Shown here: piece by piece, positions 1-64,000 of the stretch
Layout: each line of letters opens with the position of its first letter
How positions within the stretch are numbered: the stretch's first letter is position 1
Source: Yeosuana aromativorans
GTDB lineage: Bacteria; Bacteroidota; Bacteroidia; Flavobacteriales; Flavobacteriaceae
Assembly: GCF_014646655.1 (NCBI RefSeq)
Contig: NZ_BMNR01000001.1
Location: 626,572-690,571 of the forward strand
DNA: 64,000 nucleotides
Direction of reading: 5' to 3'
The notes under the pieces: model-generated
Database searches by the model: none
What the model saw: only the letters and a program-made list of their open reading frames with translations
Told to the model about the DNA's origin: nothing
Made by a program: the position numbers and the translations under genes

Positions 1-2095
1 CTTCTCCAGCATTTGGTAATACATCAATTGTAACATTAACTTCCGAAGTGTCTGAACCACAAACGCCGTTGGTAACCGTATAGGTGTAAACTCCCGCAGC
101 ATCAATTGAAGGATTGAACATTCCCGTGCCGCTCGATAAACTTGGAGACCAAACTCCACCTGTATCTGGTGTACCATTTAAGCTACCAAATAAATCCACA
201 GGGCTACTGTTCATGCAAATCTCCAAATCCCCGTTTTCTCCAGCATTTGGTAATACATCAATTGTAACATTAACTTCCGAAGTGTCTGAACCACAAACGC
301 CGTTGGTAACCGTATAGGTGTAAACTCCCGCAGCATCAATTGAAGGATTGAACATTCCCGTGCCGCTCGATAAACTTGGAGACCAAACTCCACCTGTATC
401 TGGTGTACCATTTAAGCTACCAAATAAATCCACAGGGCTACTGTTTATGCAAATCTCCAAATCCCCGTCTTCTCCAGCACTCAAGGTATTAGCTTGTTGA
501 AAATCAAAAATACTATCAGAATTACTATCCAGAGGGATTGTATAGCCATCGGGTTCTCCAATAATCAAGCCATTTGCGTCAACAGTATCTGGAAGACTAC
601 CTAAAGTACCATTTCCATCACCATCGATAAATCCTGCTTCAATAACATCAAAGCAACCATCACCATCACTATCTAAATCTTGATAATCTGGATGGTTGTC
701 TCCATCTGTATCTCTGTTTGGGTCTCCATTTTGTTCAACGGTGTCAAGAATTCCATCATTATCATCATCTAAATCATCATCATTCAAAATCCCATCTTTA
801 TCAAAATCAGGGACACATTTTTCTCTTACTTCATACTCACTACTACATTTTGAAGGGTTATCTTTTATATATATATTACCATTAATAGTCCCTCTAGTCA
901 ATAAATTACATAGGACTGAACAATCGGTCAATGAAGAGTTCCCACTAATACTCATGGCAGTACCTCCAGGAGAATCTAATATGAAAATATTTTCTAACCC
1001 GGATAAATTTGTCAATGAGGGATTCCCACCAACACCTAACATTCTAATCTCTATAAGGCTTCTAAAACCCTGTAAACTTATTAAATTATTATTTAGTCCT
1101 ATATCTAAATCTCCTTCAAGTTTAGTTAATCTTGTAAACCCTGTTATTTCTAAAAGATTATCATTTTCATGAATATATAAGTTTCCCCAAGAAGGGTCTA
1201 AATCTCCAATAATTTGAATATTATTGAAACCGCTTATATTTGTCAATCCAGTCTGGCGTATTTCCAAACCACTACCAATTGTTACAAGATTATCAAACGT
1301 TGGTATTTCAGTTAACAATGGACATCCTACAAAATAACCCCCAATATTAATTTGATAATCTACCTTAGTCAAACTTATAAAGCCTATTACACTAGTTAAG
1401 TTAGCATTCTGCCCAATATCAATATTTCTCACAACCTCCATTAACGAGTTAAATCCGTTAATTTCAGTAAGAGTTACATTATTTTCAATACTTAGATTCC
1501 CTTTAAAAGATGAAATGTCGAAGACAGTACCAATTCTTATGAGGCCATTAAATCCATCAATTTTTATTAGTGAATTATTTCTTAATATGCTAAACCACCC
1601 ATCTACAATTGTTAAATTTTGAAAAACATCTATAGTTTCCATTAAAGAATTTCCAGAAATTTCAAAATTTCCTCCAACAGTTTGTAATGCATCAAAACCA
1701 TTGATTCTCTTTAATCCTCCATAATTATCTGTTATGGAAAAATTGCCATTTACAGTTTGCAAATTATTGATTCCATCAATAGTTTCTATTAAATGACTTT
1801 GATCAATTATAAAATCTCCACCTACATATTCTAAATTTCCAAAATTTGAAACACTGTTAATTTTAGAATAACTAATTCTTAAAGAACCTTCAATCCTTTT
1901 TATGGACGTTATTCCAGAAATATCGGTGGCGTCACTTATATATAAATTTCCAGTAATGACCTCGCAAGTTCCAAAATTTGCAATATAATTTTGTACATCT
2001 GTTTGGCTATTTAAATAAACATCTCCAATTGGGCATTGTGAATAAAATAATTGAGCTATGAAAAATATTAAAATGAAGTAAACGTACTTGTGCAC
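1..2095 (-). CDS. Repeat-containing cell-surface protein with receptor L-type repeats (partial, 3' end outside window)
   Basis: An open frame of 698 codons starts at a GTG (2093-2095) and runs off the left edge without a stop. No in-frame ATG exists nearby and a stop codon lies two codons upstream, so GTG is the likely start. The N-terminus is a signal peptide (VYFILIFFIAQLFYS, then QC). Residues about 20-420 are degenerate repeats of the form GF..L..I.G.L.I..N..L, resembling receptor L-domain or leucine-rich beta-helix repeats. They are followed by Asp-rich thrombospondin-type-3-like calcium motifs (DKDGILNDDDLDDDNDGI, DSDGDGCFDVIEAG) and then near-identical 78-residue Ig-like repeats (GVYTYTVTNGVCGSDTSEV). 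I infer a type IX-secreted adhesin-like surface protein. Its C-terminal sorting domain would lie outside the window, so that part cannot be confirmed. Confidence 0.85.
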   Translation of the reverse strand, partial: MHKYVYFILIFFIAQLFYSQCPIGDVYLNSQTDVQNYIANFGTCEVITGNLYISDATDISGITSIKRIEGSLRISYSKINSVSNFGNLEYVGGDFIIDQSHLIETIDGINNLQTVNGNFSITDNYGGLKRINGFDALQTVGGNFEISGNSLMETIDVFQNLTIVDGWFSILRNNSLIKIDGFNGLIRIGTVFDISSFKGNLSIENNVTLTEINGFNSLMEVVRNIDIGQNANLTSVIGFISLTKVDYQINIGGYFVGCPLLTEIPTFDNLVTIGSGLEIRQTGLTNISGFNNIQIIGDLDPSWGNLYIHENDNLLEITGFTRLTKLEGDLDIGLNNNLISLQGFRSLIEIRMLGVGGNPSLTNLSGLENIFILDSPGGTAMSISGNSSLTDCSVLCNLLTRGTINGNIYIKDNPSKCSSEYEVREKCVPDFDKDGILNDDDLDDDNDGILDTVEQNGDPNRDTDGDNHPDYQDLDSDGDGCFDVIEAGFIDGDGNGTLGSLPDTVDANGLIIGEPDGYTIPLDSNSDSIFDFQQANTLSAGEDGDLEICINSSPVDLFGSLNGTPDTGGVWSPSLSSGTGMFNPSIDAAGVYTYTVTNGVCGSDTSEVNVTIDVLPNAGENGDLEICMNSSPVDLFGSLNGTPDTGGVWSPSLSSGTGMFNPSIDAAGVYTYTVTNGVCGSDTSEVNVTIDVLPNAGE
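7..474 (-). repeat. Two near-identical 234-bp tandem repeats (78 codons each) inside the surface-protein gene
   Basis: Positions 7-240 and 241-474 are almost base-for-base identical. Differences are seen only near the junctions, for example ttcatgc versus tttatgc and ccgttttc versus ccgtcttc. The window begins inside a further junction, so the array probably continues to the left. The length is a multiple of three, so gain or loss of copies would keep the frame. Each unit encodes one Ig/PKD-like domain. Confidence 0.95.
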
Positions 2096-2172
2096 TAATT
2101 CTTAAATTTTAATTTAAAATTAAATGTAATTAAAATTTTGTAAGAAAATTATTTTTTTGTTGATATAAGAGT

Positions 2173-3768
2173 TTAACGTTCTTGTTCACTCAGCTTAATC
2201 ACCTCATCAACCATACTATCTTCTTGGTTGAAAATTTCTTCATAGGCGCCATTGCCATACAATTGGTCTCCCAAAGTGGCCTTTAAATATTGCTTGACTT
2301 CATCATGGTAGGCAAGAAATGTGATTTTTGAATCTGTTCGAGCATTTAAAAAATCTTCAAAAGCATATACCATATCATCGCCAACTTCAAAATTGTCGAT
2401 AAACTCCTGTCTAGGTATGTTGTTGTAAAAATTTCTGTCTTTTTCAAGTTGTTCAAAAATAAAATAGCCCATAAATCCCTTACGCTGTAAATACGACAAG
2501 GTTTCATTTTTCATACCACCATCAATAGGCACAAAAATATCTGGGATAATGCCGCCGCCGCCGTAAACTATTTTCCCTTTGGGTGTTGTATATTTTAAAG
2601 AATCTGCCACTTCTATTTTTGCAGAATCTACCAACTCGCCGCTTTCCAAACGGTTATAATAATCGTCGTAGTAATCTTGAACACCGTGATTATATGGTCG
2701 TTGAATGGATCGTCCTGTAGGGGTATAATATCGCGATACCGTTAACCGTATGGCACTACCATCACCCAATTCCATTTCCCGTTGTACGAGCCCTTTACCG
2801 TAAGACCGCCTACCTACAATGGTTCCTTTGTCATTGTCCTGAAGCGCTCCAGCTACTATTTCGCTCGCAGAGGCAGAATTTTCATTGATGAGCACATACA
2901 CATCACCTGTTTCAAACTCCCCTTTTTCTGTTGCAAAACTTTTCTCAATAGCACCGCTTTTGTTTTTTGTAAACAAAATAAGCTTTCCATCTTCTAAAAA
3001 CTCATCAGCAACTTGCTCTGCAATACCCAAAAAACCTCCTGGATTATCCCTTAAATCAAGTACTAGTTTTGTAGCGCCTGATTTTTTAAGCTTATCCAAT
3101 CCTTTTTTAAATTCTTTATAAGTAGTCTCAGCAAACCGATTGATTTTTATGTAACCCAAATCCTTGGTCAACATATAGGCCGCATCCACACTTTTAATAG
3201 GAATATTGGCTCGTTTTACTGTAATGTCTAAAAGCTTAGGCTCTCCTCTTCTATAGACTTTTAAATCTACTTTTGAGTTAATGGGCCCTTTAAGTTTTTC
3301 AACAATCTCACCATCTTTCAACACGTTTCCAAACAAAGAATCACCATTAGCCATAATAATCCTATCACCACCTTTAATACCTGCTTTGTCACTTGGACCT
3401 CCATCAACAGCCCGTATGACGGCAATGGTATCTCTGTAGGTATAAAAATTAACACCAATACCCACAAAATCACCTTTCATGTTTTCGGTTACGCGCTGCA
3501 TATCCTCTTTTGGAATGTAAACAGAGTGCGGATCCAGATTTTCAAGGATACCATTTACGGTAACATCAACAATGCTATCGGTATTCACATCATCAACATA
3601 ATCATATTCTATATAATCAATAAGTCTATCCAGTTTATCTTTTTTGCTATTGGAAGAAGAAAACAGCCTGTCTGGCGAGTCTGAAAAATTCAACTTACCA
3701 CCAATAAAAATACCTAAGGCAATAGCTATTCCTAAAAGTAATGGCAAATATTTTTTTTGAATGTGCAT
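2173..3768 (-). CDS. C-terminal processing peptidase, S41 family (CtpA-like)
   Basis: This is a 531-residue envelope serine protease of the tail-specific or carboxy-terminal processing family. An N-terminal membrane anchor (about residues 8-24) is followed by a PDZ domain (about 95-180) and the S41 catalytic domain. The SASASE motif places the nucleophile at about Ser300, and YGKGLVQ supplies Lys325 and Gln329. This Ser-Lys-Gln spacing matches known Ctp enzymes. The family trims C-termini of envelope proteins or degrades tagged proteins in the periplasm; the substrate here is unknown. Its ATG shares an A with the TAA stop of the upstream dCMP deaminase gene, so the two are translationally coupled. 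The roughly 110 residues after the protease core have no function I recognise. Confidence 0.93.
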   Translation of the reverse strand: MHIQKKYLPLLLGIAIALGIFIGGKLNFSDSPDRLFSSSNSKKDKLDRLIDYIEYDYVDDVNTDSIVDVTVNGILENLDPHSVYIPKEDMQRVTENMKGDFVGIGVNFYTYRDTIAVIRAVDGGPSDKAGIKGGDRIIMANGDSLFGNVLKDGEIVEKLKGPINSKVDLKVYRRGEPKLLDITVKRANIPIKSVDAAYMLTKDLGYIKINRFAETTYKEFKKGLDKLKKSGATKLVLDLRDNPGGFLGIAEQVADEFLEDGKLILFTKNKSGAIEKSFATEKGEFETGDVYVLINENSASASEIVAGALQDNDKGTIVGRRSYGKGLVQREMELGDGSAIRLTVSRYYTPTGRSIQRPYNHGVQDYYDDYYNRLESGELVDSAKIEVADSLKYTTPKGKIVYGGGGIIPDIFVPIDGGMKNETLSYLQRKGFMGYFIFEQLEKDRNFYNNIPRQEFIDNFEVGDDMVYAFEDFLNARTDSKITFLAYHDEVKQYLKATLGDQLYGNGAYEEIFNQEDSMVDEVIKLSEQER

Positions 3769-4199
3769 TAGGCTTCTATATCTTCAATTAATGTGAGTTC
3801 AATACCTGCTTTTTTTAAAAATTGCAAACCAGAATCATCTTTATAAGCTACTTTATAAACAACCCTAACAATACCTGCCTGATGGATTAGTTTACTGCAT
3901 TCTTTACAAGGTGACATGGTTATGTATAAGGTTGCGCCTTTACAAGATTGCGTAGAGCTTGCCACTTTTAAAATGGCATTGGCCTCAGCATGCAATACGT
4001 ACCATTTGGTGTAACCGTCTTCATCTTCACAAAAATTCTCAAAACCAGATGGCGTTCCGTTGTAGCCATCAGAAATAATCATTTTATCCTTAACAATCAA
4101 AGCACCAACCTGTTTGCGTTTACAATAGGATAATTTCCCCCATTCATTTGCAATCCTTAAGTAAGCTTTATCGTATTTAAGTTGTTTGTCTTTTGACAT
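3768..4199 (-). CDS. Zinc-dependent dCMP/CMP deaminase family protein (ComE-like)
   Basis: This 143-residue cytidine/deoxycytidylate deaminase-fold protein shows the full zinc and catalytic signature. His70-Ala-Glu72 (motif HAEANAIL) provides one zinc ligand and the proton shuttle, and Cys98/Cys101 (MSPCKEC) provide the other ligands. The family converts dCMP to dUMP to supply dTMP synthesis. Length and motif spacing fit the dCMP deaminase branch rather than the tRNA adenosine deaminase branch. It is the first gene of a two-gene unit with the Ctp protease, overlapping it by one base. Substrate assignment rests on family resemblance only. Confidence 0.9.
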   Translation of the reverse strand: MSKDKQLKYDKAYLRIANEWGKLSYCKRKQVGALIVKDKMIISDGYNGTPSGFENFCEDEDGYTKWYVLHAEANAILKVASSTQSCKGATLYITMSPCKECSKLIHQAGIVRVVYKVAYKDDSGLQFLKKAGIELTLIEDIEA

Positions 4200-4417
4200 A
4201 AAATATATTACTAATTAATTGAGCTTGCTTGTGGTTTTTACAGAATTTTGGTAAAGTAACAAATAAAAAAAGAGCTACAATAATTACTTATGATTTTATA
4301 AACTAAATGTATAACGAAGATAATCGCTTGGAATTTTAATTACAATGCTAATTCGTTAAAGTTTTATGAAAGTTTTAAGAATAGCAGGCCTGTAAAAACG
4401 GTTAAATATGCTTTAAG

Positions 4418-5005
4418 CTAAAAAATCCACCGACCCATAATCATGGGGATAACAAGACCAACCACTATGGCCGAAATCACCATCATCCAATCACGCCTTG
4501 AGAACCTAAAAATAGTTTGCATGATGTATCCCAAAAAGAGCACACAAAATACAATAATGATTTGCGAGATTTCAATGCCAAGGGCAAACTCCACCAAGAG
4601 CGCTAACTTGCTATCTGTTTTACCAGCAAGCATGTGGAACTCTCTAGCAAAACCTAAACCGTGAATCAAACCAAAAAACAATGTTGAGAAAAACAAGACA
4701 CCCACTTTGCTTTTCTGTGGACCTTTTCCAGCAGTAAAAACATTGAATACCGCAACAATTAAAATGGTAACAGGAATTAAAAACTCAATTAATCGTCCGT
4801 TTACACTAACAATGTCATAAGCTGCCAATACAAGGGATACGGTGTGACCAATTGTAAATGTAGATACCAATAAGAAAACCCGTTTCCAATCCTTAAACAA
4901 GTAAGGAATGGTAAGGACTATGAGGAATAAAACGTGGTCGTAGGCATTTATATCAAGCACATGGTTTATACCATATTGTACATTGAACCAAAAATTTTCA
5001 AGCAT
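4418..5005 (-). CDS. HupE/UreJ-like integral membrane protein
   Basis: A 195-residue membrane protein with about six hydrophobic segments. Conserved His/Asp-containing motifs sit at membrane edges: GINHVLDINAYDHVLF near the N-terminus, GHTVSLVLA in the middle and GLIHGLGFAREF later. This pattern matches the HupE/UreJ_2 family, whose characterised relatives are nickel or cobalt transport accessories of hydrogenase and urease operons. No urease or hydrogenase gene is nearby, so the substrate is not settled; metal uptake is only a family-based guess. The gene follows the threonine dehydrogenase gene by 35 bp but has its own perfect TAnnTTTG box in the gap. Confidence 0.8.
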   Translation of the reverse strand: MLENFWFNVQYGINHVLDINAYDHVLFLIVLTIPYLFKDWKRVFLLVSTFTIGHTVSLVLAAYDIVSVNGRLIEFLIPVTILIVAVFNVFTAGKGPQKSKVGVLFFSTLFFGLIHGLGFAREFHMLAGKTDSKLALLVEFALGIEISQIIIVFCVLFLGYIMQTIFRFSRRDWMMVISAIVVGLVIPMIMGRWIF

Positions 5006-5016
5006 GCTGTTTTAGG

Positions 5017-5037
5017 TATTTGGGTTTCCCAAATATA
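5017..5037 (-). promoter_or_regulatory. Promoter -7 box overlapped by a perfect 8-bp inverted repeat, upstream of the HupE-like gene
   Basis: On the minus strand TATATTTG (5030-5037) is a perfect match to the Bacteroidota -7 consensus TAnnTTTG, 25 bp upstream of the ATG at 5005. The same bases form part of an inverted repeat TATTTGGG-ttt-CCCAAATA (5017-5035). It could be an operator over the start site or a hairpin at the end of the upstream transcript. There is no T-run to make it a convincing terminator. Confidence 0.5.
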
Positions 5038-5040
5038 CAA

Positions 5041-6012
5041 TTATTTGGAATTTGTAACCGTGCTGCTATATTTTTTCTGCAATTGGGATATCATTTCCTT
5101 GGCAATATCCTCAATAGAAAATTTATGTTGCCAGCCCCAGTCTTGTCTTGCAAATGAGTCATCAATACGCTTGGGCCAACTATCGGCAATCTCTTGTCTG
5201 TAATCAGGATTGTAGGTTATTTTGAAATCTGGTATATAACCCCTGATGGATTCTGCCAACTCTTTCGGTGTGAAGCTAATGGCCGATAAATTATAAGACG
5301 AACGAATTTTTACTGACTTAGCTTCAGCTGTCATAATATCAACTGTTGCCTGTATGGCATCTTCCATAAACATCATAGGAAGTTCTGTGTTTTCATTTAA
5401 AAAACACTCATAGTTTTTGTCCGTAATGGCTTTGTGAAAAATATCCACCGCATAATCAGTAGTGCCGCCACCAGGCAATGTTTTGTAACTTATAATGCCT
5501 GGATAACGCAAACTTCTCACATCAACATCATATTTATTATGATAGTATTCACACCACCGCTCGCCTACCTGTTTGGTGATACCATAAACGGTTGAAGGTT
5601 CCATAACCGTAAATTGTGGCGTATTCTCTTTGGGAGTTGTTGGTCCAAAAACGGCTATACTGGACGGCCAAAACACTTTTTTGATAAATTTTGCCTTAGC
5701 CAGATTGAGTACGTGAAACAAGGAGTTCATATTCAAATCCCAAGCTTTCATAGGGTATTTTTCACCTGTAGCACTTAACATGGCCGCCATTAAATAAACC
5801 GTATTGATACGGTATTTTTCAACACAAATTTTAACCGCCGCATAATCTTGCGCATCAACAATTTCAAAAATTCCTGAGTTAACAATATCCAGATTGCTAT
5901 AGCTTATATCGCTGGCTATAACATTTTTATCACCGTACATTGCCCTAAGCTTATAGGTCAGTTCAGACCCAATTTGACCGCAGGCACCAATAATTAATAT
6001 TTTGGGATTCAT
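5041..6012 (-). CDS. L-threonine 3-dehydrogenase, short-chain (epimerase-like) type
   Basis: This 323-residue extended short-chain dehydrogenase has the NAD-binding motif GACGQIG at residues 8-14 and the catalytic Tyr-x3-Lys (VYGITK) near residue 145. The motifs MKAWDLNMNSLFHVLN, WPSSIAVFGPTTPKENTPQ and GGGTTDYAVDIFHKAI closely match the Flavobacterium L-threonine dehydrogenase of this fold as I remember it. That enzyme oxidises L-threonine to 2-amino-3-ketobutyrate with NAD+, feeding glycine and acetyl-CoA formation. The partner ligase gene (kbl) is not in the window. A generic UDP-sugar epimerase is the main alternative, but the substrate-loop motifs argue against it. Confidence 0.9.
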   Translation of the reverse strand: MNPKILIIGACGQIGSELTYKLRAMYGDKNVIASDISYSNLDIVNSGIFEIVDAQDYAAVKICVEKYRINTVYLMAAMLSATGEKYPMKAWDLNMNSLFHVLNLAKAKFIKKVFWPSSIAVFGPTTPKENTPQFTVMEPSTVYGITKQVGERWCEYYHNKYDVDVRSLRYPGIISYKTLPGGGTTDYAVDIFHKAITDKNYECFLNENTELPMMFMEDAIQATVDIMTAEAKSVKIRSSYNLSAISFTPKELAESIRGYIPDFKITYNPDYRQEIADSWPKRIDDSFARQDWGWQHKFSIEDIAKEMISQLQKKYSSTVTNSK

Positions 6013-6037
6013 TAAATGTCGATTTATAAGAATATAT

Positions 6038-6045
6038 CAAAAATA
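6038..6045 (-). promoter_or_regulatory. -7 promoter element of the threonine dehydrogenase gene
   Basis: TATTTTTG on the minus strand is a perfect TAnnTTTG match, 25 bp upstream of the ATG at 6012. No clear -33 TTTG box is seen at the usual distance. Confidence 0.5.
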
Positions 6046-6131
6046 ATAAGATTTTATTGAAGATATTGTATTTTAAGACAAAAAAACAAAAACTCATTGC
6101 ACATTGTTTAAAATAAGATTAAGTATTCGTT

Positions 6132-6139
6132 TATATTTG
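6132..6139 (+). promoter_or_regulatory. -7 promoter element of the lipoprotein gene
   Basis: TATATTTG is a perfect TAnnTTTG match, 24 bp before the ATG at 6164. It is divergent from the threonine dehydrogenase promoter about 90 bp away. Confidence 0.5.
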
Positions 6140-6163
6140 TAAAGTCGCTTATAACGCAATAAA

Positions 6164-6685
6164 ATGAAAACATCTCTTATAATTGGAATCTGTTTAAGCA
6201 TGTCTTTGCTATCGTGCCACAATGCTTCAAAAAAAAACAATACCGAGCAAACATTCCAAGAACCAGTGAGTAAAAGTTTATCTGAAAAAGATATTTCAAA
6301 ACTTAAGTATGTGGAATATACTTTGGATGTAAAAACCGAAAACGCCATTAAGGATTGGCTTAAATACAAAGACCTTGAAGATGTTGTTGAGAATGTGAAA
6401 AAAGGAGATCTTTCTTATTTTAACGATAACAAAAAAGGCATCCAAACGTTTTTGGTTGAGTTGTCAAAAACCATCCCAGACACCGTTAACACGCCTTCTG
6501 TAACAGCAAGAATCACTGCTTTTGAAACCAAGCTTTATAAACTTGAAAGCCTGGCCAATTTACAAACGACTACAAAGCAGGAATTGGGTGAAACCATTCG
6601 GGAGTTTCTGGAAGCCTTTTCAAATTTAAATTTCCAAATGAACAAGAAGTTGGAAAAAGACTCCCAACAGATTGAAAGGCCTTAA
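6164..6685 (+). CDS. Small predicted lipoprotein of unknown function
   Basis: A 173-residue protein with a classical lipoprotein signal: a hydrophobic stretch from about residue 5 ends in LLSC, with the modified cysteine at residue 18. The mature part is charged, helical in appearance and rich in Lys/Glu, with no motif I recognise and a C-terminal region suggestive of a coiled coil. It is a single-gene unit with its own -7 box upstream and a strong bidirectional terminator directly after the stop. It is probably anchored to the inner face of the outer membrane or the periplasmic face of the inner membrane. I make no functional call. Confidence 0.75.
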   Translation: MKTSLIIGICLSMSLLSCHNASKKNNTEQTFQEPVSKSLSEKDISKLKYVEYTLDVKTENAIKDWLKYKDLEDVVENVKKGDLSYFNDNKKGIQTFLVELSKTIPDTVNTPSVTARITAFETKLYKLESLANLQTTTKQELGETIREFLEAFSNLNFQMNKKLEKDSQQIERP

Positions 6686-6693
6686 ATGAACAT

Positions 6694-6732
6694 AAAAAAA
6701 GGCATTTTATAAGTTATAAAATGCCTTTTTTT
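6694..6732. terminator. Bidirectional intrinsic terminator between convergent genes
   Basis: A near-perfect stem (arms 6694-6710 and 6716-6732, ggcattttat / ataaaatgcc) is flanked by A7 on the left and T7 on the right. It can stop the lipoprotein transcript (+) and the TPR gene transcript (-). Confidence 0.9.
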
Positions 6733-6745
6733 ATGTGTGAATTAT

Positions 6746-7459
6746 TTAGTTTTTTGGCTGTGCTGCTTCTGCTTGAAGTGCTTGTTTTTGCCTTAGCAAT
6801 TCGTTCTTTGTCAATTGTATTAAATTGAAATTAGGAGCGGTTTTTAAAGTGGCGTCCAAAATATCAACAGCAGCATCAATATTGGCTTTGGTATCTCTGT
6901 TATAAGTTACTAGAGCATTCAAATACATGAAAGCCGATTTTAATGGCACCTTATACGGATTTTGTGTTTCATAATAGGTTTTTGTCATGTCATCTTTGGC
7001 GTTTGCCAATCCATAATCAATATGCTTTTGCGCTTCATCTAAATTTTTGATTTGTAAATTAAGCTCTGCCAATTCATAAGCAATTAAGGCATTTGGGTTT
7101 CGTTTGAACATTTCATCAAAAAACCCAATGGCCATCTTTGGTTGTCCCAATGCTTTTAATGATACGGCCTTTACTTGGATGGCAATATCAGAATCATTGG
7201 CAACTTTATCAATCCCAATGGTATTTAAAGCTTGGGAATATTCCTCATTGCTCATATAGATATACGCTAAGGTATCTAATCTTGCTTGGGAAGGTGATAG
7301 CACATTCAAATGCGTTATACCGTTAATAATTCCTTGAACGTCTCCCTGTTTTTTCATTTGTTGATAGTACGCCTCAAAATGTTTCAATAATTCTGGGTTG
7401 CTCTGTGCACTTAGTTGAAAACTACTCACTAACACTATCAATACGACTAATCGTTTCAT
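6746..7459 (-). CDS. Secreted or periplasmic TPR-like protein
   Basis: A 237-residue protein with a cleavable signal peptide (RLVVLIVLVSSFQLSAQ). It carries about four to five helical pairs with tetratricopeptide-like spacing (LAYIYMSNEEYSQALNTIG, AIGFFDEMFKRNPNALIAYE, AELNLQIKNLDEAQKHIDYG). TPR proteins are protein-interaction scaffolds; no catalytic motif is visible. It stands alone, convergent with the lipoprotein gene and divergent from the CBS-domain gene across a 248-bp AT-rich gap. On the minus strand that gap holds TAgTTTTA (about 7489-7496), one mismatch from the -7 consensus. Function unknown. Confidence 0.8.
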   Translation of the reverse strand: MKRLVVLIVLVSSFQLSAQSNPELLKHFEAYYQQMKKQGDVQGIINGITHLNVLSPSQARLDTLAYIYMSNEEYSQALNTIGIDKVANDSDIAIQVKAVSLKALGQPKMAIGFFDEMFKRNPNALIAYELAELNLQIKNLDEAQKHIDYGLANAKDDMTKTYYETQNPYKVPLKSAFMYLNALVTYNRDTKANIDAAVDILDATLKTAPNFNLIQLTKNELLRQKQALQAEAAQPKN

Positions 7460-7707
7460 CTTAATTATATTTAATTTTTATTGACCGCGATAAAACTATA
7501 AAAATTTAACATTTAATCTCTTAAAACAATGCTAATTATTTTAAAAAAATTACACGCAATCAAATCATTTTGTTTTGACAATCTATTAAAATATTAACTT
7601 AATATTATCTGTATTATCAAATTCTATCAGTTTAAAACATCTAAAAATATAGATTTAGGAAAAATGAAAAAAAATAATTACATTTAGTTATCTTAAATTG
7701 AAGTACC

Positions 7708-8178
7708 ATGGGAATAAAAAGTTTTCTTGCCGCAAGAAGGAACAAAAAAAAGACAGCTGGAGATACACCTTTAAAGGTTAGTGACTATATGACCAGAAAT
7801 TTGGTAACATTTAAATCCAACCAACCTATTGAGGAAGTTATTAATGCCATTATTAAGTACCGCATTTCAGGTGGCCCAGTTGTGAATGATAAAGACGAAC
7901 TAATAGGGGTTATATCTGAAGGTGACTGTATAAAGGAAATCAGTGAGAGCAGATACCATAACATGCCTATGAGCAACCATACCGTTGAAAACTATATGAT
8001 TAAAAATGTGGAAACCATAGATGGAAACATGAACATTTTTGACGCGGCCAATAAATTTTTAGAAGCTAAAAGACGGCGGTTTCCAATAGTTGAAAACGGA
8101 AAACTGATAGGGCAAATAAGCCAAAAGGATATTTTAAAAGCAGCCTTATCAATTAAAGGTTCTACCTGGAAAAAATAA
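7708..8178 (+). CDS. Tandem CBS-domain protein
   Basis: This 156-residue protein consists of two CBS domains (about residues 25-80 and 92-150) after a short basic N-terminus (ARRNKKK). Typical CBS signatures are present: VSDYMTRNLVTF, GGPVVNDKDELIGVISEGD, VENYMIKNVETI and RRFPIVENGKLIGQISQKDIL. CBS pairs bind adenosine nucleotides and act as energy sensors. With no attached enzymatic or channel domain, this is a stand-alone sensor whose partner is not evident. TAcaTTTA (7679-7686), one mismatch from the -7 consensus, lies 22 bp upstream of the ATG. Confidence 0.9.
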   Translation: MGIKSFLAARRNKKKTAGDTPLKVSDYMTRNLVTFKSNQPIEEVINAIIKYRISGGPVVNDKDELIGVISEGDCIKEISESRYHNMPMSNHTVENYMIKNVETIDGNMNIFDAANKFLEAKRRRFPIVENGKLIGQISQKDILKAALSIKGSTWKK

Positions 8179-8181
8179 TTT

Positions 8182-8529
8182 TTATTCCCGTTTTACCAAG
8201 GCAAAATAATCGCCTTCCAAGGGTAGGTAACCTTGATCATACACAAAATAATACACGGTACCGGCTTTGGTTGTGTAGATGCTTGTAAAATAATTAAAAT
8301 CAAAACCCGCCTCGACAAGTTTGGCCCTTGAAACTTTTGTTTTTTGGTCAGGATTGAGCATTTCCAAAATTCTATAATTTTTCCGCAGCCTATTATTAGT
8401 ATTGCGTATTAAATTTTTACTATCCTTATTAACCTTGTTGTTATAAGCATTTCTACACGCATCACTACAGAATTTTTTGTCAATTCTGCCGACAATTTTT
8501 TCGCCGCATTCTAAACATTGTTTTGCCAT
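8182..8529 (-). CDS. Small zinc-ribbon protein
   Basis: A 115-residue protein opening with a treble-clef-like zinc site, CLECGEKI then FCSDACRNAYNN. The Cys-x2-Cys and Cys-x3-Cys pairs lie at about residues 5-8 and 21-25. The middle is very basic (NKVNKDSKNLIRNTNNRLRKN), consistent with nucleic-acid binding, and the C-terminal half is a compact mixed region. It resembles a conserved family in Bacteroidota with no assigned role that I know. It ends 4 bp from the convergent CBS gene and lies just downstream of the broken DinB gene. Confidence 0.8.
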   Translation of the reverse strand: MAKQCLECGEKIVGRIDKKFCSDACRNAYNNKVNKDSKNLIRNTNNRLRKNYRILEMLNPDQKTKVSRAKLVEAGFDFNYFTSIYTTKAGTVYYFVYDQGYLPLEGDYFALVKRE

Positions 8530-8552
8530 AATTTAATTTTAAAAAATTATTA

Positions 8553-9061
8553 TTACCATCTGCCAGCATATTCTAAATCAATAGCAGAACTTTCTTTTAA
8601 ATAATGATATTGATACCTAATTATTTGCCGAATAGCAAGTAATCGTGCGCCAACCAATTGGCGAGAAATTGTTTTGCGGACAAAGGCCCTAATTTAGGAT
8701 GTTGGTAAACATTGTTCCAATTGGCATTAATTTGTGCATGCAACCAACTGATGGAATGATTGCGTTCCTCTAAAAATTCATGAACTTGCTTATCATAATT
8801 TTGAGACATGTACCGTCGCTCTAAAACCCAGCCTTCAGGATTTATGGAAGGCATTTCCAAAAGAGGGGTTTCTAGTGTATGCTTAACTCTGGCTCTAAAA
8901 TCATCACGCTCTTCGTCCAATAAATGACACACAATCTCTTTTAAACACCATTTTTCAGGTTGTGGCCTCCATAGATATTCTTCCTTGCTTTTAAGCACCA
9001 GCAAGCTTTTAAAAATATATTGGTTATTACCTAACTGATTAATAATCTGCGTGATAGTCAT
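8553..9061 (-). pseudogene. DinB-superfamily protein gene with an apparent one-base frameshift near 8640
   Basis: The intact frame from the ATG at 9061 encodes 146 residues ending AHDYLLFGK and stops at 8621. The N-terminal DinB features are present: PEKWCLKEIVCHLLDEERDD (first metal-site His) and ANWLAHDY. In the neighbouring frame, just before the stop, the sequence continues as LAIRQIIRYQYHYLKE and then SAIDLEYAGRW, ending at a TAA at 8553-8555. This is the usual C-terminus of DinB-type proteins. Adding one T in the GATTAC at about 8639-8644 would restore an approximately 169-residue protein of normal family length. Either the gene is inactivated or truncated here, or the base is a sequencing error. 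DinB-fold proteins are metal-dependent and often thiol transferases. Confidence 0.8.
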
Positions 9062-9243
9062 GATAAAAACTGCATATAGGTGCTAATATACACAATTTTT
9101 ATTCGTTTACAAACGACTACAAACATTTACAAACGATTTTAAATATTTATTAACCGAATAACATTTGGAAACCGTCACATCTTTGCCTTGTCGAAACATA
9201 AGAACTCGATAGTATTAACTGTTTAACCTTTAAATTTAAAATT

Positions 9244-9576
9244 ATGAACACGCTTAGAAACAAAGTACAGTTGATTGGTAGATTAGGACAAGATCCTGAA
9301 ATTGTAAACTTTACAGATGGTAACAAAATGGCTAAATTCTCACTGGCAACAGATGATAGCTACAAAGACAAAAAAGGAAACAAAGTGGAACGCGCCTATT
9401 GGCATAACATTGTTGTAAAAGGCGGATTGGTAAACGTGGTGGAAAACTATATTACTAAAGGAAAAGAAATTGCTGTTGAAGGCAAGCTCACCAACCGCTC
9501 TTGGGAAGATAAAGATGGCAACAAACATTATACAACCGAAATACTTTGCAGTGAATTATTGATGCTTAGCAAATAA
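9244..9576 (+). CDS. ssb: Single-stranded DNA-binding protein, short form
   Basis: A 110-residue OB-fold protein. It carries the SSB signatures NKVQLIGRLGQDPEI at the start, ERAYWHNIVVKG in the middle (Trp-His involved in ssDNA stacking) and EIAVEGKLTNRSWEDKDG. It lacks the glycine-rich linker and the acidic C-terminal tip (DDxPF-like) through which canonical SSB recruits partner proteins, and ends ELLMLSK. This short form is common in Bacteroidota alongside a full-length SSB. Replication, repair or competence roles are all possible. Its 5' untranslated region appears long; CATCTTTG at 9178-9185 is one base off the -7 consensus. Confidence 0.9.
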   Translation: MNTLRNKVQLIGRLGQDPEIVNFTDGNKMAKFSLATDDSYKDKKGNKVERAYWHNIVVKGGLVNVVENYITKGKEIAVEGKLTNRSWEDKDGNKHYTTEILCSELLMLSK

Positions 9577-9603
9577 TACTTAACCTATACGTTATAACTT
9601 TTT

Positions 9604-9640
9604 AAACGAGACTTCTCCCAAAAGTCTCGTTTATTTTTTT
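9604..9640. terminator. Intrinsic terminator after ssb
   Basis: The stem aaacgagactt (9604-9614) / aagtctcgttt (9622-9632) has a 7-nt loop and a T-rich tail to 9640. It lies between ssb and the convergent nadB stop and could serve both. Confidence 0.9.
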
Positions 9641-11193
9641 ACGTTATCAATATTAAAGTAACCTCCTTTATTTTCTGTTCGTTCCAATGATTGACCAATT
9701 ATTAAATGAGCTACATTAACCATGTTTCGCAATTCGCATAATGAGGTTGTTATTTTAGATTCCCGATAAAGATCTTCTACTTCATTATAAATTAATTCCA
9801 AATGTTTTATGGCTCTTTTTAACCGTTTGTTGCTTCTAACGATACCCACATAATCCCGCATTAAAGCCTGTAATTGTTTCAAGTTATGCTGTATTAAAAC
9901 ATGTTCCTCAGGAATGGTTGTTCCTTCGTCATTCCAATCAGGGATTTCAATAGTTAGTGTACCATATTCATGGCTGCTATGAAATCTAAAAATATTGTGG
10001 GCATATACCAGCGCTTCCAACAATGAATTGGAGGCCAATCTATTCGCACCATGTAATCCGGTTCTGGTACACTCGCCACAGGCAAATAAATTGGATACGG
10101 AAGTCTTTCCGTCTTTGTCAACTTCAATGCCACCACATAAATAATGAGAAGCCGGCACCACAGGAATCCAATCTTTTGCTACATCAATATGATGCTCCAG
10201 GCATTTTTCGTAAATATTGGGAAAATGATTTTTAAAGTCCTTGATATCTAAATGGGTACAATCTAAATAAACATGGTTTTCACCTGATTTCTTCAGCTCC
10301 CTATCAATGCTTTGTGAGACAATATCCCTAGAGGCCAATTCTGCCCGTGCATCATAATCAGGCATAAAACGATAGCCATTTTTATTTCGTAAATAGGCCC
10401 CAAAACCTCTAACTGCTTCCGAAATCAAAAAAGAGGATTCTCCTTTTGCTTCGTACAATGCAGTAGGATGAAACTGAATAAATTCCATGTCCTTAATCTT
10501 GGCTTTTGCTCGATAGGCCATGGCTATACCATCTCCAGTAGCAATTTTGGGATTTGTTGTATGGCCATATACACAACCAACACCTCCGGAAGCCAACAGT
10601 GTGCTATTAGCTTTAATTGTAAAAATATGTCCTGTCTTTTGGTCTAAAACATAAGCTCCATAACACGAAATTGTATCTGATTTTACATTTTTTATATGAT
10701 GGTTTGTTACCAAATCAATTGCAAAATGATGTGATAAAATAGTGATGTTTGGTAATTGATGGACGCATTTCAACAGGGCGCGTTCAATTTCATATCCTGT
10801 GATATCCTTATGGTGTACAACACGATACTCGGAATGCCCGCCCTCTTTACCTAAATCAAAATCCCCGCTCCCATCCACATCAAAATTAGCACCCCAAAGC
10901 AATAATTCTTTAAGGCGTTTGGGGCCTTCTTCAACCACCATTTTAACAACACCCTCATCGCATAATCCATCCCCTGCAATCAATGTGTCTTTAATGTGCT
11001 TTTCAAAAGAATCTGATTGTGTATCCAAAACAACGGCTACGCCTCCTTGGGCATATTTGGTATTGGATTCTTCTTCATCAGACTTGGTTATAATTATAAC
11101 CTCTCTATCAGGAAATTTTTCAGCTATCTTAATGGAAAAGGTCAGCCCTGCAACACCTGAACCAATGACCAAATAATTTGTTGTCATCATCAT
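9631..11193 (-). CDS. nadB: L-aspartate oxidase
   Basis: A 520-residue FAD enzyme that oxidises L-aspartate to iminoaspartate, the first step of de novo NAD synthesis. The FAD dinucleotide motif VIGSGVAGLTFS is at the N-terminus, followed by the NTKYAQGGVAVV loop. IQFHPTALY and the C-terminal GLHGANRLASNSLLEALVYA are typical of NadB and distinguish it from fumarate reductase and succinate dehydrogenase flavoproteins. Three ATG codons in a row open the gene (MMMTTN), so the exact start is ambiguous by two residues. It follows nadA with stop and start overlapping at 11193, forming a nadAB unit. nadC is not adjacent. Confidence 0.96.
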   Translation of the reverse strand: MMMTTNYLVIGSGVAGLTFSIKIAEKFPDREVIIITKSDEEESNTKYAQGGVAVVLDTQSDSFEKHIKDTLIAGDGLCDEGVVKMVVEEGPKRLKELLLWGANFDVDGSGDFDLGKEGGHSEYRVVHHKDITGYEIERALLKCVHQLPNITILSHHFAIDLVTNHHIKNVKSDTISCYGAYVLDQKTGHIFTIKANSTLLASGGVGCVYGHTTNPKIATGDGIAMAYRAKAKIKDMEFIQFHPTALYEAKGESSFLISEAVRGFGAYLRNKNGYRFMPDYDARAELASRDIVSQSIDRELKKSGENHVYLDCTHLDIKDFKNHFPNIYEKCLEHHIDVAKDWIPVVPASHYLCGGIEVDKDGKTSVSNLFACGECTRTGLHGANRLASNSLLEALVYAHNIFRFHSSHEYGTLTIEIPDWNDEGTTIPEEHVLIQHNLKQLQALMRDYVGIVRSNKRLKRAIKHLELIYNEVEDLYRESKITTSLCELRNMVNVAHLIIGQSLERTENKGGYFNIDNVKK

Positions 11194-12119
11194 TATTTTG
11201 ATAGTTCAAGCATGCGTTCTATTGGCAGTAATGCTTTTTTTCTAATCTCTTCAGCAACTTCTATTTGAGGCGACTCATTCAATAAGCAATCATACAGTTT
11301 TTGCATGGTATTCACCTTCATAAATCCACATTCACTGCAAGCACAGGTATTGTCTTCGTGTGCTGGTGCCGGAATCAATTCTGTTTGGGGAACCTCTTGC
11401 TGCATTTTGTGCAAAATACCTGCTTCAGTAGCCACAATAAATTTTTCTTGCGGATATTTCTTCACATAATTTATCATACCAGATGTAGAACCAATGTAAG
11501 TTGCTGTATTTAAAATATGCTCTTCAGATTCTGGATGCGCTATGATTTTGTGATCTGGATATTTTTTATGCAACTCAATCAATTTATCAATAGAAAAAGC
11601 TTCGTGTACAATACAACTACCGTCCCAAAGCAACAGATCTCTCCCAGTCTTTTTCATGATATATTTACCCAAATTTTTATCAGGAGCAAATATAATAGGC
11701 ACGTCTTTTGGAACAGATTCTACAATCTTTAAAGCATTTGATGACGTACAAACAATATCACTCAACGCTTTAATTTCAGCAGAACAATTAACATAGGTGA
11801 TCACCACATGGTTGGGATGTTTTTTTATAAATGCTGAAAAAGCTTCTGGAGGACACGAATCAGCTAAGGAACATCCCGCTTTTAAATCCGGTAAAACAAC
11901 AGTTTTTGTTGGATTTAATATTTTAGCTGTTTCGGCCATAAAATGAACACCAGCAAACACAATGATATCAGCCTCTGTTTCAGCTGCCTTTTGCGACAAG
12001 CCTAAACTATCACCAACATAGTCTGCTACATCTTGAATGTCTGCCGTTTGATAATAATGGGCAAGAATAACCGCATTCTTGTCCTTTTTAAGTTGAATTA
12101 TTTTTTCCTTTAAGCCCAT
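11193..12119 (-). CDS. nadA: Quinolinate synthase
   Basis: A 308-residue [4Fe-4S] enzyme condensing iminoaspartate with dihydroxyacetone phosphate to quinolinate. Family motifs are present: [19 protein letters not shown], the first cluster Cys in the region [34 protein letters not shown], and a C-terminal [13 protein letters not shown]. Length is normal for the family. It is the first gene of nadA-nadB and is divergent from the Rrf2-type regulator. That arrangement makes an iron-sulphur-responsive control plausible, but I see no proof of it. A perfect TAnnTTTG box lies 29 bp upstream. Confidence 0.96.
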
Positions 12120-12147
12120 TATTTGGTACGATAAAAAATTAAGAGTG

Positions 12148-12155
12148 CAAACTTA
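12148..12155 (-). promoter_or_regulatory. -7 promoter element of nadAB
   Basis: TAAGTTTG on the minus strand is a perfect consensus match, 29 bp before the nadA ATG. A TTTTTG lies 12 bp upstream of it, closer than the usual -33 spacing. Confidence 0.5.
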
Positions 12156-12216
12156 TTGCTTTTTAAACAAAAATCATAAATAACACTTTAATAAAGATTA
12201 AAACATCTTTTTTTCT

Positions 12217-12224
12217 TATGTTTG
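12217..12224 (+). promoter_or_regulatory. -7 promoter element of the Rrf2-type regulator gene
   Basis: TATGTTTG is a perfect TAnnTTTG match. The last three bases are the TTG that would be taken as the start of the longest reading frame. If the box is used, transcription begins near 12231, so the real start must be the ATG at 12240, with a leader of only about 9 nt. Confidence 0.6.
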
Positions 12225-12239
12225 AAAACAAAAACACTT

Positions 12240-12695
12240 ATGCTCTCAAATGCTTGTAAATATGCCATTCGTTCTATTTTATACTTAGGAATTCAAACGG
12301 ATGAGAACACTAAAGTAGGTGTTAAAAGAATTGCTGATGAGCTAGAAACACCTCAGCCTTTTTTAGCCAAATTATTGCAACAGCTCACAAAAACCAATTT
12401 GGTGTCTTCAACCAAAGGGCCGAATGGCGGATTTTACTTATCACAAAAAGACAAGGAAAATTCTGTTTGGGATGTTATTAAAAACATAGACGGCACCTCA
12501 AAATTTGATGACTGCTTTTTAGGTTTGTCAACATGTAGTGACAACAATCCGTGCCCGGTTCATTTTATTGTATCACCATTCAAACAAAAACTATTGGACA
12601 ATTTTAAGGATAAAACCATTGCCCAATATGTTACGGAAATAACCAAAACAGGAAAAGTTATTTCCCTTAAGGATTTTGATATTTTAAAAAACTAG
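12240..12695 (+). CDS. Rrf2-family transcriptional regulator with a three-cysteine motif
   Basis: From the ATG at 12240 the product is 151 residues and starts MLSNACKYAIRSILYL, the standard Rrf2/IscR/NsrR winged-helix N-terminus. Recognition-helix region PQPFLAKLLQQLTK and wing STKGPNGGFYLS follow. Cys92, Cys99 and Cys105 (C-x6-C-x5-C) match the spacing of the iron-sulphur-binding cysteines of IscR/NsrR/RsrR-type sensors. It is therefore probably a redox, iron-sulphur or NO-responsive DNA-binding protein. I prefer this start over the TTG at 12222 because that TTG is part of a promoter box. It is divergent from nadA and convergent with the 605-residue gene, sharing the bases CTAG as both stop codons (12692-12695). 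Confidence 0.9.
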   Translation: MLSNACKYAIRSILYLGIQTDENTKVGVKRIADELETPQPFLAKLLQQLTKTNLVSSTKGPNGGFYLSQKDKENSVWDVIKNIDGTSKFDDCFLGLSTCSDNNPCPVHFIVSPFKQKLLDNFKDKTIAQYVTEITKTGKVISLKDFDILKN

Positions 12696-14509
12696 CTGTT
12701 AACGGGAATTAGTGATAGGTTTTCTATTTCTGAACCTATGTTTTGTAACATTTTTACACTCTTCTCCAATTCATTTAAAACAGAATCTTTTATTTCTTCA
12801 AAAGCATTGGTGACTGTTTCAAATAAATTTTGATAATACAAAACACCTTCCTGCATATTATTTGTAAAAGTCAATAGATATTTTTCTTCTTTTTTGTTCA
12901 TGTTCTTTTTGGCGTCTTCCAATTTATTTTTTAGAAAATCCATATAAATATGAAGTTCTTTGATGAACATATTGGGCCGATCTGTTCTGGTTATCATGTT
13001 ATCCCGTCCATAAATATGATCGGTCATGTTTATTAGGCTCATGATTTTTGAATAGTAAGCCATATTGGGTCCAGGGCAAATGGAAACACCGGTGCCTTCA
13101 ACTTTAGTATCCAAATTATAGGACAACAAAGCAGATGTACCCAAACCTACACAGGTACAGGTTTTTTCGGTGATTTTATTTAGACTCTCTTGATAGGCCT
13201 CTGCTGATAATTGCTGTCCTTCAAGCTCTTTTATTTTTAAATATTGGTATTCCCGCGAAGCCGTACAAATACCGGTTTCCTTGAATTCTTTGTTTAAAGA
13301 CACAAACTTCTTTGGGCATGCGCTTCCTGGTCTTCCCTTAGCTATAAAGGCTTCTTTTTCTAAATCTTTAGTATTGCCTCTAAGGTTATTAAACGGAACA
13401 CCTAAGGGAGAAATATCGCTTAAATACAAATCCTCTTCCTTGGCCTCAACCAATTGATGTAATGTTTTTTCATCAACCGTTGTGGCTTCGGGAACCAATA
13501 AAAATGGAGTGCCCCAACCAATGGAATCCAATTCATAATGGTCCAATAAAAACTCGTGTTCCTCTTCAGTGCCAACACCGCCTTGAGCAGAAATTTTTAT
13601 GGATAAATTATTGTTTGAAATAATGCGTCCTTGGTTCTCTAATTCTTGATTTAAAACATCTTGAATAGTAGCCCTTAACTCTTCCCGTTTTTCTTTAAAC
13701 TCCTGTAAAACCGGGCCTAAAAGATAGCCATCGGTCGCAAAGGCATGGCCACCACAATTAAGGCCTGATTCTATTCTATATTCTGAAACCCACAACCCTT
13801 TTTTTGCCAAAAATTTTCCTTGGATTAAAGCCGATCTGTAATCACTGACTTTTAAAATTATTTTCTTGTTAAAGTGACCATTTGCATTTGGATAAAAATC
13901 ATCAAACTGGCTCATGTAAGCATATAAACGTGGATTCATACCTGCAGACAATATCACAGATGATTTTAACTTACTTTGTGCAAAACCTCTTAATGCGGCA
14001 TGGGCATCATTATATTCTACGGGGAGTTTTTCAGTTTTATTATAATTGTCTTTATCAACCTTGGTCATAATGTTGACATCTATATGGCCCATGGTTAAAT
14101 TTTTGTTTGCCCAATTTTTAATTTCTGATAAATTGAAACCATTTTCCATTAGTTTATTGAACTCTGTTTTTAAAGACGAACTATCTGGAAGCATGGCAAT
14201 ATATTTCTTGATTTCATCAGTCTTTTCAATAGACACATTTTTTAAGGCCTGGAAATTTTTTTCGGCCAAATCGCTAATTAAATTTAAATAGGATGTGATT
14301 CGTTTCGCCCTAAAATCGTCAATTTTATCTGTGATTTCTTTGTATGGAATCTCAAATTTTTCGCTGTACATTTTGCGTAATTTCTCGAGGAGAATATCAT
14401 CAACCAAAGAAATAACCGAATCGATTCCGTATTGAGCAACTTTTAAAGGCGTGTCTATAGTAAATCCAATGCCCATTACAGGAATATGGAAGGAGTGTGT
14501 GTTTTTCAT
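12692..14509 (-). CDS. Conserved 605-residue protein of unknown function, Cys-rich C-terminal half
   Basis: A 605-residue soluble protein without signal peptide or membrane segments; I do not recognise its family. Visible blocks are a motif at residues 249-258 (SGLNCGGHAFATDG, Cys252) and a long helical N-terminal third. Five further cysteines sit in conserved-looking short motifs: SACPKK (398), GICTAS (415), KTCTCVG (451, 453) and ICPGPN (478). The spacing would suit an iron-sulphur cluster or redox thiols. PFLLVPEATTV and GRPGSACPKKF suggest an alpha/beta, possibly TIM-barrel-like, core. It lies between a [Fe-S]-type Rrf2 regulator and nrdGD and has its own promoter with a Crp/Fnr-like site. 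I infer a role in anaerobic or low-oxygen metabolism, without assigning a reaction. Confidence 0.8.
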   Translation of the reverse strand: MKNTHSFHIPVMGIGFTIDTPLKVAQYGIDSVISLVDDILLEKLRKMYSEKFEIPYKEITDKIDDFRAKRITSYLNLISDLAEKNFQALKNVSIEKTDEIKKYIAMLPDSSSLKTEFNKLMENGFNLSEIKNWANKNLTMGHIDVNIMTKVDKDNYNKTEKLPVEYNDAHAALRGFAQSKLKSSVILSAGMNPRLYAYMSQFDDFYPNANGHFNKKIILKVSDYRSALIQGKFLAKKGLWVSEYRIESGLNCGGHAFATDGYLLGPVLQEFKEKREELRATIQDVLNQELENQGRIISNNNLSIKISAQGGVGTEEEHEFLLDHYELDSIGWGTPFLLVPEATTVDEKTLHQLVEAKEEDLYLSDISPLGVPFNNLRGNTKDLEKEAFIAKGRPGSACPKKFVSLNKEFKETGICTASREYQYLKIKELEGQQLSAEAYQESLNKITEKTCTCVGLGTSALLSYNLDTKVEGTGVSICPGPNMAYYSKIMSLINMTDHIYGRDNMITRTDRPNMFIKELHIYMDFLKNKLEDAKKNMNKKEEKYLLTFTNNMQEGVLYYQNLFETVTNAFEEIKDSVLNELEKSVKMLQNIGSEIENLSLIPVNS

Positions 14510-14537
14510 AGAATTTGTTTAACAATATGTAAATCGG

Positions 14538-14581
14538 TAAAGATATTTTATTGAAACCTTACAAAATATGACATTCATCAT
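14538..14581 (-). promoter_or_regulatory. Composite promoter of the 605-residue gene with a Crp/Fnr-like inverted repeat
   Basis: Read on the minus strand: ATGATGAATGTCAT (14568-14581, ATGA-N6-TCAT), one base, TTTTG (14562-14566), 16 bases, then TATCTTTA (14538-14545, one mismatch to TAnnTTTG). The ATG is 28 bp further on. The site abuts the -33 box, the position of a class II activator. The same layout with identical spacings is upstream of the YceI gene at 58302. Confidence 0.6.
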
Positions 14582-14587
14582 ATATTA

Positions 14588-14615
14588 AAAGGCTACCTTT
14601 TTTAGATAGCCCTTT
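14588..14615 (-). terminator. Terminator of nrdG-nrdD
   Basis: The stem aaaggcta (14588-14595) / tagcc(c)ttt (14607-14615) has one bulged base and a minus-strand T-run (complement of 14584-14590). It separates nrdD from the promoter of the 605-residue gene immediately beyond. Confidence 0.65.
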
Positions 14616-14660
14616 CAACAATGAATTATAATAAAATTGCAGATACTATTTTCCCAACTT

Positions 14661-16532
14661 TTATTTATCTATTAAGACCCCTAATTTATGTTCTTGATGT
14701 TGCTCTTGGAATTTTGTTATGGCGTTGGCTCGAATATCGGCCAACTTGGTTGATGGTTTTTCAATATGGTAATGCCTTAACTGATGCTCTTGTTGTCTAC
14801 CAGAACTAAAACTTGATACCCGTTTTAAATAGCCAATAACGCGCGTTGCGTGATCCACATCAGTAGAGCCACAAGTAGTACATACATAATTTGTTTGTTT
14901 AGATATGGCATTACAATCATTACAAATGGTAATTCTGATATTAAAACAGAAATAATTACAACCAGCGGCAGCCGTTGCATGGATAAGCTTAACAAAACCA
15001 TCTTTGTTTGGCGCTTCCTCAAGATTAAGGTGAAGTGCTGAACCGCCATCAAGGTATTTGATAATGTCTTTACCGTGTAATATAATTTTATCAAGCGTAT
15101 TGGTTTGTTGGTCTTCCACTTTATAGAAATAAGAGTTGTAGCAATCTCTTGGAACCAACAAGCCATCTTCTTTGTCCCATTTGGCATTTTTAACACCTAA
15201 ATTTTCTGCAGGTACAAATTCTGTATTGAACATATAGCCATAGTGCTTTTTAGCCAATTTATTTTCATCATAAATGGCTTTTAAATGCGAGTTTACAAAC
15301 TTTTTATACGTATCATTATTGCCAACAGTAATCCCTTGGCTTTCGGCAGCTTCAACCATACCATTAATGCCAATAGTCAAAAATTGTTTGTCCAGTGCTA
15401 TAAATCCAGCTTTATAAACGGGAAGCAAGCCCGCCTGTTCATATTCTTCAATAAGACTTCTGTATGCCACTTGATATTGATGTATTTTTCTAACCTCATC
15501 AACAATATTGGCGCCTTTTTGAACCAAGCGGTTCATGTTGAGTGTAATCACGTTTATGGATCCTGTGGCCACACCGCCGGCTCCTAAAGAGTAGCTGAAC
15601 GTATTATCACTTATCTCATTTCGCAATCTGCAACAAGATGCCAAACTATCGGCACTTTCAGATTGATAGATGAAAAATGAATTGCCCTCACTTAACTCTT
15701 TGGCACACATATCAGTAAATTCTTCATCAACCGGTTTGCCATCATTTACCAACATAGCAGCCGTAACCACTGGAAACGTGAGAATGGCTTTATTACGTTC
15801 GCCATTGAACCATTTCATAAAAAAGGCTTGTAGTTTTTTTAAGCTTTCCCATTTGGGTTTGGTCATGTCTGGAAATACAAAATCCCCAAACATGCTGTTA
15901 AAATACATTTCATCATATAAGGAAATATTCCAAAAAACTGATTGATACCCCCGAGCTGCAGCTGGTTGATTAACCGCATATACCACGTGCTGCAAATGAT
16001 TGGCTATAATATTTTTATGGGTGTCCAAATAATTTTCACCATAATCATTGACTGCAAAATGATCAAAGTACATCAAAAATTCAACGGTTGCCAAAGCCCC
16101 TGCAAATTGCGAGCTTATCGCAAACACCAAATTAACAAACTCACCACAAAAACTTTCCAAATGCTTGGGTGCCCTGCTTTCGCCACCTACCTTGGTAAGG
16201 CCATCCAATAAAAATGGGTACATACTAATGGACACACAATAGGGTTTTAAAGAGGTTTCGTCATGAATGTAAATTTCATGTGATTCAATTTGCTTGATGT
16301 ATTCATTGGCCAAGTCCTCACCAAAAAGCGATGCTATTTTCCGTTTTACCAAAGCCCTGTTGACCTGTATATTGATATCCTTATTAAGTTCTGCCTCCAT
16401 GGTTGCAATGTTTTTTGAGGTGACATTGGCATTGGCATCTACTTTTGAACCATCGGCTGCATTGGCCGAATGGATGTAATGTTCAATAAAATCAATTTTC
16501 TGGTTTACTTGGGCGTTGGTAAGTCGGATCAT
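14661..16532 (-). CDS. nrdD: Anaerobic (class III) ribonucleoside-triphosphate reductase
   Basis: A 623-residue glycyl-radical enzyme that makes deoxyribonucleotides without oxygen. The radical glycine is about Gly567 in RVIGYLKR, preceded by the four-Cys zinc site CNDC...CTTC. The active-site thiols are expected in KPYCVSIS and SLASCCRLRNE. Compared with the approximately 710-residue E. coli enzyme it lacks an N-terminal ATP-cone, since conserved sequence starts almost at once, so dATP inhibition is probably absent. About 55 residues follow the radical Gly, longer than usual. It lies 7 bp behind nrdG. Its presence implies growth or survival under anoxia. Confidence 0.93.
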   Translation of the reverse strand: MIRLTNAQVNQKIDFIEHYIHSANAADGSKVDANANVTSKNIATMEAELNKDINIQVNRALVKRKIASLFGEDLANEYIKQIESHEIYIHDETSLKPYCVSISMYPFLLDGLTKVGGESRAPKHLESFCGEFVNLVFAISSQFAGALATVEFLMYFDHFAVNDYGENYLDTHKNIIANHLQHVVYAVNQPAAARGYQSVFWNISLYDEMYFNSMFGDFVFPDMTKPKWESLKKLQAFFMKWFNGERNKAILTFPVVTAAMLVNDGKPVDEEFTDMCAKELSEGNSFFIYQSESADSLASCCRLRNEISDNTFSYSLGAGGVATGSINVITLNMNRLVQKGANIVDEVRKIHQYQVAYRSLIEEYEQAGLLPVYKAGFIALDKQFLTIGINGMVEAAESQGITVGNNDTYKKFVNSHLKAIYDENKLAKKHYGYMFNTEFVPAENLGVKNAKWDKEDGLLVPRDCYNSYFYKVEDQQTNTLDKIILHGKDIIKYLDGGSALHLNLEEAPNKDGFVKLIHATAAAGCNYFCFNIRITICNDCNAISKQTNYVCTTCGSTDVDHATRVIGYLKRVSSFSSGRQQEHQLRHYHIEKPSTKLADIRANAITKFQEQHQEHKLGVLIDK

Positions 16533-16539
16533 AATCGTG

Positions 16540-16989
16540 TTAGTTTTTTATAAATAAGTTGTTTTTTATGGTATTAGATGTTATTTCTATGAATTTTTGA
16601 TTGGTTTTTTCACTGCTCAATCCGCCTAATTCGGGCATCCATTTTCCTGTTTTTATCCAATCAAGCTGATTAAGTATATCCTTTGAGACGGTTTCTTCCC
16701 CGGTATATAAACAGGTTTTATATTGTTTGTTTTTGGCCAGTTTTAATAAATCAACCAACTGGTCTTTATGCCATTCGCCACCCATAAAAAGCACACAGGT
16801 AGCCAGGTTTTTATATTGTTGCAATTTTTCAGAAAAAACCGCTTTTGTTAATTCATAACCATTTTCTTCTTTCCATAAAAAAGAAGAATGACAACCTTCG
16901 CATTGAAGTGAACAACCGCAGATTGAAAAACACAAACTGATTTCTCCGGGTACTTCTTGCAATACAACTTGAAAGTCGTAGTAATTCAT
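16540..16989 (-). CDS. nrdG: Anaerobic ribonucleotide reductase activating protein (radical SAM)
   Basis: A 149-residue radical S-adenosylmethionine activase that installs the glycyl radical on NrdD. The [4Fe-4S] ligands are the three Cys of CSLQCEGCH (C-x3-C-x2-C), preceded by a further Cys in SICGC. VLFMGGEW is the glycine-rich SAM-contacting strand. It is short like other NrdG proteins. It is the first gene of the nrdG-nrdD unit. A perfect TAnnTTTG sits at 16993-17000 but so close to the ATG that it would give a leaderless message, so I do not assign the promoter. Confidence 0.92.
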   Translation of the reverse strand: MNYYDFQVVLQEVPGEISLCFSICGCSLQCEGCHSSFLWKEENGYELTKAVFSEKLQQYKNLATCVLFMGGEWHKDQLVDLLKLAKNKQYKTCLYTGEETVSKDILNQLDWIKTGKWMPELGGLSSEKTNQKFIEITSNTIKNNLFIKN

Positions 16990-17388
16990 TTACAAAAATA
17001 TTTAAAAGATTATAGGGTCTTTTATTATTTTATAAAACTAACCACTATTTTTTTTGAATTAAACCCAAGCCAAATGAGTTATTAAAAATGTTATTAACAA
17101 TCTTGTAATCGCCATATAACATGATAGTTAGTCAACATATATTTTTGAAATCAACAGAAATATTACATCTTGAGAAACCGCTTTTGGAAGCAACTCTATG
17201 TGAATTTTAGTAGTTCCTCGATATAATTTGACATTGTAGTTGAAAGATGTTAAATTAATATCAGTTTTTTTTAATTATTCTTAATGAGAATTCATTATAC
17301 TTTAAAAATCAACAAAACTTATTAGATAAGGCAATGATTCATGAAAGCTTCATTACTTTTACACGTAATTAAAAATTAGATTGATACT
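16990..17388. other. Gene-free divergent region between nrdG and ppc
   Basis: About 400 bp, AT-rich at both ends. On the ppc side TACTTTTA (17354-17361) is one base from the -7 consensus, 28 bp before the ppc ATG, and AATGAGAATTCATT (17284-17297) is an inverted repeat. In the middle (about 17120-17270) base composition is less AT-rich, and two short frames (29 codons on +, 46 codons without a start on -) are open. Neither is convincing. Confidence 0.6.
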
Positions 17389-19977
17389 ATGTCCGTAGAG
17401 CCAAAATTAGCACGATTCAAACAAAACGTTTTATCCAAATACCAAATATACAACAGTATATTCATGACCTTGCCTTTTGACACCATTACTAAAACAGGTG
17501 TTTTATTGCCATTATTCCATGAAACCTGTAAAAAAGGATTTGCAAACGGTGATGATCCTACTACTATTGTCGACACGTTTTTTAAGAAATACCAAGCAAG
17601 ACGCACCAAGGAAAGCCAAATAAATTTATTGTTCCGGTTTATTCAATATATAGAACGCCAAGTGGTATTATTTGATGCCATTGAAGATGCCGCTTTCCCA
17701 ATAGTAAATAACATGGAAGGTATTGGCACCTTAAGGAACCTTAAAGAATCGGCCATTTCTGAAAACCGATTGGAAGAGCTTAAAAGCTATCTTGAGGAAT
17801 TTAAAGTGCGTATTGTATTGACCGCTCACCCTACGCAGTTTTATCCAGGGTCTGTTTTGGGCATCATCACGGATTTAACCGAAGCCATTAAACGCAATGA
17901 CCTAAAGGAAATCAACAATTTGTTTGCCCAACTTGGTAAAACACCTTTCTTTAAACGAGAAAAACCAACCCCTTATGATGAGGCCGTCAGTTTGATCTGG
18001 TATCTGGAAAATGTATTTTATAAGTCTTTTAGCGAAATTTATAATTACATCCAACAGAATATCTATGACGATAGTAAAAAGCATAACGAAATCATAAACA
18101 TTGGTTTTTGGCCCGGTGGCGATAGAGACGGAAACCCGTTTGTAAAACCAGAGACTACCTTAAAAGTGGCCGCAAAACTAAAGCAATCAATCTTAAAAAA
18201 ATATTACGCAGACCTTAAGGATTTACGACGAAAATTAACCTTTAGAGGCATTGAAGAACGCGTGATTCGATTGGAAACCATCATGTATAACTTCAGCATC
18301 AACTTAAATGCCGAAGAAACCATTTCGTCCAAGGAACTGCTCCACGAATTACTGGATATTAGGAACACCATCATAGAAAAACATCAATCCTTATATGTTT
18401 CTGAAATCAATAATTTAATCAATAGGGTACGCCTTTTTGGATATTATTTTGCAACCCTTGACATCAGACAGGACAGTAGAATCCATCACTCGGTTTTTAC
18501 AACCGTCATAAATCATTTAATTGAAACCGGTCACCCATCGTTTCCAAAAAACTATCATGACTTATCTGAAGATGAGCAAATCAAGATTTTATCAGAAGCT
18601 TCAGAAGGAAATATTGATATCAATGTATTTGAAGATGAAATGGTGTTCAACACCTTAAAAACCATTGAAACCATCAAGGATATTCAAAAAACAAATGGTG
18701 AAAGAGGTGCCAACCGATATATTATAAGCAACAACCAAACCGCATTAAATGTCATGCAGTTGTTTGCCATGTTAAAATTAGTAGCGTTCAAAGATCATTT
18801 AACGGTTGATGTAGTACCGCTTTTTGAAACCATCACAGACTTGGAAAATGCTCCAAAAGTAATGGAACAACTGTATTCCAATCCAAACTATATGGCCCAT
18901 TTAAAAAGCCGTGGCAATAAACAAACCATCATGCTCGGCTTTTCTGACGGCACCAAAGATGGCGGTTATTTAATGGCTAACTGGGGTATTTACAAAGCCA
19001 AGGAATTGCTTACTGAAATGTCAAGAAAATATGATATTACGGCCATATTTTTTGATGGGCGTGGTGGGCCACCTGCTAGAGGTGGCGGAAAAACACATCA
19101 GTTTTACGCATCTTTGGGACCAACCATTGAAGACAAAGAAGTCCAGTTGACCATCCAAGGGCAAACCATCAGCTCTAACTTTGGAACATTGGATTCTTCT
19201 CAATACAACTTGGAGCAATTGATTAGTTCGGGCATGTTTAATCGTATTGGAAAAGATAAACTTGCCATGTCTGCTGATGACAGAGTTGTCATGAACGATC
19301 TGGCCGAGACAAGCTATCAAGCTTATAAAGACTTTAAAAATCACCCCATGTTCATTCCTTATTTAGAGCGAATGAGCACCTTAAAATATTACGCCAAAAC
19401 CAATATTGGTAGTAGGCCATCAAAACGTGGCACTTCAGATAAGTTAGTGTTTTCAGATTTAAGAGCTATTCCGTTTGTAGGTTCTTGGAGTCAGTTAAAA
19501 CAAAACGTACCTGGATTTTTTGGAGTAGGAACAGCCCTAAAAGCCTATGAGGAACGCGGCGAATTCCACAAAGTAGAATCCTTGTACAAAAACTCAAAAT
19601 TCTTTAAAACACTATTGGAAAACAGTATGATGTCATTGACTAAATCGTTTTTTGATTTAACGCAATACATGTCAAAAGATGAAGAGTTTGGTGCATTTTG
19701 GAACATCATACACAATGAATATCTTACCACAAAAAGGTTACTTTTAAAGTTGACAGGATATAAAGAATTAATGGAAAATGAGCCATCTGGAAAAGCGTCT
19801 ATTGATGTACGGGAAGCTATTGTATTACCATTGCTGACCATTCAGCAATACGCTCTTAAGCGAATTCAAGAGTTGGAAAAAGAACCCGTTAAAGATACCG
19901 AACAAATCAAGATTTTTGAAAAGATTGTAACCCGCTCATTGTTTGGTAACATTAACGCCAGTAGAAATTCGGCTTAA
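17389..19977 (+). CDS. ppc: Phosphoenolpyruvate carboxylase
   Basis: An 862-residue anaplerotic enzyme that fixes bicarbonate onto PEP to give oxaloacetate. It has the essential His147 in LTAHPTQ, FWPGGDRDGNPFV, the GFSDGTKDGG loop (about residue 520), GSRPSKR with RAIPFVGSW, and a C-terminal NINASRNSA. The catalytic segment usually read FHGRGG is FDGRGGPPARGGG here (about residue 555), so the loop His is replaced by Asp. The N-terminus is about 20 residues shorter than in enterobacterial enzymes. Placed next to ammonium uptake and gltBD, it fits supply of carbon skeletons for nitrogen assimilation. It is a single-gene unit with a terminator after it. Confidence 0.95.
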   Translation: MSVEPKLARFKQNVLSKYQIYNSIFMTLPFDTITKTGVLLPLFHETCKKGFANGDDPTTIVDTFFKKYQARRTKESQINLLFRFIQYIERQVVLFDAIEDAAFPIVNNMEGIGTLRNLKESAISENRLEELKSYLEEFKVRIVLTAHPTQFYPGSVLGIITDLTEAIKRNDLKEINNLFAQLGKTPFFKREKPTPYDEAVSLIWYLENVFYKSFSEIYNYIQQNIYDDSKKHNEIINIGFWPGGDRDGNPFVKPETTLKVAAKLKQSILKKYYADLKDLRRKLTFRGIEERVIRLETIMYNFSINLNAEETISSKELLHELLDIRNTIIEKHQSLYVSEINNLINRVRLFGYYFATLDIRQDSRIHHSVFTTVINHLIETGHPSFPKNYHDLSEDEQIKILSEASEGNIDINVFEDEMVFNTLKTIETIKDIQKTNGERGANRYIISNNQTALNVMQLFAMLKLVAFKDHLTVDVVPLFETITDLENAPKVMEQLYSNPNYMAHLKSRGNKQTIMLGFSDGTKDGGYLMANWGIYKAKELLTEMSRKYDITAIFFDGRGGPPARGGGKTHQFYASLGPTIEDKEVQLTIQGQTISSNFGTLDSSQYNLEQLISSGMFNRIGKDKLAMSADDRVVMNDLAETSYQAYKDFKNHPMFIPYLERMSTLKYYAKTNIGSRPSKRGTSDKLVFSDLRAIPFVGSWSQLKQNVPGFFGVGTALKAYEERGEFHKVESLYKNSKFFKTLLENSMMSLTKSFFDLTQYMSKDEEFGAFWNIIHNEYLTTKRLLLKLTGYKELMENEPSGKASIDVREAIVLPLLTIQQYALKRIQELEKEPVKDTEQIKIFEKIVTRSLFGNINASRNSA

Positions 19978-20001
19978 TAAATAACTGTTTATAAATAAAA
20001 A

Positions 20002-20026
20002 GACGGCTTAAAAAGCCGCCTTTTTT
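20002..20026. terminator. Terminator between ppc and the convergent amtB
   Basis: The stem gacggctt (20002-20009) / aagccgcc (20013-20020) has one mismatched pair and is followed by T6. An A-run to the left makes it usable on the minus strand too. Confidence 0.85.
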
Positions 20027-20045
20027 ATACAATATATTGTGTTTA

Positions 20046-21290
20046 TTAATGTTCGTTCAGCCTAAAATCCGGATACGCATCCATACCATGTTCATGCACA
20101 TCAAGCCCTTCCAGTTCTTCTTTTTCAGACACGCGTATTCCAACTGTTTTCTTTAAAACAATAAGTATAATAAAACTAGTGATGACGCAAAAAACGCCAT
20201 AAACCGCTATTCCAATCAATTGGCTTATAAATTGGTTGAATCCTGCCAATGCACCAAAAATACCAACAGCCAATGTTCCCCAAACACCACAAACCAAGTG
20301 AACGGCAACAGCACCTACAGGGTCGTCCAATTTTAATTTATCAATAAAGCTTACCGCAAATACAATTAGAGTTCCGGCAATAGCCCCAATTAAAATAGCA
20401 TCCATAGGACTCATTTGATCGGCTCCCGCAGTAATGCCAACCAATCCGCCCAAAATACCATTTAAGAACATGGTCAAATCTAAGTTCTTATACATGGCGG
20501 TTGAAACCAACATGGCTACAACTCCACCTGCAGCAGCTGCCAAGCAGGTAGTAACCAATGTTATGGATGTTGCTGATGGATCTGCCGAAAGTACTGACCC
20601 TCCATTAAATCCGAACCACCCTAACCAAAGTATCAAAACTCCTGTTGTTGCCAAAGGAAGATTATGACCCGGAATGGCCTGAACTTTTCCGTCTTTAAAT
20701 TTCCCAATTCTTGGGCCCAATAAACATACAGCCACAACGGCTGCCCAGCCTCCAACAGAATGTACTAAGGTTGAACCAGCAAAATCATAAAAAGGTGTGC
20801 CCATGGTTTGCAAAAAACCTCCGCCCCATTTCCAAGAACCAGCAATAGGATAGACTAATCCTACATAAATAACTGTAAAAATCATGAACGGTACAATCTT
20901 GACACGTTCAGCAACAGCTCCAGAAACAATGGTTGCTGCAGTTGCCGCAAACATCCCTTGGAATAAAAAATCAGTCCAGTACGTATAGCCTCCACTTGCG
21001 TAAAGCGTTCCATCTGCATTTGTAAATGCATTTTGCATGCTTCCCAACCCAATACCAAAGTGTGGCATGGCTATAACGCCATTGAAGGCGCCTGGATACA
21101 TTAAGTTAAAGCCAACCAAGCCATATAAAAGTAGGCCAACAGTAACGATAAAAATATTTTTAAATAAAACGTTTATTGTATTCTTTTGTCTTGTTAAACC
21201 TATTTCCAAAAGTGAAAATCCAAGGTGCATAAAGAAAACGAGCGCTGTACAGATCATCATCCATACATTGTTAGTAGTTAGTAATTCCAT
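20046..21290 (-). CDS. amtB: Ammonium transporter (Amt family), copy 1
   Basis: A 414-residue, eleven-helix ammonium channel. The twin pore histidines are in AGSTLVHSVGGWAA and VAVHLVCGVWGTLAV, and AERVKIVPF with ATAATIVSGAVAER is the family signature. The cytoplasmic tail ends HEHGMDAYPDFRLNEH, identical in layout to the second copy downstream of the other PII gene, which points to a tandem duplication of an amtB-PII pair. It is the last gene of the minus-strand nitrogen cluster, 20 bp after a PII gene. PII is expected to gate the channel by inserting its T-loop. Confidence 0.95.
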   Translation of the reverse strand: MELLTTNNVWMMICTALVFFMHLGFSLLEIGLTRQKNTINVLFKNIFIVTVGLLLYGLVGFNLMYPGAFNGVIAMPHFGIGLGSMQNAFTNADGTLYASGGYTYWTDFLFQGMFAATAATIVSGAVAERVKIVPFMIFTVIYVGLVYPIAGSWKWGGGFLQTMGTPFYDFAGSTLVHSVGGWAAVVAVCLLGPRIGKFKDGKVQAIPGHNLPLATTGVLILWLGWFGFNGGSVLSADPSATSITLVTTCLAAAAGGVVAMLVSTAMYKNLDLTMFLNGILGGLVGITAGADQMSPMDAILIGAIAGTLIVFAVSFIDKLKLDDPVGAVAVHLVCGVWGTLAVGIFGALAGFNQFISQLIGIAVYGVFCVITSFIILIVLKKTVGIRVSEKEELEGLDVHEHGMDAYPDFRLNEH

Positions 21291-21309
21291 AAATAGTGTT
21301 TCTGATAAT

Positions 21310-21648
21310 TTATTTTAATGTCTCTCCTCCTTTTTCGCCTGTTCGTATTCTGTAAGACTCTTGCATGTCAGATACAAATATTTTTCCATCTCCCACTTGC
21401 CCCGTACCTGCTGAGCTTAAAATTGCTTTTATTGTGGCATCTGCAAAGTCATCATTTACCACAATGGATAAATATCTACGTTGAATATCACTGGTACTGT
21501 AACTAACACCCCTGTAGACGTGGCCTTCTTTTTCGTTCCCAATTCCAGTAACATCCCAATAAGAGAAAAAGTTCACTCCAACACCGTGCAAGGCTTCTTT
21601 TACATCGGTGAATTTCGATTTTCTGATAATCGCTTCAATTTTTTTCAT
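21310..21648 (-). CDS. PII-type nitrogen regulatory protein, copy 1
   Basis: A 112-residue PII protein. The T-loop has KEGHVYRGVSYS with Tyr in the uridylylation position, the B-loop is TGQVGDGKIFV, and the C-terminal TRTGEKGG-type motif reads RIRTGEKGGETLK. PII trimers sense ATP/ADP and 2-oxoglutarate and bind AmtB. Both PII copies lie immediately upstream of an amtB gene, the order opposite in strand but typical as a pair. It is about 85-90 percent identical to the second copy (23072-23410) by eye. A perfect TAnnTTTG box 27 bp upstream and a terminator before it make this pair a separate transcription unit. Confidence 0.95.
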   Translation of the reverse strand: MKKIEAIIRKSKFTDVKEALHGVGVNFFSYWDVTGIGNEKEGHVYRGVSYSTSDIQRRYLSIVVNDDFADATIKAILSSAGTGQVGDGKIFVSDMQESYRIRTGEKGGETLK

Positions 21649-21674
21649 GATGGTATTATTTAATAGTTTGGATC

Positions 21675-21682
21675 CAAAAGTA
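21675..21682 (-). promoter_or_regulatory. -7 promoter element of the first PII-amtB pair
   Basis: TACTTTTG on the minus strand is a perfect consensus match, 27 bp before the ATG at 21648. Upstream of it the minus strand reads TTTTAACCC (21701-21709), a string also found in the porin/gltB intergenic region. Confidence 0.55.
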
Positions 21683-21744
21683 GAAAAATAAATTTTAAAT
21701 GGGTTAAAATTTGAGGTAGAGCGGTTAAAAAATGATAAAATAAC

Positions 21745-21777
21745 AAAAGGACCCCTAAAAAATTAGGGATCCTTTTT
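21745..21777. terminator. Terminator between the two PII-amtB pairs
   Basis: The stem aaaaggacccctaa (21745-21758) / ttagggatcctttttt (21763-21777) has a single mismatch and short T-runs on both sides. It ends the porin-PII-amtB transcript before the next PII promoter. Confidence 0.8.
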
Positions 21778-21807
21778 TAAAAAACGTTTTATTAATAAAA
21801 TTTGATA

Positions 21808-23049
21808 TTAATGCTCGTTCAATCTGAAATCTGGATAGGCTTCCATACCATGCTCATGGATATCAAGACCTTCAATTTCTTCTTTTTCAGAAACGCGTAA
21901 GCCCATTGTTTTCTTGAGGATGAACAACACAATGAAGGATGCCACTATGGCCCATAGTCCAATGCCGAAGACACCCGCAGCTTGAGCACCTAATTGGCCA
22001 AACCCACCACCGTAGAACAAGCCTCCATCAGTAGCAAATAAGCCAACACATAAAGTACCTATCGCACCACAAACACCATGAACTGAAACAGCTCCAACTG
22101 GATCATCAACTTTTAATTTTTTATCAACAAACTCTATTGACAATACTACAATGATACCACAAATAATACCAATTGCCATAGCACCAAAGTTATCTACTGC
22201 AGCACAACCAGCAGTAACACCAACCAATCCTGCAAGCACACCATTTAACGTCATGGATGCATCTGGTTTTCCGTATTTAATCCAAGTGAAGAACATAGCC
22301 GCAAGACCACCCGCTGCACCAGCCAAGTTTGTTGTAATGATAATGTTTGATACATGAGCAGCACTGTCTCCAGAAATTGCTAACTCAGAACCACCATTAA
22401 ATCCATACCATCCAATCCAAAGAATGAATACACCCAAGGCTCCAAATAAGATACTGTGACCAGGAATAGCGTTAGATTTTCCGTTAGTATATTTTCCAAT
22501 TCTAGGACCCACCATAGCGGCAGCAACCAAAGCAGCCCATCCTCCAACAGAGTGCACCACAGTTGAACCTGCAAAATCAATAAATCCTAAGTCAGTTAAC
22601 CAACCATCACCTTGCCATACCCAGTGACCGGATATAGGATAGATAAGTACGGTCATCAATAATGAAAACACCAAATAGGTTGTAAACTTGGTTCTTTCAG
22701 CAATGGCTCCAGAAACGATAGTGGCAGCTGTTGCACAGAATACTGTTTGAAAGAATAAGTTATGCATCTCACCAGCATCATTGAAAAACAATGAAGGCGT
22801 TCCTATAAAAGAGCTAATATCATCGCCGTACATAAGTGCATAACCGATTAACCAAAACCCAACAGATCCAATACAGAAATCCATTAAGTTTTTCATAATA
22901 ATATTTATAGTGTTTTTAGATCTGGTAAATCCTGTTTCCACTAATGTGAACCCTGCTTGCATAAAGAAAACCAATGCTCCTGCAATTAATATCCACATAA
23001 TATCTAGCACACCATTAATGTCTGCTATTCCTTTTACTACTTCTTCCAT
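21808..23049 (-). CDS. amtB: Ammonium transporter (Amt family), copy 2
   Basis: A 413-residue Amt channel paralogous to the one at 20046-21290. Pore histidines are present in AGSTVVHSVGGWAA and VSVHGVCGAIGTLCV, and CATAATIVSGAIAER is conserved. The tail GLDIHEHGMEAYPDFRLNEH matches the other copy. It follows its PII gene by 22 bp and is third in the unit porin-PII-amtB. Retention of two complete channel/regulator pairs suggests different affinity or different expression, which sequence alone does not decide. Confidence 0.95.
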   Translation of the reverse strand: MEEVVKGIADINGVLDIMWILIAGALVFFMQAGFTLVETGFTRSKNTINIIMKNLMDFCIGSVGFWLIGYALMYGDDISSFIGTPSLFFNDAGEMHNLFFQTVFCATAATIVSGAIAERTKFTTYLVFSLLMTVLIYPISGHWVWQGDGWLTDLGFIDFAGSTVVHSVGGWAALVAAAMVGPRIGKYTNGKSNAIPGHSILFGALGVFILWIGWYGFNGGSELAISGDSAAHVSNIIITTNLAGAAGGLAAMFFTWIKYGKPDASMTLNGVLAGLVGVTAGCAAVDNFGAMAIGIICGIIVVLSIEFVDKKLKVDDPVGAVSVHGVCGAIGTLCVGLFATDGGLFYGGGFGQLGAQAAGVFGIGLWAIVASFIVLFILKKTMGLRVSEKEEIEGLDIHEHGMEAYPDFRLNEH

Positions 23050-23071
23050 AATAAATTATTTTTGTTGATTA

Positions 23072-23410
23072 TTACTTAAGGGTATCCCCACCTTTTTCTC
23101 CCGTTCTTATTCTATATGACTCAAGGACATCAGACACAAATATCTTTCCGTCACCTACTTCGCCAGTTCCTGCAGAACTAATAATGGCTTTTACAGTTGG
23201 GTCTGCAAAGTCATCATTAACGACTATAGATAAGTATCTGCGTTGAATATCACTGGTACTGTAAGAGATCCCTCTGTATACATGTCCTTCCTTTTCATTT
23301 CCTATTCCGGTAACATCCCAGTAAGAGAAAAAGTTTACCCCAACACCGTGTAGTGCTTCTTTAACCGCACGGTATTTTGATTTTCTTATTATTGCATCAA
23401 TTTTCTTCAT
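23072..23410 (-). CDS. PII-type nitrogen regulatory protein, copy 2
   Basis: A 112-residue PII paralogue with the T-loop KEGHVYRGISYS (Tyr kept), B-loop TGEVGDGKIFV and C-terminal RIRTGEKGGDTLK. It differs from copy 1 at few positions, mainly AVKEALHG region residues and PTVKAIISS. The gene lies 28 bp downstream of the porin gene and directly upstream of amtB copy 2, consistent with one nitrogen-responsive transcript. No dedicated glnD is visible in the window, so whether the Tyr is modified is unknown. Confidence 0.95.
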   Translation of the reverse strand: MKKIDAIIRKSKYRAVKEALHGVGVNFFSYWDVTGIGNEKEGHVYRGISYSTSDIQRRYLSIVVNDDFADPTVKAIISSAGTGEVGDGKIFVSDVLESYRIRTGEKGGDTLK

Positions 23411-23438
23411 AATTATATGTTGTTTTAATTAGGATTTT

Positions 23439-24419
23439 TTAGAAACTATAAATAGCAGCTAATGTGAAGGCAGCTAAACTTTTTGTAGGAGCTAAGTCTG
23501 AATCTAAATATGGCTCATCATTGCTCCAAGAATCTAATCTAATCTCAGGTTTAATTATTAAGTTTTCAACTGTATAGCTTCCTGTAAGAGTGGCCGCAAA
23601 AACGCTTGGCAAATTGCTGGCATCTTTTACATGGTAACCAAAATACTCACCTCTTAATCCAATACTAAAATCATCAGATGTTTTTAACTGCGGATATAAT
23701 GCAGCGCCATAAAAACCAGCATCATCCATAGTTTGATAAGCGCCATTGATTCCTAAGAAGAAAGAATCAGATAAATCAAAACCTCCTGTATAATCAATTT
23801 CAAAACCTAAAACTTCCTTGTTATCATAGTAAAAGTTTAAAAATTGGCCAGAGAAACCTAACTGGGCACCAAGAGCATAGCCTCCAGTCATGTTGTTGTT
23901 AACATCTGTTGGATTCATAACGGCAAGCATCAAACTGAAATCATCTGATAAAGCAAAATCAGCTTTAATACCAACATGAGAGAATGGTCCGTTAGAAAAT
24001 AAATAAGATGTGCTGTAGTTAAAGTTACCCACCGGAGAAATTACTTCATACCCTAAATACGTATTGAAACGACCCATTGTTAAGGTTGTGCTTTCTGAAA
24101 CATTCCAGTATGCATATAATTGGTTAAGATTGTAACCGCCAACAGCAGCATCACCTCTTGGTCCAAAAACCACATCGGCAACCACACCTGTTTTTTCACC
24201 TTCATAAGATGCAATGATATTGGCCATGCCTAATGCAAAGCCTGTCTCATCTGCAAATGAAGTTCCAAATGACTGTCCTGAATTATCTGGAGCGGTTAAC
24301 ATAGTTTGATAATAAGCATCTACTGTACCGCTAATACTTACTTTTTTAGCCGGAGCCTCTTCTTGAGCGAATAAACTAAACGCTGCTAAAAACATTGAAA
24401 GTGTAAAAATTTTTTTCAT
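23439..24419 (-). CDS. Outer-membrane beta-barrel porin associated with ammonium transport genes
   Basis: A 326-residue protein with a signal peptide (KIFTLSMFLAAFSLFAQ), alternating amphipathic strands throughout and a terminal aromatic residue (LAAIYSF), as expected of an outer-membrane barrel. Segments such as TLTMGRFNTYLGYEVISP and PFSHVGIKADFALS resemble the OmpL-like putative beta-barrel porin-2 family. As first gene of a unit with PII and amtB, it is likely to let ammonium or small nitrogen compounds through the outer membrane. That is inferred from context; no substrate evidence is in the sequence. Confidence 0.85.
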   Translation of the reverse strand: MKKIFTLSMFLAAFSLFAQEEAPAKKVSISGTVDAYYQTMLTAPDNSGQSFGTSFADETGFALGMANIIASYEGEKTGVVADVVFGPRGDAAVGGYNLNQLYAYWNVSESTTLTMGRFNTYLGYEVISPVGNFNYSTSYLFSNGPFSHVGIKADFALSDDFSLMLAVMNPTDVNNNMTGGYALGAQLGFSGQFLNFYYDNKEVLGFEIDYTGGFDLSDSFFLGINGAYQTMDDAGFYGAALYPQLKTSDDFSIGLRGEYFGYHVKDASNLPSVFAATLTGSYTVENLIIKPEIRLDSWSNDEPYLDSDLAPTKSLAAFTLAAIYSF

Positions 24420-24884
24420 GATTGTTTAATTTTTAAGTTATTGTTTTTAAATGTTATTTTATTGTTAATATGGCGTAAAACTATATAAAAAAGTTTTAAC
24501 CCCTAAAAAAAATAGGGTTAACTGGCTAACTTTTATTAATTTTCATGTTTTACCCCTATTTTTTTAATGGCAAACCATTTATTTTTTGATTTTTTGATTT
24601 TTTGATAACTACACAATTGAATTATTTGCAGTTAATTTTATTATTTGGTGATATTATTGCTGACAATGGTAATTTTCTTTGCTTTTAATTAACATATTGT
24701 TATTTATCATTGATTTTTAGCGATTGAATATTTATTAAAATATCCTTATATTATTGTTATATAATTATTTTTATCTCGCTTATACATCAAAAATCGAAAT
24801 AATGAAATAGCCCTTGCTATTATTTAAAATCTACTGCATATATTCGCTTTGAAAAGTAGGATTTCAAACCAAAATTTGTTGATT
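24420..24884. promoter_or_regulatory. Divergent regulatory region between the porin-PII-amtB unit and gltBD
   Basis: About 430-465 bp of very AT-rich, gene-free DNA. It holds an inverted repeat TTAACCCCTA (24496-24505) / TAGGGTTAA (24513-24521) and a second half-site TTTTACCCCTA at 24548-24558. The related string TTTTAACCC is upstream of the other PII gene. On the plus strand TCGCTTTG (24844-24851), one base from the -7 consensus, is the likely gltB promoter. On the minus strand TAgTTTTA (about 24477-24484) could serve the porin gene. These repeats are candidate operator sites for nitrogen control. Confidence 0.45.
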
Positions 24885-27800
24885 ATGTTGAAGAAACAAG
24901 GAATGTATTTGCCAGAATTTGAACACGATAACTGTGGTGCTGGCTTTATTTGTAGTTTAAAAGGAATAAAGTCTAATGACATTATCCATAAAGCTCTGGA
25001 AATTCTTGAAAAATTAGAACACAGAGGTGCCGTAAGTTCAGATGGCAAAACGGGTGATGGTGCTGGTATTTTAATAGATATCCCTCATGATTTTTTTAAA
25101 GAAAACTGCAGTTTTAAATTACCTAAGCCAGGAAGCTATGCCGTGAGCAACGTGTTCTTGCCAAAAAGAGAAAACCAACAAACGTTTTGTATCAATGTTT
25201 TTGAAAAACATATTAAAGAACAAGGCCTTCATGTTTTGGGCTGGAGAGATGTTCCCGTTGATGTTTCAGTGTTAGGTGAATTAGCCGCCAAAACTCAACC
25301 CTATGTTAAACAAGTATTTGTTGGAAAAGAATCTTCTAAACAAGATGATTTTGAGTTTAATTTAAAATTGTTCATCGCCAGAAAAAAAGCAGAACATGAA
25401 ATATATGGCTCTAAACTTTCTGAGAGTTCATTTTTCTACCTTCCTAGTTTATCAACCAAAATCATCATCTATAAAGGATTATTGGTGCCAGAAGACATTA
25501 AATTGTTCTACAAGGATTTAACCGATCCGCTATTTGTTACCAGACTTGCATTGGTGCATCAACGTTTCTCAACAAACACCTTCCCAACCTGGGATTTGGC
25601 ACAACCTTTTAGATATATGTGCCATAATGGTGAAATCAATACCTTAAGAGGAAATGTGGCCAGAATGTTTTCTCGGCAAGAACTGATGAAAAGCGATTGG
25701 TTTGGGGAGGATATCAAAAACATATTACCAATAGTGCTTCCTGGAAAATCAGATTCTGCTTCTATGGATATGGTTGTTGAATTGTTACTCATGACCGGAC
25801 GTTCATTGCCTGAAGTGATGATGATGCTCATTCCTGAAGCTTGGGAAAAAAATCCAGAGATGTCTGAAGCCAAAAAGGCGTTCTATGAGTTTAACTCATG
25901 TTTGATGGAACCTTGGGATGGCCCCGCTTCTATCCCATTCACCGATGGTAATTATATTGGTGCTGTACTGGACAGAAATGGTTTGCGTCCATCAAGATAC
26001 ACCGTTACAAAAAGCGGTTATGTTATCATGTCCTCAGAAACCGGTGTTATAGAAATTGAGCCTAAAAACGTGGAATATCACGGCCGATTAGAGCCCGGTA
26101 AAATGTTCTTGGTTGACATGAACGAAGGCCGTATTGTAAACGATGAAGAAATTAAAGAGGAAATCGCTACTAGACATCCATATAAAAAGTGGCTGGATAA
26201 GAACTTGGTACATCTTAAAGATATTCCTTATAATGATTGTCCAGTATTCTTTAACGAAGAAAACTTACTGAAAAGACAAGTTATTTTCGGTTATACAGAA
26301 GAAGACATCAAGACCATTATTTTACCAATGGCCCAAGGGGGGAAAGAACCTATTGGATCCATGGGAAGCGACACGCCGCTAGCGGTTCTGTCTGATAGAC
26401 CTCAACTTATATACAACTACTTCAAACAGTTATTTGCGCAAGTTACAAACCCACCACTTGATGGTATTCGTGAAGAGCTTATCACTGATATCAGTTTGAC
26501 CTTGGGCAGTGACTCTAATATCTTTGACCTTAATGAAGATCATTGTAAAAAATTAAAAATTAAAAATCCTGTTATTTCAAAACAAGATTTAGATAAAATA
26601 AAAAGCTATCAAAATCCAAACTTTAAAGTTACTTCCATCCCCATTTTATACGAAGTAAAAAAAGGACATAATGGGTTAGAGGAAGCCTTGGAAGAAACAC
26701 TTTCTTCCGTTTCAAAAGCTATTGATGAAGGTACCAATATTGTAATCTTATCTGACAGAGGCGTTAATGAAACCATGGCCCCGATTCCAACGCTTTTAGC
26801 ATGTTCTTATGTTAATAGTGCATTAAGAACTTTAGGAAAACGCTCTAAAGTAAGCATCATTGTGGAGTCGGCCGAGCCTCGTGAAGTCCATCATTTTGCA
26901 TTATTGTTTGGCTATGGTGCCAGTGCCATCAATCCATATATGGTTAATGAAATCATTGAAAATAAAATCACAGAATTAGATACCACTATTGATACTCAAG
27001 AAGCTGTAGAAAACTATAATAAAGCAGTTGGAAAAGGCATCTTAAAAGTGATGAACAAAATAGGGATTTCAACGCTTAACTCCTATCGTGGTTCACAATT
27101 GTTTGAATGTATAGGAATCAATACGAATGTGGTCAACAAATATTTCCCAAATACCGTAACAAGAATACAAGGAATAGGCTTGCACGAAATTGAAAAAGAA
27201 ATCAGCAAGCGCTACTTAAACGCTTATAAAGAACGTAACATTGCAGCCGATTTAGATTTAGAAGTCGGTGGTCAATACCGCTGGAGACGTAATGGTGAGC
27301 AACACATGTTCAATCCATTAACGGTTGCCAAATTACAGGAATCCGTTCGTAGCAATAAGCCTGATACTTATAAAGAATATTCAGAACTTATCAATAACCA
27401 GTCTAAGCATTTAATGACCATTAGAGGCTTGTTCCAATTCACTAATTACGACCCTATTTCCATTGATGAGGTGGAACCTTGGACAGAAATTGTGAAGCGT
27501 TTTAAAACAGGTGCCATGTCTTACGGCTCTATTAGTAAAGAAGCACACGAGAATTTGGCAGTGGCCATGAACCGAATTGGTGGTAAAAGCAACTCTGGAG
27601 AAGGTGGTGAAGACGAAGAACGCTTTTATAAAGATGCCAATGGCGATTGGAAAAACAGTGCCATAAAACAAGTGGCATCGGGCCGATTTGGAGTCACATC
27701 CAATTACCTTACCAATGCTTCAGAAATTCAAATTAAAATGGCTCAAGGAGCCAAGCCAGGTGAAGGTGGGCAATTACCAGGACCAAAAGTAAACCCAAGC

Positions 27801-29384
27801 ATTGCCAAAACAAGAAATTCAACGCCATACGTAGGACTGATTTCTCCACCACCTCATCACGATATTTATTCCATTGAGGATTTATCACAATTGATATACG
27901 ATTTAAAATCTGCCAATCGTGATGCCAGAATCAATGTGAAACTGGTTTCAGAAGTTGGAGTAGGTACAGTTGCTGCTGGGGTTTCAAAAGCAAAAGCTGA
28001 CGTGATTTTAATTTCAGGTCACGATGGTGGTACCGGTGCATCTCCATTAACATCGCTTAAACATGCTGGATTGCCTTGGGAATTAGGCCTGGCTGAAGCA
28101 CAACAAACCTTGGTGATGAACGATTTAAGAAATCGTGTGGTTTTAGAATGTGATGGCCAGTTAAAAACTGGGCGTGACGTTGCGATTGCTTGCTTGCTTG
28201 GGGCCGAAGAATTTGGCTTTGCCACAGCGCCTTTGGTAGCGTCAGGCTGTATCATGATGCGTGTATGCCACTTAAATACATGCCCTGTTGGTATTGCCAC
28301 TCAAAACCCAGAATTGCGCAAAAAATTTGAGGGCAAACCAGAACACGTTGTTAACTTCATGTATTTTGTAGCACAGGAGTTGCGTGAAATTATGGCAAAA
28401 CTTGGATTTAGAACCGTTAACGAAATGGTCGGCCAAGTTCAAAAACTCAATAGAAATAATGCCATTGAACATTATAAGGCTTTAGGTATTGATTTAACAC
28501 CTATTTTACATAGAGTTCCGGTTGCTCCTAATACCAAATTATACAATACAGAGAAGCAGGATCATCATATGGAAAAATCGTTGGATTTTAAAATTATAAA
28601 TAAAGCACATCCGGCTCTTTTCAGAAAAGAAAAAACCGTTTTGGATTTCAAGATATGCAACATGGACAGAACCACGGGAGCCATTTTAAGTAATGAAATT
28701 TCTAAGATTTATGGTGCACAAGGCTTACCTGAAAACACCTTAAAAATAAACTTTACAGGGTCTGCTGGTCAAAGTTTTGGAGCCTTCTCAACACATGGCC
28801 TTACCCTAGTGGTTAGCGGTAACACCAATGATTATTTAGGGAAAGGGTTGTCTGGTGCGAAATTAATCATCAAAGTTCCTGAAGAAGCAACCATTGTTCC
28901 TGAGAAAAACGTCATTGTTGGAAACGTGGCCTTATATGGAGCCACTGCTGGTGAAGCCTATATCAATGGAAAAGCAGGGGAACGTTTCTGTGTAAGAAAC
29001 TCAGGGGCTAAAGCCGTTGTTGAAGGTATTGGTGACCATGGTTGTGAATATATGACCGGAGGAACTGCTGTTATTCTTGGAGAAGTAGGCCGTAATTTTG
29101 GTGCCGGTATGAGTGGTGGTATTGCCTATGTCTATGATACTAACAAGACCTTCAAAAAACATTGCAATACTGAAGGCTTAAACCTTGATCCAGTTACCGA
29201 AACGGAGGATATTGCAACATTAAAAGGCTTAATAGAAAATCATTACAATGCTACATTAAGTCCGTTGGCACAGCGCATCTTGGAAAAATGGGAGGCTGAA
29301 TTACCAAAATTCATCAAAGTGCTTCCAGAGGAATACAGACAAGCTTTAATCAGATTAGAAAAAGAAAATCTTATAACACTTTAA
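24885..29384 (+). CDS. gltB: Glutamate synthase (NADPH), large subunit
   Basis: From the ATG at 24885 the product is about 1499 residues. It has an N-terminal glutaminase domain with the nucleophile Cys in EHDNCGAGF exposed after a short propeptide, as usual for GltB, and CHNGEINTLRGN. A central domain, the FMN-binding synthase domain (EGGEDEERF, GHDGGTGASPL) and the [3Fe-4S] motif MRVCHLNTCPVG (with the first Cys in SGCIMM) follow, ending in the C-terminal beta-helix. The longer frame from TTG 24849 is rejected because that TTG lies in the -7-like box. With gltD it converts glutamine plus 2-oxoglutarate to two glutamates. Confidence 0.96.
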   Translation: MLKKQGMYLPEFEHDNCGAGFICSLKGIKSNDIIHKALEILEKLEHRGAVSSDGKTGDGAGILIDIPHDFFKENCSFKLPKPGSYAVSNVFLPKRENQQTFCINVFEKHIKEQGLHVLGWRDVPVDVSVLGELAAKTQPYVKQVFVGKESSKQDDFEFNLKLFIARKKAEHEIYGSKLSESSFFYLPSLSTKIIIYKGLLVPEDIKLFYKDLTDPLFVTRLALVHQRFSTNTFPTWDLAQPFRYMCHNGEINTLRGNVARMFSRQELMKSDWFGEDIKNILPIVLPGKSDSASMDMVVELLLMTGRSLPEVMMMLIPEAWEKNPEMSEAKKAFYEFNSCLMEPWDGPASIPFTDGNYIGAVLDRNGLRPSRYTVTKSGYVIMSSETGVIEIEPKNVEYHGRLEPGKMFLVDMNEGRIVNDEEIKEEIATRHPYKKWLDKNLVHLKDIPYNDCPVFFNEENLLKRQVIFGYTEEDIKTIILPMAQGGKEPIGSMGSDTPLAVLSDRPQLIYNYFKQLFAQVTNPPLDGIREELITDISLTLGSDSNIFDLNEDHCKKLKIKNPVISKQDLDKIKSYQNPNFKVTSIPILYEVKKGHNGLEEALEETLSSVSKAIDEGTNIVILSDRGVNETMAPIPTLLACSYVNSALRTLGKRSKVSIIVESAEPREVHHFALLFGYGASAINPYMVNEIIENKITELDTTIDTQEAVENYNKAVGKGILKVMNKIGISTLNSYRGSQLFECIGINTNVVNKYFPNTVTRIQGIGLHEIEKEISKRYLNAYKERNIAADLDLEVGGQYRWRRNGEQHMFNPLTVAKLQESVRSNKPDTYKEYSELINNQSKHLMTIRGLFQFTNYDPISIDEVEPWTEIVKRFKTGAMSYGSISKEAHENLAVAMNRIGGKSNSGEGGEDEERFYKDANGDWKNSAIKQVASGRFGVTSNYLTNASEIQIKMAQGAKPGEGGQLPGPKVNPSIAKTRNSTPYVGLISPPPHHDIYSIEDLSQLIYDLKSANRDARINVKLVSEVGVGTVAAGVSKAKADVILISGHDGGTGASPLTSLKHAGLPWELGLAEAQQTLVMNDLRNRVVLECDGQLKTGRDVAIACLLGAEEFGFATAPLVASGCIMMRVCHLNTCPVGIATQNPELRKKFEGKPEHVVNFMYFVAQELREIMAKLGFRTVNEMVGQVQKLNRNNAIEHYKALGIDLTPILHRVPVAPNTKLYNTEKQDHHMEKSLDFKIINKAHPALFRKEKTVLDFKICNMDRTTGAILSNEISKIYGAQGLPENTLKINFTGSAGQSFGAFSTHGLTLVVSGNTNDYLGKGLSGAKLIIKVPEEATIVPEKNVIVGNVALYGATAGEAYINGKAGERFCVRNSGAKAVVEGIGDHGCEYMTGGTAVILGEVGRNFGAGMSGGIAYVYDTNKTFKKHCNTEGLNLDPVTETEDIATLKGLIENHYNATLSPLAQRILEKWEAELPKFIKVLPEEYRQALIRLEKENLITL

Positions 29385-29388
29385 GACT

Positions 29389-30855
29389 ATGGGAAAGATC
29401 ACAGGATTTTTGGAATATGAAAGAGAAGTAGAACAGTATGAGCCTGTTGAAAACAGGGTCAACAACTACAAGGAATTTACCATTCCAATGGAAGAAAAAG
29501 CCCTTAAAAACCAAGGTGCTAGATGTATGGACTGCGGTATCCCCTTTTGTCATAGTGGTTGTCCACTAGGGAATTTAATACCAGATTTCAATGATAATGT
29601 TTACAAAGGCAAATGGAAAGAGGCTGCTAAAATTTTGCACTCAACCAATAATTTCCCAGAATTCACGGGGAGATTATGCCCAGCTCCTTGTGAAGAAGCT
29701 TGTGTGCTTGGCATCAATGAAGACCCTGTTACCATTGAAAACATTGAAAAAAATATTGTTGAAACCGCCTTTAAAGAAGGTTGGATTACGGCACAACCTC
29801 CGCAGACCAGAACAGGCAAATCGGTTGCCGTAATAGGTTCTGGACCATCAGGCTTGGCGGCTGCCCAACAACTCAATAGAGCTGGTCATTTAGTAACCGT
29901 TTTTGAACGGGATGCCAAAGTAGGCGGTTTATTGCGTTTTGGAATTCCCGATTTTAAAATGGAAAAACACGTTATTGATAGACGTGTGGCCGTTTTAGAA
30001 GAAGAAGGTATTACCTTTAAAACCAATGCCCATGTTGGGAAAAACATTAGTGTTGAAACACTTAAAAATGAGTTTGATGCCATTGTGTTATGTGGTGGTG
30101 CAACTGTAAGACGTGGCATTCCTATAAAAGGCGCGCATTTAAAAGGCGTGCATCAAGCCATGGACTTTTTAAAACAAAATAATCAACGTGTTAGTGGTAT
30201 CACTGATTTTGATGAAGTTTTAACGGCCAAAGACAAACATGTTATTGTTATTGGTGGTGGTGACACAGGATCAGACTGTATAGGAACATCCAATCGTCAT
30301 GGCGCAAAATCCGTGACCAATTTTGAGATTCTTCCAAAGCCAACCACAGGAAGGCCGGCGAATCAGCCATGGCCTTACTGGCCTATGCGTTTACGTACCA
30401 GCTCATCCCACAAAGAAGGTGTAGAACGCTTTTTTAGTATTTCAACCAAGGAATTTTTAGGTGATAAAGACGGTAATTTAACAGGGTTGATCACTACTGA
30501 AGTGGAATGGGTATTTAAAGATGGCGAACGTCCTCAATTAAAAGAAATACCAAACACTGAAAAGCATTGGGATTGTGATTTGGTTTTATTGGCACTTGGG
30601 TTTACCGGAGCTGAAACCACACTTGTTGAGCAACTTGGTTTAGAAACAGATTTTAGGACAAATATCAAATCTAATATCAAAAATTATATGACCAACGTGC
30701 CTGGTATTTTTGTAGCTGGAGATATGCGCAGAGGTCAATCATTAATTGTTTGGGCTATTTCTGAAGGCAGACAGGCTGCCCATCATGTAGACTCCTATTT
30801 AATGGGGCATTCTAATTTGCCTTTAAAAGATGACAACGATTTGCCTAGGGTTTAA
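29389..30855 (+). CDS. gltD: Glutamate synthase, small subunit
   Basis: A 488-residue flavoprotein that passes electrons from NADPH to GltB. The N-terminal cysteine-rich region (CMDCGIPFCHSGCPLGN, then LCPAPCEEACVLG) holds two [4Fe-4S] clusters. FAD binding is at VIGSGPSGLAAAQQL (about residue 147), NADPH binding at VIGGGDTGSDC (about 285), and the second FAD contact is GIFVAGDMRRGQSL. It starts 4 bp after the gltB stop, so the two are co-translated. Confidence 0.96.
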   Translation: MGKITGFLEYEREVEQYEPVENRVNNYKEFTIPMEEKALKNQGARCMDCGIPFCHSGCPLGNLIPDFNDNVYKGKWKEAAKILHSTNNFPEFTGRLCPAPCEEACVLGINEDPVTIENIEKNIVETAFKEGWITAQPPQTRTGKSVAVIGSGPSGLAAAQQLNRAGHLVTVFERDAKVGGLLRFGIPDFKMEKHVIDRRVAVLEEEGITFKTNAHVGKNISVETLKNEFDAIVLCGGATVRRGIPIKGAHLKGVHQAMDFLKQNNQRVSGITDFDEVLTAKDKHVIVIGGGDTGSDCIGTSNRHGAKSVTNFEILPKPTTGRPANQPWPYWPMRLRTSSSHKEGVERFFSISTKEFLGDKDGNLTGLITTEVEWVFKDGERPQLKEIPNTEKHWDCDLVLLALGFTGAETTLVEQLGLETDFRTNIKSNIKNYMTNVPGIFVAGDMRRGQSLIVWAISEGRQAAHHVDSYLMGHSNLPLKDDNDLPRV

Positions 30856-30869
30856 ACACTCTAGGCTTT
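30843..30869 (+). terminator. Possible weak terminator at the end of gltD
   Basis: GCCTAG (30843-30848) and CTAGGC (30861-30866) pair across the gltD stop codon and are followed by TTT only. It is weaker than the other terminators here. Confidence 0.35.
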
Positions 30870-30931
30870 ACAACAAAAACTTGCAAGCGTATAATACCGC
30901 TGTTTGAGAAGTTTTAATTTTTTTTAACAAC

Positions 30932-30957
30932 TTTGTTTTTATAAAGCAGTAAATTTG
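30932..30957 (+). promoter_or_regulatory. Promoter of the small membrane protein / SulP / carbonic anhydrase unit
   Basis: TAAATTTG (30950-30957) is a perfect -7 match 19 bp before the ATG. TTTG (30932-30935) lies 14 bp upstream of it, slightly short for the -33 box. Confidence 0.5.
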
Positions 30958-30976
30958 CCGTCTTGATTAAATAATA

Positions 30977-31261
30977 ATGAAAAAAAACACAATAGCAATC
31001 TTACTAACTGTATTGTTTATGGCGCTTATTTCAGCCCCATCAATAATTGTTGCTATTGATGATTCTGTTGATACGTCCATATTTTATGGTATTACAGAAG
31101 AAGAAAGTCAAACCTTTAAATTAACCTTGACAAAAGGGTTTAGTGAGTTAGAAAATTTCTTCGTTTCACCTAACAAACAATATTCTGGGTATCAGCACAA
31201 AACTTATCCCAAACCACACTTAAACCTTATCTCTCCGCCACCGGAACTTCGCATATTATAA
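30977..31261 (+). CDS. Small secreted or membrane-anchored protein, unknown function
   Basis: A 94-residue protein with a strongly hydrophobic N-terminus (residues 5-26, signal peptide or anchor), an acidic stretch (IDDSVDTSIFYGITEEESQTF) and a Pro-rich C-terminus (HLNLISPPPELRIL). It has a good -7 box and a normal start. It lies 81 bp upstream of the SulP-type transporter gene and may be co-transcribed with it. I recognise no family; a small partner of the transporter is possible but unproven. Confidence 0.65.
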   Translation: MKKNTIAILLTVLFMALISAPSIIVAIDDSVDTSIFYGITEEESQTFKLTLTKGFSELENFFVSPNKQYSGYQHKTYPKPHLNLISPPPELRIL

Positions 31262-31342
31262 TTCTATCAGCTTTATTAAAGCTCAACTTTTAAATTTTTA
31301 ACAACATTTAGATTTTTTCTAAATGCATAAAATTATTATAAT

Positions 31343-32935
31343 ATGTTTAAATATATTAAAAATGACTTGCCAGCGAGTATAGTCGTCTTTTTTGTAGCAT
31401 TACCGTTATGTTTAGGTATTGCTTTGGCTAGTGGCGCTCCATTATTCTCAGGAGTTATAGCCGGAATTATCGGAGGTATTGTCGTGGGCTCATTGAGTGG
31501 CTCAAAAATTGGTGTTAGCGGTCCTGCCGCAGGTTTGGCAGCCATAGTCTTAACCGCCATTGGAACATTGGGTGGTTATGAAAACTTTTTAGTAGCTGTC
31601 GTGTTGGGAGGCATCATCCAACTGATATTTGGAGTTTTAAAAGCAGGTGTTATAGGCTACTATTTCCCATCTTCTGTTATAAAAGGGATGTTAACCGGTA
31701 TTGGTATCATCATTATTTTAAAGCAAATTCCTCATTTTTTTGGGTATGATGGCAATCCAGAAGGGTCTTGGTCATTCATACAAATTGATGGTGAAAATTC
31801 CTTTTCGGAATTAATCAATATGATTAACTACATCAAACCAGGTTCGGCTTTAATTGGTTTAATTGGTCTAGGTATCTTAATTTTTTGGGATAAAGTTCTA
31901 TCTAAAAAGCACAAGTTTTTTCAGGTTATTCAAGGACCATTAGTGGCTGTTATTATTGGAATTGTTTTTTATGCCTTAACACAAACAAATACAATTTGGG
32001 GGATTTCTCCAACTCATTTGGTAAGTGTCCCTATTCCAGAAGATGCCATATCATTCTTAAACCAATTTAGTTTTCCTAATTTTAATGCTATTACAAACCC
32101 TGAGATATGGATTACGGCTTTTACCATTGCGCTAGTTGCCAGTTTAGAAACACTTTTATGTGTTGAAGCAACCGATAAATTAGACCCACACAAAAATGTG
32201 ACCCCAACAAACAGGGAGCTATTGGCCCAAGGAACAGGCAACATCATTTCAGGACTAGTTGGTGGATTACCCATTACACAAGTCATTGTTAGAAGTTCTG
32301 CCAATATTCAATCCGGTGGACGAACCAAGTTTTCGGCTATATTTCATGGGTTTCTTTTATTGATATCGGTTATCTTAATTCCAAGGTTACTCAACATGAT
32401 TCCATTATCTGTTTTGGCTGCCATCTTATTGGTGGTTGGTTATAAATTGGCCAAACCGTCCTTGTTCAAAAAAATGTATGGATTGGGTTGGAAACAATCC
32501 ATTCCCTTTTTTGTTACCGTAATAGGGATTATCTTTACAGATTTACTTGTCGGAATTAGTTTAGGGCTTTTGGTTGGTGTTGTGGTCATCCTTCTAAAAA
32601 GTTATCAAAATTCGCATTTTCTTCATATTGAGGATAAAAGCAATGGAAAGCACAAAATAAAAATGACGCTTGCCGAAGAAGTCACCTTTTTTAACAAAGG
32701 TGCTATTTTAAAGGAATTGGAACGTCTTCCAATAGATACTTATTTAGAAATAAATTTGATGAAAACCAGATATTTAGACCACGATATTATAGAAATTCTA
32801 GATGATTTTGCATTTAAAGCAAAAGAACGTAACATTGATATCAAGTTAGTATCAAAACGCGGTGTTGTAGAAAATCCACCAAGTTTTATTGGCTTCTTCA
32901 AGGAAAGACCAAAATCAACATTAAGTTTAAGTTAA
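31343..32935 (+). CDS. SulP-family anion transporter, probable bicarbonate uptake
   Basis: A 530-residue transporter with 12-14 membrane segments. SulP features are FFVALPLCLGIALASG, the GSLSGSKIGVSGPAAGL loop and IASLETLL-type helix (VASLETLLCVEATDKLDP). The C-terminal part (from about 435: MTLAEEVTFFNKGAILKEL) is STAS-like. The gene is 7 bp upstream of a beta-carbonic anhydrase gene, an arrangement known for SulP bicarbonate transporters. The product therefore probably supplies bicarbonate, for example to PEP carboxylase and other carboxylases. Sulfate transport is the alternative; no sulfur genes are nearby. Confidence 0.88.
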   Translation: MFKYIKNDLPASIVVFFVALPLCLGIALASGAPLFSGVIAGIIGGIVVGSLSGSKIGVSGPAAGLAAIVLTAIGTLGGYENFLVAVVLGGIIQLIFGVLKAGVIGYYFPSSVIKGMLTGIGIIIILKQIPHFFGYDGNPEGSWSFIQIDGENSFSELINMINYIKPGSALIGLIGLGILIFWDKVLSKKHKFFQVIQGPLVAVIIGIVFYALTQTNTIWGISPTHLVSVPIPEDAISFLNQFSFPNFNAITNPEIWITAFTIALVASLETLLCVEATDKLDPHKNVTPTNRELLAQGTGNIISGLVGGLPITQVIVRSSANIQSGGRTKFSAIFHGFLLLISVILIPRLLNMIPLSVLAAILLVVGYKLAKPSLFKKMYGLGWKQSIPFFVTVIGIIFTDLLVGISLGLLVGVVVILLKSYQNSHFLHIEDKSNGKHKIKMTLAEEVTFFNKGAILKELERLPIDTYLEINLMKTRYLDHDIIEILDDFAFKAKERNIDIKLVSKRGVVENPPSFIGFFKERPKSTLSLS

Positions 32936-32942
32936 AAAACAC

Positions 32943-33572
32943 ATGAAAGCACATACAAGAGAAACACAGGCAACCATGACGCCTCAAAAGTCATTACAAT
33001 TTTTAAAAGAAGGAAATCAAAGATTTCAAAACAATTTAAAAGCCAATAGGAATTTACTGGAACAAGTTAACGATACCAGTGACGGTCAATTTCCGTTTGC
33101 AACCATTTTAAGCTGTATCGACTCAAGGGTATCGGCCGAGTTGGTTTTTGACCAAGGTCTGGGCGATATTTTTAGTGTTAGGATAGCCGGTAATTTTGTA
33201 AACGAAGACATCCTTGGAAGCATGGAGTTTGCTTGTAAACTGGCCGGCACAAAACTCATTGTTGTTTTGGGCCACACCAGTTGTGGCGCCATAAAAGGAG
33301 CCTGCGATGACGCCAAACTTGGAAATTTAACCGCCATGCTTAGCAAAATAAAACCTGCTGTAAAAGCGGTTAAAGAACCCATGGATTCCAGTTTAAGGAA
33401 TTCCAAAAATCAGGAATTTGTTGATAATGTATCAAAAATGAACGTTCAATTAACTATTGATAGAATTCATGCCGAAAGTCCTGTACTTAGTGATATGGAA
33501 AAAAATGGAGACATCATGATTATTGGCGCCATGTATGACATTAACACGGGTGCCGTTACTTTTTTTGAATAA
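32943..33572 (+). CDS. Beta-class carbonic anhydrase
   Basis: A 209-residue zinc enzyme interconverting CO2 and bicarbonate. Zinc ligands are visible as Cys in LSCIDSRVSAE (with the Asp-Arg dyad), His in VVLGHTSCGAI and Cys in the same motif. The N-terminal helix LQFLKEGNQRF is typical of this class. The gene is tightly coupled to the SulP gene (7 bp). No signal peptide is seen, so it acts in the cytoplasm. Confidence 0.95.
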   Translation: MKAHTRETQATMTPQKSLQFLKEGNQRFQNNLKANRNLLEQVNDTSDGQFPFATILSCIDSRVSAELVFDQGLGDIFSVRIAGNFVNEDILGSMEFACKLAGTKLIVVLGHTSCGAIKGACDDAKLGNLTAMLSKIKPAVKAVKEPMDSSLRNSKNQEFVDNVSKMNVQLTIDRIHAESPVLSDMEKNGDIMIIGAMYDINTGAVTFFE

Positions 33573-33605
33573 TCACTAGAAAATAAATTGAAAAAGAAAA
33601 CGTCT

Positions 33606-33643
33606 AAAAGCGGTATTGATTTAAAAGGCAATGCCGCTTTTTT
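33606..33643. terminator. Bidirectional terminator between carbonic anhydrase and fbp
   Basis: The arms aaaagcggtattg (33606-33618) and caatgccgctttt (33629-33641) pair with one G-T wobble and are followed by a T-run. It overlaps the start of the fbp stop region. Confidence 0.85.
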
Positions 33644-34649
33644 ATTGTGCGTCTCTCATAAATTCCTCAACTTTTTCAACCATATTTTTACTTCCGCAAA
33701 CAAACGGAACACGCTCGTGTAGTTCTGTTGGTTGTATATCCAAAATCCTTGTAAACCCATCACTTGCTTTTCCGTTAGCCTGCTCGGCAAGAAAAGCCAT
33801 CGGGTTACATTCATACAACAACCGCAATTTACCATTGGAATTTAAGGAGCTCTTTGGATACAGATAAACACCGCCTTTTATCATATTTCTATGGAAATCT
33901 GACACCAAAGACCCAATATATCTTGATGTATATGGTCTGTCCCCTTCTTCTTTTTGGCAATATTTTATATAGTTTTTTATGCCTTGTGGAAAATGGATAT
34001 AATTTCCTTCATTTACTGAATAAATATGGCCGTTTTCTGGGAATTGCATGTTGGGGTGTGACAAATAAAATGTTCCAATGGCAGGGTTAAGTGTAAACCC
34101 ATTCACACCATGACCGGTAGTGTAAACAAGCATCGTAGACGTTCCATAAACCACATAACCTGCAGCCACTTGTTGATTCCCTCTCTGTAAAAAATCCTCA
34201 ATGGTAACGGGTGTTCCAATGGGTGTTACCCTCCTGTAAATGGAAAAAATAGTCCCCACCGATACATTTACATCAATATTTGAAGACCCATCCAAAGGAT
34301 CTATCAAAACAACATATTTATTTTGATGGTTCTCGTCTTGACTGTTAATAGAAATGAAATCATCTTCTTCCTCGCTGGCAATGCCACAAACTATATTTCT
34401 ATTGGTAAGCGTTTGAATAAACTTCTCATTGGCATACACATCCAGTTTTTGTTGGTCTTCACCTTGAATATTAACATCGCCGGCAGCTCCAATAATATCA
34501 ACTAATCCGGCTTTATTAACCTCATGGTTCACTACTTTTGCCGCTAAGCGAATAGAATTGATAAGACTTGACAATTCCCCTGATGAATACTTAAAAGCAG
34601 CTTGGTTTTCTATAATAAATTCACCTAATGTTTGTTTTTTATTGGCCAT
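33642..34649 (-). CDS. fbp: Fructose-1,6-bisphosphatase class I
   Basis: A 335-residue gluconeogenic phosphatase. The metal/phosphate site is [21 protein letters not shown] (about residue 125), with the upstream GIASEEEDD providing further metal ligands. [22 protein letters not shown] and [20 protein letters not shown] match the substrate-binding part of class I enzymes. The location next to carboxylation functions fits anabolic carbon flow. It is a single gene, divergent from the GNAT-aspartate kinase unit. Confidence 0.95.
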
Positions 34650-34746
34650 GAATACTGTTGATTTGTTTGTGCAAATATCTACCTTTTTTAAATGAACTAC
34701 AACGTTTTAGTGCAATAATGCCATATTTATATAACGAACTTTACGT

Positions 34747-34754
34747 TATCTTTG
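34747..34754 (+). promoter_or_regulatory. -7 promoter element of the GNAT-aspartate kinase unit
   Basis: TATCTTTG is a perfect TAnnTTTG match, 16 bp before the ATG at 34771. Confidence 0.5.
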
Positions 34755-34770
34755 AATCAAATTTCAAAAT

Positions 34771-35250
34771 ATGACTTTTACAATTAGAGATGCCGTTAAA
34801 AATGATATGCCTCAGGTATTAAAGCTTATTAATGAATTGGCCGTATTTGAAAAAGAACCCGATGCCGTTGAAGTTACCGTGGACGATTTAGAGCAAGACG
34901 GTTTTGGCAACAATCCGGCTTTCCATTGTTTTGTTGCAGAAGTAAATAATAAAATTGAAGGCATGGCTTTGGTTTACCAACGCTATTCTACTTGGAAAGG
35001 CAAAACAATACACCTTGAGGATTTAATAGTTAGCGAAGCTATGAGAGGTTCAGGTATTGGATCTGCTTTGTTGGATGAAGTTGTTAAATACGCCCATCAT
35101 TTGGGAGTGAAACGGATTAATTGGGAAGTACTGGACTGGAATGAGCCCGCCATTGTTTTTTATGAAAAAAAAGGTGCTAATGTAATGCGTGATTGGAACG
35201 TTGTACATTTAGATGAGCAAGGCATTAAAAATTACATTTCAAAATTATAA
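34771..35250 (+). CDS. GNAT N-acetyltransferase, spermidine/spermine acetyltransferase-like
   Basis: A 159-residue GNAT protein. IHLEDLIVSEAMRGSGIGSALL contains the acetyl-CoA pyrophosphate loop (RGSGIG), and INWEVLDWNEPAIVFYEKKGA is the typical C-terminal strand-helix. The sequence resembles the diamine/thialysine acetyltransferase (SAT2-like) branch, whose substrates are small amines. The substrate here is unproven. It ends 1 bp before the aspartate kinase start, so the two genes are likely coupled. Confidence 0.85.
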   Translation: MTFTIRDAVKNDMPQVLKLINELAVFEKEPDAVEVTVDDLEQDGFGNNPAFHCFVAEVNNKIEGMALVYQRYSTWKGKTIHLEDLIVSEAMRGSGIGSALLDEVVKYAHHLGVKRINWEVLDWNEPAIVFYEKKGANVMRDWNVVHLDEQGIKNYISKL

Positions 35251-35251
35251 C

Positions 35252-36502
35252 ATGCAAGTATTTAAATTTGGAGGTGCTTCAATAAAAGATGCCAATGGTG
35301 TTAAAAATTTAGCATCGGTTTTGCAAAAAGTTGGTTACGCAAAGACCTTGATAGTGGTTTCTGCCATGGGAAAAACAACAAACGCCTTGGAAGTGGTAAT
35401 CAACAACTACTTTGATAACAAAAGTGAATTGCAAAGTTCGTTACAGGATGTAAAAAAATATCACAATGCCATTCTTTTGGACTTATTTGAGAATGAGGAT
35501 ACAGCGGTTTTTAAAAATGTGTCCAATTTATTTGATGAATTGAATCGGTTTTTAAACAGTAACAAATCACCCGATTATAATTTTGTATATGACCAAATAA
35601 TCGGTTATGGTGAATTGGTTTCCACAACCATAATAAGCCATTATTTAAATGACATTGGATTAAAAAACAATTGGTTGGATGTAAGAGACTATATAAAAAC
35701 CGATACTTATTACAGAAGGGCAAACGTCAATTGGGATGAGACTCAACGCTTAATAAGTTCTCAATTTAACACCGCAAACTTAAATATAACCCAAGGTTTT
35801 TTGGGTAGTGATTCCAATAACTTTACCACATCGCTTGGCAGAGAGGGCAGTGATTATACGGCCGCTATTTTTGCCTATTGCCTGAATGCCGAAAGTGTTA
35901 CCATTTGGAAAGATGTTCCAGGTGTATTGAATGCTGACCCACGATATTTTGAAAATGCCCAACTGCTTCATAACATATCTTACAGAGAAGCCATTGAGCT
36001 GGCTTTTTATGGTGCCTCTGTTATTCATCCAAAAACACTACAACCCTTACAAAGAAAAGAAATTCCGTTGTTTGTAAAATCTTTTTTGAATCCTGAAGCC
36101 CCAGGAACAAAAGTTGGTAAGGGCGTCCCCTTAAAACCCAATATTCCTTGTTTTATAGTCAAAAAAAATCAGGTGTTGATTTCACTGTCTTCTTTAGACT
36201 TTTCCTATATAGTTGAAGAAAATATTAGCGAGATTTTTGGCTTGTTGCATTTATATAAAATGAAAGTTGATGTCATCCAAAATTCGGCCATTAGTTTTTC
36301 GGTGTGTGTTGATAATATCTATAAAAACCTAGATAAATTATTGCAGCATTTAAAAGCCAAATTCAAGGTTACCTGTCATGAAAACGTATCGCTTTATACT
36401 ATCAGAAACTATAACGAAACTGCTATTCAGCAGCTAGAACAAGGTAAAACTATTTTGCTCAAGCAGTTAACACAAGGAACCATCCAAATTGTAACAAAAT
36501 AA
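35252..36502 (+). CDS. Aspartate kinase (monofunctional)
   Basis: About 416 residues from the ATG at 35252. KFGGASIKDANG is the N-terminal ATP-binding motif, TSLGREGSDYTAA the phosphate/aspartate site, and IWKDVPGVLNADPR the kinase signature. FYGASVIHPKTLQPL follows, with a degenerate ACT region after about residue 300. It phosphorylates aspartate for Lys/Thr/Met synthesis. The longer frame from 35213 overlaps the GNAT gene and starts upstream of the conserved MQVFKFGG, so I reject it. No other pathway gene is adjacent. The GGAS in place of the usual GGTS near the N-terminus is a notable variant. Confidence 0.9.
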   Translation: MQVFKFGGASIKDANGVKNLASVLQKVGYAKTLIVVSAMGKTTNALEVVINNYFDNKSELQSSLQDVKKYHNAILLDLFENEDTAVFKNVSNLFDELNRFLNSNKSPDYNFVYDQIIGYGELVSTTIISHYLNDIGLKNNWLDVRDYIKTDTYYRRANVNWDETQRLISSQFNTANLNITQGFLGSDSNNFTTSLGREGSDYTAAIFAYCLNAESVTIWKDVPGVLNADPRYFENAQLLHNISYREAIELAFYGASVIHPKTLQPLQRKEIPLFVKSFLNPEAPGTKVGKGVPLKPNIPCFIVKKNQVLISLSSLDFSYIVEENISEIFGLLHLYKMKVDVIQNSAISFSVCVDNIYKNLDKLLQHLKAKFKVTCHENVSLYTIRNYNETAIQQLEQGKTILLKQLTQGTIQIVTK

Positions 36503-36586
36503 GTAATTATAATGTTGCCTAGTCTGTCTTTTTAACAACTTTAACCATGTGTTTGCTCTGTTATTTGAGTGTATAAAATAAAAAAA

Positions 36587-38437
36587 ATGATTAGGTTTGT
36601 AGGTATGACCAAAAAAGTTGATGTAGGATTAGTCTCTGCTAAAGAAATAGCCAAAGTAATAAATGTTGATGGCTATGGCTTTATTGGAACCTTTTTAGGT
36701 TGGCTGCTCATGAAGTTGCTCAAAATATCCACACTCAATAGAATTTACAAAAAAAATAAGCATCTTGAAAACCTTACTTTTTTAAACAGTATTCTAGATG
36801 ATTTTGAAATAAAATTTGAAATCCCCGAAGAAGATTTAAAACGCCTACCCAAAGAAGGTCCCTATATCACCATTTCCAATCATCCGTTAGGCGGTATTGA
36901 TGGTATTTTGCTATTAAAGCTCATGCTTGAACAGCGCCAGGATTTTAAAATTATAGCCAACTTTTTATTGCACCGCATAGAACCATTAAAACCTTACATC
37001 ATGCCTGTTAACCCATTTGAAGACAGAAAAGATGCTAAGTCCAGTATTACTGGTTTTAAAAACGCCTTATTGCATTTAAAAGAAGGACATCCGCTTGGAA
37101 TTTTCCCTGCAGGGGAAGTATCAACCTATCGCGACGGAAAACTTGTGGTTGACAGACCTTGGGAAGAAGCTGCCATGAAATTGGTTAAAAAAGCCGAAGT
37201 GCCCGTGGTTCCTATCTACTTTCATGCAAAAAACAGTCGGTTGTTTTATAAACTATCCAAAATAAGTGATACGTTAAGAACCGCCAAATTGCCTTCGGAA
37301 CTATTAACCCAAAAACGCCGAATTATAAAAGTAAGAATAGGAAGGCCCATTTCGGTTGCCGACCAAAAAGAACATGCAACCCTTGAAGAGTTCTGTGATT
37401 TTTTACGACGAAAAACCTATATGCTTTCCAATTCATTTGAAGATAAATTTAAAATTTTTGATAATCTCTCATCAACGCTCAAGGTCACGAAAATACCCAA
37501 ACGCATCGTAACTCCTATCTCAAAAGAGCTAATGACCAAAGAGGTCAACGCACTTCGAGATAAAGACTGTAGGTTGTTACAAAGTAAAAACTATGAAGTG
37601 TTTTTGGCCAAAGCCGATAACATTCCAAACATTCTGAGAGAGATTGGAAGGTTGCGTGAAATTACTTTTAGGGAAGTAGGCGAGGGCACCAACGAATCCA
37701 TTGACCTAGACCAATTTGACACCTATTACCACCACATGTTCCTTTGGGACGATGAGGCCAAATTAATTGTTGGCGCATACCGAATGGGATTGGGTTCCAG
37801 GATTTTTGCGCGTTTTGGCATTGATGGTTTTTATCTGCAAGACTTATTTAGGTTTGAACCCGAATTGCATAAAATGATGAGCCAATCCATTGAAATGGGT
37901 CGTGCCTTCATCATAAAAGACTACCAACAAAAACCAATGCCGTTATTTTTACTTTGGAAAGGTATTGTACATACAACCCTTCGTTTTCCAGAGCATAAAT
38001 ATTTAATTGGCGGCGTGAGCATTAGTAACCAGTTTTCAAAATTCTCTAAATCGTTGATGATTGAGTTTATGAAATCACATTACTACGACCCGTACATTGC
38101 GCAGTATGTGCACCCAAAAAAGGAGTTTAAAGTCAAGCTTAAAGATGCCGATAAGGATTTTGTGTTTGATGAAACCGAAGCCGACCTCAATAAGTTTGAT
38201 AAAATAATTGACGAAATAGAACCAGGAGCATTGCGCCTGCCTGTACTCTTAAAAAAATACATTAAACAAAATGCTCGTTTGGTAGCCTTTAACGTAGACC
38301 CTTTGTTTAACAATTCGGTTGATGGCTTAATGTACATTAAAATTGCCGATTTGCCCGAAAGTACCGTGAAACCCGTGATGGAAGAATTCCAAGCCGAGCT
38401 GGAACGGAAGTTTATGGAGAATAACGGAGAGGATTAA
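36587..38437 (+). CDS. olsF: Bifunctional ornithine-lipid acyltransferase (OlsF-like fusion)
   Basis: A two-domain protein of about 616 residues. The N-terminal half is an OlsA/PlsC-type O-acyltransferase (NHPLGGIDG, then GIFPAGEVSTYRDG). The C-terminal half is an OlsB/hemolysin-type N-acyltransferase with GNAT-like fold (IGRLREITFREVGEG, LFLWDDEAKLIVGAYRMG, GRAFIIKDYQ). The same fusion, OlsF, makes ornithine lipids in one polypeptide in Flavobacterium and Serratia. These phosphorus-free aminolipids replace or supplement phospholipids. A GTG at 36569 could add six residues; I prefer the ATG at 36587. It is a single gene closed by a strong terminator. Confidence 0.85.
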   Translation: MIRFVGMTKKVDVGLVSAKEIAKVINVDGYGFIGTFLGWLLMKLLKISTLNRIYKKNKHLENLTFLNSILDDFEIKFEIPEEDLKRLPKEGPYITISNHPLGGIDGILLLKLMLEQRQDFKIIANFLLHRIEPLKPYIMPVNPFEDRKDAKSSITGFKNALLHLKEGHPLGIFPAGEVSTYRDGKLVVDRPWEEAAMKLVKKAEVPVVPIYFHAKNSRLFYKLSKISDTLRTAKLPSELLTQKRRIIKVRIGRPISVADQKEHATLEEFCDFLRRKTYMLSNSFEDKFKIFDNLSSTLKVTKIPKRIVTPISKELMTKEVNALRDKDCRLLQSKNYEVFLAKADNIPNILREIGRLREITFREVGEGTNESIDLDQFDTYYHHMFLWDDEAKLIVGAYRMGLGSRIFARFGIDGFYLQDLFRFEPELHKMMSQSIEMGRAFIIKDYQQKPMPLFLLWKGIVHTTLRFPEHKYLIGGVSISNQFSKFSKSLMIEFMKSHYYDPYIAQYVHPKKEFKVKLKDADKDFVFDETEADLNKFDKIIDEIEPGALRLPVLLKKYIKQNARLVAFNVDPLFNNSVDGLMYIKIADLPESTVKPVMEEFQAELERKFMENNGED

Positions 38438-38440
38438 GAA

Positions 38441-38473
38441 AAAAAAGCCCGAAATTTAATTTCGGGCTTTTTT
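38441..38473. terminator. Strong bidirectional terminator after olsF
   Basis: The arms aaaaaagcccgaaa (38441-38454) and tttcgggctttttt (38460-38473) are perfectly complementary, flanked by A and T runs. It sits between convergent olsF and the TM2-domain gene. Confidence 0.95.
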
Positions 38474-38490
38474 GTTTTTTCCATTTTTTA

Positions 38491-38859
38491 TTAAAACCAG
38501 GGCTTTTTACCTACTTGATAGGTATTGTAAAACTCCTCATCTGATTTGGTGAGGTAAATAATCCCTTCAATTAAGCCTAAAACACTCATCACCCAGCCTG
38601 CCATTCCACAGGTAAGGATGCCCAGTATCAAGGTAATTACAAGGATAATAATACCTTCTTTAGTATATCCCAACACAAATTTATGGATTCCAAAAACTCC
38701 TAAAATAATGGCCAGAACACCTGCCAATATTTTTTTGTTGTTCCCCGTAAAGGTTTCCTTAGCATTTTCTGTAAATTCTGAAGCCGATTCTTTGGCTTCG
38801 TCTGCAAATTCTTTGGCCTTATTTTTAAGGTCGTCTGTTTCGTTTTTTTCTTCTGCCAT
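38491..38859 (-). CDS. TM2-domain membrane protein
   Basis: A 122-residue protein. The N-terminal half is a charged, amphipathic, Lys/Glu/Ala-rich helix (about residues 3-45, possible coiled coil). The C-terminal half is a TM2 domain: two membrane helices around GVFGIHKFVLGYTKEG and ILTCGMAGWVMSVLGLIEG. TM2 proteins are widespread and poorly characterised. The gene is downstream of the TauE-type gene with a 56-bp gap and ends at the shared terminator. Confidence 0.88.
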   Translation of the reverse strand: MAEEKNETDDLKNKAKEFADEAKESASEFTENAKETFTGNNKKILAGVLAIILGVFGIHKFVLGYTKEGIIILVITLILGILTCGMAGWVMSVLGLIEGIIYLTKSDEEFYNTYQVGKKPWF

Positions 38860-38915
38860 GATTGGTTATAATTTGGTTTGACCATTAAAAGTAATAAAAA
38901 AACAGCATACAATGG

Positions 38916-39680
38916 CTATCTAAAGAACAAGATGATACCCCCAATGGCTGTTACTATTAAAATAAATCGCCTATAATTTACATTTGAAATCAACTTTACA
39001 ATGGAAACACCTATAAAAAAACCAAGAATCACAATAGGAACCAATACCGAATTTAAAACAAGTGATTCTACAGTAACCGTTTTCCAAATAAGAATGTGAA
39101 AAGGCAGTTTAAATAGATTGATGATAAAAAACAACCAGGCTGCTGTGCCAATAAACTCATTTTTTGGAAACCGCATGGTCAAAAAATACAGGTTTGATAC
39201 GGGGCCTGCTAAATTTCCAATCATTGTGGTAAAGCCCGTTAAAAATCCCGTAATCCATGAAAACAATTTATTATTGGGAATCTTGGTTGATTTTCTGTTT
39301 TCTGAGATAAACATAAGAATGACCGAGCCAATGATAATAATAGCCATGAGTCTTTTAAAAAGCATTTCAGAAATATCGTTTCCCAACCAAACGCCTACCA
39401 AAACGCCGACTATCATCATGGGCAATAACTTAAAGATATATTTCCACTGTGCATGCCGATTGTAATAGATAACCGCTAAAATATCAGCACTAATCAACAT
39501 AGGAAGCAGCACGCCTGTAGATTCCTTTTCTCCAAAAACAAATGCCAAAATCACAACTATAATGATGCCAATACCTTTTATGCCGGCTTTTGATAAACCT
39601 AATAAAAAAACAGCTGTGCCAACTGCAATCCACTGTAATGCTGATAACTGGTAGGATTGGAGAATTTCTAGATAAGTCAA
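38916..39680 (-). CDS. TauE/SafE-family membrane transporter
   Basis: A 254-residue protein with about eight membrane helices and two related halves. WITGFLTGFTTMIGNLAGPVSNLYFL is the recognisable TauE/SafE signature, and the N-terminal GLSKAGIKGIG is its counterpart. Family members export sulfite, sulfoacetate or related anions; the substrate cannot be told here. The frame opens with TTG (39678-39680). A stop lies just upstream in frame and the first 40 residues contain no Met, so TTG is the real start or the gene uses another non-ATG codon. Confidence 0.87.
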   Translation of the reverse strand: MTYLEILQSYQLSALQWIAVGTAVFLLGLSKAGIKGIGIIIVVILAFVFGEKESTGVLLPMLISADILAVIYYNRHAQWKYIFKLLPMMIVGVLVGVWLGNDISEMLFKRLMAIIIIGSVILMFISENRKSTKIPNNKLFSWITGFLTGFTTMIGNLAGPVSNLYFLTMRFPKNEFIGTAAWLFFIINLFKLPFHILIWKTVTVESLVLNSVLVPIVILGFFIGVSIVKLISNVNYRRFILIVTAIGGIILFFR

Positions 39681-39731
39681 ATGGAATAAAGTTTATGGAA
39701 TTTATAAATCAAAATTACGAAAATGGCGTGT

Positions 39732-40100
39732 CTAAGGTTCCCAAAGTTCTATTTTATTGCCGTCGTTATCTAGTATCCATCCAAATTTTCCATAATCATA
39801 TGTTTCCATATCTCCAATAACGGTAACCCCCTCAGCCTTTAAGGTTTTTAATAGTTCCTCCAAATTTTCAACTCGATAGTTAACCATAATATCTTTTTTT
39901 GAAGGCTCAAAATACTTGGTGTCTTCGGGAAACGGACTCCATTGTGTTGCGCATTCCTTTCCGTCTTTGTCTTTCCATAAAAAAGTACATCCATAATCAT
40001 TGGTGTTAAACCCTAAATGTTTTTTATACCATGCCATGGTGGCTTTTGGATCTTTGGTCTTAAAAAACAATCCGCCTATTCCGGTAACTCTATTTTTCAT
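39732..40100 (-). CDS. VOC-superfamily (glyoxalase-like) protein, copy 1
   Basis: A 122-residue vicinal-oxygen-chelate fold protein. RVTGIGGLFFKTKDPKATMAWY is the first beta-alpha module and MVNYRVENLEELLKTLKAEGV with GWILDNDGNKIELWEP the second. The final Glu-Leu-Trp matches the usual metal-ligand Glu. Such small VOC proteins include glyoxalases, resistance proteins and isomerases; no specific role can be given. It is 15 bp downstream of a second VOC gene. Confidence 0.85.
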   Translation of the reverse strand: MKNRVTGIGGLFFKTKDPKATMAWYKKHLGFNTNDYGCTFLWKDKDGKECATQWSPFPEDTKYFEPSKKDIMVNYRVENLEELLKTLKAEGVTVIGDMETYDYGKFGWILDNDGNKIELWEP

Positions 40101-40115
40101 TTTCTCGTGTAAAAG

Positions 40116-40487
40116 TTAAACATGTTGGTCTATAAGTATGGTATTTCCGTCAGGATCAAACATTACAATACTAGCAGGTCCAGACGTGTTTTCGTCAGCT
40201 TCCCTTTCTAATTTAATATTGTTTTCCTTTAAATTCCTCTGAATGCTTCTCACATCATCAAAAGGTTCTACTTTGTTGGCATTTTCATCCCAACCTGGAT
40301 TAAAGGTTAAGATATTGTTTTCAAACATGCCTTGGAACAATCCAATGAGTGCATTGCCGTTTTTCATGATAAGATAGTTTTTTTCCATCTGCCCTGCATA
40401 CACACTAAATCCCAAGGTTTCGTAAAATTGTTTTGATGCCTTAATGTCCTTGACACTAAGACTTGCTGAAAAGGCTCCTAATTTCAT
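40116..40487 (-). CDS. VOC-superfamily (glyoxalase-like) protein, copy 2
   Basis: A 123-residue VOC protein starting GAFSASLSVKDIKASKQFYETLGF, a clear first beta-alpha-beta module. It ends SIVMFDPDGNTILIDQHV, where the usual Glu ligand appears replaced by Asp. It is divergent in sequence from its neighbour, so this is not a recent duplication. It lies in a run of small minus-strand genes (DUF1801-VOC-VOC). Function unknown. Confidence 0.85.
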   Translation of the reverse strand: MKLGAFSASLSVKDIKASKQFYETLGFSVYAGQMEKNYLIMKNGNALIGLFQGMFENNILTFNPGWDENANKVEPFDDVRSIQRNLKENNIKLEREADENTSGPASIVMFDPDGNTILIDQHV

Positions 40488-40512
40488 GGTTATGGTTTTA
40501 TTGGTTGATCTA

Positions 40513-40968
40513 CTATTTTTTTATGTTTGATTCATAAATGGTAATCCATTCATCTACTGTCATTTTTGAAGCCAGCTGTCCTATTAATTCATAGGGGATG
40601 TCTTCAATGTTTTTAAATCGGATACAGCATTTGCCCATATCCAACCTGCGTTTACTGTACTTTGGGAATTCTGAAACAAACCAATCTTGAATCTCATTTT
40701 TGACATAAATACCACTATGGTAAATATTAACAGAATTTTTTTGTGAGGCAATACTTAAAAATGGCAATGGCAGTTCTGGGGTGCAATGATAACCATTTGG
40801 ATATATTGAGTGTGGTACCACATATCCAATCATACCGTAGCTAACAGTTTCGTGAAACCCTTTCGGGAGATTGGCCTTTATGGTTTTACGCAACTTATTG
40901 ATAACCATTTGCCGTTCCTGCGGTAGTTGTCCAACATAATCTTCTGGCGAATTTGCAATGTATTGCAT
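40513..40968 (-). CDS. DUF1801-family protein (YdhG-like)
   Basis: A 151-residue protein with the DUF1801 pattern: SPEDYVGQLPQERQMVINKLRKTI at the start, GFHETVSYGMIGYVVP, SIASQKNSVNIYHSGIY and the RRLDMGKCCIRFKNIEDIP block. The fold is compact alpha/beta, similar to iron-chaperone frataxin-like proteins, and no reaction is established for the family. It is 25 bp upstream of the VOC genes and probably part of the same transcript. Confidence 0.85.
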   Translation of the reverse strand: MQYIANSPEDYVGQLPQERQMVINKLRKTIKANLPKGFHETVSYGMIGYVVPHSIYPNGYHCTPELPLPFLSIASQKNSVNIYHSGIYVKNEIQDWFVSEFPKYSKRRLDMGKCCIRFKNIEDIPYELIGQLASKMTVDEWITIYESNIKK

Positions 40969-40992
40969 TATGTAACTTTTAGGTTTCTAAAG

Positions 40993-41928
40993 TTAGCAAA
41001 ATTTTGCAATTATCTTGTCTACAATGGTTTGGGCCAATTTTTGTTTACTTTCTATGGTCCATCCTGCCACATGAGGCGACAGAACAACATTTTTTGCTTG
41101 GATTAAATAGTGGAACGCTTCAGGCATATCAGAAGTAAAAAGTTGTTCAAACGAGGCTTTTTCGTATTCCAACACATCAAGCCCGGCTCCCAATATGTTT
41201 CCAGATTTTAGGGCTGCCACCAAATCTTTTGTTACCACGCTTTTGCCGCGGGCTGTATTGATAAACCAGAACGGTTTTTTAAACTGATTAATGAAATCAG
41301 CATTAATCATGTTTAAAGTCAATGGTGTTTGCGGTGTGTGCAAACTAACTACATCCACTTGTTCCATAAATTCTTTTAGGGATACTTGTTTGGCATTTTT
41401 ATCTCCAACATTCTCTAAAATATCATAACACAGAATCTCAACATCAAATCCACGAAGTTTTTTGGCAAAGGCTTTTCCCATATTGCCATAACCAATAATA
41501 CCAACTGTTTTGCCGTCCAATTCAATACCTCTGTTATCTTCACGTAGCCATTTGCCTTGTCGTACCTCGGCATCGGCCTTATTGAGTTTGTTGAACAAGG
41601 ATAACAACATGCCTAAAGTATGTTCACCAACCGCATTTCTGTTACCCTCAGGAGCTGCAATTAATGATACTCCTTTAGTTTCAGCATAGTCACAATCAAT
41701 ATTTTCCAACCCAGCACCCACACGTCCAATAAATTTTAGGTTGGTTGCAGCATCCAAAAATTGTTTATCAACTGTAAATCGGCTTCTTAAAATAATGCCA
41801 TCGTAGTTTGAAATTTTGGCTTCAACAACTTCTTTTGAAGAGGTGTAATCCTCATCATTAATAAAGCCTACATCATTCAGTTGGTTTATCAATAATGGAT
41901 GGTTAGTATCTAGATGGAGTATTTTCAT
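40993..41928 (-). CDS. D-2-hydroxyacid dehydrogenase (SerA/phosphoglycerate dehydrogenase-like)
   Basis: A 311-residue NAD-dependent dehydrogenase. The nucleotide motif is GIIGYGNMGKAFAKKL (about residue 145) with Asp after the second strand (ILCYD). FINTARGKSVVTKDLV and the catalytic His in LSPHVAGWTIES follow. It has no C-terminal ACT domain, so feedback-controlled SerA is less likely. Glycerate, hydroxypyruvate or phosphoglycerate dehydrogenase are all possible. It starts directly after the cupin gene stop (TAA-ATG), so the two are coupled. Confidence 0.88.
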   Translation of the reverse strand: MKILHLDTNHPLLINQLNDVGFINDEDYTSSKEVVEAKISNYDGIILRSRFTVDKQFLDAATNLKFIGRVGAGLENIDCDYAETKGVSLIAAPEGNRNAVGEHTLGMLLSLFNKLNKADAEVRQGKWLREDNRGIELDGKTVGIIGYGNMGKAFAKKLRGFDVEILCYDILENVGDKNAKQVSLKEFMEQVDVVSLHTPQTPLTLNMINADFINQFKKPFWFINTARGKSVVTKDLVAALKSGNILGAGLDVLEYEKASFEQLFTSDMPEAFHYLIQAKNVVLSPHVAGWTIESKQKLAQTIVDKIIAKFC

Positions 41929-42294
41929 TTATATTTTAGGATAGTGCGTTTGTGTTTTGGCGTGCTGTACATTTCCCGTATGGGCCGTTGTTATTTTTTC
42001 AAACAAAAGTACCTGAACTTCTTCGTTGTCTTTTGTCATTGGGTTGTGCTCAACGCCCTTTGGAACAACAATTAATTCACCTTCTTTTACTATTTCAGTT
42101 CGGTCACGAAATTGCATAAACAGAGTTCCTTTGATAACCTGAAACAATTCATCTTCATCCTCATGGCTGTGCCAAACAAATTCACCTTTTAATTTCGCTA
42201 AGAGCACTTGCATATTATCAACAATGGCTATTTGATGCGGATGCCAATTTTGACTGAATTTTGAAAATTTATCTAGAATATTGATTGTCTTCAT
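41929..42294 (-). CDS. Cupin-domain protein
   Basis: A 121-residue single-domain cupin. Motif 1 is HSHEDEDELFQVIKGTLFMQ (His, His, Glu ligands) and motif 2 is VPKGVEHNPMTKDNEEV (final His). Length and arrangement match the small mannose-6-phosphate isomerase-like cupins, whose substrates are unknown. It is translationally coupled to the hydroxyacid dehydrogenase gene. Upstream of it lies the palindromic repeat at 42316-42393. Confidence 0.88.
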   Translation of the reverse strand: MKTINILDKFSKFSQNWHPHQIAIVDNMQVLLAKLKGEFVWHSHEDEDELFQVIKGTLFMQFRDRTEIVKEGELIVVPKGVEHNPMTKDNEEVQVLLFEKITTAHTGNVQHAKTQTHYPKI

Positions 42295-42315
42295 GCAGTA
42301 AATTTACAAAGTTTT

Positions 42316-42393
42316 GCGTTAGCGATTACAGAGAAAATCCTTTTGCTTTTGCAAAAGATTGTAACGGAAAGCGCGACCCGAAGGGTAACGCCC
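42316..42393. repeat. 78-bp palindromic, GC-richer intergenic repeat element
   Basis: The element is bounded by GCGTTA (42316-42321) and TAACGC (42386-42391). It contains two internal hairpins: CTTTTGC-tttt-GCAAAAG (about 42350-42357) and ACCC-gaa-GGGT (about 42377-42386). It stands out by base composition in an AT-rich gap between mgtE and the cupin gene. From memory, very similar strings (GCGTTAG...GACCCGAAGGG...AACGCCC) recur between genes in many Flavobacteriaceae genomes, which would make it a dispersed REP-like repeat. Only one copy is in this window. Confidence 0.65.
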
Positions 42394-42398
42394 AATAA

Positions 42399-43772
42399 TT
42401 AAAACCCTAGAATAAGTTTTGCAATTAGGAAGTATAAGAGAATACCAAAAATATCGTTACTTGTGGTGATAAAAGGCCCGGTTGCCACTGCTGGATCTAC
42501 ACCTCGTTTATCTAGAAAAATAGGGATGAAAGTACCTATTAAAGCGGCAATGATGATGACGGTAATCAAGGCGGCACCAATGGTTAACGACACTAAATAC
42601 TCTGTTTTGAAAAAGAAATGGCTAATGATGATGGCTACAAATGCAATGGCTACACCATTGACCAAGCCCAGTACAAATTCTTTAAATAAGCGTTTTAAAA
42701 TTTCGCCTTTTATGGTGTCATTTGCCAACCCTTGAACCACAATAGCTGAGGATTGTACCCCTACATTACCAGCTGTTGCCTGAATTAACGGCACAAAGCA
42801 CAATAGAATGGCATAATCTTTCATGACCGTCTGGAAATTGGTAATAATGGTTGCTGCGCCTATGCCACCAAACATACCAATAAGCAACCAGGGTAAACGG
42901 GCTTTGGTAAGTTCCCAAATACTATCATCGGCCTCAACGTCACTGGTAATACCCGCTGCCAACTGATAATCTTTTTCGGCTTCTTCTTTCATGACATCGA
43001 CTATGTCATCAATGGTAATTCTACCCAGAAGTTTTTGGTTATTATCTACCACCGGAATGGCTTCCAAATCGTATTTCTGCATGACCCTGGCCACATCTTC
43101 GGCCTCATCATGTACATTAACACTGTCTACATTTGATATGTAGATATCGGCTATTTTTTGATCACTTTTTGCAACTATCAAATCTTTAAGGGACAGTCTT
43201 CCTATCAATTTGTTCTGCTTATCCACAACGTATATGGAGTGCACACGCGTAACGTCTTTAGCTTGCCCCCTAATCCTTCGTAAACATCCAGCCACAGTCC
43301 AGGTTTCATAGACTTTTACCAGCTCTTTGGCCATCAAGCCACCAGCAGTATCCTCATCATAGGCTAAAAGTTCCTTGATTTCAGCCTTATGGTCTTCATC
43401 CTCAATATGCGAAATAACTTCCTGTTGCCGTTCTTCAGGCAACTCTGCTATGATATCGGCTGCATCATCGGTATCTAGCTCTTCAATTTCTTCGGCAATC
43501 TCTTTGGCCGAGAGATTTTTCAATACCTTTTCCCTGTTATCCTCATCAAGCTCCATGATGATATCAGAGGTCATTTCGGAATCAAGAAGTTTTATGACAT
43601 ACATGGCCGCTTCTAGATCCAGTTCATCTAAAATTTCGGCAATATCCGCGTAATGGAACTCATTTAACAGCTTTTGTAATTCTTTGTCGTTTTGTTGCGC
43701 GACCAGAATTTCAACTTGCTCTATAAGTTCATCACTTAGCTCAAATTGTATGTTTTCTTTTTCTTCTGACAA
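42399..43772 (-). CDS. mgtE: Magnesium transporter MgtE
   Basis: A 457-residue Mg2+ channel. The N-terminal helical-repeat domain (to about residue 135) is followed by two CBS domains (about 140-265) that sense cytosolic Mg2+. Five membrane helices end the protein, with the pore motif around GVQSSAIVVQGLA and KRGVDPAVATGPFITTSNDIFG. The frame begins with TTG at 43770-43772. No in-frame ATG exists back to a stop codon that is also the stop of rsmA. It is the last gene of the unit TPR-GNAT-DUF4286-rsmA-mgtE. Confidence 0.94.
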   Translation of the reverse strand: MSEEKENIQFELSDELIEQVEILVAQQNDKELQKLLNEFHYADIAEILDELDLEAAMYVIKLLDSEMTSDIIMELDEDNREKVLKNLSAKEIAEEIEELDTDDAADIIAELPEERQQEVISHIEDEDHKAEIKELLAYDEDTAGGLMAKELVKVYETWTVAGCLRRIRGQAKDVTRVHSIYVVDKQNKLIGRLSLKDLIVAKSDQKIADIYISNVDSVNVHDEAEDVARVMQKYDLEAIPVVDNNQKLLGRITIDDIVDVMKEEAEKDYQLAAGITSDVEADDSIWELTKARLPWLLIGMFGGIGAATIITNFQTVMKDYAILLCFVPLIQATAGNVGVQSSAIVVQGLANDTIKGEILKRLFKEFVLGLVNGVAIAFVAIIISHFFFKTEYLVSLTIGAALITVIIIAALIGTFIPIFLDKRGVDPAVATGPFITTSNDIFGILLYFLIAKLILGF

Positions 43773-43793
43773 ATTGAAAAGTTTTAAGGATTT

Positions 43794-44567
43794 TTAAACG
43801 TCTTTTTCAATTTCTTGTGTGAGTTCAATAAATTCTTGAACACATAATTGTTCAGGACGTTTGCCAAAGATAGCATTTGCTTTTAAATTATCTGACAAAT
43901 TAAATGTTTTTAAACTGTTACGAAGCGTTTTTCTGCGTTGTTGAAAAGCCGTTTTCACAACCTTAAAAAATAACGCATCATCACAGGGCAAGGTATAATC
44001 TTGTTTTCTAATAAGTCTTAAAACACCCGATTCCACTTTTGGAGGTGGATTAAAAACCGAAGCCGGTACGGTGAACAAATATTCAGCATCATAAAAGGCT
44101 TGTGTTAACACCGATAGAATACCGTACACTTTACTGCCTTCTTTTGAACAAATACGTTGGGCCACTTCTTTTTGGAACATGCCCGAAAACTCAGGAATCT
44201 GGTTTCTCATTTCCAACAGTTTAAATACAATTTGGGTAGAGATATTGTAAGGGAAGTTTCCAATAATGGCAAATGGTTCGTCATTAAAAACCGCTTTCAA
44301 ATCGTACTTTAAAAAATCCTTTTCAATGATTCTGGGTGCCAGATTTAAATAGCTAGATTTTAAATAATCCACCGATTCTGAATCAATTTCAATGACATAG
44401 GTTACTGTGTCTTTTTCAAGTAAATATTTGGTTAAAACCCCCATGCCTGGACCAATCTCCAAAACTTTTTTATAACCGTTCAAACTGAGCGTATCGGCAA
44501 TTTTTTTTGCAATATTCTCATCATTTAAAAAATGTTGCCCTAAATGTTTTTTTGCTTTTACGGTCAT
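43794..44567 (-). CDS. rsmA: 16S rRNA dimethyladenosine transferase
   Basis: A 257-residue SAM-dependent enzyme (also called KsgA) that dimethylates two adjacent adenosines near the 3' end of 16S rRNA during small-subunit assembly. It has [12 protein letters not shown] at the N-terminus, SAM-binding [10 protein letters not shown] and the catalytic [10 protein letters not shown]. It lies 21 bp upstream of mgtE, in the same five-gene unit. Length is normal. Confidence 0.95.
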
Positions 44568-44588
44568 GGTCTTGGTTATATTCTCAAA

Positions 44589-44906
44589 CTACTTAACAAA
44601 ATACTCATCAACAATTTCCAATTCTGTTCTAAAAGACAGTACTTGATCTCCAAAATGCTTTAAAACATCTTGCCGTAATATATCTGCATTATTTTTATAA
44701 TAAGCTTCCAACGCTTCTCTCGATTTTGCCCTATATTGAATGGAATAGGTAACACCTCCCATATCTTCCTTTACCAACACCCTTGTTAATTTAGCTTCAG
44801 TAAAATGACCGGTTGCCAGAACTTGTGGAATATGTTCCTTAACCCATGCCAGCCATTTTTGATGGATGCTTTCATCAATATTTGATGTTACATTGTAAAT
44901 TATCAT
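44589..44906 (-). CDS. DUF4286-family protein
   Basis: A 105-residue soluble protein: MIIYNVTSNIDESIHQKWLAW, a central VTYSIQYRAKSREAL and a C-terminal GDQVLSFRTELEIV. This is the DUF4286 pattern of Bacteroidota, a small ferredoxin-like dimeric alpha/beta barrel fold by appearance. No function is established. Close spacing to rsmA (21 bp) and the GNAT gene (10 bp) indicates co-transcription. Confidence 0.85.
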   Translation of the reverse strand: MIIYNVTSNIDESIHQKWLAWVKEHIPQVLATGHFTEAKLTRVLVKEDMGGVTYSIQYRAKSREALEAYYKNNADILRQDVLKHFGDQVLSFRTELEIVDEYFVK

Positions 44907-44916
44907 ACTTGTATGG

Positions 44917-45435
44917 TTATGCTGTGTCTAATTGTTTTGCAAATAACAGGAGTTCTTCATCATCTTCAAAAGGTTTTACCCTTTTTTCATACCTAAACCC
45001 TAATTTCTCCAACAATTTTATGGATTTTGTATTGATTGGCAATGTGATTGCTACCAGCCTTTTTATGTGAAACTTTTCTTTGGCCAACTTTAGGATAGCC
45101 TCCGAGGCTTCAAAACCATATCCTTGGCTTTCAAAAGTTTCCAAAAAAGCAAACCCCATATCTATATCTTCAAGTTGTTCTCGTTTAACCAATCCGCAAG
45201 TACCAATAGCTTTATTGTTTTCTTTAAGTTCCAATTTATAAAAACCGAAACCAAGATTCTTATAACTTTTTAAGGTGCCGTTTGTTAAATAGTCTTCGGC
45301 GTCTTTAACGGTTTTAAGATGTCGATCCCCAATATATTTCAGCCAGTTTGGAGAATTTACCAATTCTAGAAAAAACGGCGCATCTTTAAGTGAAAGTTCT
45401 GATACCAACAGTCTTTTTGTCTCGGCTATAATCAT
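44917..45435 (-). CDS. GNAT N-acetyltransferase, RimJ/RimL type
   Basis: A 172-residue acetyltransferase. ETKRLLVSELSLKDAPFFLELV is the typical RimJ/RimL opening, IDMGFAFLETFESQGYGFEAS the acetyl-CoA loop (weak Q-x-x-G-x-G/A) and NTKSIKLLEKLGFRYEKR the final helix-strand. Substrates of this group range from ribosomal-protein N-termini to small amines; none can be assigned. It is second in the TPR-to-mgtE unit. Confidence 0.87.
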   Translation of the reverse strand: MIIAETKRLLVSELSLKDAPFFLELVNSPNWLKYIGDRHLKTVKDAEDYLTNGTLKSYKNLGFGFYKLELKENNKAIGTCGLVKREQLEDIDMGFAFLETFESQGYGFEASEAILKLAKEKFHIKRLVAITLPINTKSIKLLEKLGFRYEKRVKPFEDDEELLLFAKQLDTA

Positions 45436-45441
45436 TTGACA

Positions 45442-47217
45442 CTAATTTATGGCATCGCCCCTTAAGGCTCTAAACTTTTTCCTGGCATCAATAAAATAAA
45501 TGCTGTCTGCATGGTTTAAAAAAATGTCTTCATACAGAGCCTTTGCTTTTTCAGGCTGCGACAAGTGGTTTACATACAGTTCGGCCAGAGCATAACTGGC
45601 ATCGTCAACCAAAATACCATCCCTATAATTGGTTAAAATAGCCTGGTAGTTGCTTTCTGCTTTTTGATATTCTTTTTTGTGTTCAAATAACTGGGCTTGT
45701 TTGAATAATGCTTGCGGAATAATGTTCTCGGTTTTATGCTCTTGCAAAATGGTGTCCAATAACTGAATGGCCTCGTCATCTTTATTTTGAAATGCCAATA
45801 AATCGGCCTTTGCATATAATTTTAAGGCCACATGAAGCGAGTCGTCATACTTGTTGTCAGAAATAATCAGCTTTAAGCCCAAAGCATCGTTGGCTATGAG
45901 CTGGGATGTAGAGGCTTTTAAAATTTTAAGTTGTGATTCTGCCCAATCAAAATCACCTTTATAGTAGCTGGCTTTTGCCACTCTAAACCGTGCCTCTTGT
46001 GAAATGGTACTGTTTTTTAAACTTCGCTGAATTTGCGTGTAATAAATCAACGCTGTGTTAAATTCTTCTCTCAAAACAAAAATATCACCCAGTTCTAATT
46101 TAACTTGTGCCTTTTGAGTGTCATTCAGCGGCAATTCCAAAGCCTTTTCTAAAAATGTGGTCGCACTTTTTGTGTCATTTAGATAAAATGCCAAAAAATG
46201 GGCGTATGCAATCTGCAATTGCAAGGTTTGTGAAAATGTGCCGTATTCCTTAAACAAGGCTTCATACTCGTTTTTTATGTTTTGATAATTATCCTTTTGG
46301 CTTTCCTTGGTTTTTAATTGAAGTAAATGATAGTGTGCATTTAACAGTGTATCTAAATCTTGGGCCTTTTGGATTAAATAGGTCAGAATCTCTTTGGCCA
46401 CTTGATTTTCATTTTCACTCATGGCAATGTCTGCCAATTCCTCTATTCTGTCCAAACTTTCGGGTTGTCTATTAAAAATAGCTTTTTCCTGTATAAATGC
46501 TTTGTTATAATCCTTTTGTTGAATAAACAGCCAACTCAGCAAATCATTCCACAAAATATCAGGTTGCTCTTGTAATTTCCTTAATATTATCTTTCTGAGC
46601 AACACGTTATTTTCATTGCTGCTATCTTCAGTAATAAAATCACTGATGGCCCGTTTGATATTGCCAACCGTAATGGGGTTCTCTGCCACAAAATCCATAT
46701 AGCTGACAAACATCTTTTCTACATTGCCTTGCTCACCATATATTTGTGCCATTTGAAGTTTAAAATTAAAATCGGGCTTCAATGCCATACCCTTTTCATA
46801 AGTAGCAAGGGCTTCATTTAAAAGGGAATGGTTTTGGAAACTTCTGGATACTGGAAATACATTATTGGCATTTTGGTCCAAACTGGAAAGTGCTTTATTG
46901 TAGTAAGCATTGGCGTTTTCTAAATCGCCTTTAAGTTGATAATTATATCCCAATTCAACATAAAAAGCAGGATACTTAACCCGTTCAAGAAGTTGATTTA
47001 AAAATTGCTCGGCATCATCATATCGCTCCAACTGCTGATAGGATGTAACTATTTGATTGATATAATTAATATTTGAAGGGGATTGGGCGTAGAGCTTTTT
47101 ATATTCGTACAATGCCTTTTCAAAATCGCCATTATCAAAATATTCTTTGGCAAATAGGTCATCTTGCGAAAATACCTGTACGCTAACTAGCATGAATAAA
47201 ACCAAAACAAATCTCAT
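45442..47217 (-). CDS. Secreted tetratricopeptide-repeat protein
   Basis: From the ATG at 47217 the product is about 591 residues, with a signal peptide MRFVLVLFMLVSVQVFSQ and then TPR units almost throughout (LFAKEYFDNGDFEKALYEYK, AQFEHKKEYQKAESNYQAIL, YALAELYVNHLSQPEKAKAL). The final repeats resemble Ybg/BamD-type tol-pal repeats. The longer frame to 47301 runs through a terminator hairpin and is rejected. It is likely a periplasmic or outer-membrane scaffold. It is the first gene of the unit ending with mgtE. Confidence 0.87.
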   Translation of the reverse strand: MRFVLVLFMLVSVQVFSQDDLFAKEYFDNGDFEKALYEYKKLYAQSPSNINYINQIVTSYQQLERYDDAEQFLNQLLERVKYPAFYVELGYNYQLKGDLENANAYYNKALSSLDQNANNVFPVSRSFQNHSLLNEALATYEKGMALKPDFNFKLQMAQIYGEQGNVEKMFVSYMDFVAENPITVGNIKRAISDFITEDSSNENNVLLRKIILRKLQEQPDILWNDLLSWLFIQQKDYNKAFIQEKAIFNRQPESLDRIEELADIAMSENENQVAKEILTYLIQKAQDLDTLLNAHYHLLQLKTKESQKDNYQNIKNEYEALFKEYGTFSQTLQLQIAYAHFLAFYLNDTKSATTFLEKALELPLNDTQKAQVKLELGDIFVLREEFNTALIYYTQIQRSLKNSTISQEARFRVAKASYYKGDFDWAESQLKILKASTSQLIANDALGLKLIISDNKYDDSLHVALKLYAKADLLAFQNKDDEAIQLLDTILQEHKTENIIPQALFKQAQLFEHKKEYQKAESNYQAILTNYRDGILVDDASYALAELYVNHLSQPEKAKALYEDIFLNHADSIYFIDARKKFRALRGDAIN

Positions 47218-47264
47218 AGGGTAAATATAACAAATGTGAAGAGTCCTTATTGTAAATATTATGA

Positions 47265-47296
47265 TAAAAAAATGCCCGAATAGAATTCGGGCATTT
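47265..47296 (-). terminator. Terminator upstream of the TPR gene
   Basis: The arms aaatgcccgaa (47270-47280) and ttcgggcattt (47286-47296) form a perfect 11-bp stem, with a minus-strand T-run (complement of 47265-47271). It would end a minus-strand transcript coming from about 47500, consistent with the 40-codon gene there. Confidence 0.85.
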
Positions 47297-47386
47297 ACCA
47301 ACCTAAATAAATACCTATTAATCTCCGTTAATTTAAAAAACGAAATAATTACTAGATTGGGGACATTCTTCTAACGAAATAAATCC

Positions 47387-47509
47387 CTATTTATTTACCA
47401 TTACCGTTGTTTTGTTTTCAGGTTTGGTTATATGAAAATCTGAAAACAAAACCTTGCTGGCTATAAACACAAGTAGTAAAAGAAGTACGATTCTTTTGAA
47501 ATTTTTCAT
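47387..47509 (-). CDS. Forty-residue single-pass membrane peptide
   Basis: An ATG at 47507-47509 opens a 40-codon frame, stop TAG at 47387-47389. It has a basic start (KNFKR), a hydrophobic helix IVLLLLLVFIASKVLF and a polar tail (ITKPENKTTVMVNK). The orientation rule predicts the tail on the periplasmic side. It lies alone in a 457-bp gap between serS and the TPR gene and is followed by an intrinsic terminator at 47265-47296, which suggests a real short transcript. I recognise no family. Confidence 0.5.
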   Translation of the reverse strand: MKNFKRIVLLLLLVFIASKVLFSDFHITKPENKTTVMVNK

Positions 47510-47674
47510 GGATCAGTAGGTTAACTAGATTTTTGGTCTGGCTAACTTCTGAAATAAATATGAAAATGCAAAAGAAATCAATAAAAAATCGTTAGATGAC
47601 TTGTTTTTTAATCACTTAATCGATATTTTTTTAAATTTAAGATAATTTTTGTAAGCTAAAAGCTACTTTTTTAA

Positions 47675-48946
47675 TTAGTCGATTTTTGAAAAACCTGTAT
47701 ACTTTTGCAATACTTCAGGAATGACTATACCGTCCTTGGTTTGATAGTTCTCCAAAATGCCTGCAAGTACACGTGGTAAGGCCAATGAACTACCATTAAG
47801 TGTATGTGCCAGTTCGTTTTTCCCTTCAGTGTTTTTAAAACGTAATTTTAAGCGATTAGCTTGAAAGGTTTCAAAGTTTGAAACAGAAGAAATTTCCAAC
47901 CATCTATTTTGGGCGGTAGAGAACACTTCAAAATCATAGGTCAACGCTGACGTAAATCCTAAATCGCCACCACACAAACGCAAAATTCGATACGGTAATT
48001 TTAATTCCTGCAAAATACTTTTCACATGATTGACCATGCCATCCAAAGCCTGATACGATTTACTTGGATGCTCAATGCGTAAAATTTCTACTTTATCAAA
48101 TTGATGCAACCTGTTCAACCCTCTTACATGTGCTCCGTAACTTCCTGCCTCCCGACGAAAACAAGGCGTATACCCCGTAATGCCAATTGGCAAATCGCTT
48201 TCATTAAGCAAAACATCCCTAAAAATATTGGTGCCAGGAACCTCAGCTGTTGGTATTAAGTATAGATTGTCTTCAGTAACGTGATACATCTGCCCTTCTT
48301 TATCGGGTAATTGTCCAGTACCAAAACCAGAGGCCTCATTGACTAAATGTGGCAATTGATATTCGGTATAACCCGCTGCCGTATTTTTATCAAGGAAATA
48401 GGTGATTAAAGCACGTTGGAGTTTAGCTCCTTTACCTTTGTAAACCGGAAATCCTGCTCCTGTAATTTTGTTGCCCAGCTCAAAATCTATGATGTCATAT
48501 TTTTTGGCGAGTTCCCAATGCGGTAAAGCACCTTCAAACAGCTCAGGGATATCACCTTCTCTATAAACCTCTTCATTGTCTTCATCTGTATTTCCTGCTG
48601 GAACAATTTCATTTGGTACATTAGGGATTTTATACAACAATTGGTTTAACGCTTCTATCTTATTGTTAAGCGTCTCGTTAAGTTCTTTGGTGGTCTCTTT
48701 TATTTGACTGGTTTTTTCCTTTAAGATATTGGCTTTTTGTGCCTCACCTGATTTGTACAAGTTCCCTATTTCTTTTGATAAGGAATTGGATTCCGCCAAC
48801 AGACTGTCCAATTCTGTCTGAATACGTCTTCTCTCTTCATCAAAAGCAATGACGTCATTTATCAACCCCGTAGCATCAATATTTCGTTTTGCCAAACCGG
48901 CAATGACCAAATCCTTATGTTCTCTAATAAAAGGTACTTGTAACAT
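47675..48946 (-). CDS. serS: Serine-tRNA ligase
   Basis: A 423-residue class II aminoacyl-tRNA synthetase. An N-terminal coiled-coil arm (about residues 30-105) binds the long variable arm of tRNA-Ser. The catalytic core has motif 2 FRREAGSYGAHVRGLNR and motif 3 LNGSSLALPRVLAGILENYQ, with TAEVPGTN in the serine site. A perfect -7 box lies 20 bp upstream. It is a single-gene unit. Confidence 0.96.
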   Translation of the reverse strand: MLQVPFIREHKDLVIAGLAKRNIDATGLINDVIAFDEERRRIQTELDSLLAESNSLSKEIGNLYKSGEAQKANILKEKTSQIKETTKELNETLNNKIEALNQLLYKIPNVPNEIVPAGNTDEDNEEVYREGDIPELFEGALPHWELAKKYDIIDFELGNKITGAGFPVYKGKGAKLQRALITYFLDKNTAAGYTEYQLPHLVNEASGFGTGQLPDKEGQMYHVTEDNLYLIPTAEVPGTNIFRDVLLNESDLPIGITGYTPCFRREAGSYGAHVRGLNRLHQFDKVEILRIEHPSKSYQALDGMVNHVKSILQELKLPYRILRLCGGDLGFTSALTYDFEVFSTAQNRWLEISSVSNFETFQANRLKLRFKNTEGKNELAHTLNGSSLALPRVLAGILENYQTKDGIVIPEVLQKYTGFSKID

Positions 48947-48965
48947 GTTTTTAAAATTTAAGTGA

Positions 48966-48973
48966 CAAATTTA
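48966..48973 (-). promoter_or_regulatory. -7 promoter element of serS
   Basis: TAAATTTG on the minus strand is a perfect TAnnTTTG match, 20 bp upstream of the serS ATG. TTTA about 17 bp further upstream may act as the -33 box. Confidence 0.5.
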
Positions 48974-49019
48974 GCGAATTGCCAAGAATTTAAAGGGTGT
49001 TTTTATAGCTAAAATCCGA

Positions 49020-49955
49020 TTAATTAAAATGAGCTTTCACGTAATTAAGCGATGTGTCTCTATCTTTTAATAACTGTGCTTTTAAAGCCTCAACCGATTC
49101 AAACTTTATCTCATCACGAAGACGGTGCAATAAGTTGATTTGAATTGTTTTATTGTAGATGTTTTTATTGAAATTGAAAAAATGTACCTCAATGGATTCT
49201 GATGTCCCATCAACTGTTGGGTTTGTGCCTATATTCATCATTCCAAACACAAGATTGTTGTCAATACTGGCATTTACCACATAAGATCCGTGCTTTGGAA
49301 TAAGCTTATAGTCTTCTTGTATCACGATATTTGCCGTAGGGAAACCCCATTGATTGCCCAGCCCTTTTCCTTTAACAACCTTTCCCGTAAGCATAAAAGG
49401 ATAGCCTAAATACTTATTGGCCTTTTTAATATTACCGTCAAGCAATGCTTTTCTGATTTTTGTTGAACTAACGGATACATCATCAACATCTTGAACCGAT
49501 ATTTCCTCTACCTCAAAACCGTAACTCTCTCCAAACACTTTTAAATCGTTAATATCGGCATTTCTGTTTCTGCCAAACCGATGGTCATAGCCAATGATAA
49601 CTTTTTTTGCATGCAATTTATCTACCAAAATATTTTTTACAAAATCCTCGGCTGATAACCTTGAAAAAGCTTGAGTGAATTTTTTAACCAAGAGGTAATC
49701 CAATCCTAAATCATCCATAATTTTACTGCGCTCATCAATGGTATTGATGAGTTTGATACTGGAGTCTTTTTGCAACACCATTCTTGGATGGGGGAAAAAG
49801 GTCAGGATTACAGATTTTAATCCTTCGCGCTTTGCTGTATTGACCAACCGTTTTATGATTTTTTGATGCCCAACATGTACACCGTCAAACGTTCCAATGG
49901 TGACCACGGTATCACTATTGGAATTGTATGTTTCTATTTTCTTTACCTTTTGCAT
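49020..49955 (-). CDS. ribF: Bifunctional riboflavin kinase / FAD synthetase
   Basis: A 311-residue enzyme making FMN and FAD. The N-terminal nucleotidyltransferase domain has IGTFDGVHVGHQKI and GYDHRFGRNR. The C-terminal kinase domain has VVKGKGLGNQWGFPTANI, NIGTNPTVDG and the RLRDEIKFESVEALKAQL tail. Length is normal. It is divergent from the secreted metallopeptidase gene. TAACTTTT, one base off the -7 consensus, lies upstream on the minus strand. Confidence 0.95.
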   Translation of the reverse strand: MQKVKKIETYNSNSDTVVTIGTFDGVHVGHQKIIKRLVNTAKREGLKSVILTFFPHPRMVLQKDSSIKLINTIDERSKIMDDLGLDYLLVKKFTQAFSRLSAEDFVKNILVDKLHAKKVIIGYDHRFGRNRNADINDLKVFGESYGFEVEEISVQDVDDVSVSSTKIRKALLDGNIKKANKYLGYPFMLTGKVVKGKGLGNQWGFPTANIVIQEDYKLIPKHGSYVVNASIDNNLVFGMMNIGTNPTVDGTSESIEVHFFNFNKNIYNKTIQINLLHRLRDEIKFESVEALKAQLLKDRDTSLNYVKAHFN

Positions 49956-49971
49956 AAAAATCTAGAATTGC

Positions 49972-50017
49972 TAATTTCATTAAAAAAAGTTAGATTTGTT
50001 ATTGGTATAATGAAATT
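49972..50017. promoter_or_regulatory. Nine-bp inverted repeat in the ribF/metallopeptidase divergent region
   Basis: AATTTCATT (49972-49980) and AATGAAATT (50009-50017) are perfect complements with a 28-bp spacer. The pair spans the divergent promoter region and could be an operator pair for a dimeric regulator or a coincidence in AT-rich DNA. Confidence 0.3.
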
Positions 50018-50033
50018 GCCCTAAATATATTTT

Positions 50034-52865
50034 ATGAAAACAAAGCTACATTTTGTTTTGTCATTGACAATATTTTTGATTGTCTTTTCAGCCCTAGGGC
50101 AAAATTCTTCTTTAAAAAAGATTGCAAGCAATAAAAATGCTGGTATTATTTCTAAACTTCATTTAGAAAAAAACAGTTCTGAAATGTTTGAGCTAAATAT
50201 GGCTTCATTAAAGCAAAATATTGCTACTGCCAAATTAAGAACCGTAAAAAACACATCTGGAGAGACTACTATAAGTCTACCCACTAGAAATGGTTCCTTT
50301 GAATCTTTTAGAATTTATGAAGCCCCCGTGTTTTCTCCATCTCTTGCGAAAAAATATCCCAATATAAAATCATTTGTAGGTATTGGCATAGATAACCCAA
50401 AGGCCAGATTGCGTATGAGTGTTTCTCATTTGGGTATGGAAACAATGGTTACTTATCTAGATAAACCAACCCTATATATGCAACCCGTTTCAAAAGGATC
50501 AAATCAGTATATACTATACAATGAACGGGACAAAACTCTTCATGCGCCTTCTTTTAATTGTGGAACTCTGGACGCATTAAGTACGTCATTAAACAAAACA
50601 AGTAGCATTAAGGTTAATGAAGGTGGTGCTAACAACCAAACCTTACAAAAATTTAGGATTGCCATTTCAACAACTGCCGAATATACGGCGTATCATTATG
50701 TGAGCGACTCCATTGCTGATGCATTAGCCGCCATAAATGCAACCTTAAGTCGGGTTAATGAAATTTTTGAGACCGATATGGCCGTAACTTTTGAACTTGT
50801 AGATGCCACACAATTAATTTATACTGACCCCACAACTGACCCATACTCAGATGCCAGTATAGGTACAGATAAAAATAATGCAGATAATACGGATGGTTGG
50901 AATCTCCAATTACAGAACACCTTGTCACAACAACTTGGTGCTACTATTAATGATGCTAATGCCGCTTATGATATTGGCCATTTATTTGGTGCAACAGGGG
51001 GCGGTGGAAACGCCGGTTGTATTGGATGTGTTTGTGATAATGATACAGCATCAACAATGGACAAAAACAAAGGCTCTGGATATACCTCTCCTGCAGATGG
51101 TATTCCAGAAGGAGATACCTTTGATGTGAATTATGTTGTTCATGAAATTGGGCATCAAATGGGTGCTAACCACACGTTTGCTTATAGTTCTGGAGAACAA
51201 ACCGGGGTGAATTCAGAGCCTGGTAGTGGCACCACCATTATGGCTTATGCCGGTGTTGCAGATCCTGCTCAAAATAACTTACAAACAAACAGCGATGCCT
51301 ACTTTCACTATCAAAGCATCAAACAAATACTTAATAATTTAACCACTAAAAGTTGCCAAACCACAACTGCAATAAACAACAACCCTCCTGTTGCCAATGC
51401 AGGTAGCAACTATAAAATTCCAGCTGGAACGCCTTACATTCTTAAAGGTAGTGCAACTGATAGTGATAGTGGAGATGTTTTAACGTATTGTTGGGAAGAA
51501 ACCGATAGTGGACTAGTAGATTATACCAATTTTGGCCCAACACTTACCAGTGGTCCAATGAACAGGTCATTACCTCCATCTACATCCCCAAACAGATATA
51601 TTCCCAGATTATCCAGTGTGTTAAATGGTGCCATTGAGCAAACAAATCCTGGTCTGGGGAGCGATTGGGAAACAGTTGCCAATGTCCATAGGTTTTTAAA
51701 TTGGGCTTTAACTGTTAGAGACAGAAATACCAGTAATCCTTCTGGTGGACAGTCCAGTTATGATACCATGCAAATTGAAGTTTTGGCAGGAACCGTTGGC
51801 CAACCTGTTGGTCCCTTTGAAGTCACATCTCAAGCAACCTCTGGAATTAGTTGGGTTCAAGGCGGTACTGAAACAATTACTTGGAATGTAGCCAACACAA
51901 ATGATGTAGCGGGCATTAACACTCAACTTGTGAATATATTGCTATCCACTGATGGCGGTGCAAATTTTGATACCGTTTTAAAAAGCAGTACACCCAACGA
52001 TGGTACAGAAAATATAACTGTACCAAACATGGCCGCTCCTTTTTGTAGAATCATGGTTGAGCCCGTTGGGAACATTTATTATGCCGTCAACCCTGTTGAC
52101 TTTGCTATTGGATACACAGTAACCACCACTTGTAATCAGCAATTCCCTTCAAATGCTAATTTAAATCTTTCAATCCCTGATGGAACAGGAGTAAACCAAA
52201 CTGGTCCTGCTGTTTCTAGCACCATTAACATACCTGTTACCGGTACCATAAACGATGTTAAAGTAAACGTTGATGTTTCACATGCTTATATAGGAGATTT
52301 AATTGTCACTTTAACGCATCCTAACGGTATTACCAGTGTGAATTTATGGGAACGAAATTGTAATTCTGACCCAAGTAATACTGATTTTGACATCATCTTC
52401 CAAGATGGAGCCAATTCCATTTTTTGTGACAATCCAACAGTTGGCACCTATAGACCTGCTTCTAGTTTAAGTGCTTTTGATGGATTGGATGTTTCTGGCA
52501 CTTGGACACTTTCCATTACAGATAATTATATTGGCGATACTGGTACTTTAAATGATTGGTACATGGAATTCTGCACAACAACAGCTACGCTTAGCAATCC
52601 TGAAAGTATGGAGTTTCAAACTTTGAGTGTTTTTCCAAATCCTAACAAAGGTAGCTTTACAGTTTCATTAAACACGTTAGACTCAAAATCAATTGATATC
52701 ACTGTTTTTGATTTAAGAGGACGCCTTATTTCAAAGAAATCCTATAACAATGTAACCAATCATTTTTATGAGACTATAGATTTAAACAATGCGCAACCAG
52801 GCATGTATCTTTTAAATATAAGTGATGGCATTAGACAATCCACCAAGAAAATAATTGTAGAATAA
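50034..52865 (+). CDS. Secreted zinc metallopeptidase (reprolysin-like) with P domain and type IX sorting domain
   Basis: A 943-residue exported protease. Its parts are a signal peptide (FVLSLTIFLIVFSALGQ); a propeptide of about 170 residues; a metallopeptidase domain with HEIGHQMGANHTF (HExxHxxGxxH, about residue 372) and a later Met-turn region IMAYAG; a PKD/Ig-like segment (about 455-590); a proprotein-convertase-type P domain (about 700-850: VDVSHAYIGDLIVTLTHP, LSITDNYIGDTGTLNDW); and a type A type IX sorting domain (VFPNPNKGSF...PGMYLLNI...KKIIVE). It should be secreted or cell-surface attached and used to degrade proteins or process other surface proteins. Confidence 0.93.
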   Translation: MKTKLHFVLSLTIFLIVFSALGQNSSLKKIASNKNAGIISKLHLEKNSSEMFELNMASLKQNIATAKLRTVKNTSGETTISLPTRNGSFESFRIYEAPVFSPSLAKKYPNIKSFVGIGIDNPKARLRMSVSHLGMETMVTYLDKPTLYMQPVSKGSNQYILYNERDKTLHAPSFNCGTLDALSTSLNKTSSIKVNEGGANNQTLQKFRIAISTTAEYTAYHYVSDSIADALAAINATLSRVNEIFETDMAVTFELVDATQLIYTDPTTDPYSDASIGTDKNNADNTDGWNLQLQNTLSQQLGATINDANAAYDIGHLFGATGGGGNAGCIGCVCDNDTASTMDKNKGSGYTSPADGIPEGDTFDVNYVVHEIGHQMGANHTFAYSSGEQTGVNSEPGSGTTIMAYAGVADPAQNNLQTNSDAYFHYQSIKQILNNLTTKSCQTTTAINNNPPVANAGSNYKIPAGTPYILKGSATDSDSGDVLTYCWEETDSGLVDYTNFGPTLTSGPMNRSLPPSTSPNRYIPRLSSVLNGAIEQTNPGLGSDWETVANVHRFLNWALTVRDRNTSNPSGGQSSYDTMQIEVLAGTVGQPVGPFEVTSQATSGISWVQGGTETITWNVANTNDVAGINTQLVNILLSTDGGANFDTVLKSSTPNDGTENITVPNMAAPFCRIMVEPVGNIYYAVNPVDFAIGYTVTTTCNQQFPSNANLNLSIPDGTGVNQTGPAVSSTINIPVTGTINDVKVNVDVSHAYIGDLIVTLTHPNGITSVNLWERNCNSDPSNTDFDIIFQDGANSIFCDNPTVGTYRPASSLSAFDGLDVSGTWTLSITDNYIGDTGTLNDWYMEFCTTTATLSNPESMEFQTLSVFPNPNKGSFTVSLNTLDSKSIDITVFDLRGRLISKKSYNNVTNHFYETIDLNNAQPGMYLLNISDGIRQSTKKIIVE

Positions 52866-52878
52866 TTTACTTAGAAGA

Positions 52879-53505
52879 TCATTTCCCATTAAAAGTGTTC
52901 ATGGCTCTATTGACACCTTCCAGTACAAAAGACTTTATAAGGTTTACAGAAACATCCAATCGCTCATTGAGATTGTTTTCTTCTTCACTATCCCATTCAC
53001 CAAGAACGTAATCAATTTGTTTGCCTTTGCTAAACGCATCACTGATTCCAAACCGGAAGCGATTGTATTGGGTGGTATTTAATTTTTCTTGAATATCTTT
53101 TAACCCATTGTGACCACCATCACTTCCTTTTGTTTTTAACCTGATATTTCCAAATGGCAAGTTTAAATCGTCTGTTATTACAAGCAAATTCTCAAAAGGA
53201 ATTTTTTCTTTTGTAAGCCAATACAAAACGGCTTTGCCGCTTAAGTTCATATACGTATTGGGCTTAAGGAATATTAGTTTTCTGCCCTTTAACATATAGG
53301 TTGCTATATCTCCAAGTTTTTGGGTTTCAAAGGTCAAGTCTTCCTGCTTTGCAAATCTATCCAATATCTTAAACCCTACATTATGGCGTGTGTTTGCATA
53401 TTTTTCACCAACATTTCCTAAACCTACAATTAAATATTTTTTCATGGCAACGGAGTCTTCTATATGATGTTTTCTTGTAAATAGTTTTCGCAGAAAATGG
53501 CACAT
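52879..53505 (-). CDS. pth: Peptidyl-tRNA hydrolase
   Basis: An enzyme that cleaves peptidyl-tRNA released from stalled ribosomes. KKYLIVGLGNVGEKYANTRHNVGF holds the catalytic His. FLKPNTYMNLSGKAV and DDLNLPFGNIRLKTKGSDGGHNG are the other signatures. The frame from 53505 gives 208 residues with a basic 20-residue extension (RKLFTRKHH). An internal ATG at 53445 gives the canonical 188-residue form. Similar extensions occur in other Flavobacteriaceae as I recall, so I keep the long form with reservation. It follows the rplY terminator. Confidence 0.9.
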   Translation of the reverse strand: MCHFLRKLFTRKHHIEDSVAMKKYLIVGLGNVGEKYANTRHNVGFKILDRFAKQEDLTFETQKLGDIATYMLKGRKLIFLKPNTYMNLSGKAVLYWLTKEKIPFENLLVITDDLNLPFGNIRLKTKGSDGGHNGLKDIQEKLNTTQYNRFRFGISDAFSKGKQIDYVLGEWDSEEENNLNERLDVSVNLIKSFVLEGVNRAMNTFNGK

Positions 53506-53529
53506 AAAAGTTTATTTGTGTAAAAATAA

Positions 53530-53560
53530 AAAAGCATCCTGAATAATTGAGGATGCTTTT
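53530..53560 (-). terminator. Terminator of prs-rplY
   Basis: The arms aaaagcatcct (53530-53540) and aggatgctttt (53550-53560) form a perfect stem, with a T-rich tail on the minus strand. It ends the prs-rplY transcript. Confidence 0.9.
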
Positions 53561-53581
53561 CTAAAATTAAATTTATACGGT

Positions 53582-54226
53582 TTATTCTTGAGCGGTTTCT
53601 TCAGTTGCTCCTGCTTCTGCAGTTGTTTCTTCAGCTCCTTCCAAATCTTCTCCTTCTTCTTCCTCTTCAACCAAAATAGCTGTACGAGCTGTTTTAACTT
53701 GTACTACAACTTGGTTGTCTGGATGTAGAATAGTGAAATCATCATTTTTAAGCTTGTCAACATCTATATGCATTCCTATTTTAAGTTTAGAAATATCTAT
53801 ATTGAAGAAATCAGGAAGTTTGCCTGGTAAAGCTTTAATGGCTAATTTTCTTTTTCTGAATAACAATCTACCTCCATTTTTAACCCCTGGTGAATTACCA
53901 ACAAGTCTAACAGGAATATTCATGGTTACTGGTTTGTCTTCAAATAATTGGTAGAAGTCTACGTGTAAAATTTTATCAGATACTGGGTGAAACTGAATGT
54001 CTTGCAAAACGGCATTGTAAGTTTCTCCATTTTCTAAAGCAATCACAACTGTATGCGCATTAGGTGTGTATACAATTTTTGAGAAAGCTAATTCGTCTGC
54101 AGAGAAATGAACTGGCTTATCTCCTCCGTATAATACGCAAGGAACCTGACCAGCATTACGTAAGGCTTTTGTTGCTTTTTTGCCCACGCTTTCTCTTTGA
54201 GATCCGTTGATTGTAATTGATTTCAT
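53582..54226 (-). CDS. rplY: 50S ribosomal protein L25/general stress protein Ctc
   Basis: A 214-residue long-form L25 (Ctc/TL5 type). The N-terminal 5S rRNA-binding domain ([41 protein letters not shown]) is followed by the beta-rich C-terminal domain and an acidic tail ([16 protein letters not shown]). It is second in the unit prs-rplY, the usual gene order in many bacteria. Length is typical of the long form. Confidence 0.95.
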
Positions 54227-54252
54227 GATTTTTATTTATATTAATTATTAGA

Positions 54253-55194
54253 TTACATTATAAAATTTGAGCTTATTGAACTGTTTTCATGAACTTTGTG
54301 CATGACATCTGCAAATAAGTTAGAACAGGTCAACACTCTTATTTTGTCGCTTTTTTGTAAAACAGGAATAGAGTCTGTAACAATCAATTCTTCCAGTTTA
54401 GATTTATTTAATTTCTCATAAGCATTACCAGACAAAATGGGGTGCGTACAAATAGCTCTTACGCTAATGGCTCCACGCTCCATCATCAAGTCCGCTGCTT
54501 TTGTTAAGGTTCCTGCGGTGTCAACCATATCGTCAACCAACACCACATTTTTACCGGTTACATCACCAATCAACTCCATGTGAGAAATCACATTGGCTTT
54601 TTCTCGTTGTTTATAACAAATTACCACATCGCTTTCCAATGCTTTTGAATAGGCATAGGCTCTTTTGGAACCACCCATATCAGGAGAGGCTATGGTTAAA
54701 TTTTCTAAATTCAAACTTCTTAAATACGGCAGAAAAATAGTTGATGCAAATAAATGGTCAACTGGCTTTTCAAAAAAGCCTTGAATTTGGTCGGCATGCA
54801 AGTCCATAGTGATAATCCTTGTTGCTCCTGCTGCTTCCAGCATTTTAGCAACCAATTTAGCCGCTATGGGAACTCTAGGTTTATCTTTTCTGTCTTGTCT
54901 TGCCCAACCAAAATATGGAATTACCGCTGTAATGTGTCTGGCAGAAGCCCGTTTGGCAGCGTCAATCATCAACAACATTTCCATTAAATTCTCCGGACCA
55001 GGATTGGTAGAGCCTATAATAAAAATCCGTGTGCCTCTGATAGATTCTTCATACGACGGTTGAAACTCGCCATCACTATATTTTGAAGTAATAACATTAC
55101 CCAGTTTAGCTCCAAAAGCTTTAGCAATTTTTTCTCCAAGAACCTTACTTTGTGTACAAGCAAAAATTTTGGCTTCTGTTATTACAATTGGCAT
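54253..55194 (-). CDS. prs: Ribose-phosphate pyrophosphokinase
   Basis: A 313-residue PRPP synthetase that transfers pyrophosphate from ATP to ribose 5-phosphate for nucleotide, His, Trp and NAD synthesis. It has FGWARQDRKDKPRVP, DLHADQIQGFF, the catalytic flexible loop SPDMGGSKRAYAYSKAL and the PRPP-binding NVVLVDDMVDTAGTLTKAA. A perfect -7 box lies 55 bp upstream, divergent from tRNA-Leu. Confidence 0.96.
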   Translation of the reverse strand: MPIVITEAKIFACTQSKVLGEKIAKAFGAKLGNVITSKYSDGEFQPSYEESIRGTRIFIIGSTNPGPENLMEMLLMIDAAKRASARHITAVIPYFGWARQDRKDKPRVPIAAKLVAKMLEAAGATRIITMDLHADQIQGFFEKPVDHLFASTIFLPYLRSLNLENLTIASPDMGGSKRAYAYSKALESDVVICYKQREKANVISHMELIGDVTGKNVVLVDDMVDTAGTLTKAADLMMERGAISVRAICTHPILSGNAYEKLNKSKLEELIVTDSIPVLQKSDKIRVLTCSNLFADVMHKVHENSSISSNFIM

Positions 55195-55248
55195 AGTTAA
55201 CGTATTGTTTTATAGCAATAAAGACTTCTTGTTTTTTCAAACGAGGTG

Positions 55249-55256
55249 CAAATTTA
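55249..55256 (-). promoter_or_regulatory. -7 promoter element of prs-rplY
   Basis: TAAATTTG on the minus strand is a perfect consensus match, 55 bp before the prs ATG. Confidence 0.5.
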
Positions 55257-55321
55257 TACATTTATTTTTACCTAAAAAGTATATTGAATGGTATTTTTAT
55301 GTTTAATATGAAAAAAATATA

Positions 55322-55329
55322 TATTTTTG
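55322..55329 (+). promoter_or_regulatory. -7 promoter element of tRNA-Leu
   Basis: TATTTTTG is a perfect TAnnTTTG match, 13 bp upstream of the tRNA 5' end, with TTTA (55302-55305) 16 bp before it as a partial -33 box. Confidence 0.6.
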
Positions 55330-55342
55330 CAATCCAAAATAA

Positions 55343-55424
55343 GCTCAAGTGGCGGAATTGGTAGACGCGCTGGATTCAAAATCCAGTATCTTCGGATGTG
55401 TGGGTTCGATTCCCACCTTGAGTA
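55343..55424 (+). tRNA. tRNA-Leu (anticodon CAA)
   Basis: An 82-nt cloverleaf. The acceptor arm GCTCAAG pairs with CTTGAGT (one G-U) and the discriminator is A55424. The D arm contains GGTAGACGC, the anticodon stem CTGGA/TCCAG holds loop TTCAAAA (anticodon CAA), a long variable arm (TATCTTCGGATG) marks it as class II, and the T arm is GTGGG-TTCGATT-CCCAC. CCA is not encoded. It reads UUG codons. Confidence 0.97.
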
Positions 55425-55425
55425 C

Positions 55426-55456
55426 AAAAGCCTTTATCATATGATAAAGGCTTTTT
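55426..55456 (+). terminator. Terminator of tRNA-Leu
   Basis: The palindrome aaaagcctttatcat/atgataaaggctttt (55426-55455) directly follows the tRNA and is extended by further Ts. Confidence 0.9.
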
Positions 55457-55583
55457 TATTTGGGGTTTTATGGGCATCAAACCTAGCAACCTTTTTAAGA
55501 CCTGTATTTGATGGCTTAAACTGTGAATTAATTTCCCTTTCTAATTTTTTTGATTGTTCTGTTAGCAAATAATATGCATGACA

Positions 55584-56168
55584 TTATATTCCATATTCCT
55601 CAACTCTCAACTGAAAATTAATATCAATATTATCTTTAACCACTATAAGCCCAAGGACTTTTTTGGGTGGTTCTAAATTAAAGTCCCTAAGATTTAAAGT
55701 CAACATACCTTTAATAACTAATGTATCTTCATTTTCAAATTCAACAGGTACGCTGTAAGACCTTGTAACTCCCGCAATCTCTATGTCCAATAGTGTTTGG
55801 ATACGGTTTTCATCATTGGGGCATTTGGTTATTTCCCTTAATTTGATAAATATTTCTGGGTAGGTCTCCGATTTTAAAAGTTCTTGAAAATCATTGTTTA
55901 TTGCAGTTCCTCCACAATCAAAATTAGCATTTTCTAATACTAAGGTTGTTTTCTCAAAAATAATCTCATCATTATGTTTCCTAAAAAAAACAGATATAGG
56001 TTTGTCCAATTTCAAGACATTGTACTGACATTTAAAGGTATTGACATTTGTTCTCCCTTTGATAACAATTTTACTTGATGGGGCTATTATAACAGAAGCA
56101 CTTTTAACAAACTCATTTGTAAAAGCCAATGTTATTAAAATAGAAACAAAAAATAAAATCCTTTTCAT
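55584..56168 (-). CDS. YceI-like secreted protein
   Basis: A 194-residue protein with signal peptide (RILFFVSILITLAFTNEFVKS). The core resembles the YceI lipocalin-like family: SSKIVIKGRTNVNTFKCQY, then NNDFQELLKSETYPEIFIKL, VTRSYSVPVEF and LRDFNLEPPKKVLGLIVVKD. YceI folds bind isoprenoid or fatty lipids in a barrel; the ligand here is unknown. It is the third gene of the YceI-porin-YceI cluster, and its C-terminal PPKKVLG motif parallels PPTALFG in the first gene. It lies 123 bp downstream of the barrel protein gene. Confidence 0.8.
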   Translation of the reverse strand: MKRILFFVSILITLAFTNEFVKSASVIIAPSSKIVIKGRTNVNTFKCQYNVLKLDKPISVFFRKHNDEIIFEKTTLVLENANFDCGGTAINNDFQELLKSETYPEIFIKLREITKCPNDENRIQTLLDIEIAGVTRSYSVPVEFENEDTLVIKGMLTLNLRDFNLEPPKKVLGLIVVKDNIDINFQLRVEEYGI

Positions 56169-56291
56169 GTCCTTATTTATTAAATAATGATTTTTTAGGT
56201 TTTAGAATTTAAAAAAGTAAGTCTAAAAGCATATGGTCTTTTAATAAAATTTATTAATACACTTTCAGACTTACCCATTATACTTGTTTTT

Positions 56292-57665
56292 TTAGAAACT
56301 AATTACAGCTTCAAATACTAATCCTTTGAATTTACCACCATATAGATCATTAGGGTTTCCTCCAGAGGTGATGTTAAAATCTTTATAGTTTTGGTTTACA
56401 TATTCCAATTTAGTTAAAATATTTTTTGTCATAAACCAACCTAAACTTGATTCAAATCTGTTGATGTTTATTTTATTGGCATCAGCATTTGAAAGTTTTC
56501 CGCTTACTGTATTATATTTAGCTCCAATATATAGGTTTTCTTTATTTCCAAATCTATATACCACATCTCCTGCGTATTGATTTACCTTACGAGTTGCATC
56601 ATCTCCTCTTTTGTTACCTCCTGAGGCAAATTCTAAAGTTCCAAATAACTCTAATCCACCATATTTCACAAATGGGTTAACCATAAAAGAAGTTGCCCAA
56701 TTGCCAAATCCTGGGTTGAAACGGCCTGTATCTTTATTAGATGTTGGATCAAAATTACTTGATACAGGACCTGCTATTCCTGTGTAATCATCATGTGTCA
56801 TAACACCATAGAAACGGCTACCTGCTCTATCTGAAGCATATAAGTTACCACTAGAGTTGGATACGTGGTACAAAGACCCGGTAAGTCTTACTCTTAAATC
56901 ATCGCTAAGCTGTTTATCAAATCCTACTTTTGCTAAAATAGTTGGACTAATAGTTGTGTTTTGACCTGGTGTACCAGCTTTGATTTCTTTAACATCTTGA
57001 TTCAATTTTGAATTTGTAACACCCAACATGCTTACAAAACCGCTTCTGTTATAATATACTTCAATACCAGGTTCTGTAGTAAATGCATCCATAATATTGT
57101 TGCCAACAAACGGATTCATTAAAGCATTTCCATTGTCAGATCTTCTAAAATGGGCATCACCATAGTTATTCTCCATTTGTCCAATTTTAATGGTGGCATA
57201 TTTCATGATGTCTGATGCAAATCCTTCTTTAATAAAGTCTAGTTTATCTATTTGAAGATATCCTCCTTTTACCCATGTCTCATGGTGGTGTCTTGATGCA
57301 AGGTAAAGATCTAAATTTACTCGTACTCCATCAGCTAATTGAGCACCAATGGTCATGTTAGCTGTAGGTAAATTAAGGTTGTTTGACAAGTTATTTAATC
57401 TGTATCCAGAAATTGGAGCCGTTTGAGTTGCAGGTTGATCATTAAATTGATCTATTGCTTGAAATTGAAGTGCAAAAGCTGCTCCTAAATCCACACTTAA
57501 GCCTTTAAACTCTACACTGTCTTTTTTGACATCAAATTGATTGATTCCATTTTGATCTCTCGGAATTTGATTCTGTATTTGCCCTAAAGTTAATTGAGCG
57601 TTTGCAACATTTCCTATAACAAGGAGCGTAAATAATAATATTATTTTTTTAAAAATTGTGTTCAT
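56292..57665 (-). CDS. Outer-membrane beta-barrel (porin-like) protein
   Basis: A 457-residue exported protein with signal peptide (KIILLFTLLVIGNVANAQ), many short amphipathic strands and a terminal Phe (VFEAVISF), the outer-membrane barrel pattern. Recognisable stretches are GAQLADGVRVNLDLYLASRHHHETWVKGG (not a metal site I can name), KIGQMENNYGDAHFRRSDNG and LGWFMTKNILTKLEYVNQNY. The layout recalls phosphate-porin-like barrels of Bacteroidota. It is flanked by two YceI-type genes, so lipid or quinone-like cargo handling between membranes is possible but inferred. Confidence 0.78.
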   Translation of the reverse strand: MNTIFKKIILLFTLLVIGNVANAQLTLGQIQNQIPRDQNGINQFDVKKDSVEFKGLSVDLGAAFALQFQAIDQFNDQPATQTAPISGYRLNNLSNNLNLPTANMTIGAQLADGVRVNLDLYLASRHHHETWVKGGYLQIDKLDFIKEGFASDIMKYATIKIGQMENNYGDAHFRRSDNGNALMNPFVGNNIMDAFTTEPGIEVYYNRSGFVSMLGVTNSKLNQDVKEIKAGTPGQNTTISPTILAKVGFDKQLSDDLRVRLTGSLYHVSNSSGNLYASDRAGSRFYGVMTHDDYTGIAGPVSSNFDPTSNKDTGRFNPGFGNWATSFMVNPFVKYGGLELFGTLEFASGGNKRGDDATRKVNQYAGDVVYRFGNKENLYIGAKYNTVSGKLSNADANKININRFESSLGWFMTKNILTKLEYVNQNYKDFNITSGGNPNDLYGGKFKGLVFEAVISF

Positions 57666-57702
57666 GATTTCTGTTATTTAACTGTTTAATATTTAATTTA
57701 TT

Positions 57703-58302
57703 TTAATTGTTTAATGCTTTTTGAAATATGGTTGAAAATTCAATGGTAAGTTCATCACCTGTAGTTATTGTTCCAAATAAGGCTGTTGGGGGTTCTATGT
57801 TAAACTCGGTCATTTTAATTTTTTTCTCACCGGTCAATTTTATTTTAGATCCTGTAATAGTAACTGTAAAATCCAACGGGATGGTTTTTTTAACACCAGC
57901 AATAGTTAAATCACCAATGGCATTTACATCAAATAGTCCATTACCTTTGCTGACAGTTTTTTTGACTTCAGTTAACCTAAATGAAATAGTTTTATACTTA
58001 TCTGTTTTTAATGCTTCATAAGTGTTTTTATCCATTCCACGTTTACCGCTTTTTATACTTTCTGCAACAATATTAATAGTGATTTGTTCTATTTGACCTG
58101 CTTCAAGATTATTGAAATTAATTTTGCCGCTTTGACTTTCAGCAACTTCATGCCAGTCGTGAATACTGGAAGTCCCCATGATTTTTAAAGATGATTCTCC
58201 ATTAATTAAGTCAAACTCCTGAGCTTGAATTGAATTGAATGATATTGTCAAAAGAACCACTAAACTTAAAATTCCGGTACTTATTTTTTTAGATGTTTTC
58301 AT
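57703..58302 (-). CDS. YceI-family lipid-binding protein
   Basis: From the ATG at 58302 the product is 199 residues. It has a signal peptide (ISTGILSLVVLLTISFNSIQA) and a YceI domain: SSLKIMGTSSIHDWHEVAESQSGKI, KRGMDKNTYEALKTDKYKTISFRL, LTIAGVKKTIPLDFTV and KMTEFNIEPPTALFGTI. This branch with SSIHDWH is frequent in Bacteroidota. The first 15 codons of the longer frame overlap the promoter and are rejected. It is the first gene of the cluster, controlled by a composite promoter with three Crp/Fnr-like sites. Confidence 0.9.
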   Translation of the reverse strand: MKTSKKISTGILSLVVLLTISFNSIQAQEFDLINGESSLKIMGTSSIHDWHEVAESQSGKINFNNLEAGQIEQITINIVAESIKSGKRGMDKNTYEALKTDKYKTISFRLTEVKKTVSKGNGLFDVNAIGDLTIAGVKKTIPLDFTVTITGSKIKLTGEKKIKMTEFNIEPPTALFGTITTGDELTIEFSTIFQKALNN

Positions 58303-58327
58303 TATAAAATTATTTTTAATTATGGTA

Positions 58328-58371
58328 CAAATTTCTATATGAAACAAATGTCAAAACATGATATTTCTCAT
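58328..58371 (-). promoter_or_regulatory. Composite promoter of the YceI-porin-YceI cluster with a Crp/Fnr-like inverted repeat
   Basis: Read on the minus strand: ATGAGAAATATCAT (58358-58371), one base, TTTTG (58352-58356), 16 bases, then GAAATTTG (58328-58335, one mismatch to TAnnTTTG). The ATG is 26 bp further. Element order and spacings equal those upstream of the 605-residue gene (14538-14581). Confidence 0.65.
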
Positions 58372-58487
58372 ATCTGGGTGCAGTGAAAAAAGAAGATGTC
58401 AAAACATGATTTTTCTCATGTTTGAGTGCATTTTAAAGAGTAAATTTTAAAATATGATATTTCTCATAAACACAAAAGAATGAGATA
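58344..58487. repeat. Three tandem 48-bp units, each with an ATGA-N6-TCAT site
   Basis: Plus-strand cores ATGATATTTCTCAT, ATGATTTTTCTCAT and ATGATATTTCTCAT start at 58358, 58406 and 58454, exactly 48 bp apart. Units 1 and 2 also share TGTCAAAACATGAT before and TGxGTGCA after the core. Unit 3 keeps mainly the core. It is a decaying tandem duplication of a regulator-binding segment. Confidence 0.8.
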
Positions 58488-58766
58488 GTACATCGCTCCT
58501 AAAGATATTAAAGTGAGCAAAGTACGGCGGGTAAAAGTATACCTGACAAAACAAATTAAATTGAGCCAATATTAATTGATTCTATTGGTAACGCTTTAAA
58601 TATCTTTTGTAAAAAACTATTCAGGACAAGAAAAAAAGGATATATTTAAATAACCTATTCTCTCATCTTTAAGTGCCGCCTATTGTAGTAACTTTAGGCT
58701 TCTTTTAGATTTTTTTTTGGAATGTTTATAAAACGCTTATAATAAAGTATTGATCAAAAAGGCTTA
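58488..58766. other. Gene-free stretch between the YceI promoter array and the DUF4468-like gene
   Basis: About 280 bp of AT-rich DNA. I see no open frame, convincing hairpin or consensus promoter here. A short run with higher GC (gtacggcgggta, about 58523-58534) has no visible partner. Confidence 0.5.
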
Positions 58767-59348
58767 TTACCATTCATCCTCTTGGTCTTCATTGTTTAAA
58801 TAATTTGACAAACTCTCATTTAAACCGTTAAACAGAGTTTCTATTTGGGAAGGAACTTTGGAATAATCAACATCTATTTTGCCACTTTTATCATAATAAT
58901 CACCCTTTTTAAGGTTGATGTTAACCTTCTTTTTACTATTTGAATCGTATGATAATTTTAAAGGTTTAAGCTTGTATTGTCCGTCTTCAAAAGATATTTC
59001 TATTTGGTAGGTCAAACCCTCGCAGCCATAATCGGCTCCCGTTCCATAACAAATGGCATTATCGGTAAATCCCTCAAAACGGATTTTATCATTCTTTTCT
59101 TTCTTTTCTATAACTTGATCGGGGTCTTTATATTTATCAGAAAGCCAGTTCAGGGTTTTAGAATATAACTCATCTTTTTTGGCTTTTCTCACACTCATTG
59201 TAACGTCTCCAGGGCTCAATCCGTTAGCATCATAGGTGAATTTTTCTGAAGTATTATGTTTCTTTTTTTTTGAAACAGCATCAACATCATTTTGGGAAAA
59301 TGAAATGGCTGAAACCAAGACAGCAGTTAATAAAATGATTTTTTTCAT
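58767..59348 (-). CDS. Secreted DUF4468-like protein
   Basis: A 193-residue protein from the ATG at 59348, with signal peptide (KIILLTAVLVSAISFSQ). The region KDELYSKTLNWLSDKYKDPDQVI...KIRFEGFTDN and the following beta-strands LTYQIEISFEDGQYKLKPLKLSY match the TBP-like fold pattern of DUF4468. The C-terminus is highly acidic (NNEDQEDEW). A TTG two codons upstream is not needed as the start. It is probably periplasmic or surface-associated; function unknown. Confidence 0.78.
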   Translation of the reverse strand: MKKIILLTAVLVSAISFSQNDVDAVSKKKKHNTSEKFTYDANGLSPGDVTMSVRKAKKDELYSKTLNWLSDKYKDPDQVIEKKEKNDKIRFEGFTDNAICYGTGADYGCEGLTYQIEISFEDGQYKLKPLKLSYDSNSKKKVNINLKKGDYYDKSGKIDVDYSKVPSQIETLFNGLNESLSNYLNNEDQEDEW

Positions 59349-59527
59349 AACCAATTATAGTTTGGGGTTGTTTTTTATTCTCATAAAATTAAAAAACTAA
59401 TTGTTATAATCACTATTAATTAGCTATAAATATGCACTTTATAACTTTTTTACTGTTTCCTTTTAATTTCAAAAACCTAACAAAAGTCATGTTTTATTTA
59501 AAATATTTTTTGTTGTTTTGATATTGT

Positions 59528-59593
59528 AATCGGGAAGAACCCATACCCAGATTATGTGAGAGAAGGGAATATATCTTAATATGTTCCCTTTTT
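59528..59593 (+). ncRNA. Possible small RNA or 5' leader ending in an orphan terminator
   Basis: On the plus strand a hairpin AATCGGG...CCCAGATT (59528-59553, one bulge) is followed by a strong terminator (arms 59563-59574 and 59579-59590, then T5). No plus-strand coding sequence lies upstream to be terminated, since the neighbouring gene on the left runs the other way. TTGTTTTG (about 59513-59520) could be a weak -7 box. It could be an approximately 70-nt small RNA or an attenuated leader of yicC-gmk-nadD, which starts about 115 bp later. Confidence 0.4.
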
Positions 59594-59679
59594 CTATTAC
59601 TATTCCCAAGCTTTTTTGTTGACATTCACTCTAAAAACAAAACAGCCTGATATGTATTTCCAAAACCTTTGGTTTTAAT

Positions 59680-59687
59680 TACCTTTG
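59680..59687 (+). promoter_or_regulatory. -7 promoter element of yicC-gmk-nadD
   Basis: TACCTTTG is a perfect TAnnTTTG match. Its TTG is the apparent start of the longest frame. Transcription from about 59694 would leave a 15-nt leader before the ATG at 59709. Confidence 0.6.
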
Positions 59688-59708
59688 TATAACTTTATAC
59701 ACAAGCTT

Positions 59709-60566
59709 ATGATATATTCAATGACCGGTTACGGGAAATCCATTTTACAGTTACCTACCAAAAAAATAACCATAGAACTTAAATCCTTAAACAGTAAAAG
59801 TTTAGATTTAAATGCCAGAATGCCTTCAATATACAGAGAAAAAGAACTGGACATAAGAAAACTTCTTGCCGATAAATTGGAACGTGGTAAAATTGATTTT
59901 TCTATTTATGTAGAAGCAACCGCCGATGACACTTCTACACAAATAAATACACCAGTGGTAAAGCAATATATCCAGCAATTAAAAAAAGTAGTAGATGGTG
60001 ATGAAATTGAATTGCTTAAAATGGCCGTTAGGTTTCCTGATGCCTTAAACACGGTGCGCGAGGAAATAGATGAAACCGAATGGGAAGCCATTCAAAATGA
60101 AATAATCAAGGCTATAGAGTATATAACTGATTACAGATTAGATGAAGGCAAAGTACTTGAAAAGGAATTCAATAAACGCATTGCCCTTATAAGTGATTTA
60201 CTTGACCAAGTCATTGCCATGGATCCTGATAGAATTGACGGTGTTCGTGAACGATTGACCAAAGCCATTGAAGAAATTAAAGAAAAATATGATGAGAACC
60301 GGTTTGAGCAAGAACTGGTTTATTACATTGAAAAATTTGACATAACCGAAGAGAAAGTCCGTTTAAAAAACCACTTGGATTATTTCACGGAATCCATAAA
60401 CTCAAAACATTCCAACGGAAAAAAGCTTGCCTTTATCAGTCAAGAAATAGGAAGGGAAATAAACACTATTGGTTCAAAAAGCAATTATGCTCCCATGCAG
60501 CAATTGGTGGTTCAAATGAAAGATGAGCTTGAGAAAATCAAGGAACAACTATTAAATGTCCTTTGA
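59709..60566 (+). CDS. YicC-family endoribonuclease
   Basis: A 285-residue protein from the ATG at 59709, beginning MIYSMTGYGKS like other YicC proteins (MI.SMTGY/FG). The N-terminal domain contains IELKSLNSKSLDLNARMPS, and the C-terminal block HLDYFTESINSKHSNGKKLAFISQEIGREINTIGSKSN is the DUF1732 signature. YicC members are RNases affecting small-RNA and mRNA turnover in E. coli and B. subtilis. The frame from TTG 59685 is rejected because that codon is inside the promoter box. It lies upstream of gmk, a common arrangement. Confidence 0.93.
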   Translation: MIYSMTGYGKSILQLPTKKITIELKSLNSKSLDLNARMPSIYREKELDIRKLLADKLERGKIDFSIYVEATADDTSTQINTPVVKQYIQQLKKVVDGDEIELLKMAVRFPDALNTVREEIDETEWEAIQNEIIKAIEYITDYRLDEGKVLEKEFNKRIALISDLLDQVIAMDPDRIDGVRERLTKAIEEIKEKYDENRFEQELVYYIEKFDITEEKVRLKNHLDYFTESINSKHSNGKKLAFISQEIGREINTIGSKSNYAPMQQLVVQMKDELEKIKEQLLNVL

Positions 60567-60613
60567 TATAATTTGCAGCACTCAATAACAATATTCAGTT
60601 AAAAAACATATTC

Positions 60614-61204
60614 TTGGAAAAACAAAAAACTATAAATAAAGGCAAACTAATTGTATTTTCAGCACCATCTGGTTCGGGCAAAACCACTATTGTAAGGCAT
60701 TTATTGGGCATTGAAGATTTAAATCTAGAATTTTCCATTTCGGCAACATCCAGAGAAAAACGGGGGCAGGAAGTCAACGGCAAAGATTATTATTTTTTGT
60801 CTGCCAAAGAATTTAAGACCAAGATTAAAAACGGTGAGTTTTTAGAATGGGAAGAAGTCTATCGTGATAATTTTTACGGAACCCTAAGATCTGAAGTGGA
60901 GCGTATCTGGGCCATGGGCAAGCATGTGATTTTTGATATTGATGTGTCCGGGGGCTTGCGTATCAAACGTAAATTCCCAGAGGAGACACTAGCTGTTTTT
61001 GTAAAACCTCCCAGTATTGATGAGCTTAAAATCCGATTAAAAAAACGCAAGACAGAAAGTGAAGATAAAATAAACATGCGCATTTCTAAAGCATCTGCCG
61101 AATTGGCCACAGCGCCTTTATTTGATGTTATTATTGAAAACAATAATCTGGATAAGGCCCTGATTGAAGCTGAGACCTTAGTTAGAACATTCATCAACTC
61201 ATAA
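60614..61204 (+). CDS. gmk: Guanylate kinase
   Basis: A 196-residue kinase converting GMP to GDP. The P-loop is SAPSGSGKTTIVRHLL (about residue 17), and FSISATSREKRGQEVNGKDYYF and GEFLEWEEVYRDNFYGT form the GMP site. The frame starts at TTG 60614; no ATG occurs in frame between the preceding stop (60569) and the P-loop, so here a non-ATG start seems genuine, unlike the promoter-embedded TTGs elsewhere. It is second in yicC-gmk-nadD. Confidence 0.95.
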   Translation: MEKQKTINKGKLIVFSAPSGSGKTTIVRHLLGIEDLNLEFSISATSREKRGQEVNGKDYYFLSAKEFKTKIKNGEFLEWEEVYRDNFYGTLRSEVERIWAMGKHVIFDIDVSGGLRIKRKFPEETLAVFVKPPSIDELKIRLKKRKTESEDKINMRISKASAELATAPLFDVIIENNNLDKALIEAETLVRTFINS

Positions 61205-61213
61205 CAAATTACC

Positions 61214-61792
61214 ATGAAAATCGGACTGTTTTTTGGTTCTTTTAATCCTATTCATATTGGCCATTTGGTAATTGGCAACCACCTAGTTGAATACAGCGAT
61301 TTAGATCAAGTATGGTTTGTGGTGACACCTCACAGTCCTTTTAAAAAGAAAAACACCTTGTTGGATAATTATCAACGTTTGGAAATGGTGTATCGCGCCA
61401 CAAAAGACTACACCAAACTAAATCCCTGTGATATTGAGTTTAACTTACCACAGCCCAATTACACCATCAACACGCTCACTTATTTGCAGGAAAAATATCC
61501 GCAACACGAGTTTGCCCTAATTATGGGAGAAGACAATTTAAAAAGTTTTCACAAATGGAAAAATTATCAATTGATTCTTGATAACCATCATATTTATGTG
61601 TATCCTAGAGTTTCTGATAATTCAATGGAAACCCAGTTTGATGGGCATCCAAAAATCCATCAAATACAGGCACCTATCATGGAGCTGTCTTCAACTTTTA
61701 TTCGAAAAGCCATTAAAGAAGGTAAAAATGTCCAGCCCATGTTACCTCAGCACGTTTGGGAATATTTGGATGAAATGAATTTTTATAAATGA
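61214..61792 (+). CDS. nadD: Nicotinate-nucleotide adenylyltransferase
   Basis: A 192-residue enzyme adenylating nicotinate mononucleotide to deamido-NAD, the step downstream of the nadAB products made elsewhere in this window. GSFNPIHIGHLVIGNH contains the T/HxGH nucleotidyltransferase motif, and ELSSTFIRKAIKEG is the conserved SSTxIR block. It starts 9 bp after gmk and is co-transcribed with it. Confidence 0.95.
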   Translation: MKIGLFFGSFNPIHIGHLVIGNHLVEYSDLDQVWFVVTPHSPFKKKNTLLDNYQRLEMVYRATKDYTKLNPCDIEFNLPQPNYTINTLTYLQEKYPQHEFALIMGEDNLKSFHKWKNYQLILDNHHIYVYPRVSDNSMETQFDGHPKIHQIQAPIMELSSTFIRKAIKEGKNVQPMLPQHVWEYLDEMNFYK

Positions 61793-61877
61793 TATTAGTT
61801 TAAATCTTTTCTTAATTTCAGAAAAGGAAATCTCAACAACATAGTCATATCAAATACATCATAAAAAATTATAAGCC

Positions 61878-62741
61878 ATGAAAATCACATTTTTAGGATT
61901 AGGAATTATGGGTAGCCAAATGGCTCATAACCTTGCCAAAAACAATGCAAACTTGACCGTTTATAACAGAACTCCTATTGACTATTCTTTATTTAAAGCG
62001 GAAAACGTAACCATAGCTGATTCATTGGAAAATGCTGTAAAAGATGCCGATATCGTATTTAGCATGCTTTCAACTCCCGAAGCTGTTGAAGAGGTTTTTT
62101 TTGGAAATGGAAAGGTCTTAAAATTAATGAAAGACCATGCTATTTGGGCAGATTGCACAACGGTAAATCCTTCCTTTAGCAAACAGGCTTTTGAGCAGGC
62201 AAAATTAAACAACATCAGATTTTTAGACACTCCTGTTTCTGGCTCAAAACCTCAAGCCCAAAACGCTGAACTGATATTTTTTGTTGGAGGAAACGCTGAA
62301 ACTTTTAATGAAATAAAGCCTTATTTAAATATGATGGGCAAAAAAACCATTTTGGTTGGAGACATAGGTAAAGGAGCATCTTTAAAAATGCTGGTAAATG
62401 TAATGCTAGCGCAGTCCATGGCTATCTTTTCTGAAGCTGTTTTATTTGGCGAAAGCATGGGAATTTCCAAAGACTTTTTACTGGATTTGTTACCAAACTT
62501 AGTGGTTTCAGCTCCTTTTACAAAGTTTAAAGCTGAAGGAATACGAAATGATAATTATGAGGTTCAATTTCCTTTGGAGTGGATGCACAAAGATTTACAT
62601 TTGGCTACGCTAACGGCTTATGAGGTCAATCAACCTTTATTCCTTGCCAATCTAACAAAAGAATTATATGCAGGAGCCAAAAACAACGGCATGGAACGGC
62701 TTGATTTTTCTGCAATATTTAAGCATTTAAAAAACAACTAA
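61878..62741 (+). CDS. NAD(P)-dependent beta-hydroxyacid dehydrogenase family protein
   Basis: A 287-residue oxidoreductase of the 3-hydroxyisobutyrate dehydrogenase/GLYR family. It has the N-terminal Rossmann motif FLGLGIMGSQMAHNLAKNN with NRTP after strand 2 (NADPH preference likely), substrate motif DTPVSGSKPQAQNAEL and catalytic Lys in GKGASLKMLVNVM (about residue 170). Candidate activities are succinic-semialdehyde or glyoxylate reduction; the substrate is not fixed by sequence. It lies 85 bp after nadD and may be a separate unit. Confidence 0.9.
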   Translation: MKITFLGLGIMGSQMAHNLAKNNANLTVYNRTPIDYSLFKAENVTIADSLENAVKDADIVFSMLSTPEAVEEVFFGNGKVLKLMKDHAIWADCTTVNPSFSKQAFEQAKLNNIRFLDTPVSGSKPQAQNAELIFFVGGNAETFNEIKPYLNMMGKKTILVGDIGKGASLKMLVNVMLAQSMAIFSEAVLFGESMGISKDFLLDLLPNLVVSAPFTKFKAEGIRNDNYEVQFPLEWMHKDLHLATLTAYEVNQPLFLANLTKELYAGAKNNGMERLDFSAIFKHLKNN

Positions 62742-62755
62742 TAACCACAACAAAA

Positions 62756-62790
62756 GAAACCGCTTAAAGTACTTGACTTTAAACGGTTTC
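62756..62790. terminator. Stem-loop between the dehydrogenase gene and the convergent lipoprotein gene
   Basis: The arms gaaaccgcttaaagt (62756-62770) and actttaaacggtttc (62776-62790) pair over 15 bp with one mismatch and a 5-nt loop. No T-run follows on the plus strand, so terminator function is likely from position but not certain. Confidence 0.6.
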
Positions 62791-62818
62791 TAAACTAAAT
62801 AACCAACCAAACTATGTA

Positions 62819-63760
62819 TTATCCTCGAGTGCTCTCTCTTGGATTACTAACTTTATTTTGTCTTTCTTTTCGCAATTTTCCTGAGGTGACCGAAGTCTTA
62901 CCTTTTGTGTTTGCTGTTTTTAAATACTGAATATATCCGCGACCTTCAAACTGATAAACACTTTGAGAAGATGGTTGATATAACTCAATCTTTCCGTCAT
63001 TTATAACGTTCAATTCAAAGTATTCATTGTTGAAGAAATCATAATCTAATGTTAAAGTTTTTAAATAGGCATCTCCATTGACGTTTCCTACACCGTAAAC
63101 TCCTGTATAATCCCAAATCAAGTTAGAAACATTGGTGCCAGGGTTGTCTTGTGAACTCCTAAAAGTATCATCATTGCCCCCTGATATAAACTGCAAGTAA
63201 TTTTCATTATCAAACTCATTTACAGCACCATAATCGCTGGTATATATTTTTTCCCAAGCTTCATATTCCTGCAAGAAATAATGGATATTATCATAAAACA
63301 CATAGTCATAATCAAATGTGCTACGTTGATAGCCTTTTAAAAAGTAAGACGTATCATTATTAGGATTATATAGCTCTATGGTGTTATTATTTATTTGGTA
63401 AACATCAAAGGTCTCAAAACCATCAACATCGTGGTTTACATCCAAAATCATATCATACGCATCATAATCACCAACAGCAATTCCAAATCCATTTCCAGTG
63501 CTACCTATACCTACCAAATTATTGTTGGCATAAAGGGTTCCGTTCCTAAATGAAATGGTAAATGCCATTTGTAAAAACGGTGTCGTACCATAACCAACGG
63601 TTTCATTAACATCAACATACCATAATTCGTAAGAATTCAAAAGTTGGTTTATTGAGATTGTAGGTTCCTCTACATAATTGTCTACAACAACATCTGTATA
63701 ACATGAGGTAAAAAGTGTTGCAGTTAATGCAAATCCTAAAAGTAGTTTTAAAGTTTTCAT
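62819..63760 (-). CDS. Lipoprotein of unknown function
   Basis: A 313-residue protein with a lipoprotein signal (LLLGFALTATLFTSC, modified Cys at residue 20). The mature part is rich in Tyr, Asp and Asn. It contains two related segments (INQLLNSYELWYVDVNE...FLQMAFTISFRNGTLYANNN and YDNIHYFLQEYEAWEKIYTSD...ENYLQFISGG), suggesting an internal duplication of an approximately 140-residue beta-rich domain. The last 30 residues are basic. From memory, relatives are sometimes mislabelled as NadD because they sit near nadD, as this one does; no adenylyltransferase motif is present. Confidence 0.8.
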   Translation of the reverse strand: MKTLKLLLGFALTATLFTSCYTDVVVDNYVEEPTISINQLLNSYELWYVDVNETVGYGTTPFLQMAFTISFRNGTLYANNNLVGIGSTGNGFGIAVGDYDAYDMILDVNHDVDGFETFDVYQINNNTIELYNPNNDTSYFLKGYQRSTFDYDYVFYDNIHYFLQEYEAWEKIYTSDYGAVNEFDNENYLQFISGGNDDTFRSSQDNPGTNVSNLIWDYTGVYGVGNVNGDAYLKTLTLDYDFFNNEYFELNVINDGKIELYQPSSQSVYQFEGRGYIQYLKTANTKGKTSVTSGKLRKERQNKVSNPRESTRG

Positions 63761-63859
63761 ACGCCTTAATTTTATCGTTCTGTTAACAGTTATTCAAAAC
63801 ACATGCCAAAAAAATTTGTGTTTTAAAATTACTGGCTTATCTATCACTGATATTTTATG

Positions 63860-63867
63860 TACTTTTG
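63860..63867 (+). promoter_or_regulatory. -7 promoter element of gpsA
   Basis: TACTTTTG is a perfect TAnnTTTG match, 22 bp before the gpsA ATG. Confidence 0.5.
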
Positions 63868-63889
63868 AAATTGAAACTCTCTTTAAAGT

Positions 63890-64000
63890 ATGGACAAACA
63901 ACTAAAATATGCCGTTTTTGGGGCCGGAAGTTGGGCAACTGCCATTGTGAAAATGTTATGTGAAAATCTTCCTGAAGTTGGATGGTATATGCGTAGTGTT
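63890..64000 (+). CDS. gpsA: Glycerol-3-phosphate dehydrogenase [NAD(P)+] (5' end only)
   Basis: An ATG at 63890 opens a frame that runs off the right edge after 37 codons. The visible N-terminus (KYAVFGAGSWATAIVKML, then VGWYMRS) contains the GxGxxA nucleotide-binding motif typical of GpsA, which reduces dihydroxyacetone phosphate to sn-glycerol 3-phosphate for phospholipid synthesis. The assignment rests on this short stretch, but GAGSWATAI is characteristic. Confidence 0.85.
   Translation, partial: MDKQLKYAVFGAGSWATAIVKMLCENLPEVGWYMRSV

Follow-up and report, generated by a model that had tools for sequence, protein, structure and literature searches.

The window, i.e. the whole stretch of 64,000 nucleotides that was analysed, contains two gene groups that bear on this study. 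In the first, a gene for an nrdG-type activating protein (16540..16989) and nrdD, which encodes the anaerobic ribonucleoside-triphosphate reductase (14661..16532), lie upstream of a gene for a 605-aa protein (12692..14509; all three on the minus strand), which also adjoins an Rrf2 gene. In the second, the gene of a YceI-family protein (57703..58302, with its start set at the ATG at 58302) is followed by the gene of a 457-aa protein (56292..57665) and by that of a second YceI-family protein (55584..56168), again all on the minus strand. Both gene orders had been read correctly in the initial annotation; its name "porin" for the 457-aa protein finds no counterpart among Pfam or NCBIfam matches.

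The 605-aa protein has no sequence match in Pfam, NCBIfam or PDB. Members of its family share 63-89% identity over the 80 loci that were fetched, mostly in Flavobacteriaceae, with some labelled Bacteroidales, and an alignment of 16 sequences contains six invariant cysteines. The fold of an FMN-type barrel enzyme was considered and is too weakly indicated to be named: the AlphaFold2 model has a mean pLDDT of 58.9, and its best Foldseek match is the enoyl reductase PfaD (E 6.6e-4, TM 0.22), which makes an FMN-dependent barrel a lead only.

Two promoters in the window

The promoter of the 605-aa gene (14538-14581, minus strand) consists of ATGATGAATGTCAT, A, TTTTG, 16 bp and TATCTTTA, and that of the first YceI gene (58328-58371, minus strand) of ATGAGAAATATCAT, G, TTTTG, 16 bp and GAAATTTG. 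The initial annotation had proposed that these two promoters share the same parts in the same order, and this is borne out: both elements lie where they were said to lie, and the full pattern, TTTTG included, matches just these two promoters in the window when one mismatch is allowed, and has 0 matches in 100 dinucleotide shuffles. The dyad, a 22-bp spacer and the -7 box taken together occur twice, as compared to 0.11 expected, and no shuffle reached 2; the dyad alone is mildly enriched (6 occurrences as compared to 2.0 expected, with 3 of 100 shuffles reaching 6). Before the neighbouring nrdGD pair the composite is absent, and nrdG has no upstream dyad with fewer than two outer-base mismatches.

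In the promoter of the 605-aa gene, the predicted dyad operator ATGAT-GAAT-GTCAT (14568..14581), which is kept in orthologues, is separated by the 22-bp spacer (14546..14567) from the -7 box TATCTTTA (14538..14545, consensus TAnnTTTG); the spacer includes the TTTTG (14562-14566), which is not conserved in orthologues. According to the transcription map of Flavobacterium psychrophilum, as described in a part of PMC9723704, the TAnnTTTG box of that species is located at -12 to -5. Since the spacer is 22 bp long, this published place of the box puts the dyad at a predicted -48 to -35, with its centre at -41.5, and the predicted transcription start at about 14533. In the YceI promoter, the promoter-proximal dyad ATGAG-AAAT-ATCAT (58358..58371) likewise has its predicted centre at -41.5, and the -7 box GAAATTTG (58328..58335) predicts a start at about 58323. 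All these elements are on the minus strand.

The YceI promoter contains more than had been noticed at first, namely three dyads at exact 48-bp steps on the minus strand, with a second dyad at 58406..58419 (predicted centre -89.5) and a third at 58454..58467. The first two of these 48-bp repeats are similar beyond the dyad itself, which makes a tandem duplication the likely origin. Elsewhere in the same genome, two dyads with a 48-bp step are also found in the promoter of a YceI paralogue (C2:493906, L070). As the two promoters can be aligned and the YceI proteins behind them are 83% identical, the step was probably inherited. We also considered the 48-bp step as a general class III rule and rejected it: in 149 genomes, pairs exactly 48 bp apart number three in the genome of the window and one each in two others (G080 and G094), and dyad pairs with a gap of 16-46 bp are found in 46 of the 149. 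That the dyad at -89.5 has a role in activation is a guess.

The composite in the genome and beyond

When TTTTG was obligatory and one mismatch was allowed, the genome to which the window belongs gave 65 matches, as compared to 10 for the control, and 35 of these 65 were inside open reading frames. Many of the intergenic matches had exactly 22 bp between the dyad and the -7 box, and the pattern was therefore refined to ATGAYN4RTCAT-N22-TAnnTTTG, with one mismatch allowed and the reversed pattern as control. The refined composite has 37 matches in the genome and 0 in the control. TTTTG was left out because its removal, together with the fixed 22-bp spacer, gave this clean set. The promoter of the 605-aa gene has one mismatch to the refined consensus and is included in the set, and the YceI promoter of the window has two and is excluded. 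At three mismatches, the counts are 466 and 249, respectively, so that loose matches are mostly background.

Of the 37 sites 36 were located, and 35 of them are intergenic with one in coding sequence, which bears out the expectation that the pattern should be more frequent upstream of genes than inside them. The start codon of a called gene on the right strand is found within 120 bp of 31 of the 36 located sites, where gene calls are the longest open reading frames of at least 80 aa, made without annotation and with approximate starts. This length threshold is why the count misses ccoS (61 aa), which starts 21 bp from its own site.

Across 149 Flavobacteriaceae genomes from 148 genera, there are 2024 composites with at most one mismatch, as compared to 151 in the control; the composite exceeds the control in 136 genomes and falls below it in 5. 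The proposal of a regulon in Flavobacteriaceae thus holds in that the composite is spread over the family, and has to be revised in extent, as the regulon appears to be far larger than two promoters. In a sample of the phylum, 161 of 296 genomes have a match. Another family of the same order has 46 composites as compared to 4 control matches (6 genomes), and other families of the same class have 137 as compared to 19 (37 genomes). Further genomes of the phylum mostly have 0 to 3, with exceptions; one of these, G413 (family f46), is outside the class of the window genome and has 30 composites and 0 control matches.

Conservation and promoter geometry

Orthologous loci were examined for both target genes. 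For the 605-aa gene, the best 80 of 107 loci were fetched, and the dyad was sought within 200 bp upstream. With up to one mismatch allowed, the dyad is found in 61 of the 80, as compared to 14.1 in base-composition shuffles, and an exact one in 48, as compared to 0.94; 19 loci have no dyad within the 200 bp. The composite, with at least five of the six letters of the -7 box at 22 bp, is present in 54 loci, and any different spacer length in the range of 16-28 bp is seen in at most one. For the YceI gene, 30 loci (the own one included) were taken from 44 matches in 42 of the 149 genomes. Here the dyad, again with up to one mismatch, is found in 29, as compared to 7.1 in base-composition shuffles, and the composite in 26, with a spacer of 23 bp in two. 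Conservation upstream of the orthologues of either gene, on which the original idea depended, is therefore seen for both. In many of the YceI orthologues (L244-L273), and across genera, the -7 box reads GAnnTTTG instead of TAnnTTTG.

The spacer length was also scanned with a free gap of 10-34 bp in 60 genomes. Among the 150 matches listed (at least 150 exist), 103 have 22 bp, 8 have 23 bp, 5 have 21 bp, and any other length is represented by at most 6. A pattern shared in the window might still have arisen by coincidence in AT-rich intergenic DNA, as would suit the dyad alone, which is just three times over expectation there; the genome-wide control (37 to 0), the conservation in orthologues, the two window composites where 0.11 were expected, the preference for a single spacer among the listed matches, and the intergenic placement of 35 of 36 sites contradict this, and make its probability practically negligible.

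Class II promoters of E. coli CRP and FNR have their activator site centred at -41.5. The dyad described here has two-fold symmetry, a TGA-N6-TCA core and a centre near -41.5, as computed from the published position of the box, and the class II geometry of a Crp/Fnr-type activator, suggested earlier for the two window promoters, fits. The part ascribed to TTTTG as a "-33 box" does not survive: exact TTTTG occurs in 2 of the 54 composite promoters of 605-aa orthologues and in 1 of the 26 of YceI orthologues, and for this reason we regard it as dispensable and do not count it among the parts. At the corresponding position, the 29 sites of the window's genome that were compared show no more than a weak bias for T, i.e. 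the -33 element is weak or absent, and its role is probably taken by the activator. The -7 box in these 29 sites is mostly TAnnTTTA or TAnnTTTG, as in sigma-A promoters of Bacteroidota, a form that the search pattern itself favours. Independently of this bias, 103 of the 150 listed matches fall at one spacer.

Genes behind the sites

Targets of composites with at most one mismatch were identified from what the nearby genes match in Pfam and NCBIfam. For the cbb3 oxidase they are ccoI and ccoS-ccoNO. Sec-type nosZ is found together with a cytochrome c gene, and an Rrf2 gene is divergent from them. Further targets are hemA and hemN, NiFe hydrogenase and hypA, two multihaem cytochromes, an Fe-S/NrfD-type pair, a 2-oxoacid oxidoreductase, and a 4Fe-4S protein with pyruvate:ferredoxin oxidoreductase behind it; a molybdopterin oxidoreductase, for which PhsA is the best NCBIfam match, below the cut-off, is also among them. 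Other composites precede NADH dehydrogenase chain 3, a DsbD-like protein, PEP carboxykinase, DnaJ- and CBS-type genes, a second YceI gene, and a Usp gene that adjoins a receiver-CRP gene. In front of moeA lies a dyad whose spacer measures 23 bp. Several targets are not plainly anaerobic, namely TonB-like, T9SS-tail, lectin-domain, FadL-type and PQQ-repeat proteins.

As anticipated for anaerobic, denitrification and haem genes, composites thus precede the cbb3 oxidase, nosZ, hemA, hemN and hydrogenase genes. Oxygen limitation induces the cbb3 oxidase and haem genes in F. psychrophilum, according to a part of PMC9723704, and this agrees with the targets listed above. The suggestion that the regulon serves life at low oxygen is accordingly upheld for the classes of its targets, and a response to oxygen by the promoters themselves would be expected.

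In some places, a single dyad is common to two divergent promoters. The nosZ operon and the Rrf2 gene (L233:4775-4848) are one such pair, and hydrogenase and hypA (L231) are another; ccoI and the gene of an FNR-like regulator (L230) form a third, in which the box is weaker.

An island of 35 kb (C2:422.7-457.3 kb; L228, L229, C2:420000-459999) contains 15 matches on 13 separate dyads when up to two mismatches are allowed, a level between the one and the three mismatches for which control matches were counted; 7 of the 15 have the form CTGAY... The sites in the island surround a PAS histidine kinase gene and a receiver-CRP gene, and genes of the island code for HSP20, Usp, B12-dependent ribonucleotide reductase, CBS, BON, DnaJ and peroxiredoxin proteins. 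The site at the B12-dependent ribonucleotide reductase gene overlaps the called start of that gene.

Candidate regulators

The genome has seven matches to HTH_Crp_2, six of them over the cut-off. A recognition helix with the pattern E-x3-R is found in three of these six: the FNR-like protein L071, whose gene is the one divergent from ccoI across the shared dyad, and two fusions of a receiver domain with a CRP-type protein, L072 and L074. The same helix pattern is kept in 30 of 30 near FNR-like proteins and, as judged by a search pattern, in 9 of 10 receiver-CRP proteins. Rodionov and colleagues, in a part of PMC1274295, connect E181 with base A6 of the site and R180 with base G3. The candidate regulators retain the E and have a residue other than R at position 180, which is in line with a TGA core that has no outer G.

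The number of sites follows the presence of these regulators, taken as a match to the L071 or the L074 type at E 1e-40 or better in the 149 genomes. On average, a genome has 25.8 sites where both types are present (n=36), 10.6 with the FNR-like type only (n=55), 14.5 with the receiver-CRP type only (n=30), and 2.9 (median 1) with neither (n=28), all of these being raw counts over related genomes that ignore kinship and completeness. There are exceptions: among the 28 genomes with neither type, one has 17 sites and another 21, whereas at most 4 are found in 10 of the 55 with the FNR-like type only. The co-occurrence with Crp/Fnr regulators that had been predicted for the pattern is thus recovered.

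Four cysteines of FNR are known as the ligands of its cluster. L071 is similar to FNR structures 5cvr and 5e44 (phmmer E 1.8e-23) and has the CRP/FNR fold together with the E-x3-R helix; it scores 95.5 bits with the NCBIfam Fnr model, for which the cut-off is 228. Its C4, C7 and C106 align with FNR cysteines, and the third FNR cysteine corresponds to N13, so that L071 lacks the complete set of four at the FNR ligand positions and has the invariant C53 instead of the third. All of the 50 FNR-like orthologues examined (30 near and 20 distant) have C4, C7, C53 and C106, and it is a natural guess that C53 serves as fourth ligand of a [4Fe-4S] cluster.

Could the dyad belong to another regulator, such as an Rrf2/NsrR-like or a different Crp-like protein, acting as a repressor or an activator? 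The Rrf2 gene next to the 605-aa gene would suit this, as would the other Rrf2 gene that shares its dyad with the nosZ operon; the number of HTH_Crp_2 matches leaves room for further Crp-like readers, and E-x3-R is also seen in L077 (the HTH_Crp_2 match below the cut-off) and in the cNMP-binding protein L024. A site at -48 to -35 with a lost -33 box, however, suits an activator better than a repressor; the number of sites tracks the FNR-like and receiver-CRP genes; and the ATGAY half-site is unlike the NsrR consensus gATGyAT-N5-ATrCATc as given in a part of PMC1274295. We regard this alternative as quite improbable. L024 (L024:877-1458) is a protein of 193 aa with the E-x3-R helix at its end, and has a dyad 42 bp upstream of its gene, without the composite; it is possible that it is a further regulator.

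The reading that we prefer, to which we would assign a probability of about 0.8, is that of a Bacteroidota-type sigma-A promoter with class II geometry and dependence on an activator, which is read by a dimer of the CRP/FNR superfamily and serves a large low-oxygen regulon. It draws on properties of the sequence, i.e. the composite, its fixed spacing and intergenic placement, its conservation in orthologues, the target classes and the association with regulators. The dimer would bind ATGAYN4RTCAT centred at -41.5 and touch RNA polymerase, replacing a good -33 box, and the polymerase would then use TAnnTTTR at -12 to -5, so that one promoter form would serve a large regulon of life at low oxygen. 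For the role of activator, the FNR-like L071, encoded beside ccoI, and the receiver-CRP fusions L072 and L074 would be the likeliest candidates.

A more specific version, which we put forward tentatively and at somewhat less than even odds, has one low-oxygen regulon with two sensors that converge on the dyad at -41.5. One sensor would be an FNR variant with rearranged ligands (C4, C7, C53, C106), and the other a receiver-CRP fusion controlled by a PAS kinase, which would also govern a DosR-like, dormancy-type island, a likeness reached independently. It is also conceivable that just one type of regulator reads the dyad and the association of the other is indirect, both being kept by facultatively anaerobic lineages, since lifestyle could drive both counts and the genomes are related. 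Genomes with the FNR-like type only and those with the receiver-CRP type only are both rich in sites, however, and the E-x3-R helix is kept in both types; this makes a single reader unlikely.

Flavobacteriaceae are major marine and freshwater bacteria, and with a DNA rule that has 37 sites in one genome and no control matches, the regulation of the genes for their cbb3 oxidase, nitrous-oxide reductase, hydrogenase and oxoacid oxidoreductase can be tested directly. The rule names candidate regulators, and would link the 605-residue protein and the YceI proteins to low-oxygen life.

Comparison with known systems

In a literature search we recognised no paper with this site or with a low-oxygen CRP/FNR regulon of Flavobacteriaceae, the phrase searches being weak, perhaps because of the slash in "CRP/FNR". 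A survey of target motifs of CRP/FNR proteins is said to have been published (Matsui 2013), and a motif of the same kind may already be in print there or in other papers. For one CRP/FNR homologue of Flavobacteriales, carbon sensing was predicted from its likeness to MalR, according to a part of PMC8510549. The kind of system is known; what is new, without a claim of priority, lies in the site and its promoter context, in the cysteine pattern, and in the fact that receiver-CRP proteins are paired with it.

Two other systems are regulons of the same superfamily, found at least in part within the phylum. BT4338 of Bacteroides is Crp-like, with the site TATGTTnTAnAACATA; its half-site is different, and its targets, as described in a part of PMC3878776, are mainly genes of sugar utilisation. 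HcpR2 of Bacteroides and others (GTAACnnnnGTTAC) belongs to the CRP/FNR regulators of redox genes, some of which are found in Bacteroidota. Its site is also different, and in most Bacteroides and Porphyromonas the regulons predicted in a part of PMC1274295 consist of hcp genes only.

The gene content of the island at C2:422-457 kb recalls the DosR regulon of Mycobacterium tuberculosis. Both have HSP20, Usp, B12-dependent ribonucleotide reductase and a CBS protein, with a PAS kinase beside its response regulator. In the island, however, this regulator is not of the DosR (NarL/LuxR) type and combines a receiver domain with a DNA-binding domain of the CRP type, and the sites there are dyads of the CRP/FNR type. 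We make no claim of descent from DosR.

A close parallel is found in the FNR/DNR class II promoters of Proteobacteria, which share the 5-4-5 dyad, the TGA core, the centre at -41.5, the low-oxygen and denitrification targets, and an FNR-like regulator. As compared to the FNR/DNR site TTGATnnnnATCAA, given in a part of PMC1274295, the outer base here is A and not T (ATGAY), and the -7 box is the TAnnTTTG of Bacteroidota. Unlike FNR, the FNR-like protein lacks a cysteine at the third FNR position and has C53 as an invariant residue, and, in a further departure from the FNR/DNR systems, receiver-CRP fusions are associated with the same site.
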